DNA from: a virus
Length of the DNA: 40,320 nt
Virus record (IMG/VR): IMGVR_UViG_3300042355_001140
Coordinates: 1 to 40,320 of that record
Strand: one strand, 5' to 3'
Shown: positions 1 through 40,320 of the stretch, piece after piece
Layout of the letters: every line of letters begins with the position of its first letter
Position numbering within the stretch: position 1 is the stretch's first letter
Program-made: the position numbers and the translations under genes
Notes under the pieces: generated by a model
What the model was told of the DNA's origin: nothing
What the model saw: only the letters and a program-made list of their open reading frames with translations
The model's database searches: none

Positions 1-1047
1 ACGTGCGCTACTGCCGCTGGCCTGGGCAGACCGACGACGGCAAGAAGAACAACGATGCCAACCGCAACAAGCCGGCCTTCCCCTGGGACGGTGCCTCCGA
101 CACGCGCATCCCGCTGGCCGACGAGGTGATCAACGGCCTCGTCGACCTCTGTTCCACCTCTTTCTGGCGCTCGATGCTCCGCGTGTCGCCCACCAACATC
201 AGCCAGCTCGACCAGGCGGTCACCGCGCACAACCTGATGGACTGGACGGTCAACTCCCGGATGTACAACGACCTGACCCGTGAGGTCGAACTACTCTCGC
301 AGTACCTCTGGACCTACGGCTGGGCCGGCGTCCACGTCACCTGGCAGCAGGAGATGGGACAGAAGGAGCAGTACCTGACCATGGACCAGATCATGGCCTT
401 GGCAGCCCAGTCGCCCGAGGGCTCCATCCTGGCCGACCTGCCCAATCTCATCGCCAACCCCGAGGCCGACGACCAATCCGCAGAGCTCCTGCTCGCTGCC
501 TTCCCCAACCTGCGTAAGCGCCGGGCGCTCAAGGCCATCCGCGACCTGCGCACCGAGGGCGAGTGCGACTTCCCCATCCCCACCATGGTCAGCAACAAGC
601 CCATGGTCGCTGCCCTGGCACCCTACGACGAGTTGGTTTTCCCGCCCGAGACCACCGATATCCAGTCCGCCCGTGTTGTCTTCCGCCGCTACTACATGAC
701 CGAGGCCCAACTCCTGAACAAGGTCGAGACCGAGGACTGGGACGCCGAGTGGGCGCAGGAAGCCATCAACACGATGGGCCGTTTCTCCGATTACTCGGCT
801 TATACCTACGCAGCCGTCGGCCTTGCTGAAAACTCCATCCTCGACCGCGAAAACCTGATCGAAGTGGTCTACGCCTACCAAAAGTCTATCGACTCCGACG
901 GTATCCCGGGCGTGTTCTACACCGTCTTCAGCCCTCAGGTCGGCGACAAGTGGGGCTACTTCGACCTGTTGGACTACACGCACGGCCAGTATCCTTTCGT
1001 TATCTGGCGCTCCGAGCTCATCCACCGCCAGATCACCGAGAGCCGCG
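1..1047 (+). repeat. Near-identical duplicate of 39274-40320 (left copy)
   Basis: Base 1 aligns with base 39274 and the match runs without gaps to the end of the window. I count 37 substitutions in 1047 bases (96.5% identity). Every one is at a third codon position, or at the first position of a Leu codon, so the protein is unchanged. This is not an exact direct terminal repeat. It looks like an assembly that went round a circular or permuted genome and continued into a related variant. Confidence 0.95.
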
Positions 1048-1949
1048 GTGTGCCCGAGGTCTGTTCCACCTGGCAGCACGAGGTCAAGGCCCAGCGCGAC
1101 TCCATCTTCGACTACACGTCCCTCGCCACGCTCCCGCCCATCGAGGTCCCCAAAACCCGCGGCGGCAACCTCAAGATCGGCCCCGCCATCCAGATCCCTG
1201 TCCTTCGCCGCGGCGAGATCGGCTTCCTGGCGCCGCCCGCCCGCGAGCCCGGTGTGGCCTTCCAACTGATCGCGGCTATCGAGGCTCAGACCGACCGCTA
1301 CTTCGGCCGACCGACCGAGAAGGTCCCACCGGTCATCACCCAGATGCGCCAGCAGCGCCTGATCAACAACTGGCTGCACGGCTGGACCGAGGCCTTCCGC
1401 CAGGTCCTATCCCTCACGCTCCAGTACGTCGGCCCCGCCGAGATCCAACGTATCACAGCCTCTACCACCCCGCTGCCTCCCGACATTCAGGACTTCGACG
1501 TGATGCTCAAATTCGACATCCGCGAGCTGTCCACCGACCTCGTGACCGAGAAGCTCAAGGCCATCAGTACCCTCGTCCTGCCCCTCGACACCGCCGGCGT
1601 CATCGACCGTGCCAAGCTCATCAGTGTCGCCCTCCGGGCCATCGACCCCAACCTCGCCAGCGAGCTGGTCATGCAGCAGGGACCGGCCGCGCAGAAGATG
1701 TTCAACGAGACCAACGACGAGATTGCGCTCATGTCGCTCGGTAATCCTCCCCAACTCCGGGAGAACGACCCCACCGCACCCATGCGCCTGCAATTCAGCC
1801 AACAGGTCCTGCAATCCAACCCGAAATATCAGGCCCAGCTCCAGCAGGACTCGCTCTTTCAGGCCAACCTGCAGAAGTACATTGAGAACCTGCAGTTCAG
1901 CGTCCAACAGCAGCAGAACGCCATCACCGGCCGCCTTGGAGTCCAATGA
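1..1949 (+). CDS. Portal protein, C-terminal 649 codons (5' end cut by window edge)
   Basis: The portal forms the dodecameric ring at one capsid vertex through which DNA is packaged and ejected. The frame is open from base 1, and the GTG at base 3 is an internal Val codon, not the start. The same gene begins at 39135 with an ATG, and joining 39135-39273 to 1-1949 stays exactly in frame and gives 695 residues, a usual length for short-tailed phage portals. Position supports the call: it lies directly after TerL and before the scaffold-like and capsid genes. The stretch around the SRGVPE motif, followed by a Gln/Glu/Arg-rich helix and a Gln-rich C-terminus, also fits podovirus portals. The stop overlaps the next gene by ATGA. 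No enzymatic motif is expected. The family call rests on context plus general resemblance, not on an alignment. Confidence 0.85.
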   Translation, partial: VRYCRWPGQTDDGKKNNDANRNKPAFPWDGASDTRIPLADEVINGLVDLCSTSFWRSMLRVSPTNISQLDQAVTAHNLMDWTVNSRMYNDLTREVELLSQYLWTYGWAGVHVTWQQEMGQKEQYLTMDQIMALAAQSPEGSILADLPNLIANPEADDQSAELLLAAFPNLRKRRALKAIRDLRTEGECDFPIPTMVSNKPMVAALAPYDELVFPPETTDIQSARVVFRRYYMTEAQLLNKVETEDWDAEWAQEAINTMGRFSDYSAYTYAAVGLAENSILDRENLIEVVYAYQKSIDSDGIPGVFYTVFSPQVGDKWGYFDLLDYTHGQYPFVIWRSELIHRQITESRGVPEVCSTWQHEVKAQRDSIFDYTSLATLPPIEVPKTRGGNLKIGPAIQIPVLRRGEIGFLAPPAREPGVAFQLIAAIEAQTDRYFGRPTEKVPPVITQMRQQRLINNWLHGWTEAFRQVLSLTLQYVGPAEIQRITASTTPLPPDIQDFDVMLKFDIRELSTDLVTEKLKAISTLVLPLDTAGVIDRAKLISVALRAIDPNLASELVMQQGPAAQKMFNETNDEIALMSLGNPPQLRENDPTAPMRLQFSQQVLQSNPKYQAQLQQDSLFQANLQKYIENLQFSVQQQQNAITGRLGVQ

Positions 1950-2188
1950 AACTGACCGACGAACAACTCTCGGAGGCCCTCTCCGTGTCCGAGGAGCACC
2001 CGGTGCTCAAGGCCATGGGCCAACTCATCGACGACACGCTGCGGGACGAGGTGCTCAACGCCCTCCTCCCATCACTTTCTGCGGAGGACCGTGCCTACAA
2101 CTCAGGCCGGGCAGCCGCGATCAAGGATCTCATCGCACAAATCAGTGCGTTAAGAAATGGGAGGGGATTGACTTCCGGTCAATTCTAG
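1946..2188 (+). CDS. Small protein between portal and scaffold, 80 aa
   Basis: Unrecognised acidic, helical protein. The start overlaps the portal stop as ATGA, so it is probably translated by coupling to the portal. A short uncharacterised gene in this slot, between portal and scaffold, is common in podovirus-like head operons, and a head-assembly role is a reasonable guess but is not shown. The last 60 bases are less GC-rich than the rest and include a perfect 6-base inverted repeat (ATTGAC, 2167-2172, and GTCAAT, 2178-2183, 5-base loop), which could be a weak stem-loop at the gene end. The 79 bases that follow hold only a possible 6-base hairpin (ACCCTG/CAGGGT, 2229-2259). Confidence 0.7.
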   Translation: MKLTDEQLSEALSVSEEHPVLKAMGQLIDDTLRDEVLNALLPSLSAEDRAYNSGRAAAIKDLIAQISALRNGRGLTSGQF

Positions 2189-2267
2189 GCTCTCACTCAA
2201 ACAACGGCTTCTTGGTTGGCCTTAAACAACCCTGGCGCAGCATACCCGGCTTGCAGGGTCTAAAAGC

Positions 2268-3278
2268 ATGGACATCCCGACGAATACACAGGAAGCGAAA
2301 CCTGCCCAAAACACGGCACAGCCCCCAATCAACCCGATGCAGTTCGACGAATCGGCGTTGGCGAAGCTACTGAAGACACGATTCAGCGGGGAGGAAGAGA
2401 AGGCATCAGCCGTCGAGCGACAAGTGCCGGAGCCGGAAGCCACTTCCGTGGACGATCAGGCCGAGGATGCGGAGCCGACCGCAGAACAAACGGACGCCCA
2501 GGCCGAGTCGCCTGAGCAGGAGGTTCTTTCCGAGACCGAAGAGAACAGCGACGAGGAATCGCTGGGTTACCGCAAGCGGATCGACAAGCTCACGCGCCAG
2601 AAGAAAGAGGCGCTGGAGAAGGCCGAGGCGCTCGAGCGGGAGCTCAACGACGCCAAGACCAAGCTGGAGCAGACCAACGACAGGCCGACCGCGGTGCAGT
2701 CCGCTGCAGACCCGTTTGCCGATGTCTGGGAAGTGTCGAAGCTCAACGATGAGTGGAGCAAGGCCCGGAATCTGAAACGGTGGTGCGAGGACAACATCGA
2801 CGGCTGCGAGGTGGAGGGCAAGGAGTACAGCGCGGAAGACGTGAAGCAGATCAAGCGGCGTGTAGAAGACGCCATCGACCTGCACATACCAACCCGCGCC
2901 CGCTTCCTGCAGAACTACCAGCAGATCAAGCCCATCGCCGAGACGCTCTACCCATGGTGGAAGGACCGTTCAGCTACCGAGTACACCGAGGCGCAGGCCG
3001 TCCTGCGGCAACTGCCGCAGATTGCCTCACTGCCGGAGTACCAGGTGCTGGTCGGTGACTTCATTGCCGGGCGCAAGCTGCGCCTGGAGAAGGAGTCCGC
3101 CAAGGGCAAGCCATCTGCCACCCGCCCACTGGCCAAGGCACCCAGTCAGCCCGGTCGACCCACCGCAATCCCTGCAAAGAAGGATGCGGCCAAGGTCGGC
3201 CTGGACAACGCCAAGTCGCAGTTCCGAAAGTCCGGGACAACCACCGAATTAGCCCAAGTACTCAAAAGGATGCTCTAA
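2268..3278 (+). CDS. Scaffold-like head assembly protein, 336 aa
   Basis: Probable internal scaffolding protein that directs procapsid assembly and then leaves or is degraded. Evidence is position (directly upstream of the major capsid gene, 3 bases apart) and composition. The first about 95 residues are acidic and low in complexity (Glu, Asp, Ala, Gln). Residues about 100-135 look like a charged coiled coil rich in Lys and Glu, a central helical region follows, and the tail is basic with Pro and Lys. This acidic/coiled-coil/basic layout is typical of scaffolds of short-tailed phages. No protease motif is visible, so a fused maturation protease is unlikely. The ATG at 2268 is the first in frame and follows the 79-base gap. 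Confidence 0.75.
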   Translation: MDIPTNTQEAKPAQNTAQPPINPMQFDESALAKLLKTRFSGEEEKASAVERQVPEPEATSVDDQAEDAEPTAEQTDAQAESPEQEVLSETEENSDEESLGYRKRIDKLTRQKKEALEKAEALERELNDAKTKLEQTNDRPTAVQSAADPFADVWEVSKLNDEWSKARNLKRWCEDNIDGCEVEGKEYSAEDVKQIKRRVEDAIDLHIPTRARFLQNYQQIKPIAETLYPWWKDRSATEYTEAQAVLRQLPQIASLPEYQVLVGDFIAGRKLRLEKESAKGKPSATRPLAKAPSQPGRPTAIPAKKDAAKVGLDNAKSQFRKSGTTTELAQVLKRML

Positions 3279-3281
3279 ACC

Positions 3282-4349
3282 ATGCCCCTACTTCAGCCCA
3301 ACCAGGGCGGCTCTGTGCCGCTCGCTTCCACCTCGTCCGCTCGTGAAGATCTGGCGGACTACATCGCCATCGTCGACGCCAAGTCGACCCCGTTCGTGTC
3401 CATGGCCCCCAAGGGCCGTGACATCGGCAATATGCAGTTCAGTTGGCAGGTCGACAATTACGGCGCTCCCGTGCTTGCCGGCGTTGTCGACGGCACTGAT
3501 GTGACCGTTGCCAGTGCCTCCAACCCGGTGGTCAACCGGACCCGCTTGAACAACTACGGCCAGGCCTTCCGCCGCGACCTGCGCATCGGTTTCATTGCCG
3601 AGACTCAGGACGTCGCTGGTGTGACCGATGAATTGGCTAACGGCATAGCTAAAAAATTGGTTGAAATTAAACGCGATATGGAAAGTACATTTATGTGTAC
3701 TAACCAAGCCGCCCAGGCTGACAACGGCACCAACCCGTACCTGACCGGCTCGCTCGGTAACTGGTTGAACAGCACCAACGCCTCCAACATCGGCGCTTGC
3801 GCTTCTGGATCGGTGTTCCTGCCTGCCTCCGGCGCTGTCGACACCACGGCCTCCGCTTCGTTCACCGAGGCGACTGCCCAGAACGTGCTGACCGCTATCT
3901 ACAGCGCCACCGGCACCTTCCGGGACTACGATTGCATCTTGGGCACCACGCTCAAGCGTGCGTTCACCAACCTCACTGCTGGTGGCGGTGCTGTTATCAA
4001 CGGCGCTGGAACCACTAACACCTACACGCAGACCGCTGTCCGCACCTTCAACCAGGACCTGGCTTCCGACACCTTCAAGTCTTCCATCGATATTTTCGAG
4101 GGCGACTTCGGTCGCTTGATCCTGCACCCCACCACCTTCATCGGTGGCAAGAACAGCACTGCCCTGTCCGCCCAGGCCTTCAAGGGCTACGTGATCCCGA
4201 TGGACATGGTCGAGGTTCGCTACGCCAAGCTGCCGCAGGTCAAGGATCTGCCCGACGCCGGCGGCGGCCCTGCCCGCCTCGTCGAGGCCATTGCCGGTCT
4301 CGTGGTGAAGAACCCGAGCGGGTTTGGCTTCTTCAACGGCGCGAGCTAG
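3282..4349 (+). CDS. Major capsid protein, HK97-fold, DUF5309/SU10-like family, 355 aa
   Basis: Main shell subunit. The N-terminal third (residues about 15-110, an acidic Arg-Glu-Asp-Leu stretch, then STPF, a Trp-containing beta segment, and a section where NNYGQ precedes two Arg-rich strands) matches my knowledge of the DUF5309 family of HK97-fold capsid proteins found in SU10-like and related podoviruses. A long helix (about 110-135) with Glu and Lys at regular spacing follows, again as in that family. Position after the scaffold and before a strong terminator-like hairpin fits the most highly expressed phage gene. The leader reads TAAACC then ATG. An odd feature is that codons from about 3631 to 3705 are AT-rich (AAA, TTG, ATT, AGT, ACA), unlike the strongly C-ending codons on either side. 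Confidence 0.9.
   Translation: MPLLQPNQGGSVPLASTSSAREDLADYIAIVDAKSTPFVSMAPKGRDIGNMQFSWQVDNYGAPVLAGVVDGTDVTVASASNPVVNRTRLNNYGQAFRRDLRIGFIAETQDVAGVTDELANGIAKKLVEIKRDMESTFMCTNQAAQADNGTNPYLTGSLGNWLNSTNASNIGACASGSVFLPASGAVDTTASASFTEATAQNVLTAIYSATGTFRDYDCILGTTLKRAFTNLTAGGGAVINGAGTTNTYTQTAVRTFNQDLASDTFKSSIDIFEGDFGRLILHPTTFIGGKNSTALSAQAFKGYVIPMDMVEVRYAKLPQVKDLPDAGGGPARLVEAIAGLVVKNPSGFGFFNGAS
3631..3705 (+). other. AT-rich, atypical-codon patch inside the capsid gene
   Basis: About 75 bases with mainly A/T-ending codons inside a gene that otherwise favours C and G in third positions. The reading frame and the predicted long helix continue through it. It could be a recombination tract, an internal promoter, or a translation-pausing segment; nothing in the sequence decides between these. 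Confidence 0.6.
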
Positions 4350-4362
4350 TCTTAGTTTCAAC

Positions 4363-4401
4363 GGGGGAGGTCCATCCCGGGCCTCCCCCTCTTTCCTTTT
4401 C
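4363..4401 (+). terminator. Rho-independent terminator after capsid gene
   Basis: A perfect 8-base GC stem (GGGGGAGG at 4363-4370 with CCTCCCCC at 4382-4389) with an 11-base loop is followed by the T-rich run TCTTTCCTTTTC at 4390-4401. It lies in the 54-base gap between the capsid stop and the next ATG, a standard position for lowering readthrough from the highly expressed capsid transcript into the tail genes. The stem is strong and the T run is interrupted by C, so partial termination is likely. Confidence 0.8.
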
Positions 4402-4403
4402 TC

Positions 4404-4787
4404 ATGGCCCACAATTCCGCATCCTCCGTCATCGCCAACGCTCTCGACGATATGCCCGGCGAACTGCGCCGCGCCGTCATCAAAGAGTTCCAATCCGGCA
4501 TCCAGAAGGACTGGGTCAAGGCCGGCATTGATCAAAAGCGCATCGCCAAGGACTCGCAGCGCGAAGTCCGCGCCGTCGACGGCATCGGGCGCCTGCGGAT
4601 GCGTATCGACCCCACCCTCTACCATGCCTGGGGGCACAAGGTCGGGTACGATTGCTGGAAAGATTCCCAGTTTTTGAAAGAGGTTGAGCGGGATAACCCC
4701 GAGGTGCGAGTGCGCTGCGGGGCTACACGCTTGCAGGTTGGATGGAGCGGTGGCACAAAACGCAGTAGTCAGAAGTTCACCCTATGA
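4404..4787 (+). CDS. Hypothetical virion-region protein, 127 aa
   Basis: I do not recognise the family. The protein begins with a helical segment rich in Ala, Asp and Glu (residues 1-50), has a basic middle, and ends with a hydrophilic section around a Tyr-His-Ala-Trp-Gly motif and a Lys/Arg/Ser-rich tail. In this slot, just after the capsid gene, head-completion or decoration proteins are frequent, but that is inference only. The ATG lies two bases beyond the terminator T run, with no Shine-Dalgarno sequence. Its stop overlaps the next gene by ATGA, so the downstream gene is probably translationally coupled. Confidence 0.7.
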   Translation: MAHNSASSVIANALDDMPGELRRAVIKEFQSGIQKDWVKAGIDQKRIAKDSQREVRAVDGIGRLRMRIDPTLYHAWGHKVGYDCWKDSQFLKEVERDNPEVRVRCGATRLQVGWSGGTKRSSQKFTL

Positions 4788-5038
4788 ATGTCGGATCAAA
4801 CCGCCAACTGGCCGGCGAATTCGGTGGCCGGTACATCGACGCCTCCGCGGGCACTGTGACCGGCAACTACATGGAGATCCATGCCGTCGCCACGTCCATC
4901 CTCGGTGCCGTCACTTCCAACATCACCAACTTCCCTGCCGGCGTGACCATTCAGGCTGGCGACTCGATTTCAGGTGTGTTCACCTCGGTGGCTGTATCCT
5001 CCGGGGCGATCATTGCCTACAACCGCAAGTGGGTCTAA
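4784..5038 (+). CDS. Hypothetical small structural protein, 84 aa
   Basis: Unrecognised. Composition is mostly Gly, Ala, Ser, Thr and Val in alternating patterns that suggest a beta-rich fold, with few charged residues, as seen in small virion decoration or capsid-binding proteins. It overlaps the upstream stop by 4 bases (ATGA) and is followed after one base by the next start at 5040. The gene order capsid, 127 aa, 84 aa, 78 aa, fibre suggests a set of small virion components. No catalytic or membrane motif is visible. Confidence 0.65.
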   Translation: MNVGSNRQLAGEFGGRYIDASAGTVTGNYMEIHAVATSILGAVTSNITNFPAGVTIQAGDSISGVFTSVAVSSGAIIAYNRKWV

Positions 5039-5039
5039 A

Positions 5040-5276
5040 ATGCGTCTCGGACTAGGCCTAGGACTCGGCGTGCAGCAAGCCCTCGGTGGGGCTGGCGGCG
5101 GCGCTGACCTGCCTATCATCCGGCGCGACCTGCTCCAGGAGGACGACTTCTTTGTCTTCCTTGAGGATGGCGACAAGATCGTCATCACCTTCGGCACCTT
5201 CGACTCTTTAGACTTGGAGAACGGGGACTTCCTGCTCCAAGAGGACACAGGCAAACTCATCATCCAAGCAAACTAA
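5040..5276 (+). CDS. Hypothetical acidic small protein, 78 aa
   Basis: Unrecognised. It has a short N-terminal Leu-Gly repeat (residues about 3-10), a Gly-rich linker, then an acidic beta-like segment with repeated Glu-Asp pairs and the pattern LLQEDDF, later LLQEDTG, which look like two related short hairpins. I chose the ATG at 5040, one base after the upstream stop, over the earlier in-frame start at 4974, because that start would overlap the upstream gene by 65 bases and the added residues look like frame shadow. The next gene begins 3 bases after the stop. Confidence 0.6.
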   Translation: MRLGLGLGLGVQQALGGAGGGADLPIIRRDLLQEDDFFVFLEDGDKIVITFGTFDSLDLENGDFLLQEDTGKLIIQAN

Positions 5277-5279
5277 CTT

Positions 5280-6530
5280 ATGGCAGACACGAAAATCACG
5301 GCCTTGGCGGCCATTACTACGGTTGATCCCGCGGCAGACGTTCTGCCGATTGTGGACATCTCGGATACTTCGATGGCTGCATCGGGCACCACCAAGAAAA
5401 TCACCAGCAACCAGATCCTCGGAGCAGGCGGCACCGCCACCCTCGCCAGCGCCACCATCACCGGCGATCTGACGGTAGCTTCCAGCATTCTGAAGGTTAC
5501 CGGAGGCAATGTCGGCATCAACACCGCGACTCCGACCAATACGGCAGGATACAAGACTCTGGAAATCGTCGGAACCGGAGTGAATACGGGCGGAATGATC
5601 CGCATGAAGTCGAGCGATGCGAGCGTCAGTTCGTATGATTTTGTCGATAATAACGGTCGAGGGATTTTCGCTGTCAGCAATCACAACCTGCGCTTTGGTT
5701 GCAACGACATTGAACAGTATCGGATCCAGCCGCTGGGTATCTTCACTTGGTACGACGGCGCAGGCGGCACTCGAATGACCCTCGACTCTACGGGGTTGGG
5801 CGTGGGGGTTACGCCTGCGGCTAAGCTCGATGTTTATCAAGCCACTCTTGGAACAGCTTATTTCCGTGGTGGTTATTCAGCCAGACAACTTACTTTGACC
5901 GCCACAACCGATGGCGTAAACGACGGTGCTGTTCATACGTTTTCTATTGGCAGCAGCGCGGGGCAGTACAAGTTTTCTAACAGTAGCGGAACATTGATGT
6001 CGCTCGACGCGAGCGGGAATTTGCTGGTGGGGACGACGGATACAGGTTCAAACAGCGGAATCGGAATCAAGAGCGTTTACAGTTCAACTGCTCCGTATGT
6101 TGCAACTGTCGGAAGCTCTACATCAGCAAGCTCGTATTCATATTTGCTGTATTCAACCGGAGGAACGCCTGCGTACAAGTTCTACGTTTCATACAGCGGT
6201 CAAATCTCGGCAACCAGTGGAACCGTTGCCGCTCTTTCGGATGCGCGATTCAAAGAGAACGTCCAAGATATCGACGTTGGACTCGGTGCGATTCTAGCCC
6301 TCAAGCCGCGCAAGTTTGACTGGAAGGCTGGTAAGGGTAAGGACATCAAAGGAGACAGAGGTTTCATTGCTCAGGAGTTCGAGCAGGTGTTCCCTAACCT
6401 CATCGAGGAATGGGCAGACCCTGCCCCCGAAGGCGAAGCTCCCTACAAGTCCGTTCGCCAAGACCTTATCCCTGTGCTGGTGAAAGCCATTCAGGAACTC
6501 ACCGCCCGTGTTGAAGCACTCGAAGCCTAA
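5280..6530 (+). CDS. Tail fibre/spike protein with C-terminal S74 intramolecular chaperone, 416 aa
   Basis: Adhesin-type virion protein. Residues 1-315 are Gly/Ser/Thr-rich with short beta repeats (for example TGLGVGV, SGNLLVGTT) as in trimeric fibres and spikes. The C-terminal about 100 residues are a peptidase S74 domain, the intramolecular chaperone that trimerises phage spikes and then cuts itself off. The diagnostic Ser-Asp-Ala-Arg-Phe-Lys is at 320-325, giving the Ser320/Lys325 dyad, followed by LKPRKFDW, a GFIAQE motif and a terminal coiled coil. Cleavage before Ser320 is predicted by family knowledge. Being located apart from the second fibre gene (23483-25960), it may be a different receptor-binding part. 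Third-position GC is lower than in neighbours, consistent with exchange of host-range modules. Confidence 0.85.
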   Translation: MADTKITALAAITTVDPAADVLPIVDISDTSMAASGTTKKITSNQILGAGGTATLASATITGDLTVASSILKVTGGNVGINTATPTNTAGYKTLEIVGTGVNTGGMIRMKSSDASVSSYDFVDNNGRGIFAVSNHNLRFGCNDIEQYRIQPLGIFTWYDGAGGTRMTLDSTGLGVGVTPAAKLDVYQATLGTAYFRGGYSARQLTLTATTDGVNDGAVHTFSIGSSAGQYKFSNSSGTLMSLDASGNLLVGTTDTGSNSGIGIKSVYSSTAPYVATVGSSTSASSYSYLLYSTGGTPAYKFYVSYSGQISATSGTVAALSDARFKENVQDIDVGLGAILALKPRKFDWKAGKGKDIKGDRGFIAQEFEQVFPNLIEEWADPAPEGEAPYKSVRQDLIPVLVKAIQELTARVEALEA

Positions 6531-6536
6531 TATCCC

Positions 6537-6959
6537 ATGATTACCATCAACTGGATCATCGAACGCCTTCTCGTTAAGCCGACCGAAGGCACTCTCACGG
6601 ACGTTGTCATCACCGCCGACTGGCGTTGCAACGGCTCGCAGGATCAGTACAGCGGCACTTGCTACGGATCGACCAGCTTCGCTCCTCCGAGTGGTAGCTT
6701 CACGCCGTTTCCTGATCTGACGCAGGAACAAGTCCTCGGTTGGTGCTACGCCAATGGCGTCGATAAGACCGCGATTGAGGCGAACGTGACGCAGCAGATC
6801 AACGACCAGATCAACCCGCCGATCATCGCTCCGCCGCTGCCGTGGTTGCCTCCGGTTCCTCCGCCCCAGCCCGAGATGATCGTTCCTCCGATGTTGCCGC
6901 AGGTGGAGCCGGTTTTGGTTGCGGAGGAGGCCGTCGTTGTCGAAGCTCCGACCGTATGA
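6537..6959 (+). CDS. Hypothetical small protein with Pro-rich C-terminus, 140 aa
   Basis: The N-terminal about 55 residues form a compact beta-type domain around an ITADWRCNG-like stretch. This resembles a small phage domain often found after S74 fibre genes, where it is annotated only as unknown function. A helical part follows (about 60-90), then a segment from about 92 in which Pro makes up roughly a third of residues, ending in an acidic Val/Glu tail. It starts 6 bases after the fibre stop, so it may be a fibre-associated or chaperone protein; this is inference. The stop overlaps the next start by ATGA. Confidence 0.65.
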   Translation: MITINWIIERLLVKPTEGTLTDVVITADWRCNGSQDQYSGTCYGSTSFAPPSGSFTPFPDLTQEQVLGWCYANGVDKTAIEANVTQQINDQINPPIIAPPLPWLPPVPPPQPEMIVPPMLPQVEPVLVAEEAVVVEAPTV

Positions 6960-7108
6960 TCAAGATCGAACTCACTCCCCAGCAATTCAACCAGCTTTAT
7001 GAACTGCTGGTCATTGGTATGAAGGCCGGAAACGTCCAAAACATGAAGGTCGGACTGCCGCTCGTTGAAATCCTCGAAACCGCAGCCGCGCAACACAAAC
7101 CCGAGTAA
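6956..7108 (+). CDS. Hypothetical small helical protein, 50 aa
   Basis: The start at 6956 overlaps the upstream stop as ATGA; a longer in-frame reading from 6842 would lie almost wholly inside the upstream gene, so I reject it. The product reads as two amphipathic helices with a Gln/Leu-rich first half. I do not recognise it, although 'LTPQQFNQLYELL'-type short proteins occur next to holins in several phages. It sits between the fibre-associated gene and two membrane proteins. Confidence 0.6.
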   Translation: MIKIELTPQQFNQLYELLVIGMKAGNVQNMKVGLPLVEILETAAAQHKPE

Positions 7109-7109
7109 C

Positions 7110-7283
7110 ATGGACGCAACCAACCACGGCGGAACGAATGGACTAGCCTTGTCGCTGGGAACGGCAGCGGCAGCAACGTCTGCATCTATGCTGCCCCAGC
7201 TCACCGACGAGATCCGTTTTGCCTCCGCCGTGGTTGGTTTGATTGCGGCCTGTGTTGCCCTCTACAAAGCCATCAAGAAATGA
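7110..7283 (+). CDS. Small membrane protein, holin-type candidate, 57 aa
   Basis: Residues about 10-25 are Ala/Leu/Ser-rich and residues about 36-53 form a clear hydrophobic segment (AVVGLIAACVALY-type) followed by a Lys-rich end. One or two membrane passes with a basic C-terminus is the usual holin layout. The start at 7110 lies one base after the upstream stop, and an earlier in-frame start at 7065 would overlap that gene. The stop overlaps the next gene, another membrane protein, so the pair could be holin and antiholin or two parts of one lysis unit. The enzyme-like lysis gene is far away, at 26977. Confidence 0.55.
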   Translation: MDATNHGGTNGLALSLGTAAAATSASMLPQLTDEIRFASAVVGLIAACVALYKAIKK

Positions 7284-7477
7284 AAAACACCAAGACAACT
7301 CTCGCCGGTATCGGAGCCATCCTCGTCGCAGTCGGTGGGGCTCTCAAGGCCTTGTTCGACGGCGACCCGACCACCTCGGTCGACCCGGCTGCCACCATTG
7401 CCGCGATCTCTGCCGGCATCGGCTTGATCATGGCTAAGGACGCCACCGAGAAGCTCGAGATCAAGAAGTCCGAGTGA
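7280..7477 (+). CDS. Small membrane protein, holin-type candidate, 65 aa
   Basis: The start overlaps the previous stop (ATGA). There are two hydrophobic segments, residues about 8-26 and about 38-52, joined by a short polar loop containing Asp and Pro, and the C-terminal tail is charged with Lys and Glu. This two-pass hairpin with a charged tail fits class II holins and pairs with the single-pass protein just upstream. No family can be named from the sequence alone. The next gene starts at a GTG overlapping this stop. Confidence 0.55.
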   Translation: MKNTKTTLAGIGAILVAVGGALKALFDGDPTTSVDPAATIAAISAGIGLIMAKDATEKLEIKKSE

Positions 7478-7644
7478 ACTGGATCTACCAGATCCTGAAG
7501 GCTCTGCTGGACTGGATCCGTCAAACACCACCACCCGATGTCGACCACGGCAAAGCACCGAAGAAGCTCAAGGCTGATCTGGCTGCTCGCATTGCCGATC
7601 TTCCCGGCCTGCCAGACAACGGTGGTAATGGTCCCAAACGGTGA
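7474..7644 (+). CDS. Short overlapping lysis-cluster protein, 56 aa (GTG start)
   Basis: The GTG at 7474 overlaps the previous stop (GTGA). The product has an N-terminal amphipathic, Trp- and Leu-rich helix (residues 2-17), a Pro run at 19-21, a basic/Ala-rich helix and a Gly/Asn tail. Its last 107 bases are shared, in another frame, with the start of the lipoprotein gene at 7538. That arrangement recalls Rz/Rz1 spanin pairs, where the lipoprotein gene begins inside the partner gene. It lacks a convincing transmembrane helix, so I cannot call it an inner-membrane spanin with confidence. Confidence 0.5.
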   Translation: MNWIYQILKALLDWIRQTPPPDVDHGKAPKKLKADLAARIADLPGLPDNGGNGPKR

Positions 7645-7768
7645 CCCGGTGATGCTGGCAGCGCCCACGAAGGCCAGCGTCTATTCCTTCGACAAGAATA
7701 AGAAGCTGGTCGGGCCTGCGACGGTGGTAATTCCTGCAGGTTGGTACGCACTTCCCAAGAGCAAATGA
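7538..7768 (+). CDS. Short lipoprotein, outer-membrane spanin-like candidate, 76 aa
   Basis: The N-terminus is basic (KHRRSSR), followed by a hydrophobic core (LIWLLALPIF) and a lipobox-like PAC with Cys at about residue 25, as expected for signal peptidase II processing and lipid attachment. The mature part is about 51 residues, with Val, Pro and Gly-rich beta character, and ends in Lys. It starts inside the upstream short gene in a different frame, as Rz1-type genes do. Location beside two holin-type proteins supports a lysis role, but other envelope roles such as superinfection exclusion are possible. It implies a Gram-negative host if the lipobox is real. Confidence 0.6.
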   Translation: MSTTAKHRRSSRLIWLLALPIFPACQTTVVMVPNGDPVMLAAPTKASVYSFDKNKKLVGPATVVIPAGWYALPKSK

Positions 7769-8010
7769 TCAACTACAAGGGCAACAAGTTCTCCGGCTAC
7801 AACAAGCCCAAGCGCACGCCGGGCGAGAACAAGAAATTCGCTGTCCTAGCCAAGGAGGGCGACAAGGTCGCTCTCGTGCGTTTCGGCGACCCGGATATGA
7901 CGATCAAGAAGCACATCCCGGAGCGGCGTGCATCATTCCGCGCCCGTCATGGTTGTGACGAGCCAGGCACCAAACTCTCCGCCAAGTATTGGGCGTGTAA
8001 ATCCTGGTAG
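7765..8010 (+). CDS. Small conserved protein with SFRARH/YW-CK-W motif, 81 aa
   Basis: The ATG at 7765 overlaps the previous stop. The middle has a Gly-Asp-Pro turn within FGDPDM, then ERRASFRARHGC, and the protein ends with AKYWACKSW. This string of motifs is familiar from a small domain that occurs alone or fused to larger proteins in many phages and some algal viruses, annotated as unknown function. The conserved Cys residues, the His, and the aromatic C-terminus suggest a compact, possibly metal-bound fold. Its position between the lysis-type cluster and the tail adaptor suggests a virion or assembly role, without proof. Confidence 0.65.
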   Translation: MINYKGNKFSGYNKPKRTPGENKKFAVLAKEGDKVALVRFGDPDMTIKKHIPERRASFRARHGCDEPGTKLSAKYWACKSW

Positions 8011-8013
8011 CCA

Positions 8014-8943
8014 ATGAGAACCGTCACCTACGACTACGTCCTGCAACGCGCCTGTGAGCTCACTGGGCGCGTTTTCTCAACGCTGACGACCGAGGAGTCC
8101 AACTTCTTCCGCACGTTCATCTCGATGTCATTAAGGAGCGCCTGGGAGTGCTTCGATTGGCCCGAGCAGACGGTGTATCAGCAGGAGTTCTTTGCGCCCA
8201 CTTACTCCTACCAGACGACCTACAACGCTGGCGACGTGGTTTATTACAAGGTCGAGGAGAAGTATTACCAGTGGGTCAACATCAACCCCGGCATTGGCCA
8301 GACCCCGACCAGCAATGGCCCGGGTGGACCAATCAATTCAATCTATTGGTCTGAGGCGCTGCCCAGCTACGGCAATAACGACGGCGATTGGGACAGCACA
8401 ACGGCATACACGCTAGGCCAGATTGTGCTGTATCCAGTGACGCAGGAGCACTATCAAGCCACCGCAGTTCCCCCGGTCGCCACCGCTCCTACAAACACGG
8501 CCTACTGGGGAATCCTGAACAAGTTCCTGCGCAATATCTCGCAGACCAACAACCCCGACGGCACAACCCGGGCTGTCCCCATCGGTGAGACCTTCTCGGT
8601 CTGGCCAGCCGACCCTCGTGTCACCTGGCGTCAGCAGGAGGTCACGTACACGTTCACCGATGACGGTGTGCTGGTTGGGAACGACCTCCCCTACGTCTGG
8701 CTGGAGTTCCGTAAGACCCCACCGCTCCTATCCAACTCCGCCGAGGCCACCGCCTACGCCTTCCCCTACCGCTTCTGCGAGATCTGCGCACTCAAGGCCG
8801 CCGGCCAGATGCTCCGGGTCGACGGCAAGATCGACCTGGGCAACCAGTTCCTTGAGTTAGGAGAGGTTGAACTGACCAAGGAGATCGACAAGGTGGCGCT
8901 CCAGGAGAAATATGTCCGGCAGATAATCGTACCGTCCCGGTGA
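8014..8943 (+). CDS. Head-to-tail adaptor-like protein with two carbohydrate-binding-like repeats, 309 aa
   Basis: The N-terminal about 60 residues are helical (DYVLQRACELTGR, then a segment rich in Phe, Ser and Trp) and resemble the start of tail adaptor proteins placed before the large tail nozzle protein. Two inserted repeats follow, at about residues 70-95 and 128-155. Each has the pattern (Y/W)-x(2-4)-Y-x-x-G-(D/Q)-(V/I)-V-x-Y with nearby aromatics, as in CBM5/12-type chitin-binding modules. The C-terminal half returns to a helical pattern ending in a Lys/Arg-rich tail. The gene is directly followed, after one base, by the nozzle-like protein. The adaptor call rests on order and length; the repeat call on pattern. 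Confidence 0.6.
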   Translation: MRTVTYDYVLQRACELTGRVFSTLTTEESNFFRTFISMSLRSAWECFDWPEQTVYQQEFFAPTYSYQTTYNAGDVVYYKVEEKYYQWVNINPGIGQTPTSNGPGGPINSIYWSEALPSYGNNDGDWDSTTAYTLGQIVLYPVTQEHYQATAVPPVATAPTNTAYWGILNKFLRNISQTNNPDGTTRAVPIGETFSVWPADPRVTWRQQEVTYTFTDDGVLVGNDLPYVWLEFRKTPPLLSNSAEATAYAFPYRFCEICALKAAGQMLRVDGKIDLGNQFLELGEVELTKEIDKVALQEKYVRQIIVPSR

Positions 8944-8944
8944 T

Positions 8945-11770
8945 ATGCCTGACCTGCCTCAAATCGGTGCAATCGACGATGGATTCGTTGGAGTGGTATC
9001 GCGCATTGATCCTGCGCTGATCCCGGCCTCCTACGTTTCCAACGCCGTCAACCGACGCTTCGAGGATCAGGTCATCAAGAACCGCTGGGGCATTGTGCAG
9101 CCCAAGTGGGGCGGCCGCTGGTCGAGCGGATCACGCATCGTCACGCTCACATCTGGATCATCGGTCGGTGTTCCTGTCTCCGGCACTCAGATCCCGGAAA
9201 ACTCGCAGGTGGTTTGCGACGTGGACGCCAACACCCAGATCTTTTCCAACGGCACGCTCTGTACGCTGGACGACAACACCAACGCGACCTTCAGTACTGC
9301 GGCATTTAGCTTCGCGCCGTCGCCTGCAAACAAGACGGTGCAGTTCTACAACTCGACCGCTCCCTTTGAGGATATCCTCGGCATCCTGCCCTACCGCGAC
9401 CCGGACACCGGGGCCAATGCACTTCTGGTGGCAGTCAACGAGGCCCGGACCTCTGACGGTGGCCAGGGCAAGGTCTGGTGCATCCGGCCCAACCAGTCGC
9501 CCGTGGAAGTGTCCATGAACGGGCACGACATCTACCTGCCGGTGCGCCTTATCCAGGCCACCAACGGCGTGGTCATGCTGCGCCCGGGCAACGCCCGATA
9601 CTACTTCGACAGCGTTACCGGCATCGTCTACGACTCAATCGACACCGAGGGCAACGATGCAATCCTGTGTGAAAACAGTTTCCTTCTCTCCCAAGAGGCA
9701 TCCACCGAGATCACACTGAACGTGGTGCCCGATCTGGCCACCGGAGACATCGTGAACGTCGGCCAAATCGGCAATGCTGCTCCCCTCTGGAATGCGTCAC
9801 CCGGGTCTGGCCAAGGCTTCCAGCTCTACGTCAACGTGGTTAATCAGGAGGTCTCGCTGCACCTGACTCTTGCTGATGCTCGGGCCAAGACCAACTCGTT
9901 GCCACTAAACCCGGAGAACAACGCCCGCTACTACATTGAGCTGGCCAGCAACACGACCGGCTATGACCTGGCTCAGGACATCGTCAACAACCTGAACGAC
10001 GGGATGCCGATCCTGATGCAGAGCACGGCAACCAACCCGTCTGCGCTCGACGCCGGTTTCAACCGCATCCCCTCCACGCTGTCGATCAATAGTTCCGACG
10101 CTACTGCGGACACTATTGCGGTCTTTAACCACAACTTCATCCCGGGCGATCAGGTCACACTGACCAACATTGAAAACGGTGGGGCCAACGTCACCAACAA
10201 GATCTACTACGTCTACCCGGTCGATAACAACACGCTGCGCCTGTTCTCGGGCACGACCGAGGAGACCGACTCGCTGAACGACGCCAACCGAGCAATCATT
10301 CAGATCACAACCAGTGGCACGTCGCCCAACATCACGATCAGCGCGGTCACGATCCTCAATCAGGGCTCCGGCTACCTCTCGGCCCCGGTGATCACGGTCT
10401 CTGGCACATCCAGCGTGGCCGCAAGCCTGACTGCAACAGTCACCAACGGAATCGTCAGCGCAGTCACCATCGTCAATGCGGGCGTCTATTCAACGACCCC
10501 CACTGCCACGGTGGCCATGCCTTCGACCCTGGTGGACATTACTACTTCCAACATCACCGGCAGTATCAAGCGCTCGAGCGCTTCCGGTTCCTCGGTGCCC
10601 CCGGGTCGCGAGGGCCTGTACTTCCAGAACCGCCTGCTGCTGCTCTACGGCAACGATTACCTGGCCGTCTCCGACGTGCTGGACCCGCTGCACTACTCGC
10701 CTATCCTGAACGAGTTCAAGCTCAACACCGGCAGCAATGACCGGGTGGTGGCCCTGTACCCGTTCAACATGACCACGCTATTGGTCTTCAAGGAACGCTC
10801 GGTGCTGGCCGTGGAGAACCTCTACGGCGACCTGTCGACCACCCGCCTGACCGAGATCACTCGGGAGTTCGGCTGCGTGTCTCAGGCCTCTATCGCAGGC
10901 ACGGGCTCCGACGTCATCTTCCTGTCCCAGCGCGGCATCATCAGCCTGCGCCAGACCGAGTTTGGCATCAGCCAATCGGTGGTGGTGCCATTGTCCGACC
11001 AGATCCAGAACATCGTCGACGACATCGACCAGGCCTTCTGGAGCAACGCCTGCGGGACCTACTTCTCCAACCGCTACATCCTAAGCGTGCCGGTCGAGGG
11101 CGGTGACGGCACCAACCAACGCACGCTGGTCTACAACTTCCTGAACAAGGCCTGGGAAGGTTACTGGGAGGGCTCTCTACTCGTTCCGCGGTTCTGGTGC
11201 CGTGTCATTGTAGCAGGCACCGACACGCTCTGCTGGGCCGATGAGAGTGGCCTGATCCACCAGTTCGACCCGCTCGGCCTTGTGGACGCCGACCGCACTG
11301 GCGTGCTGACCCAGATCAGCACCGAGGTTCGCTTCCGCGGCTACACCGGGGAGGACAACGTCGACCACAAGCAGTGGACCGACATCCAGTTCGAGCTGGG
11401 CAACTGGAACACCCGCTATTCCATCACTGCGCAGTTCGACGGTGTGAATGAGTTCTACACGGTTGCCACCGACCAGACCAAAGATCGCACGGCCTACTAC
11501 ACCTACGGCAGCGGCACCTACAACACCAACAACACCGGCGACAACTTCTTGGCTCCGTACCGCGAGGACTACTCGGTGACCACCCAGTTCCGCTGCGGCA
11601 ACAATGGATGGAAGGCCGGCCTGCACCAGTTCTTCAGCCACAAGGCCCGACTGCGCAAGCATTCGGCTTCTGTGCAGCCGCTGATCACCACCGATCAGGG
11701 CTCGCTCGACATCTACAGCGCCAAGGTCATCGGCATTGCATTCCGACTCTACGGCAAGAACGACGTCTAA
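8945..11770 (+). CDS. Large tail nozzle/tail-tube-like protein, 941 aa
   Basis: This is probably the distal tail tube (nozzle) component of a short tail, the role of T7 gp12 and P22 gp10. The opening (an IDDGFVGVVSRIDP stretch, then Asn-Arg-Arg-Phe-Glu-Asp) resembles the family start where 'NGRFEDGVI'-like text is common. Residues about 560-700 contain the pattern of a bladed beta fold (YFQNRLLLLYG, then DVLDPLHYSP, LLVFKERSV, SQRGIISL), which I associate with that nozzle family. Residues about 390-540 look like an inserted beta domain with Thr/Val/Ser repeats (for example TVSGTSS followed by ATVTNG), similar to surface Ig-like or adhesin inserts. Position between the adaptor and small fibre genes fits. 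Confidence 0.7.
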   Translation: MPDLPQIGAIDDGFVGVVSRIDPALIPASYVSNAVNRRFEDQVIKNRWGIVQPKWGGRWSSGSRIVTLTSGSSVGVPVSGTQIPENSQVVCDVDANTQIFSNGTLCTLDDNTNATFSTAAFSFAPSPANKTVQFYNSTAPFEDILGILPYRDPDTGANALLVAVNEARTSDGGQGKVWCIRPNQSPVEVSMNGHDIYLPVRLIQATNGVVMLRPGNARYYFDSVTGIVYDSIDTEGNDAILCENSFLLSQEASTEITLNVVPDLATGDIVNVGQIGNAAPLWNASPGSGQGFQLYVNVVNQEVSLHLTLADARAKTNSLPLNPENNARYYIELASNTTGYDLAQDIVNNLNDGMPILMQSTATNPSALDAGFNRIPSTLSINSSDATADTIAVFNHNFIPGDQVTLTNIENGGANVTNKIYYVYPVDNNTLRLFSGTTEETDSLNDANRAIIQITTSGTSPNITISAVTILNQGSGYLSAPVITVSGTSSVAASLTATVTNGIVSAVTIVNAGVYSTTPTATVAMPSTLVDITTSNITGSIKRSSASGSSVPPGREGLYFQNRLLLLYGNDYLAVSDVLDPLHYSPILNEFKLNTGSNDRVVALYPFNMTTLLVFKERSVLAVENLYGDLSTTRLTEITREFGCVSQASIAGTGSDVIFLSQRGIISLRQTEFGISQSVVVPLSDQIQNIVDDIDQAFWSNACGTYFSNRYILSVPVEGGDGTNQRTLVYNFLNKAWEGYWEGSLLVPRFWCRVIVAGTDTLCWADESGLIHQFDPLGLVDADRTGVLTQISTEVRFRGYTGEDNVDHKQWTDIQFELGNWNTRYSITAQFDGVNEFYTVATDQTKDRTAYYTYGSGTYNTNNTGDNFLAPYREDYSVTTQFRCGNNGWKAGLHQFFSHKARLRKHSASVQPLITTDQGSLDIYSAKVIGIAFRLYGKNDV

Positions 11771-11776
11771 ACCACC

Positions 11777-12508
11777 ATGCCACTCTTCGTAAACGTCACC
11801 CCAGGCACCACGATCAGCCCGACAACCACACTGTCGGCTTCGACACTCAACCTACTTGGTACGCCCACCGTAAACATCACGGGCACCATCGACGGCGGCA
11901 CGCTGACCATCGGTGCCAACTCAGTAAATTCCGCAGCAATCCAAGATCTGGCGGTTACCACCGGCAAGATCGCCGACAACGCTGTCACCAACGCCAAGCT
12001 GGCGACGATGGCGGCCAACACCATCAAGGGCAACAACACCGGCAGCAGCGCGACCCCGGTCGACCTGACGGCAGCTCAAACCAAGACCCTGCTTTCGTTG
12101 GTGCCCGACGAGACAACGATTGAGACCAGCGGCACCACGATCCGCCTGAAGGACAACTCGGTCACCTCGGCCAAGCTCTCGACAGCCCCGCAGACCAGCA
12201 GCTCGGCTACGCCATCAGTCGTCGTAGCAACCAGTCTGACTTGGAACCTGACACCGACAGCCAATGTCACCGCTGACATCCTCTTTGGAGCCAACGACGA
12301 CGGCAAGACCGTGCTGGTGAAGGTGAAGCAGAGTTCAGCCGGCAACCTGACAGCAGCCTTTACTTCGACAGGTAAGACGGTTCGTTGGCAGGGCGGATCG
12401 CCACCGGTCCCGTCATTGACCCCTGCAGCTAACAAAGCCGACTTGTTTGTCTTTGCCTGCATCGGCACCAACGTATACGCGAAGCAGATAGCCAACTTTG
12501 ACGCCTAA
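11777..12508 (+). CDS. Fibre-type repeat protein, 243 aa
   Basis: Ser/Thr/Ala/Asn-rich throughout. Residues about 35-110 carry short fibre repeats of the kinds '[10 protein letters not shown]', '[10 protein letters not shown]' and '[11 protein letters not shown]', which recur in phage tail fibres and form elongated beta or triple-stranded shafts. The last about 90 residues look like a compact beta domain, including a VLVKVKQ strand and a terminal Gly/Ala section, that could be a tip. The leader is TAAACCACC before ATG with no Shine-Dalgarno. The stop shares an A with the next ATG. It may attach to the nozzle-like protein encoded just upstream. Confidence 0.65.
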
Positions 12509-12927
12509 TGCACGACTCTTGGTTCACCACTGGAGCGTCAGTGCCAACTTCTGGCACGGTCCAATGCATTTTTACTGTCCCAGCCAACACTCAGACAGAT
12601 CCAAATGCGAATGATGAGTATGTCATCAACCCGTCGACAACTTTATTTACAGCGCAAGATATCTATCAAAGGCCGATACCAATCACCACCACGTTAAAAG
12701 TTCAGGTGGTTCAAAACGGCGCTGGCACGATTAACAACCCGATCACAAACACCGCTGTTTATTACACCTACACCGGCCCTTTCGTATTAACTCAAGCACT
12801 CCCAGGTGCAACGGTTGGTCCATCCTATTTGATGGCAAGCCGAGCTTTCGATACAGTGACCGGAGACGGTATCCAGACCCCAGAACCGCAGCAGTGGAAC
12901 ACTGTCCCAAACAATCCTGAGCAATGA
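12508..12927 (+). CDS. Hypothetical virion-region protein, 139 aa
   Basis: Unrecognised. The protein is rich in Thr, Asn, Pro, Val and Tyr, with alternating beta-like segments such as TTTLKVQVVQNG and TAVYYTYTGPF, and few charged residues. This composition fits a surface or decoration domain. The ATG overlaps the upstream stop by one base (TAATG), a strong sign of coupled translation with the fibre-type protein. Its GC content is clearly below that of its neighbours, which suggests separate origin or exchange. The stop overlaps the next gene by ATGA. Confidence 0.6.
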   Translation: MHDSWFTTGASVPTSGTVQCIFTVPANTQTDPNANDEYVINPSTTLFTAQDIYQRPIPITTTLKVQVVQNGAGTINNPITNTAVYYTYTGPFVLTQALPGATVGPSYLMASRAFDTVTGDGIQTPEPQQWNTVPNNPEQ

Positions 12928-13340
12928 TCTCGCAGACCACAGACTACCTGCTGCACAAGCTCCCGGACAGCTTCAAAGGCTGGACCCGCGAGGCCGTCGA
13001 GGACTACGTCATGTTCCATGCGGAGCAAGGCACGCTCAAGATTGCCACACAGGACGAGCAGGTGGTTGCTGTGCTTGTAGGCTGGCGTCAGATGGGTCCA
13101 GAGCCTAAGGCCTGGGAGTGGCAGCATTCCGACCCCAATGGCGACCACTGGTACTGGCATCAATTCGCCGCGGATTGCGCGGTGTTTGCCATGGCGGTGG
13201 CGGCTAAGTTCTTTCACGACAGGCCGGAAAGCGCAATCCTCCCGGCCATCGGTCACAGAAACGGTAAACTGGTCACCTACAAGAAAGGCAGTATGCCGAT
13301 CTACAAGATGGCCTACAAAAAACATGGGAACATCAGTTAG
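12924..13340 (+). CDS. GNAT-like small protein at start of ejection module, 138 aa
   Basis: Residues about 35-55 have an alternating hydrophobic pattern (LKIATQDEQVVAVLVGW) like the central strands of the GNAT acyltransferase fold. An aromatic strand around HWYWHQF follows, then a helix (about 85-100), then a Gly/Lys/Met segment with a PIYKMAYKKHG end. Related small GNAT-like proteins open the internal-virion block in T7-type phages (gp13). The order here (GNAT-like, 265 aa, 120 aa, 629 aa, giant protein) parallels that. No clear acetyl-CoA pyrophosphate loop is visible, so catalytic activity is doubtful. The start overlaps the previous stop by ATGA, and its end overlaps the next gene by 17 bases. 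Confidence 0.45.
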   Translation: MISQTTDYLLHKLPDSFKGWTREAVEDYVMFHAEQGTLKIATQDEQVVAVLVGWRQMGPEPKAWEWQHSDPNGDHWYWHQFAADCAVFAMAVAAKFFHDRPESAILPAIGHRNGKLVTYKKGSMPIYKMAYKKHGNIS

Positions 13341-14121
13341 CGCACCTGCTCCAAGGGATTACGCCCAGGAAACCCGGGATACACTCCGAAGCCAAATTGA
13401 TCTGGCTCCAGAGAAGTACGCCGCCGAGGCCCAGTTTGCGCCTAAGTATCAAGCGCTTCAGCTTGGCCTTCTTCAGCAGGCCACACCGGAGCTCCTGAGG
13501 CTCTACAAGGAGCAGATCGCGCCCACCATGGGCGAGGTCGAGGCGGCCGCCCGCTCCCGCTCCCGGGCCGGTGACATTGCCGACATCGAGAGACTCGGGC
13601 CGCAAGCCCGTGCTGCGATCAAGGCGGCCTCGCCGGAACAGGCTGCCTTGGCCGATACGTTGACCGCGCAAGCTCAGTCTGGCCTGGCTGCCGGTTCCCG
13701 TCTGACCCCTGAGCAACAGCGCATGGTTGAACAGCAGACCCGTTCCGGGCTGGCTGCACGGGGCCTAGCTCAAGGCCCGTCCGGTGCCCTGCAGGAGGCT
13801 GTGCGATCCCAGATGGCCGGTGCCGGCCTTCAACAGCAGCGCCAGCAGCAGGCCATGGGCGCTCTTGGTGCTTCGCAAGGAGTTTATGGTGACGTATTCC
13901 AGCAAGTGCTCGGAAGGCCTTCTCAGGCATTTGCTGGATCTCAGGGCTTCCTCGGGCAGGCTCAGGGATTCAACCCTGGCCAGTTGTTCAATCCGGAGTC
14001 GCAGTACGCTGCCAACCTGATTGGTGGAAACCAACAGCAAGCACTTGCCGCCCGCACCGCTTCCGCCGCCAACACTACCGCGCTGATTGGCGCAGGTATG
14101 TCTGCCGTTTCCAGCCTATGA
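13324..14121 (+). CDS. Internal virion/ejection-type protein, 265 aa
   Basis: Mostly helical and rich in Ala, Gln, Gly, Leu and Arg, with no Cys. Residues about 15-90 form long amphipathic helices, residues about 90-170 are Ala/Gln-rich, and the C-terminal part alternates Gly-Phe-Gly-Gln-type turns with a hydrophobic Ala/Gly end (GAGMSAVSSL) that could contact membrane. This composition is typical of phage internal virion proteins that leave the capsid ahead of the DNA. I prefer the ATG at 13324 (17-base overlap with the upstream gene) over an earlier in-frame start at 13138, which lies deep inside it. Length and place compare with T7 gp14. Confidence 0.6.
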   Translation: MGTSVSAPAPRDYAQETRDTLRSQIDLAPEKYAAEAQFAPKYQALQLGLLQQATPELLRLYKEQIAPTMGEVEAAARSRSRAGDIADIERLGPQARAAIKAASPEQAALADTLTAQAQSGLAAGSRLTPEQQRMVEQQTRSGLAARGLAQGPSGALQEAVRSQMAGAGLQQQRQQQAMGALGASQGVYGDVFQQVLGRPSQAFAGSQGFLGQAQGFNPGQLFNPESQYAANLIGGNQQQALAARTASAANTTALIGAGMSAVSSL

Positions 14122-14480
14122 ACTACGGATATCCCGGGGCAATGCCCTATGGGCAAAACGGTGGAATGAGCCAGTTCGCACCGCAGATGCCTGCCATGCA
14201 ACCGGGTACAGGTTTTGGCGCTCAGATGCAGCCAATGAATCCGATCAACACCGTGTCGGAGATTGAGCAGCAGCGTAAGCGCCTAAAGGCTCTCGGACTG
14301 GACGACACCATGATCGACGATGCCTTGTCGTTTAAGCAGGGCCTTTTCGAGAAGCGCGATGAGATGCAGGGGCAGGCTATGGAAGCTATTGGCAGCGGAC
14401 TCAAGTCTGCTGGAACCGGAATTGCCAATATGGGATCTGCCGCTAGTGCTGGCCTTAAAGGCCTTGCGTCATCTTTGTGA
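14118..14480 (+). CDS. Small Met/Gly/Gln-rich internal virion-type protein, 120 aa
   Basis: The first about 45 residues are disordered-looking and rich in Met, Pro, Gly and Gln. Residues about 47-80 form a charged helix containing LKALGLDDTMIDDAL. Residues 85-120 are Gly/Ala/Ser-rich and weakly hydrophobic. I do not recognise the family. It is translationally coupled to its neighbours by ATGA overlaps on both sides and lies within the ejection-protein block, so an internal virion or assembly role is plausible. It has no Cys or Trp. Confidence 0.55.
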   Translation: MNYGYPGAMPYGQNGGMSQFAPQMPAMQPGTGFGAQMQPMNPINTVSEIEQQRKRLKALGLDDTMIDDALSFKQGLFEKRDEMQGQAMEAIGSGLKSAGTGIANMGSAASAGLKGLASSL

Positions 14481-14806
14481 TCATCAAGTTCCAGCGATGC
14501 ACAGGAATCAGGCTCTTTCGGTTGTTCCGATGGCAGCTTGAGGTCTGGTTTTGCCCCGCTGGTGAGTTGATCCCGTCGCATTGCCACAGCCAGTTTGACT
14601 CCCGGATTATCCACATCCTCGGGACCATGCGTTGGATGATGGGTGGCAAATCAAAGCACGTAACCAGCTACCACTGCGGATGGTCTAAGCCCGTCCCAGC
14701 CGGCGTGCAGCACAGTGCCATCGCGCTGTCGTTCTCGGTGTTCGCCAATCTGGAGCGGTGGAGCGGCAACCCAACCTCCGCGGCAATCGACTTCCACCCG
14801 GCGTGA
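14477..14806 (+). CDS. Cupin-like small protein (tentative), 109 aa
   Basis: The protein has alternating beta segments and a motif CPAGELIPSHCHSQF (about residues 26-40), in which Gly, Pro, His-Cys-His and a following acidic/Arg strand resemble cupin motif 1. A later His-Cys-Gly-Trp and a Phe-Ser-Val-Phe-Ala strand would fit the second half of a small barrel. Cupin-like orphans with no known substrate occur in several phages. The missing Glu in the expected metal-binding position leaves the call open. It overlaps the genes on both sides by 4 bases (ATGA upstream, GTGA downstream). Confidence 0.4.
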   Translation: MIIKFQRCTGIRLFRLFRWQLEVWFCPAGELIPSHCHSQFDSRIIHILGTMRWMMGGKSKHVTSYHCGWSKPVPAGVQHSAIALSFSVFANLERWSGNPTSAAIDFHPA

Positions 14807-15225
14807 ACAAACTCGGCCAACTCTACTTCGACGCAGCCGGCGGCAACCACAACGCCGTGGTGTTCATCACAGCCTTCCATGCCTACTGCCATGCCATCGA
14901 CGACCTGGTCGACGGCGACGTGCCGTTCACCCCGGAGGCCTTCCTAGACGTGATGATGCAGGCCAACAGCCTCTACTCGACCCCGTTCTACATTGAGAAC
15001 TGGTTCCGGCTGCAGCCCGTCATCGCGCAGATCACCAGCACCTACGCCGACTCGGTTGCCTGGGAGAAGGCAGACGAGGAGTGGAAGCGTCAGACATCAG
15101 ATGTCCTACGGCTCTGCGGCAACGACATGATCATCCAAGTGGCTTGGATCATTGGGGGATACAAGCACATGAGGGCTATCAGCTTGAAACTGCGCGAGTT
15201 CGCGTATCACTCTCAACACAGCTAA
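14803..15225 (+). CDS. All-helical protein with an Asp-rich DDLVD motif, 140 aa
   Basis: The GTG at 14803 overlaps the previous stop; I prefer it to an in-frame start at 14758 inside the upstream gene. Residues about 20-35 read FHAYCHAIDDLVDGD. This resembles the first Asp-rich motif of squalene/phytoene synthases, where YC-R-x-DD-x-VD sits on an active-site helix. The protein is only about half the length of that family and shows no second Asp-rich motif of the expected type, so it may be a reduced, non-catalytic or convergent fold. It lies within the ejection-protein block. Function unknown; the motif is seen, the relationship is inference. Confidence 0.5.
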   Translation: MNKLGQLYFDAAGGNHNAVVFITAFHAYCHAIDDLVDGDVPFTPEAFLDVMMQANSLYSTPFYIENWFRLQPVIAQITSTYADSVAWEKADEEWKRQTSDVLRLCGNDMIIQVAWIIGGYKHMRAISLKLREFAYHSQHS

Positions 15226-15228
15226 TCT

Positions 15229-17118
15229 ATGGCAACTTACGGCTATTCCACACCATACACCGGACGCGGCGACACCGGCCCGCTGCCTCCTGGCTACATG
15301 GAGGCCGCAACAGCCCCCGGGCGCAACCTGGCGATGGGCATTGCTGCCATGGGCCAGGGCCTCGGGAAGGCTATTGAGCAGTACCGCACCAAGAAGGCCG
15401 AGACCGAGGCTGCCACACAGAGCTGGGAGACCGTCTCCGGCCTCATGCAGCAGCAGTTGGCCTCTGACCCGAAGTACCTTGCCATTCAGCAGTACATGGA
15501 GACCGGGGCGCTTCCCCAGGGCGTCACCGAGCAAGACATTCCGCGGTACACCCAGCAGGTGCAGGCCGACCGGGAGATGCTCAACAAGTTCTCGGCTCTC
15601 GGTGAGAAGTTCCCGGACATGAGCCTTGCCAAGAAGAAGGCGGCTCTTGGAGACGCCGTGATGGTGTTGAACCAGTACCGGACTGATCAGCAGAACGAGG
15701 TGCGTGATGCTGCGGCTAGGCAGCAGTTGGCGCTCGGTGCGTTGCAGTTGGGTAAGGCCCAGCGCGAGGCAGAGGGTGCCCCAATGTTGTCTGAGGCAAT
15801 TGGTGCTGTTGCGGCTATGCAGCCGGGACAGGCTCCGACCATGCCTTTCGCCAATGTCACGCAGGAGATGATTGCGAGATACGGCGGCAGGCTTACTCCG
15901 GAACAGATGATCACGTTCAGGGCTGCGTTGCGTGATCAAGAAACCGAATCTCGACGTCGGTTGAATGAGCAGGCAATGGCGCAAGTTGCCCAGCTTCCTT
16001 TCCAACAGGATGTCACCGTTCCCGCTGCTCCAGCGTTCATTACGAGCAGCCTGAACATTCCCGCGGAGCAGCAGCCCTACACCCCGTTCTACCAGGTGCA
16101 GCAAGTGATGGGAGGTCAACAACAACAGCCTGATGTTGCTGCTTTTGCTCAAGGTCTTGGACGACCAGTAGCCAGGATTCCTCAACGGATTCCGATTGCC
16201 GATCAACCCCTAACGGCTGCGCCAGCTCCTCAACCTCCAGTCAGCACGCAACGTGTTCCTTTGCGTGACAAGCAGACTTTGCAGCAGCAACAAGCTGCTC
16301 GTCCTGTTGGCATCGCGCCTATCCCGCAGCGTGAGGTTCCGGCTTTCGAGTCGCAACCCATCCAACGCACGGTTACCGAGACCCAACCGGTCGGCTACCA
16401 GGACCGCTTCAAACAGGCGGTCGACGTGTTCCAGCGCCTAGGTGCCCCGATCAACCCGGAGGCCATCAGAAGCGTGATGGAGGCCACCGGAACACCTCGA
16501 CCCATCCAAGTCGAATCACAAACTCTGCCCGGCGGCATCACCGTGGTGCGTGCGGACGGCAAGGTTGATATCCTTCCTGCGCCCAAGATGGTCGAGGGTA
16601 AGGACCTGACCGAGGGGCAGGCAAAGGACGCCATGTTTGCCGCTCGTATGACCTACAACGAGGGAGTCATCAGCAAGGTGTTGTCCGGTGGATACAAACC
16701 CGGTGGCATCTTTGAGTTTGGATTCACTCCTGAAAGACTCAAGTCAGACGACCGAAAGACCTACGAGTCATCCAAGGAGAACTGGATTGAAGCTAATCTT
16801 CGTGACTTGTCTGGTGCTGCTATTGGTACTGATGAGTACAAGAAAGCTGACCTTCAGTATTTCCCTCAAGCAGGTGATTCCGCAAAACAAGTTCAACAGA
16901 AAGCAAAGTTGCGCAAGATTGTTGAAAACTCACTGCGTGCAGGTATTGGCCGTAACGCTGACTTCTACATCCAGCAGATACTTGGTGGTGCTCAAGAACA
17001 GAAACCGGCTGCATCTGCTCTGCTCTCTGACCCCCGTGTTGCCGCCATCCGAGCACGTCAGGCTTCAGGAGCCATCACCAAGCAGCAGGCCATCCAGCAA
17101 ATCGAATCCCTCAAATGA
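15229..17118 (+). CDS. Gln/Ala-rich internal virion (ejection) protein, 629 aa
   Basis: The protein begins with a Gly/Pro/Tyr/Thr segment, continues with long helices rich in Gln, Ala, Glu, Met and Lys (about residues 25-330), then has Gln/Pro-rich low-complexity linkers (about 330-400) and a more ordered C-terminal half. High Gln/Ala content, lack of Cys, length, and position just before the giant multidomain protein fit the gp15-type member of the T7 ejectosome, which builds the tube across the periplasm. No enzymatic motif is visible. The ATG follows 3 bases after the upstream stop, and the end overlaps the next gene by ATGA. Confidence 0.65.
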   Translation: MATYGYSTPYTGRGDTGPLPPGYMEAATAPGRNLAMGIAAMGQGLGKAIEQYRTKKAETEAATQSWETVSGLMQQQLASDPKYLAIQQYMETGALPQGVTEQDIPRYTQQVQADREMLNKFSALGEKFPDMSLAKKKAALGDAVMVLNQYRTDQQNEVRDAAARQQLALGALQLGKAQREAEGAPMLSEAIGAVAAMQPGQAPTMPFANVTQEMIARYGGRLTPEQMITFRAALRDQETESRRRLNEQAMAQVAQLPFQQDVTVPAAPAFITSSLNIPAEQQPYTPFYQVQQVMGGQQQQPDVAAFAQGLGRPVARIPQRIPIADQPLTAAPAPQPPVSTQRVPLRDKQTLQQQQAARPVGIAPIPQREVPAFESQPIQRTVTETQPVGYQDRFKQAVDVFQRLGAPINPEAIRSVMEATGTPRPIQVESQTLPGGITVVRADGKVDILPAPKMVEGKDLTEGQAKDAMFAARMTYNEGVISKVLSGGYKPGGIFEFGFTPERLKSDDRKTYESSKENWIEANLRDLSGAAIGTDEYKKADLQYFPQAGDSAKQVQQKAKLRKIVENSLRAGIGRNADFYIQQILGGAQEQKPAASALLSDPRVAAIRARQASGAITKQQAIQQIESLK

Positions 17119-20100
17119 CCCTATCCAAAGCAGACATCGACTTGTTGTTCGGCCCAGAACCAGCAGACAGCGTCGAAAGCCTGCTGGATGCTCCGGTTAC
17201 CGGCGAGGATATCTCGCTGGCAATGCAGGACCCTGCTTTCACGCCAACGCAGGCAGACTACCTGAAGTACGAGGAGTACGCGAAGAACAAGCAGACCGAC
17301 TGGATCAACACCATCGCGCAGTCTGTAGATGCTGCCGCCAACATGATCGGTGGCGCTATCTCTGAGGGAGCCCAAGGTGCCGTAATCAATCCGCTCAACT
17401 ACATCGAGGGCGCGGCTCAAGGCACCCGGCAGCTCTACGGTCTTGTGGCTCAATCGCAAGATCCCGGATCACCACTCTTCAAGTTCAAGGATCTCGTGGC
17501 TGGCAGTGGCACCGTGCAGTCACGGTACGAGCAGTTTCTTGATGCTCGAGACTTTGCCAACAGATCCGCACGGCTTGAACGTGGTGAGGACTTTCTGGCA
17601 ATCCAACCAGAGTTCACCAACCCGGAGTTTGTCCAGGGCGTGTCCATGATCCTTGATCCGACTCTGGCGTTGCCAGGCATCGGCGAGGTGCTCGGTGCCG
17701 GCAAGTTAGCCACCCGTGCAGTCGGCAAAGGTACACAACTCGCAGGACGGGCCATCACTGGCGCTGCAAGGCCATTAGAACGCTTTGCAGGTGCTGCCGA
17801 GCGCATGACAGCGGAAGCGCTTGGAATGGCTCCTGAGGCGCTCCGTAACACCGCGGCCACCGCTGGTATTGCAGGTGCTCTCGGTATTGCACCGGAGGCC
17901 GCTGCCTTCGCTGCCATCCCCGCAGGTATTCGTACTGCTCGAGAAGCCGGCGAGGCCCTGACCCGTGCCGGCGAGAACCTGATGACCCAGCCTTCGCGCA
18001 TTGGCCCTCTGGAGGCTATCGGCGCTGCACCGGGTGCTAACCTGCGCCAGCGGATGCTTGGTGTGGTCGGGCAGTACGGCGGTGACGCTGCACTGGATGC
18101 CTCACTGAGGGGTATTGCCGGAGGTATTGAAGGTGGAGTGATTGGTACAGGCTTGGGCTATTTGTCCGGAGGCGAAGAGGGGGCCGCTGCAGGCCTAGGC
18201 GCTGGTGCTGTGCAGGGCGCTGCCGGTGCTATCGGTGGCCGTGCCTACCAGAAGCTCACTGGCAAAGCTGCCGCGGAAGCCCGTGCTGGCGACCTCGGGC
18301 GATTCATCGACGCCCAACAGGACCCGACGACCAAGGCGCTGTTTCAACAGTTGCGTGATAAGCACGGCGTGGATGCGGCATCCAGCCTGATGGACTTGCA
18401 GGGCCTTGTCCGCGGCAAGTTTGGCGACGTCGAGGTGGAATATCTTTCCAGCGAAGACTTCGCCAAACGCTACAAAATCAACGCTCGGGGCGTGCAGGTG
18501 GAGAACAAAGGTGGCCGGCCTGCGGTGGTCATCAACGCCGACATCATCGGCAAGGGCACCGGCGACGGCCCGCTCTACACGCTCGGCCATGAGCTATTCC
18601 ACGCTCTTGAGAAGAGCACTCAGCTCGAGGCCGGCGCCACCGAGATCAAGAACGCTCTTGTCGGACGCTGGATTCAGGAAGGCGACGTCATCCGCAAGCT
18701 GGCCGATGGTGCATTCAGTGACGCCGAGATTGAAGCACGGTTCAACGAGTACCGAGACAAGCTAGGTGCTGGTAATGCCTCGATGGCAGACGAGCTGGCT
18801 AAGTACGACACCGTCAATAAAAAGGCCGACTACGTGGCCTCAGAGCTCGCAGCAGAGCACTTCGCCGGGCTCCTGGCCGGTCAGAAGCCTGACGCACTGC
18901 TGAAGGGATTCACGGGGCTTACCAGGCAACTTCTCGACCTGGCTCTGACCCAGAACGCCAGCCGGGCCTTGGCCGATGCCGCAGCGACTATTGAGCGCAC
19001 TTTCGGAGTCAAGCCCACCGATTCGGTCCTCTTCCCGGATCTGAAGCAGGCCTCACCCCAGGTGAACGCCATGCTGCGCGACTTGTTGCGTGCTCGGCGC
19101 AAGCTGGATGAGAAGATCAAAATCCAAGGTGAAAAGACCAAGGTAGTCCTCAAGCCAGAGGATGTGTCCAACCCGCTGGCAGCTAAGCAACTGGTCGAGC
19201 TTGGTTTAGCTGAACAGATGCCCGATGGCACGATCCGGTCAATGTCCAGCGAAGAGGTTGTGGCCCGAGAGGACAAGGACCGCGAAAGCCTTCGATCCAT
19301 CATTGAGAACACACCGGGCACAGCCCGCATGGTCGATGGTGTTGCTCAGGGTCGCTTGAGCCCGGAGCAGTTGTCTGCCATTGAGCAGTCCCAGGCAGTC
19401 AGCAGCCGGATGAAGGACAAGATCCGTGCCGCGAACGCTGCAATGGACGCTGGCAACAGCCTCAACATCACCTACAGCGCAGCGCTCAAGAAGATCATCA
19501 ACCGGCTGACTGGTAAAAAGGTCAACAGGTACAGCAGCGGCATCCGCCTCACTGACCGTGACGTGCTGCCGTATGCGTTCTACTTCTCGAAAGCGGATCA
19601 TCCGCTGATAAAGGCCATCGACATCAGCTATGTCCGGGATGCCATCCTGAAGGACACAGCCTCCAACGGTAGTGTAGGCAACGGCCTGTGGGACAACGTC
19701 GACGGGTTCATGGGCGACCTGGCGAAGTACTTTACCAACCTCGACCAGAAGGAAGGTGCCCGTAGGTCTGCCGAGATCTTTGGTTTGGAGAAGGCCAAGT
19801 ACCTTGGGGACTTCATTAACCAGAGTGAAAAGTTTGTCCGCGACTTCCGCTTGGACCGTATTGGTTCAATAGCTCCATCCGGTTTCCGCGCACGCTTCTC
19901 GGAGGAAGCCTACCAGCTCTCGAAGCAGCGCTGGATGCCTGCCGAGACCATCGGCGACAAGTCGGTCATCAACTCCGAGGAAGGTTACCGCATCATCAGC
20001 GGTGCTAAGCACAAGCTCTACGGTCCCGATGGAAAGCTCATCGGAATCTACGACACCCAAACCCAAGCAGAAAGGAAAGCAGATGCCACTCAAGCAAGGC

Positions 20101-23100
20101 TACAGCCAGAAGTCGATCAGCAGCAACGTGTCCCGGGAGATGAAGGCCGGCAAACCGCAGAAGCAGGCGGTCGCAATCGCGCTCTCGGTGGCCAAGAAGG
20201 CCAAGGCGAAGGCGGGACGGTTCGACAAGCGGGGGATGTGAGGTTCATGCCGGCTGAAGAGGAAGCGGCCAGAAAACAAGTTGCGGAAGGTCTTCCCCGG
20301 CGTGCATCTTTTGAAGCTCCAGGAGTTTCAAGGGATCAAAATGGAAACATCTACTTCAAAGGCAAAGAACCGAAAGACTGGACTCCAAAGGAGTTTGAGG
20401 AATACGGCAAAGCATTCGGCGTCGAAAACCTTGGACCTCTTTCAGAAATCACAAACATCCCCTCGGACGTGGCTGGAGATCCTGCGAGAATACCCGGCGG
20501 CCTTGAGGGCAAGTTCACGTACTACGATCTCCTCTGGCTCAAAGCCAATCCTGTCGACGTAGCAAACCTGCCAGAGACCACGCACGCCAAGCTGACAGCC
20601 AAGCTGGCGTCGACGATGGCTCCCACACCTGGGGACAAGGTTTCCAGCTTTAACTCAATTGTCTTCGGTATGCTCTCCCCGAATGCTCCGTTGCTGCCCA
20701 ATGAAATGGGGCAGGCACGATTGCGGTTCGGTTCGATGGAAGATGTGCGCAAATTTGCCAGTCTATACCCAGAGAATCCTACTAAAGAAAACCTGAAGGA
20801 GCTGAATCAACGACTCAAAAAAGAGCTAGGGTTCATCTCCGCTGGCAAGGGTGGCCTTGGCATTGCAATCACCGCGGACATATCAAACATCGTAAATGCC
20901 GCTCGATTGTTCACAAAGAACCCTGACTTCTTTGTAAAACGAGCGAACGAATCCTGGGCCGACTTTGTGGATAAACTCACCACCCAAGTCAAAGGGTTCG
21001 GAACAAAGACGGGATCATTCGGGTCGGTTTGGCAAGATCCGCTCAAGGCATCCATATCGGCCATGGACCGCCACATGGCTCGCATCTTCGGCCAGGAGTT
21101 GCTTGGAAATCCAGAGCTCCGCAAACGCTTCGATGGCATCGTTGTGGACCGCTTCAATTCGATGCTGAAGACGTCAAAGGAAGCCACATCGGCCTTCAAT
21201 CGCCGGCTCAAAAATGCCGAGGAAAAAGGGAAGCGCATTGAGGAGATCAACAAGGACGACCCGAAAACGCTCAAGACGTTAAAGGCCAAAAACCAGAAGA
21301 AAATTGACAAGATCAAAGCCGAAATGGCTTCGACATTGGATTCCTTGCCGGACCCCACAGCAACCAGGGCAAAGACCATCGACGATGTTCTAGCTCAGGC
21401 TCAAATCTACGGTTCGGATCGCGTTCAGAAGTTCGTCAACGAGGCCGTGTTTGCTGCCATGGGCAGCCGCAAGGCAACACTGCTCGCCAAGAAAGGCGGC
21501 ATCAACCCGAATGCTCCGGCGAACATTAAGTCGGTGGAGTGGGTTGAGACTCCAAAAGACTTCCAGGTAATGTCGGATTCCTACCGCTCAGCACTTGAGA
21601 TCAACGAGCGCCGGGCAAACGAGCTTGGCGTTGCTGTATTCCCTGCCCAGTGGACTCTTTGGGATCGCATTCGGGGACGGGTTGAGCCGCACGAGGTCAT
21701 GTTCCCAGGGCTCGACAAATTGCCTGCCTTGAACGACCGGCAACTAGGCGAAGCGCAGAAAGCAAACAAGGCTGCCGGATACGGAAGCACGCCGGAGGCA
21801 GGCGAGAAATGGAAACGAAAGCAAATTGACTCACCGTCCCGTCTAGCGTATTTCATGCCTGCCGGAGGAGAAAAACTTTATGAACAAACCCCAGAACAAC
21901 GAGGAGGACGTGGAGACCGAGGAGAAGGACGGTATACGTCTGGGAACCTTGCGCCGCTTGCAGGCGCTCCACAGGTCAAAGGCGCTAGTGGACCAGACCA
22001 GAGCCTGGTTGGCATCGCAGAGCGGTACGCCAGGGACAAAGGAATCGGTCTCCGTCGCCAATCGGAGTACGTTAAGGTAGACGAGGATCGCGCTCGCAGA
22101 ATTGCTCAGGCCTACGAGGAGATGCCTCATGCACCGCAAGATCCTGCGGTGCGCGAAGCCTACCAGGACCTGATCCGTCAAACCACGGATCAGTATCAAG
22201 CGCTTGAGTCAGCGGGATACAAGTTCTGGTTCATTGATAGCAACTCGGATGCGGGGCAGCAGTACGCATCATCTCCGTTCAACGCCATGCGCGACCTCCG
22301 CGCAAACAAGTCGATGGGGGTTTTCCCAACAGACTCTGGGTTTGGAACCAAGGAGGACTTCAATCCAGAATCAAACCCAATGCTTGCCGATACTGGTTTG
22401 CGTTGGCCGTTCGGTGGGCCCAACGGTGAATTGAAGCCTGTTTATGCCAACGATTTGTTCCGCGCCGTGCACGACGCTTTCGGTCATGGCATAGAGGGAT
22501 CTGGCTTCCGAGCTGAGGGCGAGGAGAATGCCTGGCAGGCGCACATCCGGCTCTTTACGGGTCCTGCTCGTGGAGCCATTACCACCGAGACCCGGGGTCA
22601 AAACAGTTGGCTGAACTACGGCCCGTATGGCGAGCGCAATCGCACAGCCAAAACAGAGGACACCGTATTCGCCGATCAGAAGACCGGGCTCATGCCGGAG
22701 TGGACTTGGAACGAGGGCATAGCACCGGACGAGGGGGCTTCTGTTGAGGGTCAGCGCTATATGCCGGAGACAATCCAGCGTGATGTAGGCCGCAATCAGG
22801 ACTTCGCCACGCCGCCTACCGACGCTGAAGCTGTTGATGCTTTAAGCTCTGAGAAAAAGGCAAAGTTTGGCGCTGCCAGAAGCATCAAACCGGGCACACA
22901 GGTGGCCGCACGCATCGACATTCCGGCCTTCCTGAGAACCGGCAAGTATGTGGTCGCAGTACATGAGCCCGATGGCGCAGCAGGTGGCCCTGGTAAGGTG
23001 ATCGGATACGATACCGTGACCCGTTTGCAGAACCCGAAGTTCGTGGTCAAGCCTGGCGTGCAGCGGATTTACGAGGGCAGGTCTGCCAAATTCCCGGTGG

Positions 23101-23486
23101 CAACGGTCGACGGCAAGATCATGGCTGACCGATCCATACCGGGTGACTTGGAGAACTACGTGCCGGTCGGGATGGACCCTAAGGAGCACGCCTACTTCTA
23201 CGACAAGCGCACCGATCAGCCCGTCATCGGTGGCTCTGAGTCTGTGAGCGTAGGCAACACGGTGTTTGTGAAGAACCCGGTGTATGGTGATCCTAGCCAG
23301 TTTGCCTTTATGCCCTCCCCCGACTCCGCCATGCCCGGGGCCTACTCGTTCCCGGGCAACTACCGGGCACTCCCGGGCAAGGCTAAAGGCTCCCTTCGCA
23401 TATACGGCCCAGCAGGCAGCCTCATAGGCATCGCCAGCAGCCTTGACGAGGCGCAACGCATCATCCGCAAGAAGGCCAAGCAATGA
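17115..23486 (+). CDS. Giant multidomain ejection protein with metallopeptidase motif, 2123 aa
   Basis: The largest gene, in the place of T7 gp16. Visible layout: a polar N-terminus; Ala/Gly-rich, weakly hydrophobic segments (about 170-300 and 330-375) with glycine-zipper character; a zincin motif HELFH at 492-496 with candidate third ligands Glu577 or Glu581; coiled-coil linkers to about 780; then modules separated by a repeated (W/F/Y)MP motif at residues 940, 1044, 1580, 1882 and 2065. The module before 1882 holds RAVHDAFGHG (His1786, His1791) and GEENAW, known to me from large polyvalent phage and mobile-element proteins. YGP-G-x-LIGI segments follow both the 940 and the 2065 motif. Likely injected into the cell, cutting envelope or host proteins. 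Two small genes appear nested in its linkers. Confidence 0.7.
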   Translation: MTLSKADIDLLFGPEPADSVESLLDAPVTGEDISLAMQDPAFTPTQADYLKYEEYAKNKQTDWINTIAQSVDAAANMIGGAISEGAQGAVINPLNYIEGAAQGTRQLYGLVAQSQDPGSPLFKFKDLVAGSGTVQSRYEQFLDARDFANRSARLERGEDFLAIQPEFTNPEFVQGVSMILDPTLALPGIGEVLGAGKLATRAVGKGTQLAGRAITGAARPLERFAGAAERMTAEALGMAPEALRNTAATAGIAGALGIAPEAAAFAAIPAGIRTAREAGEALTRAGENLMTQPSRIGPLEAIGAAPGANLRQRMLGVVGQYGGDAALDASLRGIAGGIEGGVIGTGLGYLSGGEEGAAAGLGAGAVQGAAGAIGGRAYQKLTGKAAAEARAGDLGRFIDAQQDPTTKALFQQLRDKHGVDAASSLMDLQGLVRGKFGDVEVEYLSSEDFAKRYKINARGVQVENKGGRPAVVINADIIGKGTGDGPLYTLGHELFHALEKSTQLEAGATEIKNALVGRWIQEGDVIRKLADGAFSDAEIEARFNEYRDKLGAGNASMADELAKYDTVNKKADYVASELAAEHFAGLLAGQKPDALLKGFTGLTRQLLDLALTQNASRALADAAATIERTFGVKPTDSVLFPDLKQASPQVNAMLRDLLRARRKLDEKIKIQGEKTKVVLKPEDVSNPLAAKQLVELGLAEQMPDGTIRSMSSEEVVAREDKDRESLRSIIENTPGTARMVDGVAQGRLSPEQLSAIEQSQAVSSRMKDKIRAANAAMDAGNSLNITYSAALKKIINRLTGKKVNRYSSGIRLTDRDVLPYAFYFSKADHPLIKAIDISYVRDAILKDTASNGSVGNGLWDNVDGFMGDLAKYFTNLDQKEGARRSAEIFGLEKAKYLGDFINQSEKFVRDFRLDRIGSIAPSGFRARFSEEAYQLSKQRWMPAETIGDKSVINSEEGYRIISGAKHKLYGPDGKLIGIYDTQTQAERKADATQARLQPEVDQQQRVPGDEGRQTAEAGGRNRALGGQEGQGEGGTVRQAGDVRFMPAEEEAARKQVAEGLPRRASFEAPGVSRDQNGNIYFKGKEPKDWTPKEFEEYGKAFGVENLGPLSEITNIPSDVAGDPARIPGGLEGKFTYYDLLWLKANPVDVANLPETTHAKLTAKLASTMAPTPGDKVSSFNSIVFGMLSPNAPLLPNEMGQARLRFGSMEDVRKFASLYPENPTKENLKELNQRLKKELGFISAGKGGLGIAITADISNIVNAARLFTKNPDFFVKRANESWADFVDKLTTQVKGFGTKTGSFGSVWQDPLKASISAMDRHMARIFGQELLGNPELRKRFDGIVVDRFNSMLKTSKEATSAFNRRLKNAEEKGKRIEEINKDDPKTLKTLKAKNQKKIDKIKAEMASTLDSLPDPTATRAKTIDDVLAQAQIYGSDRVQKFVNEAVFAAMGSRKATLLAKKGGINPNAPANIKSVEWVETPKDFQVMSDSYRSALEINERRANELGVAVFPAQWTLWDRIRGRVEPHEVMFPGLDKLPALNDRQLGEAQKANKAAGYGSTPEAGEKWKRKQIDSPSRLAYFMPAGGEKLYEQTPEQRGGRGDRGEGRYTSGNLAPLAGAPQVKGASGPDQSLVGIAERYARDKGIGLRRQSEYVKVDEDRARRIAQAYEEMPHAPQDPAVREAYQDLIRQTTDQYQALESAGYKFWFIDSNSDAGQQYASSPFNAMRDLRANKSMGVFPTDSGFGTKEDFNPESNPMLADTGLRWPFGGPNGELKPVYANDLFRAVHDAFGHGIEGSGFRAEGEENAWQAHIRLFTGPARGAITTETRGQNSWLNYGPYGERNRTAKTEDTVFADQKTGLMPEWTWNEGIAPDEGASVEGQRYMPETIQRDVGRNQDFATPPTDAEAVDALSSEKKAKFGAARSIKPGTQVAARIDIPAFLRTGKYVVAVHEPDGAAGGPGKVIGYDTVTRLQNPKFVVKPGVQRIYEGRSAKFPVATVDGKIMADRSIPGDLENYVPVGMDPKEHAYFYDKRTDQPVIGGSESVSVGNTVFVKNPVYGDPSQFAFMPSPDSAMPGAYSFPGNYRALPGKAKGSLRIYGPAGSLIGIASSLDEAQRIIRKKAKQ
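20083..20241 (+). CDS. Nested small basic protein in another frame of the giant gene, 52 aa
   Basis: Out of frame with the giant gene, an ATG preceded by AAAGGAAAGC opens a 52-residue frame. It opens with MPLKQGYSQKSISSN, continues with a Glu-Met-Lys-Ala-Gly section and then KPQKQAVAIAL, and ends basic. This pattern (MPLK, Ser-rich ISxNV, KPQKQAVAIAL, then Lys/Ala) is one I know from small stand-alone phage proteins of unknown function, so chance occurrence in a shadow frame is unlikely. In the giant frame the same bases encode only a Gln/Gly/Arg-rich linker (residues about 990-1042) just before the FMPA at 1044, so overprinting costs little there. Possibly DNA- or RNA-binding given its charge. 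Confidence 0.7.
   Translation: MPLKQGYSQKSISSNVSREMKAGKPQKQAVAIALSVAKKAKAKAGRFDKRGM
21880..22080 (+). CDS. Possible second nested small protein in the giant gene, 66 aa
   Basis: Out of frame with the giant gene, an ATG at 21880 follows GGAGGAG (21864-21870) by 9 bases. The product is hydrophilic: an acidic N-terminus (NNEEDVETEEKDG), a basic amphipathic helix (LRRLQALHRSKALVDQT), a Trp, and a Ser/Thr-rich tail. In the giant frame this segment is a Gly/Arg/Gln linker just after the FMPA at residue 1580, the same kind of location as the other nested gene. I do not recognise a family, so support is the ribosome-site-like sequence, the credible composition and the parallel location. It could still be a shadow frame. 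Confidence 0.45.
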   Translation: MNKPQNNEEDVETEEKDGIRLGTLRRLQALHRSKALVDQTRAWLASQSGTPGTKESVSVANRSTLR

Positions 23487-25960
23487 GCTACGATTCACAG
23501 ACCAGCACGATCCTGATCAACAAGCTGCGCAAGGACGTCGACTCGTTGACGCTCAAGATCGCGGTGCTGCAGGACGTAAAGGATAACAACGTCGCAGGCG
23601 GCACCGCGGTGACCGCTGTGTGGACTGCCCGGACGCTGAACACCATCAGCAGCGACCCGAATGGCCTGATCATCAACCTTGCGTCCAACGAGTGGAAGGT
23701 GGCCGCCGGCGATTACCAGGTGAAGGTGCTGGCCCCGTTCCACCACACCCGCGGCACCCGGCTGCGGATCTACGACGTGACCAACTCGGTGGTCATCGGG
23801 TACGGCCCCTCGCTCTACATCAACAACAATGTGGACATGGAAGTGTCCCTGAACCTGCGCATCACGCCGCACAAGGACAACGTCTACCGGCTGGAGTACT
23901 ACTGCGAGCGCGGCGGCCATGCTGACGGCTTGGGTCTGGCTGCCAACGTAGGACAGCCCGAGATCTACACCACGCTCGAGATCACCCGGCTCGACACCGG
24001 AGCCACCAAGCCCCTCGGTGCCGGCGGTCTGCAGGGTCCGCAAGGGCCTGCTGGCCCCACTGGCCCTGCCGGACCTGCTGGCCCCACCGGCGGCGGTGTG
24101 ACCAGTGTCAACGTCTCCGGCGGCCTCACCGGCCTTACGACCTCGGGCGGCCCGATCACCAGCAGCGGCACAATCACGCTGGGAGGGGTTGTAGCCGTGT
24201 CGGCAGGCGGAACTGGTGCAACCACCGAGGCGGCTGCCTTGACGAGCCTGGGGGCCTACCCTGCGTCGAATCCTAGCGGCTACACATCCAACGTGGGGAC
24301 GGTGACCAGCACCTCGGTCACCACGGCTGCTGGAGTTAGCGGCACCGTAGCCAACCCGACCACCACCCCGGCCATCACAATTGTCCTGGGCGCAATCACG
24401 CCCACCTCGGTGGCCTCTACAGGCACGGTGACCGGGACCAACATCTCCGGGACCACCTCGGGAACGAACACTGGCGACCAGGCCATTGTCCTGAGCGGTG
24501 ACGTGAGCGGCAGTGGATCAACAGGCATAACCACGACCATCGGTGCGAACGCGGTCACCTACGCCAAGATGCAGGCTATCAGTGCATCATCGAAGCTGTT
24601 GGGTAGCAGTGCATCCGGTACAGCAGTCCAAGAGATTACCCTGGGCAGCAACCTCTCAATGGCCGGCTCTACGCTAAATGCCGCGGTGGCCTCGGGCAGT
24701 GTCACCAGCGTCAACGCCGACGGCGGCACCACTGGCTTTAGTTTCACCGGCGGCCCAATCACGTCCTCGGGCACGCTGTCCATGACAGGCACGCTGGCAG
24801 TGGCCTCCGGGGGCACTGGGGCTGCTACAGCGCCAAACGCCCGGACCAACCTCGGGCTGGACATAGGCACCGACATCCCTTCGCCCACAGGCACCGGTGC
24901 GACAGGTACTTGGAACATCGACGTGCTAGGCTCGGCAGGCACGATCACCAGCACGCTACCAATCGCCAACGGTGGCACCGGAGCGACCACGGCTGCCGGA
25001 GCCCTGACCAGCCTTGGGGCCTACCCCAACAGCAACCCGGCCGGGTACACCGCCAATGCCGGCACCGTGACCAACGTGTCGGCTTCGGGCGGTGCCAATA
25101 TCTCGGTGGCTACCGGCAGCACCACCCCGGTGATCAGCCAGGTGGCGGCTACGACCACGCAGAACGGCTACATGACCTCGGCACAGGCCACCAAGCTCGA
25201 CGGCATTGCCGCGGGGGCTTCGGTGACGTCTGTGAGTGTGTCCGGTGGTACGACAGGCCTGACCACTAGCGGCGGCCCGATCACGTCGTCGGGTACGATT
25301 ACGCTGGCTGGTACGCTCTCGGTTGCCAATGGCGGAACCAGCAGCACCTCGGCGCAGTCGGCAATCAACTTCCTTGCAGGCGCAACGACCAACGGCACAT
25401 ATCTCCGCGGCAACGGCACGAACAACGTCATGTCGGCCATTCAGGCCGTTGACCTGCCTCTGATTGCCTTGAGCTCGATGGTCTCAGGTACGCTGGCCGT
25501 GACCAACGGCGGCACAGGCCAGTCCAACGTCTACAGCGACGGCGACCTGCTCATCGGAAAGAGCATCGGGAGCACGCTTGCCCGGGCAAAGCTCACCGCG
25601 GGAGCAAACATCACCATCACCAACGGCTCCGGCACGATCACCATCGCAGCCACAGGCACTGGCACCGGCGACGTGGTGGGGCCCGGCAGTGCGACGGATG
25701 GCGACTTCGTTCTGTTCGATGGTGCCACCGGCAAGTTGATCAAAGGGGCGAGCTACCGCCAGTCGGGCGGCGACTTCATTGGGCCGATTGGCGGCAGCTC
25801 GATGACCGACGGGTTTGTCTACATCCCGGCAGCATCCAGCAATCCATCGGGCACGCCGACCAACGTGAGTGGGACCAATGTGCCTATGTTCTTCAACACC
25901 AACAGCAACACCCTGCACATTCACAACGGAACAACTTGGAAATCTGTCACGTTGACATAG
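23483..25960 (+). CDS. Collagen-like/repeat tail fibre protein, 825 aa
   Basis: The N-terminal about 175 residues form a compact beta domain with a short coiled coil at the start (residues 8-30), and probably act as the virion-attachment or C1q-like head. A Gly-x-y collagen-like stretch follows (about 180-205), then a long shaft of Gly/Thr/Ser repeats to about residue 700, and a C-terminal domain of about 90 residues with SGTNVPMFFNTNS-type sequence, likely the tip. The start overlaps the giant protein stop by ATGA. Phage collagen-like segments trimerise the shaft. Repeats of this type expand and contract by recombination and are associated with host-range change. Confidence 0.8.
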   Translation: MSYDSQTSTILINKLRKDVDSLTLKIAVLQDVKDNNVAGGTAVTAVWTARTLNTISSDPNGLIINLASNEWKVAAGDYQVKVLAPFHHTRGTRLRIYDVTNSVVIGYGPSLYINNNVDMEVSLNLRITPHKDNVYRLEYYCERGGHADGLGLAANVGQPEIYTTLEITRLDTGATKPLGAGGLQGPQGPAGPTGPAGPAGPTGGGVTSVNVSGGLTGLTTSGGPITSSGTITLGGVVAVSAGGTGATTEAAALTSLGAYPASNPSGYTSNVGTVTSTSVTTAAGVSGTVANPTTTPAITIVLGAITPTSVASTGTVTGTNISGTTSGTNTGDQAIVLSGDVSGSGSTGITTTIGANAVTYAKMQAISASSKLLGSSASGTAVQEITLGSNLSMAGSTLNAAVASGSVTSVNADGGTTGFSFTGGPITSSGTLSMTGTLAVASGGTGAATAPNARTNLGLDIGTDIPSPTGTGATGTWNIDVLGSAGTITSTLPIANGGTGATTAAGALTSLGAYPNSNPAGYTANAGTVTNVSASGGANISVATGSTTPVISQVAATTTQNGYMTSAQATKLDGIAAGASVTSVSVSGGTTGLTTSGGPITSSGTITLAGTLSVANGGTSSTSAQSAINFLAGATTNGTYLRGNGTNNVMSAIQAVDLPLIALSSMVSGTLAVTNGGTGQSNVYSDGDLLIGKSIGSTLARAKLTAGANITITNGSGTITIAATGTGTGDVVGPGSATDGDFVLFDGATGKLIKGASYRQSGGDFIGPIGGSSMTDGFVYIPAASSNPSGTPTNVSGTNVPMFFNTNSNTLHIHNGTTWKSVTLT
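24100..25345 (+). repeat. Internal repeats in the fibre shaft
   Basis: Three copies of a unit reading (V/A)SGG-(L/T)TG..(S/T)GGPITSSGT(I/L), followed by (L/M)xGxxAV/SV(S/A)xGGT, start near 24115, 24720 and 25240. A second unit reading ALTSLGAYPxSNPxGYTxNxGTVT occurs near 24236 and 25002. The copies match strongly at DNA level over the GGCGGCCC-ATCAC core, so they are likely sites of recombination or copy-number change. Confidence 0.8.
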
Positions 25961-25972
25961 TCTGAAGGCCCC

Positions 25973-26233
25973 ATGAAACACACCTTCCCCTGCGTCGAAT
26001 CAATGCGGCGCGTGAACCTCTCCAACGGTCGAGTGGTGCGCGTCTGGCGCGACCGTACCAAGGAGAACCTGTCGGCCTCCTACGACGACGCGGACATCGT
26101 GTCGACCTGCATCGCCAATGCCACCAACGACACGCAGCTCCTGGCCGCACTGGCCAAGCTGAAAGGCGTGAACGCTGTCGAGCTGGTCGACGCCAATGGC
26201 CAGGGCACCGTAGTCTACACCGCCTGGCCATGA
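25973..26233 (+). CDS. Hypothetical small protein, 86 aa
   Basis: Unrecognised. A basic N-terminal part (residues 10-35, with Arg-Val-Trp-Arg-Asp-Arg) leads into an acidic/Ala-rich helical segment and ends with a Val/Asp/Gly beta-like tail. It starts 12 bases after the fibre stop and overlaps the next gene by 4 bases. It could be a small fibre-assembly factor by position, or the last gene of the late operon, since a regulatory-looking gap begins 180 bases after its end. No motif decides between these. Confidence 0.6.
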   Translation: MKHTFPCVESMRRVNLSNGRVVRVWRDRTKENLSASYDDADIVSTCIANATNDTQLLAALAKLKGVNAVELVDANGQGTVVYTAWP

Positions 26234-26412
26234 CCTACCGCAACCGCTCCAACCCGGCCATTGAGGTCGAGGTGCTGCATCACGAGGCCGAGCTCAGGTT
26301 GGCCGAGACCAAACGCCAGGCAATCGTCTATCGGCGCCTGTCGACAGGCACGATTCACATCAGACCGAAGGCCGAGTTCTTCCTGAAGTTCGCTGCGCTC
26401 GCAGAAAAGTGA
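26230..26412 (+). CDS. Hypothetical small basic protein, 60 aa
   Basis: Unrecognised. The ATG overlaps the upstream stop (ATGA). It is rich in Arg, Glu, Ala and Leu and predicted to be helical in residues about 12-32, with a beta-like GTIHIRPK segment and a final Leu/Phe/Ala helix. It is the last gene before the AT-richer intergenic region at 26413, so it probably ends the structural transcription unit. Short length keeps confidence modest. Confidence 0.55.
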   Translation: MTYRNRSNPAIEVEVLHHEAELRLAETKRQAIVYRRLSTGTIHIRPKAEFFLKFAALAEK

Positions 26413-26543
26413 CCACTGTTTGACCCGCGTAAACATTGGGTTTTCTTTGAAATCTACAGAAAAAGCTAAAAGTCTGTAGACAGTGAATGAGGCTCATGGC
26501 AACTTGACGGCCGTCGGTCCAATCAAGTCGAAAGCAAAACACC
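26413..26543 (+). promoter_or_regulatory. Regulatory gap opening the second transcription block
   Basis: This 131-base gap is AT-richer than the flanks. It contains a perfect 8-base inverted repeat, TCTACAGA (26453-26460) and TCTGTAGA (26473-26480), around a 12-base A-rich centre, which may be an operator or RNA hairpin. A 10-base palindrome, GACGGCCGTC, lies at 26506-26515. TTTGAC (26419-26424) followed about 19 bases later by TTTCTTTG resembles loosely the TTTG/TAnnTTTG promoter layout of Bacteroidota, with one mismatch; no good sigma70 -10 box is present. The change from structural to non-structural genes here supports a promoter, but its exact site is uncertain. Confidence 0.5.
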
Positions 26544-26876
26544 ATGAGCAACGCAATACTTCAGGAACAAGAGCACTACGAACACGAGGCCGGTGCCTGC
26601 AGCGAACTGCAGAACTGCCTGTTTGAAGCTCGGTTGTCGGTCGCTGACAAGGCAGCCCCTGATCGTGCCAACATCAACCGCGCATTGGCCCTTGGGCTGT
26701 TCGTTGTGGTTAAGGAATTCCCGCAGTACTGCAAGGCAACTGATGCTTTCGCTGGTACTTTTACCGCTTTCGTTTGCGCTTATCCGAGCCGTGAGGCTGC
26801 TCAGGAAAAGGTCGCCAAGCTGTGCGGGCCTTACGATGCCGATTACGACGTCTCTTTTGGAATCATCGCACCATAA
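26544..26876 (+). CDS. Hypothetical protein, first gene of the second block, 110 aa
   Basis: Unrecognised. The N-terminus is acidic and helical with an early EHYEHEAG stretch, the centre is Ala/Leu/Val-rich (residues about 45-60), and Cys residues occur at about 19, 25, 62, 77 and 92, more than in neighbours. It is not a clear membrane protein. The ATG follows the operator-like gap with a CAAAACACC leader and no Shine-Dalgarno. A leading gene in such a block is often an early host-takeover protein, but this is inference. It is followed by about 100 bases with stem-loops. Confidence 0.6.
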   Translation: MSNAILQEQEHYEHEAGACSELQNCLFEARLSVADKAAPDRANINRALALGLFVVVKEFPQYCKATDAFAGTFTAFVCAYPSREAAQEKVAKLCGPYDADYDVSFGIIAP

Positions 26877-26885
26877 CTGTTTATA

Positions 26886-26912
26886 GGGCTGGGTGAGCCC
26901 TCAATCACCCCA
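26886..26912 (+). promoter_or_regulatory. Alternative stem-loops between two genes
   Basis: The 100-base gap 26877-26976 holds AGGGCT/AGCCCT (26886-26891 with 26897-26902) and, overlapping it, GGGTGA/TCACCC (26892-26897 with 26906-26911). They cannot both form in full, which gives an attenuator-like pair of alternative hairpins. No T run follows, so a simple terminator is unlikely. It may protect or separate the transcript upstream of the transglycosylase gene. Weak evidence. Confidence 0.35.
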
Positions 26913-26976
26913 TCCGGCTCGTGAGGAATACGGAGCACAGGGGCGCGACTGGACAACGCGCACAACTCTCCAAACC

Positions 26977-27312
26977 ATGACCACCATCTCCAATCTCATC
27001 AGTGCTCTGATCATCGTCGAGTCCTCGGGCAACGATCTTGCCATCGGCGACAACGGACGCGCCATTGGCCCCCTGCAGATCCACCGCGGCGTGGTGCAGG
27101 ATGTGAACCGGATCACCGGGAGCAACTACCGACACCAGGACATGACCAACAGGGTGGCGGCCCGGGCTGTGTGCGAGGCTTACTTGAAGCACTACGGCAA
27201 GGGCTGCACGACTGAACAGCTCGCCCGCAAGTGGAACGGTGGCGGTCCTGCAGGCGACCGCAAATCTGCCACAGAGGCCTACTGGAACAAAGTCCGCAAG
27301 CATCTCAAATGA
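26977..27312 (+). CDS. Lytic transglycosylase-type endolysin, 111 aa
   Basis: Small lysozyme-like domain. The motif ALIIVESSGND has its Glu (residue 15) in the place of the catalytic Glu of SLT-type transglycosylases, and AIGPLQIHRGV follows as the usual G-PLQI motif. Cys and Trp near the end (residues about 84-95, ARKWNGGG) complete a minimal fold. It cleaves peptidoglycan glycan strands, either as the endolysin or as an early lysis factor. I chose the ATG at 26977; an earlier in-frame start at 26893 gives an unlikely 28-residue extension. No signal peptide, so release would need the holin-type proteins near 7110-7477, far away on the map. The stop overlaps the next start. Confidence 0.75.
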   Translation: MTTISNLISALIIVESSGNDLAIGDNGRAIGPLQIHRGVVQDVNRITGSNYRHQDMTNRVAARAVCEAYLKHYGKGCTTEQLARKWNGGGPAGDRKSATEAYWNKVRKHLK

Positions 27313-27446
27313 CCAAACCAAAAACCATCAACGTGACACCTACCACACACAAGGCCCTTCGAGAATACTGCCTCGCCGCCGGCCTTAAACTGCAGGCCGT
27401 GGCCGACAAGGCCATCGCTGCCTGGCTAAAGAAGGCCGCCCGATGA
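27309..27446 (+). CDS. Small ribbon-helix-helix-like protein, 45 aa
   Basis: The ATG overlaps the previous stop. The sequence runs from a basic, Thr-rich beta-like start (MTKPKTINVTPTTHK) to two helices (ALREYCLAAGLKLQAVADKAI and AAWLKKA), matching the layout of ribbon-helix-helix DNA-binding proteins, which are of this size and dimerise. A regulatory role in the early block would fit. The call is by pattern only. It overlaps the RuvC-like gene by 4 bases. Confidence 0.5.
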   Translation: MTKPKTINVTPTTHKALREYCLAAGLKLQAVADKAIAAWLKKAAR

Positions 27447-27898
27447 AACGCATCCTAGCCATCGACCCCGGCCTGTCCGGCGGCCTGGCCTACCTAGGGG
27501 CGTCAGGCGTCATCCTGGACAGCATGCCGGCCACCGACCAAGACGTCTGCATCCTGGTCACAGATAGGCTGGCGATCTCGGATGTCTGCTATATCGAGAA
27601 GGTCGGTGGATATGTGGGCGGAAAGGGCGCCCCAGGCAGCTCAATGTTCCAATTCGGCCGCAACGTCGGCTTCCTGCACGGCCTGATCGCAGCCAGTCGG
27701 ACTCGGGTGATCGAGGTGCCGCCTCAAACATGGCAGAAGACGATCCAGGCAGGCGCCAAGGCAACCCATGGAACACGCTGGAAGGCTCATCTTAAAGGCA
27801 TAGCGCAACAGAGGCAGCCCAGGCTGACGATCACACTGAAGACCGCGGACGCTGTGCTAATCCTTGAGCACGCCATGATTGCGGAGGGACTCAAATGA
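27443..27898 (+). CDS. RuvC-like Holliday junction resolvase, 151 aa
   Basis: RNase H-fold nuclease that resolves four-way DNA junctions during recombination, replication or packaging. The first strand reads ILAIDPGLSGG with catalytic Asp8. CYIEKVGG gives Glu52, and TADAVLIL near the end gives Asp136, so the usual acidic set is present. Residues 60-80 (Gly/Lys/Ser/Met-rich, followed by a Phe-Gly-Arg-Asn-Val-Gly helix) match the RuvC middle, as does the Pro-Pro-Gln-Thr-Trp-Gln segment. Length is a little under the cellular enzyme. ATGA overlaps link it to both neighbours. Phages commonly use this enzyme to remove branches before packaging. Confidence 0.85.
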   Translation: MKRILAIDPGLSGGLAYLGASGVILDSMPATDQDVCILVTDRLAISDVCYIEKVGGYVGGKGAPGSSMFQFGRNVGFLHGLIAASRTRVIEVPPQTWQKTIQAGAKATHGTRWKAHLKGIAQQRQPRLTITLKTADAVLILEHAMIAEGLK

Positions 27899-28098
27899 GC
27901 AAAAAACAAACTAAAGCCGAAGAGCAATATCGAATCACACTAAGGGGGATTCTTTACCTCTATCTTCCAAAAGAGAAGGCCAATGAAGTGTACAACGCCA
28001 TCGAGCTGTCCTGCCGTCGCAATGGCTGGGGAATCGCAATCGACGAGAGCAACAGTCTGGATTTTGTTCCGATGGTGAAAGTGGAGGAATCGAAATGA
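27895..28098 (+). CDS. Hypothetical small protein, 67 aa
   Basis: Unrecognised. The N-terminus is charged (KKQTKAEEQ), the middle has a helix with Tyr, Leu and Lys, a single Cys and a Trp, and the end has Asp/Ser and Val/Glu. GC is lower than in the resolvase gene just upstream, including A-ending codons, suggesting later acquisition. It overlaps both neighbours by ATGA. No motif. Confidence 0.6.
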   Translation: MSKKQTKAEEQYRITLRGILYLYLPKEKANEVYNAIELSCRRNGWGIAIDESNSLDFVPMVKVEESK

Positions 28099-28328
28099 GT
28101 AACCAACCAATCAACGACGGAGGACCGGCGTTTCCACATACAACGCAATGGGACGGAATTACTCCAGCAATCAATTACCATGGTATTTCAATGCGCGACT
28201 ACTTCGCTGCTGCGGCGTTGCAGGGGAACATAGCTCACACTAAAATAACTGGAACTCGTAATGATATCGCAATGGATGCGTACAAGTACGCCGACGCAAT
28301 GCTCAAAGCGAGAGAGGGCGTCAAGTGA
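28095..28328 (+). CDS. Conserved small phage protein of the GGPAFP/MRDYFAA type, 77 aa
   Basis: The motifs NDGGPAFP near the start, GISMRDYFAAAALQGN in the middle and KYADAMLKAR at the end follow a pattern I know from many small proteins in tailed phages, always of unknown function. The compact size and conserved Asp, Tyr and Ala suggest a helical protein that may bind a host or replication factor, but there is no evidence for a specific role. It overlaps both neighbours by ATGA. Codons are relatively A/T-ending for this genome. Confidence 0.7.
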   Translation: MSNQPINDGGPAFPHTTQWDGITPAINYHGISMRDYFAAAALQGNIAHTKITGTRNDIAMDAYKYADAMLKAREGVK

Positions 28329-28537
28329 ACGATCATATTCCTGACCTCACGAAAATGATCAGCGACACCCCAATATCAGACTCGACTCCTCACAACGTAG
28401 CCGATCTTGGTATGCTGTGCAGGAGGCTGGAGCGACTCGCAGCGGTGCGATTGGATTACATCACTCAACTTGAAGCCGAGAACGACGCTCTCCGTGCCGA
28501 CTTGTTGCCGTGGGACGAGAAGGAGGTGAAGCCGTGA
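28325..28537 (+). CDS. Small coiled-coil protein with TPxSD motif, 70 aa
   Basis: The N-terminal stretch KMISDTPISDS resembles the TPRTD signature of a loose class of small phage proteins, followed by a Leu/Arg/Glu-rich coiled coil (residues about 25-62). The next gene has a closely similar 5' end at both DNA and protein level, so the two are probably a duplicated pair. The start overlaps the previous stop by ATGA; Met11, inside the repeated segment, is a possible alternative start. Function unknown. Confidence 0.6.
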   Translation: MNDHIPDLTKMISDTPISDSTPHNVADLGMLCRRLERLAAVRLDYITQLEAENDALRADLLPWDEKEVKP

Positions 28538-28572
28538 GCCATCATCTTCGTGACGCCACGAAAATGATCAGC
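28332..28572 (+). repeat. Direct repeat at the 5' ends of two adjacent genes
   Basis: Bases 28332-28363 and 28541-28572 match over 32 bases with four or so mismatches; the last 15 (ACGAAAATGATCAGC) are identical. Each copy lies in the same position relative to its gene start and in the same frame. This indicates a local duplication of a gene beginning, or a shared regulatory or recombination site. Confidence 0.8.
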
Positions 28573-28749
28573 AAAACACCGCGCACAGACCGACAGCCGG
28601 TTGTCACCGTGGCGTTCCAGCAGTTCGTGAAGGCTGGCTTCGCCCGTCAGCTAGAGAGGCAACTGGTTGGTGCGAACAGTCGGATCAAGGAACTGGAACT
28701 CAAAGAGGACGAACTGAACGACCTCAAGAAATGGTTGGAGGGACGATGA
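28534..28749 (+). CDS. Small coiled-coil protein, paralogue of upstream gene, 71 aa
   Basis: The GTG at 28534 overlaps the previous stop (GTGA), preferred over a start at 28510 inside that gene. It carries KMISKTPRTDR, then a Phe/Ala/Arg segment (FARQLERQL) and a Glu/Leu/Lys coiled coil (residues about 45-70). The N-terminal 20 residues are clearly similar to those of the upstream protein, as are the underlying bases. Such TPRTD-type proteins with FARQLER helices are widespread small phage ORFans. Function unknown. Confidence 0.6.
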   Translation: MSHHLRDATKMISKTPRTDRQPVVTVAFQQFVKAGFARQLERQLVGANSRIKELELKEDELNDLKKWLEGR

Positions 28750-28970
28750 AGCTGCGACCGATCAAATGGGTGCTGTCACCTACCGACGACCACATGCTGT
28801 CGATGGAATGCACCGACATCGAAATCGTCGATGAAGGTGGCGGCGAATACGTCGAGGTAAGCCAATCCGCTGATGGTCATGGCAAGATCAGCATCAACCC
28901 CGAGGAGTGGACCGTGCTGCGTAAAGCAATCGACGACGCGATCAAGCAATGCAGGGATTTGAAGCCGTAA
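28746..28970 (+). CDS. Hypothetical acidic small protein, 74 aa
   Basis: Unrecognised. The ATG overlaps the upstream stop (ATGA); an in-frame start 15 bases earlier is less likely. The protein is acidic with a beta-type first half (WVLSPTDDH, then a Cys, then EIVDEGGG) and a C-terminal helix containing EWTVLRKAIDDAI, a layout similar to small proteins that bind nucleic acid-processing enzymes. A 4-base gap separates it from the next gene. Confidence 0.6.
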   Translation: MKLRPIKWVLSPTDDHMLSMECTDIEIVDEGGGEYVEVSQSADGHGKISINPEEWTVLRKAIDDAIKQCRDLKP

Positions 28971-28974
28971 AACT

Positions 28975-29220
28975 ATGAAACCACCTACACCGATGGTCGA
29001 CGCCGTCGCATTCACTATCAACCGGGACGAGGTTGTGCACACCTTTCCGGCGAACGAAGTCTGCCCCGCTCAGTTCGCCCGCGGACTTGAGGCCGGCCTA
29101 GCCGAGGCACTGCGGCAGATTGAGGAGCTCCGAGCGCAGAAACTCGAAGCACTGCAGCACCAGCGCGAAATCTTAGACACCTGCATCAGCTTGGTCGAGG
29201 GCCTGAAATTCCGAGCATGA
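28975..29220 (+). CDS. Hypothetical small coiled-coil protein, 81 aa
   Basis: Unrecognised. The first about 35 residues include a beta-like AVAFTINRDEVVHTF segment and Pro/Cys turns; the rest is an amphipathic helix rich in Glu, Ala, Leu and Gln (residues about 40-70), likely a coiled coil. The leader GTAAAACT has no Shine-Dalgarno. It overlaps the next gene by ATGA. It belongs to the run of small genes 27895-29742 between the resolvase and the ssDNA-binding-like gene. Confidence 0.6.
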   Translation: MKPPTPMVDAVAFTINRDEVVHTFPANEVCPAQFARGLEAGLAEALRQIEELRAQKLEALQHQREILDTCISLVEGLKFRA

Positions 29221-29408
29221 GCACCAGACTTCACGAGCTGCCGCCTGATCACCGTCTCAGGAATATCGCTATCAAGGATTTGGATGTGCGCATCAAGTGC
29301 CGGCACAGCGGGACCACCCGAGACCCGCGCACCTGGCGCATCAAGAACGACACATACAACCGGCTGAACGACACCTGGCAGAACAACTTCGACTTCATCA
29401 TGCAATGA
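29217..29408 (+). CDS. Hypothetical small basic protein, 63 aa
   Basis: Unrecognised. Very polar, with Arg, His, Asp, Asn and Thr. It contains RIKCRHSGTTRDPRTWRIKND, in which Cys, His, Arg and Trp could support a nucleic-acid contact, although a single Cys-His pair is not a zinc finger. The start overlaps the upstream stop and the end overlaps the next start (ATGA). No further evidence. Confidence 0.55.
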   Translation: MSTRLHELPPDHRLRNIAIKDLDVRIKCRHSGTTRDPRTWRIKNDTYNRLNDTWQNNFDFIMQ

Positions 29409-29554
29409 AATCAGCCAAGGAAATACAGCGCGAGGGGGATGGATTGCGGGTGCTGGCCCGCGGAGAGGTCGGTGCTGCCTTCAGGGCGGCACGGGCTAAG
29501 AGGATGGAGTTCACCAGCTTCTGGACACGCAAACGCGGAAAGGCAACCAAGTGA
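29405..29554 (+). CDS. Hypothetical small basic protein, 49 aa
   Basis: Unrecognised. It is highly charged and Arg/Lys/Ala-rich with a helical middle (GEVGAAFRAARAKRMEF) and a basic end. I chose the ATG at 29405, which overlaps the previous stop, over an in-frame start at 29297 that would overlap the upstream gene by over 100 bases. The stop overlaps the next GTG. Short length limits confidence, but overlaps on both sides fit the operon style. Confidence 0.5.
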   Translation: MKSAKEIQREGDGLRVLARGEVGAAFRAARAKRMEFTSFWTRKRGKATK

Positions 29555-29742
29555 CCGACAAGAAAACGATTGAGACGATGATGGAATACGGTGGCAGCTT
29601 CGTTCGCAAACTAGGCGCCGCGGCACTGGTGGCCGACCAGCAGAACCTAAACCGCATCAAGGCCACCTGGCCCGAGTACTGGGAACAATACACCAGGATG
29701 GCAAAGCAACTTTCCGAGGTCGAAAAGCAGGCCTCGAAATAA
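29551..29742 (+). CDS. Small conserved phage protein (GGSFVRKL type), 63 aa
   Basis: The GTG at 29551 overlaps the previous stop; a downstream ATG within the frame is also possible. The YGGSFVRKLGAAALVADQQN stretch followed by IKATWPEYWEQY is a pattern I know from many short phage proteins that lie next to ssDNA-binding or recombination genes. All-helical, no catalytic residues. Function unknown; a replication-accessory role is suggested by the neighbouring gene only. Confidence 0.65.
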   Translation: MTDKKTIETMMEYGGSFVRKLGAAALVADQQNLNRIKATWPEYWEQYTRMAKQLSEVEKQASK

Positions 29743-29774
29743 CACAACAACAACAACAACACAAAGTAAGACGT
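29743..29774 (+). promoter_or_regulatory. CAA-repeat leader before the ssDNA-binding-like gene
   Basis: Directly after the previous stop comes a run of ACAACAACAACAACA-type repeats (29744-29763) and then AAAGTAAGACGT before the ATG. CAA repeats cannot pair with themselves, so the leader should be unstructured, which favours translation without a strong Shine-Dalgarno. It may be a simple-sequence tract of variable length. Confidence 0.5.
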
Positions 29775-30557
29775 ATGATAATCAGTGCAACAGGCGGTAA
29801 GAAGGACTTCGCGCCGTGCCCCGAGTTCTCGGGCCGGGCGGTGTGCGTGGACGTGACTCCATTGAAGGAGTACGAGACGCAGTACGGTGTGAAGCAGAAA
29901 TTCAAGTTCGTGTTCGAGATCGACCTGCAGGACGACTCACGCGATCCGGTGCAGCCTTGGGTGGTAATGACAAAGCCGATGGTCCCGAGCCTGCACGAGA
30001 AGGCAGCACTCACCAAGTTCCTCAAGGACTGGTTCGGCCGGAAGTTGAGCGACCAGGAGAACAAGAGTCTGGATCTGGAGAGCCTTCTCGGGCGCCCGGC
30101 CAGCATTGTCATCGGGCACGAGCAGAGCGAGGACGGAAGCAAGACTTACGCGAACATCAAGCTGATCATGGCCCATAAGAGCGGCGAGGCATTGGCACCC
30201 AGCGGTCTGTGGGTGCGGCTGCAGGACCGTCCTGCGAAGGATGGGGCCGAGGGCAAGGCAGCGCCGGCTACGGGGGACTCGAGCTTCCGCAAGACCACCG
30301 GCGGCGGACAACCTCCGGCGGACGATGCGTCAAAGGTCAAGGTGCACGTCGGAAAGCACAAGGGCATCGAGCTCCGAGAGCTAACCGAGGAGAGCATCAC
30401 GAGCCTGATTGAGCACTGGCTGCCCAAGGCCCGGGCCGAGGTCAAGCAGACCGCTGACGACAAGCGCTTGATCAATGCGCTGGTTTGGTATCAGGCCAAG
30501 TTCAAGGCCGACGAGGAAGCCCAGATTAAGCAGGAAGAGGATGACCTCAACTACTGA
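29775..30557 (+). CDS. ssDNA-binding-like OB-fold protein with C-terminal GKHKG domain, 260 aa
   Basis: Residues about 1-130 follow a pattern I associate with phage single-strand DNA-binding or recombination-accessory proteins: CPEFSGRAVCVDVTPLKEYETQYG, a beta strand with FKFVFEID, then PSLHEKAALTKFLKDW and a following YANIKLIM strand. This would coat ssDNA during replication. The middle (about 150-190) is a Pro/Gly/Ala-rich linker. Residues about 190-255 hold VHVGKHKGIELRELTEE and a WLPKAR helix, resembling the small DUF3820-like domain seen in exonuclease-associated proteins, then an acidic tail of the kind SSBs use to bind partners. Its place at the head of the replication block supports the role. 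Confidence 0.65.
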   Translation: MIISATGGKKDFAPCPEFSGRAVCVDVTPLKEYETQYGVKQKFKFVFEIDLQDDSRDPVQPWVVMTKPMVPSLHEKAALTKFLKDWFGRKLSDQENKSLDLESLLGRPASIVIGHEQSEDGSKTYANIKLIMAHKSGEALAPSGLWVRLQDRPAKDGAEGKAAPATGDSSFRKTTGGGQPPADDASKVKVHVGKHKGIELRELTEESITSLIEHWLPKARAEVKQTADDKRLINALVWYQAKFKADEEAQIKQEEDDLNY

Positions 30558-30963
30558 GTCTATGACTGCTCCCAAGAAGAAGTACTCCAAGATCGCGCAC
30601 CTCATCCCCGACGTGATGCAGATGAGGGCCGAGGGCCAGTCAATCACCCGCATCGGTGCGGTGCTCGGATTGAGCAAGCAGCGGGTCAGCCAGATATCCA
30701 TGGTGGCCAAGGCCAAGGAAGCCATTCAGGCGCAGTGGGGATGGCCGTTCAGCACGCGCACATTCAATGTCCTCAACCGGATGGCGGTGAAGAACAAGGA
30801 CGAGGCCCTTAGCCTTTACGCATCGGGGCACCTGCACCCGCATTCGGTGACCGGATTCGGATGGAAGTCCTACTCCGAGATCTGCGAATGGCTGGGCGTT
30901 CCGGTGCTGATCAAGCAGCCAAAGGCGCCCAAGCTGTGCCCGCACTGCGGGAAGATAGTCTAA
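30541..30963 (+). CDS. Sigma4-like HTH fused to RNA polymerase alpha-CTD-like domain, 140 aa
   Basis: Residues 30-58 form an HTH with ITRIGAVLGLSKQRVSQI, close to the sigma70 region 4 pattern. Residues 68-120 match the RNA polymerase alpha C-terminal domain: STRTFNVL then GFGWKSYSEI. Compared with E. coli alpha, the UP-element contact residues R265, N268, G296, K298, S299 and E302 are matched by R73, N76, G107, K109, S110 and E113, and only C269 differs (Val). The end has Cys133-x2-Cys136 in a CPHCGK tail, half of a zinc ribbon. Likely a phage transcription factor that binds promoters and perhaps host polymerase. The start at 30541 overlaps the upstream gene by 17 bases and follows AGGAAGAGG; 30562 is an alternative. 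Confidence 0.75.
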   Translation: MTSTTESMTAPKKKYSKIAHLIPDVMQMRAEGQSITRIGAVLGLSKQRVSQISMVAKAKEAIQAQWGWPFSTRTFNVLNRMAVKNKDEALSLYASGHLHPHSVTGFGWKSYSEICEWLGVPVLIKQPKAPKLCPHCGKIV

Positions 30964-30969
30964 CACTTT

Positions 30970-30992
30970 CCTGGCAGCCTGTTGCTGCTAGG
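30970..30992 (+). promoter_or_regulatory. Stem-loop after the HTH/alpha-CTD-like gene
   Basis: CCTGGCAGC (30970-30978) can pair with GCTGCTAGG (30984-30992) through nine positions, one of them a G-U pair, around a 5-base loop. No T run follows. It begins 7 bases after the stop of the HTH/alpha-CTD-like gene in a 101-base gap that otherwise holds no gene, so it may be an RNA-processing or regulatory hairpin, or mark a minor promoter boundary. Confidence 0.45.
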
Positions 30993-31064
30993 GACTCATG
31001 GACAAGCGGGGGGTGCGCATCCGCTGACAAACGCACAACTACCAATCCAAACCGTTTTAGCATT

Positions 31065-31727
31065 ATGCCAGCAAATCCACGTATCTACTTTGACATCGAG
31101 ACAGGACCGCTCCCCATTGCGGAGTTGGTCATCCCACCGTTTGACCCGAGCCAGGTCAAGTTGGGCAACATCAAGAACCCGGACATCATCGCGGAGAAAA
31201 TCCAGCGGGCCGAGGAGAACCACGTCAGCGACTACATCAAGCACGCAGCACTGGATGCCCTGAGCGGGCAGGTGCTGTGCATCGGCTACCGAGTCGAGCA
31301 TGAGCAGCCCGCGGTGCTCTGCGCCGACGCGGATGGCGAGAAGGCCATGCTGCTGCAGTTCTGGTCGCTGCTAGACAGCTTCGAGCGCAAGCCGCAATTG
31401 ATCGGATTCAATGTGAAGCCGTTCGATTTACCGTTCCTGATCAAGAGGAGCTGGAAGCACCGGGTGACGGTGCCGTACTGGCTCAGGAATGGCAGGTACT
31501 GGAATGACCTGATCGTCGATTTGCGCGAGTCATGGCAGCTCGGTGACAACCGGGCGCACGGCAGTCTGGCTGCAATCTCGAGGCACCTCGGGCTGGGCGA
31601 CAAGGCCGGCAACGGCGCCATGTTCAGCGAGCTCTTCCAGACCGACCGCGAGGCAGCGATCAACTACTGCCTGCGCGACGTCCAGCTCACACAAGCGGTG
31701 GCAGACATCCTGATCCCTACCTACTGA
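31065..31727 (+). CDS. DEDDy-type 3'-5' exonuclease, PolB-exonuclease-like, 220 aa
   Basis: The ExoI motif is IYFDIETGPL (Asp10, Glu12), ExoII is LIGFNVKPFDLPFL (Asn/Asp), and ExoIII is INYCLRDVQLTQAVA, with Tyr four residues before Asp as in DEDDy enzymes. The insertion around residues 140-190 (basic and Trp-rich) is typical of the stand-alone relatives of the PolB proofreading domain. It removes 3' nucleotides and may proofread or process DNA ends during replication. I chose the ATG at 31065; longer in-frame readings from 30861 lie in the upstream gene. The PIF1-like helicase gene follows after 5 bases. No DNA polymerase gene is visible in the genome. Confidence 0.85.
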   Translation: MPANPRIYFDIETGPLPIAELVIPPFDPSQVKLGNIKNPDIIAEKIQRAEENHVSDYIKHAALDALSGQVLCIGYRVEHEQPAVLCADADGEKAMLLQFWSLLDSFERKPQLIGFNVKPFDLPFLIKRSWKHRVTVPYWLRNGRYWNDLIVDLRESWQLGDNRAHGSLAAISRHLGLGDKAGNGAMFSELFQTDREAAINYCLRDVQLTQAVADILIPTY

Positions 31728-31732
31728 CGCCA

Positions 31733-33001
31733 ATGATTGCCAGCCCGTCTGTCCATGTGATCGGGAACGACTTCGATCCGACGCCCGAGGACCGTTTCAT
31801 GGTCTGGGCAACATCGTTCGGGAACGTCTTCCTCACGGGGCAGGCGGGCACCGGCAAGAGCACGCTGCTGCGGGAGTTCCTGAGCAGGGTGGAAGGAGTT
31901 CGGGACGTGGCCATTACGGCCCCGACAGGTATCGCAGCGCTGAACGTGGGCGGGACCACCGTGCACAGGTGGTGCGGGATGCAGTTGGGGCCGCAGGATG
32001 GCGAGGACTTCCTGCAGGCTGCCGAGCGGCTGGAGGAGCAACCTTCGATCCATGGCGCCCGCAAGCGGGTGCGGGGCACCGAGGTGCTAGTGGTCGACGA
32101 GATCAGCATGATGGCCGGCCGGCACCTCGACTTCCTGAACTTCTGGGTGAAGCGGATCAGAGAAGACAGCAGGCCCTTCGGCGGGTTACAGGTTATCTTC
32201 CTGGGCGACTTCCTGCAATTGCCGCCGGTCAGGACCGACCAGAGCCAGCCCTACGACTGGGCGTTCCTGAGTCAGGCTTGGAGGGAGGCCGACTTCAAGA
32301 CGATCAAGCTCGAGAAGGTGCGGCGGCAGAATGACGTGCCTTTCATTGAGATGTTGAGCGGGTTCCGGGTGGGCAGGATGAAGCCGCGGGACAACCAACT
32401 GCTGCGCAGTGCGCTCAGGATGAACCCGCCTGAACATATTACCCGGCTGATGACGCACAACGTGCAGGTGGATAAGTGGAACAACTACCGGTTGAGCTCA
32501 ATCGATGGCCCGATTGCCGTGTTTGACGCCGAGGTCAAGGGTGTGGATCAGGCGGTGGAGTTCGCCACCAAGAACATGAGCACGCCGCGGGTGCTGCAGT
32601 TGAAGCCCGGGGCTGCCGTGATGTTTACCGCGAACGATGCGGAGCAGGGCTTCTACAATGGGCAGGTGGGCCGGGTGGTGGAGTTCCGAGGCAGCGACAT
32701 CGTGGTCGAGAGCCGCGGTGAGAAGATTTGCTTGGGCCGGCGCAAATGGTTCTTTGAGTCGCTGGGGGTGACCGTCCAACAATACCCGCTCCGATTGGCC
32801 TACGCGATGACCATTCATCGGGCGCAGGGGCTCACCCTGGATGCCGCGAGGATTGATATACGGGCGGCCCGGGAGCCCGGACAGGCCTACGTGGCACTGA
32901 GCCGGGTTCGGACGCTAGGCGGGATCTACCTGACGGAGTGGCCGAAGGGCTGGTTCATCAGCGAGGAGGCGTTGCGGTTTGAAAGGCGTGAAGAGGTATG
33001 A
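31733..33001 (+). CDS. PIF1-like SF1B DNA helicase, 422 aa
   Basis: The complete motif set of the PIF1/RecD-like branch is present: motif I GQAGTGKST (residues 36-44), motif Ia with APTGIAALN, motif II VVDEISMM (Asp122, Glu123), motif III with FLGDFLQLPPV, then a motif V/VI region MTIHRAQGLT and YVALSRVRTL near the C-terminus. These 5'-3' helicases unwind duplex DNA and clear structures such as G-quadruplexes. Length is near the minimal core. It starts 5 bases after the exonuclease stop and overlaps the primase-helicase start, so the three are co-expressed replication proteins. It is probably an auxiliary helicase, since the replicative one is the SF3 protein downstream. Confidence 0.9.
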   Translation: MIASPSVHVIGNDFDPTPEDRFMVWATSFGNVFLTGQAGTGKSTLLREFLSRVEGVRDVAITAPTGIAALNVGGTTVHRWCGMQLGPQDGEDFLQAAERLEEQPSIHGARKRVRGTEVLVVDEISMMAGRHLDFLNFWVKRIREDSRPFGGLQVIFLGDFLQLPPVRTDQSQPYDWAFLSQAWREADFKTIKLEKVRRQNDVPFIEMLSGFRVGRMKPRDNQLLRSALRMNPPEHITRLMTHNVQVDKWNNYRLSSIDGPIAVFDAEVKGVDQAVEFATKNMSTPRVLQLKPGAAVMFTANDAEQGFYNGQVGRVVEFRGSDIVVESRGEKICLGRRKWFFESLGVTVQQYPLRLAYAMTIHRAQGLTLDAARIDIRAAREPGQAYVALSRVRTLGGIYLTEWPKGWFISEEALRFERREEV

Positions 33002-34980
33002 TGACGACGCAAGAGATCGAGGGCTGGCTGGGCACGCCGCTGTTCCTGGTGCCGCAGAACCCGGGGACCAAGATTCCGATGGTCAAGTACACCCAAGAGA
33101 CCATGGAGAGTACCAAGAGGGATGTTTACCGCGTCATGCTCGAGCATGGGAACGTGGCTGTCAGGCTGGGGGAATGGAGCGGCGGGCTGTGTGCGATAGA
33201 CTTCGACGATGAGGGGAGTCTGGAGGAGTTTCTGAAGGTGAATCCGGTGCTGCAGGGCAGTGCCCGGTGGAAGGGCAAGCGGGGCGCTCAGGTCGGCGTC
33301 AGGATCACGGGGGCATACCCCAAGCCGTGCGCGGAGCGCAGCACGACCGAGATGGTGGAGGTCAATGGGCGCATGATGGGCAAGCCGCTGTACGAATGGC
33401 GCAGCACGGGGAACCTGAGCACGGTGAAGGGCGTGCACACCAGCGGGTGCGAGTATAGCGTGCTGGTGGACAGGCCGCCGGTGGCGCTGGAGTTCAGCCA
33501 GATCCGTTGGCCCGATGGATGGCCGGTGCCGGGCAGTAGGGATGAGATGGCGCAGTTGCTCCGGCTGCATGGCGTGCCCTGGACGTTCGGAAGGAGCGGC
33601 ACGGGCAATCTGCACCCAACCTTCTTTGCCGGGTACATGGCGCACAAGGAAAGGTTCCTCTTCGATGCGGTGAGCGGGATGCACTACTGGTACAAGGAGG
33701 ACCGGGGGATCTGGATGAGCATGAGCCGCGAGGAGATGGCGCAGAAGGCCCTGGAGACCGCCAGGCGCGTTCTGTTGGATCAGGTGGCCTCGACGGAAGA
33801 CCCGCGGCTGCCGGCGCTGCTGACGAGGCTCACAGCCAGCTTCGCGGATCAGGTTGTGGATCTCATCGGGAGGCTGCAGGTGGAGCGTAATCCGTTCTCC
33901 AGGCCGGACAGCGTGGTGCACTGCAGCAATGTCATGGTGGATCTCAGGAGCGTGCCCTACGCAATGCACGGGTTCGGCCCGGAGTGGATGTCAAGGAACC
34001 AGACGCCGGTGCGGTATGTGCAGGGGGCAAGCAGCGAGATGTGGCAGGCCTTCCTGGATCATGCGCTGCCCGAGGAGGATGACCAGATGCTGCTGCAGAG
34101 ATGGGGCGGCCTAGCGCTGCTGCAGCGGAATAGGCCGCAGGTGATTCTGCTGCTGACCGGAACCGGTGGCGGCGGGAAGAGCACGGTGGCCGGATTGGTC
34201 AGGCGGCTGGTCGGCGATGAGAACTGCAGCGAGCTGAGAACGAATCACTTGGGCAGCCGGTTTGAACTGGGCAACTTCCATGACCGGACGCTGTTGATCG
34301 GTAGCGATGTGCCGCCGGACTTCCTGTCCTGCGAGGAGAGCCAGTTCCTGAAGGCGCTGACCGGCGGCGACAGGCTGGCCGTCGAGTTCAAGGGGAAGTC
34401 CGGGGCCCAGGCCGTGGTCGGCGACTGGAACGTCATCGTGACGGCCAATAGCCGGCTGAAGGTCAACGTGCAGGGAGATTTGGGAGCGTGGTCGAGACGG
34501 CTGCTGCTGCTCGACTTCAGCCAGCCCAAGCCGGAGAAGGTGATCCCCAACTATCACGATGTGATGATTGAGCGGGAAGGCAGCGGGATATTGAACTGGT
34601 TCCTAGAGGGCGCGGAGGACTTGTGCCGGGTGATGCAGGCCGGCAGGCCGTTTCCGGTCAGCGACAGGCAGCGTGGTATGATAGACAACTTATTGAGCGA
34701 AAGTGATAGTGTGAGATACTTTATTGTGAACCATGTCCGTGCTAGTAGTATGTCATCGGATAGTATTACTAGCGAGGAGCTGTATGCTGCCTATATGGCC
34801 ATGTGCAGCAACAAGGAATGGGGGCCTGAACCGGACAAGCGCTTCCAGCGCCGGGCAGCGGAACTGATGCTGGAGATACACCAGGCCATCCCGTCGAACC
34901 ACATTCACCGCAGTGACGGTCAGCAACAACAGGCGCGAGGCTACATGAAAGTGGTCTTGACCTCGTCGGAAATGGCTTGA
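32998..34980 (+). CDS. Primase-helicase: PrimPol N-terminus plus SF3 (D5/P4-like) helicase, 660 aa
   Basis: The replication initiator. Residues about 50-130 hold a PrimPol-type core: VRLGEWSGGLCAIDFDD with Asp68 and Asp70 as metal ligands, then a Gly/Arg/Tyr region. Residues about 350-560 are the SF3 helicase: Walker A GTGGGGKST (388-396), a Walker B region with DRTLLIGSDVP, and sensor/Arg-finger-like segments (VTANSRL, RRLLLLDF). The C-terminal about 90 residues include a winged-helix-like D5_C region. The codons from about 34675 to 34790 are more A/T-ending than elsewhere. The start at 32998 (ATGATG; 33001 equally possible) overlaps the PIF1 stop. Confidence 0.85.
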   Translation: MMTTQEIEGWLGTPLFLVPQNPGTKIPMVKYTQETMESTKRDVYRVMLEHGNVAVRLGEWSGGLCAIDFDDEGSLEEFLKVNPVLQGSARWKGKRGAQVGVRITGAYPKPCAERSTTEMVEVNGRMMGKPLYEWRSTGNLSTVKGVHTSGCEYSVLVDRPPVALEFSQIRWPDGWPVPGSRDEMAQLLRLHGVPWTFGRSGTGNLHPTFFAGYMAHKERFLFDAVSGMHYWYKEDRGIWMSMSREEMAQKALETARRVLLDQVASTEDPRLPALLTRLTASFADQVVDLIGRLQVERNPFSRPDSVVHCSNVMVDLRSVPYAMHGFGPEWMSRNQTPVRYVQGASSEMWQAFLDHALPEEDDQMLLQRWGGLALLQRNRPQVILLLTGTGGGGKSTVAGLVRRLVGDENCSELRTNHLGSRFELGNFHDRTLLIGSDVPPDFLSCEESQFLKALTGGDRLAVEFKGKSGAQAVVGDWNVIVTANSRLKVNVQGDLGAWSRRLLLLDFSQPKPEKVIPNYHDVMIEREGSGILNWFLEGAEDLCRVMQAGRPFPVSDRQRGMIDNLLSESDSVRYFIVNHVRASSMSSDSITSEELYAAYMAMCSNKEWGPEPDKRFQRRAAELMLEIHQAIPSNHIHRSDGQQQQARGYMKVVLTSSEMA

Positions 34981-34982
34981 GC

Positions 34983-35129
34983 TGTCAAGCGTTGTCAAGC
35001 GTTTGGGACGGAGGACGGCACTTCTCAACTCGGTGCAAGATGAGTAAAGGTAGCAAAACTGTGTTCAAAGTAGAAACGAAGTTGGAAAATGCCGTCCCAT
35101 CCGTCCCAAACACTAGACAGTGCTTGACA
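34983..35129 (+). repeat. Large imperfect inverted repeat with TGTCAAGC repeats; replication-origin candidate
   Basis: The left arm has TGTCAAGC twice in direct repeat (34983-34990 and 34993-35000), then GTTTGGGACGGA (35001-35012) and GGACGGCA (35013-35020). The right arm, read in reverse, has TGTCAAGC (35122-35129), a 10-base spacer, the same GTTTGGGACGGA (35100-35111) and GGACGGCA (35090-35097), with a 2-base shift. Further, looser pairing leads to a centre of about 46 AT-rich bases containing the ATG at 35040. It sits directly after the primase-helicase gene. This could be an origin, an RNA hairpin hiding that start codon, or a small inserted element. Confidence 0.7.
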
Positions 35130-35372
35130 GCGGTAGGCCTGCGCAAAATTGGCTCGAAATTGGTCGGGCAATGCCCAGCCTGTGCCGAGGAAGGAGGGGA
35201 CAAACAACGCAACCATCTCGTCATCCAGGCAGACGGAAGGTTTGGTTGCGTTATCCACCCCGGCGCCAGCGGCAAGGCACATAGACAACGCATATTTCAG
35301 CTTATAGGAGATAAAAGCGGCAAGGGTAGGCAGCACTTGCCCGCAACACCATTAGACATATCACTGTTATGA
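35040..35372 (+). CDS. Primase-type zinc-binding domain protein, 110 aa
   Basis: Residues 45-73 contain a zinc-site pattern CPAC, then CVIH: Cys45-x2-Cys48 and Cys70-x2-His73, with VIQADGRFGC between, matching the zinc-binding N-terminal domain of DnaG-type primases (CHC2-like) and phage relatives. It would recognise priming sites or ssDNA, and here is a free-standing subunit next to the PrimPol-helicase. The first 25 residues are basic and lie within the inverted repeat. I chose the ATG at 35040; a TTG at 34977 overlapping the upstream stop would add 21 unlikely residues. Codons are A/T-richer than in the upstream helicases. Confidence 0.65.
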   Translation: MSKGSKTVFKVETKLENAVPSVPNTRQCLTAVGLRKIGSKLVGQCPACAEEGGDKQRNHLVIQADGRFGCVIHPGASGKAHRQRIFQLIGDKSGKGRQHLPATPLDISLL

Positions 35373-35695
35373 TAGTAACAAACACAACCAAACTATTGAT
35401 GGAGGCACCGCACCTTGTGAAGATAGGCGTGCAGCGTGGCTGGCTGTCGTACCCCAAGGACATGGCGTTCAAGGAGGACGGCACGCCAGCCCCGGTCATG
35501 CAGGATGAGCCGGAAGTCACCGAGCAGCGCCACACGCCGGACATGGCACGCAAGGCCTACGACCTGCGTGACCGCGGCCTGTCGCTGAACGACGTCGCCA
35601 CAGCCTGCCAGGTGCCCCGAGGCAGCGTGGTCTATCTCATCACCAAGGGGCATGAACTCTACCTCGCAAGCCAACGGAAGGACATTGAACCATGA
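35369..35695 (+). CDS. HTH DNA-binding protein, 108 aa
   Basis: The start overlaps the previous stop by ATGA. Residues about 60-95 carry an HTH, with ARKAYDLRDRGLSLNDVATACQVP then GSVVYLI, in which Leu-Ser-Leu-Asn-Asp-Val-Ala and Val-Pro-Arg-Gly-Ser-Val fit the two helices of a resolvase- or sigma-type motif. The first half (residues 1-50) has a Pro/Lys-rich linker and no recognised domain. A regulator for the late switch or a packaging factor is possible. It overlaps the glycosyltransferase gene by 4 bases. Confidence 0.6.
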   Translation: MIVTNTTKLLMEAPHLVKIGVQRGWLSYPKDMAFKEDGTPAPVMQDEPEVTEQRHTPDMARKAYDLRDRGLSLNDVATACQVPRGSVVYLITKGHELYLASQRKDIEP

Positions 35696-36510
35696 CCACA
35701 ACAAAGGCAGAATCCCCGCAGATGGAAGATCCATTCATTTACGCACCGCAGCCGACCAGCAAGGTCCAAGCAGTAACCCAGGCAGGCACCAGGCCGTCCA
35801 TCCATGTCTCGCTGTACGCCTACGGTGGCATCAGCGCAGCCTGCATGATGTCCTGGGTAGACCTGACGGCCACGTTCGCCCGTTCAGACAGGCAGACCGA
35901 TCTACGCACGATCCGGGAGGATGCCCTGATATCCCGCAGCCGTTGCCGTGCGACCAAGTGGTTCCTCGACAGCGGCAAGGACGTCTGGATTCAACTGGAC
36001 CATGACATTGAGTTCACCGCGGCCGACGTCATCCGTATGGCCGAGCTGGCCCATCAGCACCAGGCAACCGTCTGCATCCCCTACTCGTGCCGCTCACTGC
36101 CCGCCAGGCCGGCCCTGCGTCCCAAGGCGGAGCACCTGCAGGCCCTCAAGCATCAGGTGAATGACGCTGAGTGCGCAGCGGAGCTGGTGCCCATCACCAT
36201 GTTCGCATCGGGATGCCTCGCAATCCCCCGTAAATGCCTTCTGGCGACACTTGATGCGCTGGAAGGGTCAGGAGTGCAGAGCCCGTACAGGATCGACTGG
36301 TGCGAGGATGTGCGCGTCGAACGCTTCCCGACCCTGTGGATGCCACTAACCATGGAATCCATGCCCGGCAAACTCGAGTATCTCAGTGAGGATTACGCTG
36401 CCGCAGTCAGGATGACCCTGGCCGGAGTGAAGCACCTCTCGATGAAGCCCCGTAAGCAACTCAACCACTGGGGAGAGTTCCCCTTTAGCTTTGCGCCTTA
36501 TGCCGGGTGA
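35692..36510 (+). CDS. GT-A-type glycosyltransferase, 272 aa
   Basis: The centre has the features of GT-A transferases: ISRSRCRATKWFLDSG followed by VWIQLDHDIEF, where Asp103-His-Asp105 is a DxD-type metal/nucleotide-sugar site, and later LEYLSEDYAAAVRMTLAG, close to the 'SEDY-F' motif of this phage family. The N-terminal 40 residues are a low-complexity tail. It transfers a sugar from a nucleotide donor to an unknown acceptor: phage DNA, a virion protein or host surface polysaccharide. No base-modification partner (such as a hydroxymethylase) is visible in this genome, so DNA as acceptor is not supported here. It overlaps the next gene by 11 bases. Confidence 0.7.
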   Translation: MTTTKAESPQMEDPFIYAPQPTSKVQAVTQAGTRPSIHVSLYAYGGISAACMMSWVDLTATFARSDRQTDLRTIREDALISRSRCRATKWFLDSGKDVWIQLDHDIEFTAADVIRMAELAHQHQATVCIPYSCRSLPARPALRPKAEHLQALKHQVNDAECAAELVPITMFASGCLAIPRKCLLATLDALEGSGVQSPYRIDWCEDVRVERFPTLWMPLTMESMPGKLEYLSEDYAAAVRMTLAGVKHLSMKPRKQLNHWGEFPFSFAPYAG

Positions 36511-37120
36511 GAAACCAAAGAAGAGGCCGAGTCTTAGAGATGTTGGGGCTGCTGCTGGAGTTAATCACCAGTATGCGCAAAGAGTGCTTTCCGGGAAAAC
36601 CAACGTCCCAGCAGGAGTCAAAGACAAGGTCCTGAAGGCCGCTCAAGAGCTTGGATATATGAAATCCGAGCATCCAGGTCAGCATTTCAACTCTAAGCTC
36701 ACCCAAGAGCGTGCTGATGCAGTCGTTGAAGGTATCATTGAGAACAAGTCACTGGAGAAGATCGCGGAAGCCACTGGGTTGTCTCCGCATACAGCGTTTA
36801 AACTGATCCGTGGGGTCAAGGTGCCGGTGGATTACCCCGAAACTGAAGAGGAATGGCGCAAAGATGTGACCGGATTCCTGGAGGTTGCGATCTGGAAAGG
36901 CACCAAGCGACTGGCTGAATCCTCTATTATGTTGATCGATGATCGCACCTTACCCATCAGCGTGGGCGTGCTAACGGACAAATTGGCGGTAATTCGCGGG
37001 CAACCCACAAGTATTCACCTAGCCATGACAGCCTCTGTGAGCCACCGCGACCTGATGAAGGACCTAAAAGAGCGCGATGTGACCCCGGTGAACGACGAGC
37101 AGACGCCCGACCTGGTTTAG
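36500..37120 (+). CDS. Two-HTH protein upstream of terminase: small-terminase or regulator candidate, 206 aa
   Basis: Residues 10-55 match the LacI-type HTH (PSLRDVGAAAGVN, RVLSGKTNVP, VLKAAQELGY), but there is no sugar-binding domain. A second HTH is at about 85-105 (LEKIAEATGLSPHTAFKLI). The C-terminal half has MLIDDRTLPISVGVLTDKLAVIRGQPTS, which resembles a segment often found in phage proteins placed before TerL. Location immediately upstream of the packaging-site candidate and TerL makes it the best small-terminase candidate, recognising phage DNA; a transcription regulator is the alternative. I chose the ATG at 36500 over a TTG at 36491. The start lies inside the glycosyltransferase end. 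Confidence 0.6.
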   Translation: MPGEKPKKRPSLRDVGAAAGVNHQYAQRVLSGKTNVPAGVKDKVLKAAQELGYMKSEHPGQHFNSKLTQERADAVVEGIIENKSLEKIAEATGLSPHTAFKLIRGVKVPVDYPETEEEWRKDVTGFLEVAIWKGTKRLAESSIMLIDDRTLPISVGVLTDKLAVIRGQPTSIHLAMTASVSHRDLMKDLKERDVTPVNDEQTPDLV

Positions 37121-37416
37121 GTAATGGCCCGAAATGTCCTACCCCTACCGCGGCAAGCACGTTGAAACCCACGAGTTTAGGCCTGTTTCGTCGTTTTCTT
37201 GCACAATAGCAGTTATATTCACTTCGCAACGCAAACACGCAGCAAACCCCTGCAAACATTGATCGAAACACACTTTTGCCCCACTCAGCAGGCCCAATGT
37301 CCTACCCCGTTACACAAGGCAGACACCAGGCCGCCCGGGCCCCCGGGGGAGGGGGTCGGGCAATCCGCGGCGACGGTAAAAGTCGACGGGTTCTCTAAAA
37401 CGAAAAATATTGATAA
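37121..37416 (+). promoter_or_regulatory. Non-coding gap before TerL: packaging-site/promoter candidate
   Basis: This is the largest gap without a gene, 296 bases. It contains GGCCCGAAATGTCCTACCCC (37126-37145) repeated as GGCCCAATGTCCTACCCC (37291-37308); three GCAAAC copies at 37231, 37242 and 37252, spaced about one helical turn; and a GC block with overlapping palindromes GCCCGGGC (37333-37340) and CCCCCGGGGG (37340-37349). TTATATTC near 37212 is a possible -10 element without a good -35. The terminase ATG follows AAATATTGATAA. Phased repeats next to the terminase genes fit small-terminase binding sites (cos or pac), but nicking or packaging is not proved. Confidence 0.55.
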
Positions 37417-39123
37417 ATGAGCCAACCACTCTGCCTCACCTGCTCCAAGCCCTTCGAGATCATCAAGCAGCGCGAAGGCCCCAAGCAGAAACGCTTCTGC
37501 ACCGAGGCCTGCAACACCGCTTGGTGGAACGAGCAACCGCAGCACCCCGTCATCCCCAAGGTCGACGCCTCGCACCCCCGCGCCCTCGAGCTCAAGCAGA
37601 AGCGCACCCAGCTCGTGCTCCTCGAGAAGGCCGACCCCTACACCTACGGCTACATCCCCGACCACTGGGAGATCGCCAACACCGAGTATTTGCTCACCCA
37701 GGAGCTCTTAATCTCCGGCGGCAACCGCGCCGGTAAAACCCTCTGGGCCGCCCGCCGCGTGGTTCAAACGCTCCTTGAGAAAGAGAACGCATCGGTTCTC
37801 TGCTGCCACACCTCCCACGCCACCTCGGTCACTGTGCAACAGCCCGCGATCTACAACTACCTGCCCGTCGCCCTCCGGGCCACCAAGAAGGGCCGTATCC
37901 ACTACTTGAACTACAGCCGCAAGAACGGATTCACCGACGGCTCATTCATTCTCCCCAACGGCTCCCGCTGCGACTTCCTGAACTACACTCAGTCCGAGAA
38001 CACCATTGAGGGCCGCGAGGCCGACATGATCTGGTGCGACGAGCTCGTACCCCAATCCTGGGTGGACACACTGCGCTACCGTCTGATCACCCGCCGCGGC
38101 AAGCTCCTCGTGACCCAGACACCCCTCGAAGGCGTGGCCTCGGTCTACAAGGAGTTCACCGCCGGCTCCGCAATCACCCGCTTTGACGACGCCGAGCTCA
38201 TCAAAGGCAAGCAGGCGCTACCCACCTGGCCCACGGGCAAGTCCGCCCGCACCATGGTGCAGCCCAAGACCAACCGGCGCACCGTGTTCTTCTTCTCGGA
38301 AGACAACCCGTACAACCCCTTCGACGAGATGAAGTCCAAGCTGGTCACCTCGCCCATGGGCCAGATCCTGACCCGGGCCTACGGCTGGGCCTCGGACAAC
38401 ATCGGCAAGGCTTTCGCCCGTTTCCGCCTCGATATCCACTGCATCCCATCCTCCAAAGTGCCCCTAGGCGGCACCCTGTACATGGTCTGCGACCCCGCCG
38501 GCGCCCGGAATTGGTTCTGCCTATGGCTCCTAGTCTACGAGGACGGCAAGCGCATCGTGGTCCGTGAGTTCCCCGACTTCTCCAACTACGGCGAGTGGGC
38601 GCTGCCCTCCGAAAAGCCCGACGGCAAGTTCGGTCCCGCCCAAACCCTAGACGCCGGCCGTTCCATCTCCGAGTACCGCAACCTCTTCCGCCAGATTGAG
38701 TCCGACCTCGGCTACGGCGAGCCCGTCATGCGCCTGATCGACCCCAAGGCCGGAGGTTCTCCAGCGCTCTCCGAGGCCGGCGGCACGACCCTCATCGACC
38801 TCCTGGCCGAATCCGACGACCCCACCGACGATGGCATGGCCTTCATTCCCGCACCCGGCGTGCCTGTGGACCAGCGCACCAGTGCCATCAACTCGCTCCT
38901 CTCCTACGACGCCACCCAGCCCCTCACCGCGCTCAACGAGCCATCCCTCTACATCACCAACGACTGCGCCAATCTTATCTACGCACTCTCCGAGCACACC
39001 GGCCGCGACGGGCAGAAGGGCTGCACCAAAGATCCCATCGACTGCCTGGGGATGCTTTTGGTCTCAAGTCTTGCGTTCGTCGGCCGCGGGGGCTTTGATT
39101 GTCGCGGCGGCGGCGGATACTAA
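37417..39123 (+). CDS. terL: Terminase large subunit, 568 aa
   Basis: The packaging motor ATPase and nuclease. Walker A is GGNRAGKT (residues 101-108), Walker B is MIWCDE (Asp208, Glu209), with coupling motif TQTPLEG after it. The RNase H-type nuclease half shows YMVCDPAGA (Asp359), RLIDPKAGG (Asp442) and a terminal DPIDCLG with Asp539 and Asp542. The N-terminal 35 residues carry Cys6-x2-Cys9 and Cys28-x3-Cys32, a small zinc-finger-like extension not usual in TerL. It precedes the portal by 11 bases. The leader is AT-rich with no Shine-Dalgarno. It hydrolyses ATP to pump DNA through the portal and cuts it at the end of packaging. Confidence 0.95.
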   Translation: MSQPLCLTCSKPFEIIKQREGPKQKRFCTEACNTAWWNEQPQHPVIPKVDASHPRALELKQKRTQLVLLEKADPYTYGYIPDHWEIANTEYLLTQELLISGGNRAGKTLWAARRVVQTLLEKENASVLCCHTSHATSVTVQQPAIYNYLPVALRATKKGRIHYLNYSRKNGFTDGSFILPNGSRCDFLNYTQSENTIEGREADMIWCDELVPQSWVDTLRYRLITRRGKLLVTQTPLEGVASVYKEFTAGSAITRFDDAELIKGKQALPTWPTGKSARTMVQPKTNRRTVFFFSEDNPYNPFDEMKSKLVTSPMGQILTRAYGWASDNIGKAFARFRLDIHCIPSSKVPLGGTLYMVCDPAGARNWFCLWLLVYEDGKRIVVREFPDFSNYGEWALPSEKPDGKFGPAQTLDAGRSISEYRNLFRQIESDLGYGEPVMRLIDPKAGGSPALSEAGGTTLIDLLAESDDPTDDGMAFIPAPGVPVDQRTSAINSLLSYDATQPLTALNEPSLYITNDCANLIYALSEHTGRDGQKGCTKDPIDCLGMLLVSSLAFVGRGGFDCRGGGGY

Positions 39124-39134
39124 ACCATTTCACT

Positions 39135-40320
39135 ATGCAAGGAGATTCCTACAAGCAAGCAACCGACGTGATGGCACGGGTCGGCGACGAGCCCAATGTA
39201 CCGGCATTGACCGAGGAGCTGCGGCGCTCGGCCACCGACTACGGCGTCTTCGCCCGGGTCGAGAATGCCGAGAACGTGCGCTACTGCCGCTGGCCTGGGC
39301 AGACCGACGACGGCAAGAAGAACAACGATGCCAACCGCAACAAGCCGGCCTTCCCCTGGGACGGTGCCTCCGACACGCGCATCCCGCTGGCCGACGAGGT
39401 TATCAACGGCCTCGTCGACCTCTGTTCCACGTCCTTCTGGCGCTCGATGCTCCGCGTGTCGCCCACCAACATCAGCCAGCTCGACCAGGCGGTCACCGCG
39501 CACAACCTGATGGACTGGACGGTCAACTCCCGGATGTACAACGACCTCACCCGCGAGGTTGAATTGCTCTCGCAGTACCTCTGGACCTACGGCTGGGCCG
39601 GCGTCCATGTCACATGGCAGCAGGAGATGGGTCAGAAGGAGCAGTACCTGACCATGGACCAGATCATGGCCTTGGCAGCCCAGTCGCCCGAGGGCTCCAT
39701 CCTGGCCGACCTGCCCAATCTCATCGCCAACCCAGAGGCCGACGACCAATCCGCAGAGCTCCTGCTCGCTGCCTTCCCCAATTTACGCAAGCGCCGAGCC
39801 CTCAAGGCCATCCGCGACCTGCGCACCGAGGGCGAGTGCGACTTCCCCATCCCCACCATGGTCAGCAACAAGCCCATGGTCGCTGCCCTAGCACCCTACG
39901 ACGAGCTGGTCTTCCCGCCCGAGACCACCGACATCCAGTCCGCCCGGGTTGTCTTCCGCCGCTACTACATGACCGAGGCCCAGCTTCTGAACAAGGTCGA
40001 GACCGAGGACTGGGACGCCGAGTGGGCACAAGAAGCCATCAACACGATGGGCCGTTTCTCGGACTACTCCGCCTACACCTACGCAGCCGTCGGCCTTGCC
40101 GAAAACTCCATCCTCGACCGCGAAAACCTGATCGAAGTGGTCTACGCCTACCAAAAGTCTATCGACTCCGACGGTATCCCGGGCGTGTTCTACACCGTCT
40201 TCAGCCCCCAGGTCGGCGACAAGTGGGGCTACTTCGACCTACTGGACTACACGCACGGCCAGTATCCATTCGTTATCTGGCGCTCCGAGCTCATCCACCG
40301 CCAGATCACCGAGAGCCGCG
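39135..40320 (+). CDS. Portal protein, N-terminal 395 codons (3' end cut by window edge)
   Basis: The true start of the portal gene, 11 bases after the TerL stop; the leader TAAACCATTTCACT lacks a Shine-Dalgarno sequence. The first 46 residues are acidic and polar, include DVMARVGDEPNVPAL, and are absent from the left copy. From 39274 the sequence repeats the left end of the window with only silent differences. The frame runs off the window. The full protein, read by joining to 1-1949, has 695 residues. The stretch from base 39274 onward belongs to a slightly different variant than the left copy, so the joined protein is the same but the DNA is not. Confidence 0.9.
   Translation, partial: MQGDSYKQATDVMARVGDEPNVPALTEELRRSATDYGVFARVENAENVRYCRWPGQTDDGKKNNDANRNKPAFPWDGASDTRIPLADEVINGLVDLCSTSFWRSMLRVSPTNISQLDQAVTAHNLMDWTVNSRMYNDLTREVELLSQYLWTYGWAGVHVTWQQEMGQKEQYLTMDQIMALAAQSPEGSILADLPNLIANPEADDQSAELLLAAFPNLRKRRALKAIRDLRTEGECDFPIPTMVSNKPMVAALAPYDELVFPPETTDIQSARVVFRRYYMTEAQLLNKVETEDWDAEWAQEAINTMGRFSDYSAYTYAAVGLAENSILDRENLIEVVYAYQKSIDSDGIPGVFYTVFSPQVGDKWGYFDLLDYTHGQYPFVIWRSELIHRQITESR
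39274..40320 (+). repeat. Near-identical duplicate of 1-1047 (right copy)
   Basis: This copy aligns without gaps to the left end of the window, at about 96.5% identity. Substitutions cluster in small groups (for example six between 509 and 527 and six between 788 and 827 in left-copy coordinates) rather than evenly. It gives the circular length estimate of 39,273 bases. Confidence 0.95.

Follow-up and report, generated by a model that had tools for sequence, protein, structure and literature searches.

Two parts of bacterial RNA polymerase read promoters upstream, the C-terminal domain of the alpha subunit (alpha-CTD) and region 4 of sigma, and both are usually acted on by phages from outside (AsiA, MotA, Ogr, Mor). 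A widespread family of phage proteins that unite the two folds in a single small chain, together with stand-alone alpha-CTD proteins in related phages, would show that phages also borrow polymerase parts, and such a protein offers a minimal two-domain system for testing how alpha-CTD reads DNA away from the polymerase.

Among cellular proteins, three from a sample of 59 Verrucomicrobiota genomes combine these two domains in a single chain, each scoring above its Pfam cut-off: two with alpha-CTD and sigma-4 domains (L143, 1002-2123; L144, 1011-2057), and one complete sigma-70 factor whose C-terminus is an alpha-CTD (L145, 234-1457). They are 350-407 aa long, contain further sequence and have no CxxC tail, and in L143 and L144 alpha-CTD precedes sigma-4, unlike the phage order of helix-turn-helix (HTH) then alpha-CTD. 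The BREX kinase PglW, in which an alpha-CTD-like domain is followed by wHTH modules, likewise reuses the alpha-CTD fold beside HTH modules in a non-polymerase protein, but is a large kinase of a defence system (PMC12839542). Phage T4 gp33 and the minimal sigma-like HTH factors of jumbo phages are small proteins with an HTH related to sigma region 4, but no alpha-CTD domain has been described in them (PMC7824862). Four BFVD entries from uncultured Caudovirales (A0A6J7WD60, A0A6J5NZM6, A0A6J5L490, A0A6J5M7I6; 111-135 aa) structurally match the second domain of the protein described here and are named 'RNA polymerase, alpha subunit, C-terminal'; we liken them by that name and the structural match only. 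Aeromonas phage sigma factors (L286, L287) were considered as carriers of an alpha-CTD tail, and no such domain was found in them. The literature searched yielded no alpha-CTD-bearing phage factor; Aravind and Iyer 2012, the source likeliest to treat bacterial alpha-CTD/sigma-4/HARE-HTH fusions, lies outside it. Given L143-L145, the BFVD proteins and PglW, the pairing of alpha-CTD with sigma-4 is not unique, and a preliminary description of the locus, which knew of no described factor of this make-up, was right only in part; what was not found described in the literature searched is the compact phage variant, HTH followed by alpha-CTD and a CxxC tail.

The window analysed is a 40,320-nt stretch, positions 1 to 40,320 of IMG/VR virus record IMGVR_UViG_3300042355_001140, in which an ORF of 140 codons on the + strand (30541-30963) encodes this protein, as supported by the family alignment A7. 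Its start codon is ambiguous: ATG at 30541, preceded by AGGA at 30532-30535, would give 140 aa and ATG at 30562 would give 133, and in many relatives (e.g. L024) an in-frame stop immediately precedes the Met equivalent to residue 8, so that the length is given as 133 or 140 aa. The ORF is a real gene, as its spread through a family and an excess of synonymous over non-synonymous codon changes (34 v 10, relative to L009) indicate. A protein-pattern search found homologues in about 70 IMG/VR contigs, and others reached via DNA features of the same phages bring the family to at least 84 distinct sequences; residue counts below refer to these 84 members, or to the 85 rows of their alignment. The window protein has no match in the named-phage collection, and L193, a divergent member, gave only HTH-level chance matches to named phages. 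The sole genome match is a 91% copy on one 4-kb contig of a Verrucomicrobiota MAG, and a Verrucomicrobiota host is not concluded from this single, possibly mis-binned contig. Neither the N-terminal assembly domain of alpha nor its linker is present in the 133-140 aa chain, nor is any sigma region other than the one resembling region 4.

The first domain (residues 19-66; 30595-30738, +) is a three-helix HTH resembling sigma-70 region 4, on the evidence of an AF2 model, Sigma70_r4 (PF04545) and comparison of family profiles with PDB sequences. Helices in the model span residues 19-30, 35-42 and 46-66 and correspond to helices 2-4 of sigma region 4. Residues 1-16 have low pLDDT, and no counterpart is predicted for the first region-4 helix, which contributes to the surface that binds the beta flap; it appears to be missing. 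The window protein itself scores 18.5 bits with Sigma70_r4, under the cut-off of 24.1, and scores better with HTH_23, also sub-threshold. Three divergent members reached through a scan for a palindrome described below exceed the Sigma70_r4 cut-off (L151, L193 and L201, with 33.0, 28.4 and 26.4 bits) and one, L210, falls under it; divergent members of the family share with sigma region 4 the pattern TLEEIG-x3-NLSRQRI-x-QIE. With the A7 profile, sigma region 4 chains rank first among natural proteins in the PDB, and in Verrucomicrobiota genomes most of the strongest matches are C-termini of apparent sigma-70 factors, one of them Pfam-checked, with a resolvase-type protein and plain HTH proteins among the others. 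At the level of the family, the HTH is thus sigma-region-4-like. The residues that read the -35 element in sigma (R584, E585, R588, Q589) are represented in the 84 members by K or R, an invariant Q, a variable position (S/N/H/K) and Q, respectively; with E585 replaced by an invariant Gln and R588 by a variable residue, recognition of a TTGACA-type -35 element would not be expected.

The second domain (residues 67-121; 30739-30903, +) resembles alpha-CTD (PF03118) by VIA-align, Foldseek and hhalign. Predicted alone (model A5, pLDDT 83), it returned RNA polymerase alpha-CTDs exclusively in VIA-align rows 1-32 (Z 3.8-6.4 over 49-59 residues, up to 34% identity); a Z below 8 is not decisive alone, and the weight of this result lies in the uniformity of the match list, whose first unrelated entry, DNA polymerase kappa, has Z 2.3. 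The top 7 Foldseek matches are likewise all alpha subunits, with weak E-values above 0.1. Compared with cellular alpha-CTDs in hhalign, the domain scored 25.1, where none of 300 column shuffles exceeded 18.8; the deeper alignment A7 raised the score to 32.3 (probability 86%), while 200 shuffles reached 18.1 at most; the family profile also matched the H. pylori alpha-CTD among PDB sequences, in the region of this domain, at E 0.024. PF03118 gives the window protein 11.7 bits, under its cut-off of 23.8, and matches 9 of 19 close relatives (best E 0.017). No other helix-hairpin-helix Pfam family appears among the matches of these 19 members, and, the next structural row reaching only Z 2.3, assignment to another such family was rejected. 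Related phages also encode small proteins consisting of an alpha-CTD-like domain alone: one (2985-3440, -) lies close to the palindrome in a related contig, L222, and passes PF03118 at 25.4 v 23.8 bits, and another lies at 1025-1360 (+) in L199 and occurs also in L004 and L005. Together these comparisons point to an alpha-CTD-type fold at the family level. The ORF, HTH, six contact residues and Cys-x2-Cys tail (CPHC) named in the preliminary description are all present, and its two domain assignments stand for the family, although the window protein itself remains under the cut-offs of PF04545 and PF03118.

The hhalign register agrees with the alignment of UP-element contacts proposed earlier, pairing R73, N76, G107, K109, S110 and E113 of the window protein with R265, N268, G296, K298, S299 and E302 of alpha. 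Conservation of these six, which belong to the 265 determinant of alpha, is uneven: R73, G107 and E113 are invariant in the 84 members and the S299 equivalent nearly so (82/85), but the equivalents of N268 (61/85) and K298 (only 50/85) vary. The domain shares with alpha-CTD the fold, the R265, G296, S299 and E302 positions and the helix-hairpin-helix loop; it differs in a longer loop (GHLHP) before the hairpin and in a W-G-x-P motif that, in practically all members, puts W, G and P at the positions of alpha D258, D259 and E261. In alpha these three residues, the 261 determinant, contact sigma region 4. The pattern therefore indicates that the DNA-gripping face has mostly been retained and the sigma-contact face has not.

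These features bear on two ways in which the protein might engage the host transcription machinery. One, raised in the preliminary description, is that it replaces or mimics both polymerase contacts, its sigma-4-like HTH lying at or near the -35 element and its alpha-CTD-like domain serving as a detachable UP-element reader, and so steers host RNA polymerase to phage promoters. If true, a 15-kDa factor would replace two polymerase-promoter contacts at once and would count among several modules derived from alpha-CTD, HTH-fused or stand-alone, spread through the early genes of the group. Such mimicry is unproven, since the sigma-contact residues are replaced by W-G-x-P and the first helix of sigma-4 is apparently absent; E585 and R588 are not kept either, and we consider this reading improbable. 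The other is that the protein vies with the alpha-CTD of the host for UP elements or activators and so lowers host transcription. The alpha-CTD fold with its key minor-groove residues, and the alpha-CTD-only small proteins of related phages (L222, L199), would suit such a host-takeover factor, but the HTH points to a specific target sequence and not to a general decoy, and the 261 determinant is gone; we regard this role as less probable still.

Both cysteines of a C-terminal CPHCGK motif (CxxC; 30937-30954, +) are invariant in the 84 members. A zinc ribbon, which takes two CxxC pairs in one chain, is excluded because the single C-terminal pair present cannot form one. The Rad50 hook is a metal-bridged dimer (PMC5093744), and by likeness to it the tail is a possible metal-bridged dimer contact.

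We favour, at no better than even confidence, a small accessory DNA-binding phage regulator, most likely of transcription. A probable role in phage gene regulation follows from the joining of two DNA-binding modules that bacteria use in transcription start; against it, the window protein lies under both Pfam thresholds and the N268 and K298 equivalents vary. In such a regulator the three-helix HTH, whether it descends from the DNA-reading half of sigma region 4 or has converged on it, would read a specific site, and the alpha-CTD-like domain would put its helix-hairpin-helix, with the R265 equivalent and the G296/S299 loop, into the minor groove next to that site, in the manner of alpha at UP elements. 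A metal between their CxxC tails would probably join two copies, and the protein, bound to promoter-proximal DNA, would activate or shut down promoters of the phage (or host), with or without a contact to RNA polymerase.

The surroundings of the gene are those of replication and recombination, not transcription. Directly upstream is a conserved 260-aa gene (29775-30557, +) that also precedes the family gene in relatives and has no significant Pfam or PHROGs match. Downstream follow a DNA_pol_B_exo2-type 3'-5' exonuclease gene (31065-31727, +; PF10108, E 1e-12) and, in the same replication module, genes for a PIF1/Dda-like helicase (31733-33001, +) and a primase/D5-type helicase (32998-34980, +); the module also includes a Holliday-junction resolvase. 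We anchored relatives on a conserved RNA in the exonuclease leader, taking loci with at least 700 bases upstream of it (n=113): the family gene is present in 110 and sits between the 260-aa and exonuclease genes in 105. The main rival to a transcription regulator takes its cue from this position beside resolvase, helicase and primase, namely that the protein is an accessory DNA binder of replication or recombination, acting at an origin or junction as a partner of the exonuclease, helicase and primase, with its folds serving as DNA grips only. In two related modules (L194, L258), however, the 260-aa gene is followed directly by the exonuclease gene, with no family copy elsewhere in these possibly partial records, and the best matches of both domains are transcription proteins; a replication role is possible but rather doubtful. 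The modules of L194 and L258 also make the family gene accessory.

The leader RNA on which these loci were anchored forms a hairpin followed by an H-type pseudoknot (window 30973-31036) and begins no more than about 10 nt from where the family gene stops, upstream of the exonuclease gene at 31065. The hairpin pairs 30973-30978 with 30984-30989, and the pseudoknot stems pair 31006-31009 with 31021-31024 and 31013-31017 with 31032-31036. Across 16 sequences, the very ones from which the structure was drawn, 97.9% of cells are paired, with six doubly changed pairs, compared with at most 52.6% in slid controls. Folding of the single sequence is unremarkable (z -0.98) because the program cannot form a pseudoknot, and the support lies in covariation. 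The core occurs in at least 120 viral stretches and has no Rfam match at the gathering threshold; by analogy with the T4 gene 32 leader, it is possibly a translational control element. That this strongly conserved RNA lies so close to the stop codon, with the family gene at nearly all anchored loci, would fit a protein that binds and regulates it, but L194 and L258 keep the pseudoknot without the gene, L290 has the RNA in an unrelated gene context, and neither domain is typical for RNA binding. Regulation through the leader RNA is accordingly very unlikely, and we retain the DNA-binding regulator as the preferred reading.

A block of about 70 bases (26410-26481), conserved in relatives, heads the early/replication module and contains an invariant palindrome, TCTACAG-N14-CTGTAGA (26453-26480), and an A/T-rich spacer; over 100 viral stretches carry it. 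The preliminary description had suggested the AT-rich gap at 26413-26543 as a binding target; a conserved palindrome does lie within it, and 24 of the 26 site-bearing contigs having 5.5 kb or more downstream also carry the family gene. As an operator of the protein the palindrome was nevertheless not accepted: site and gene share one phage lineage, L194 and L258 keep the palindrome without the gene, and the site is constant, yet position 50 in the recognition helix varies.

Three further features of the window were observed. Between the primase gene and the next gene, an imperfect 32-nt inverted repeat (34981-35131), conserved in relatives, is a possible origin or regulatory site. Positions 1-1047 recur at 39274-40320 with 37 mismatches in 1047 bases, an imperfect overlap: either strain variants of a circular (or circularly permuted) genome were assembled together, or the two ends are a repeat that has diverged. 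Finally, two adjacent small ORFs open with an 81% identical 47-nt stretch (28325-28371 and 28534-28580), likely a tandem duplication.
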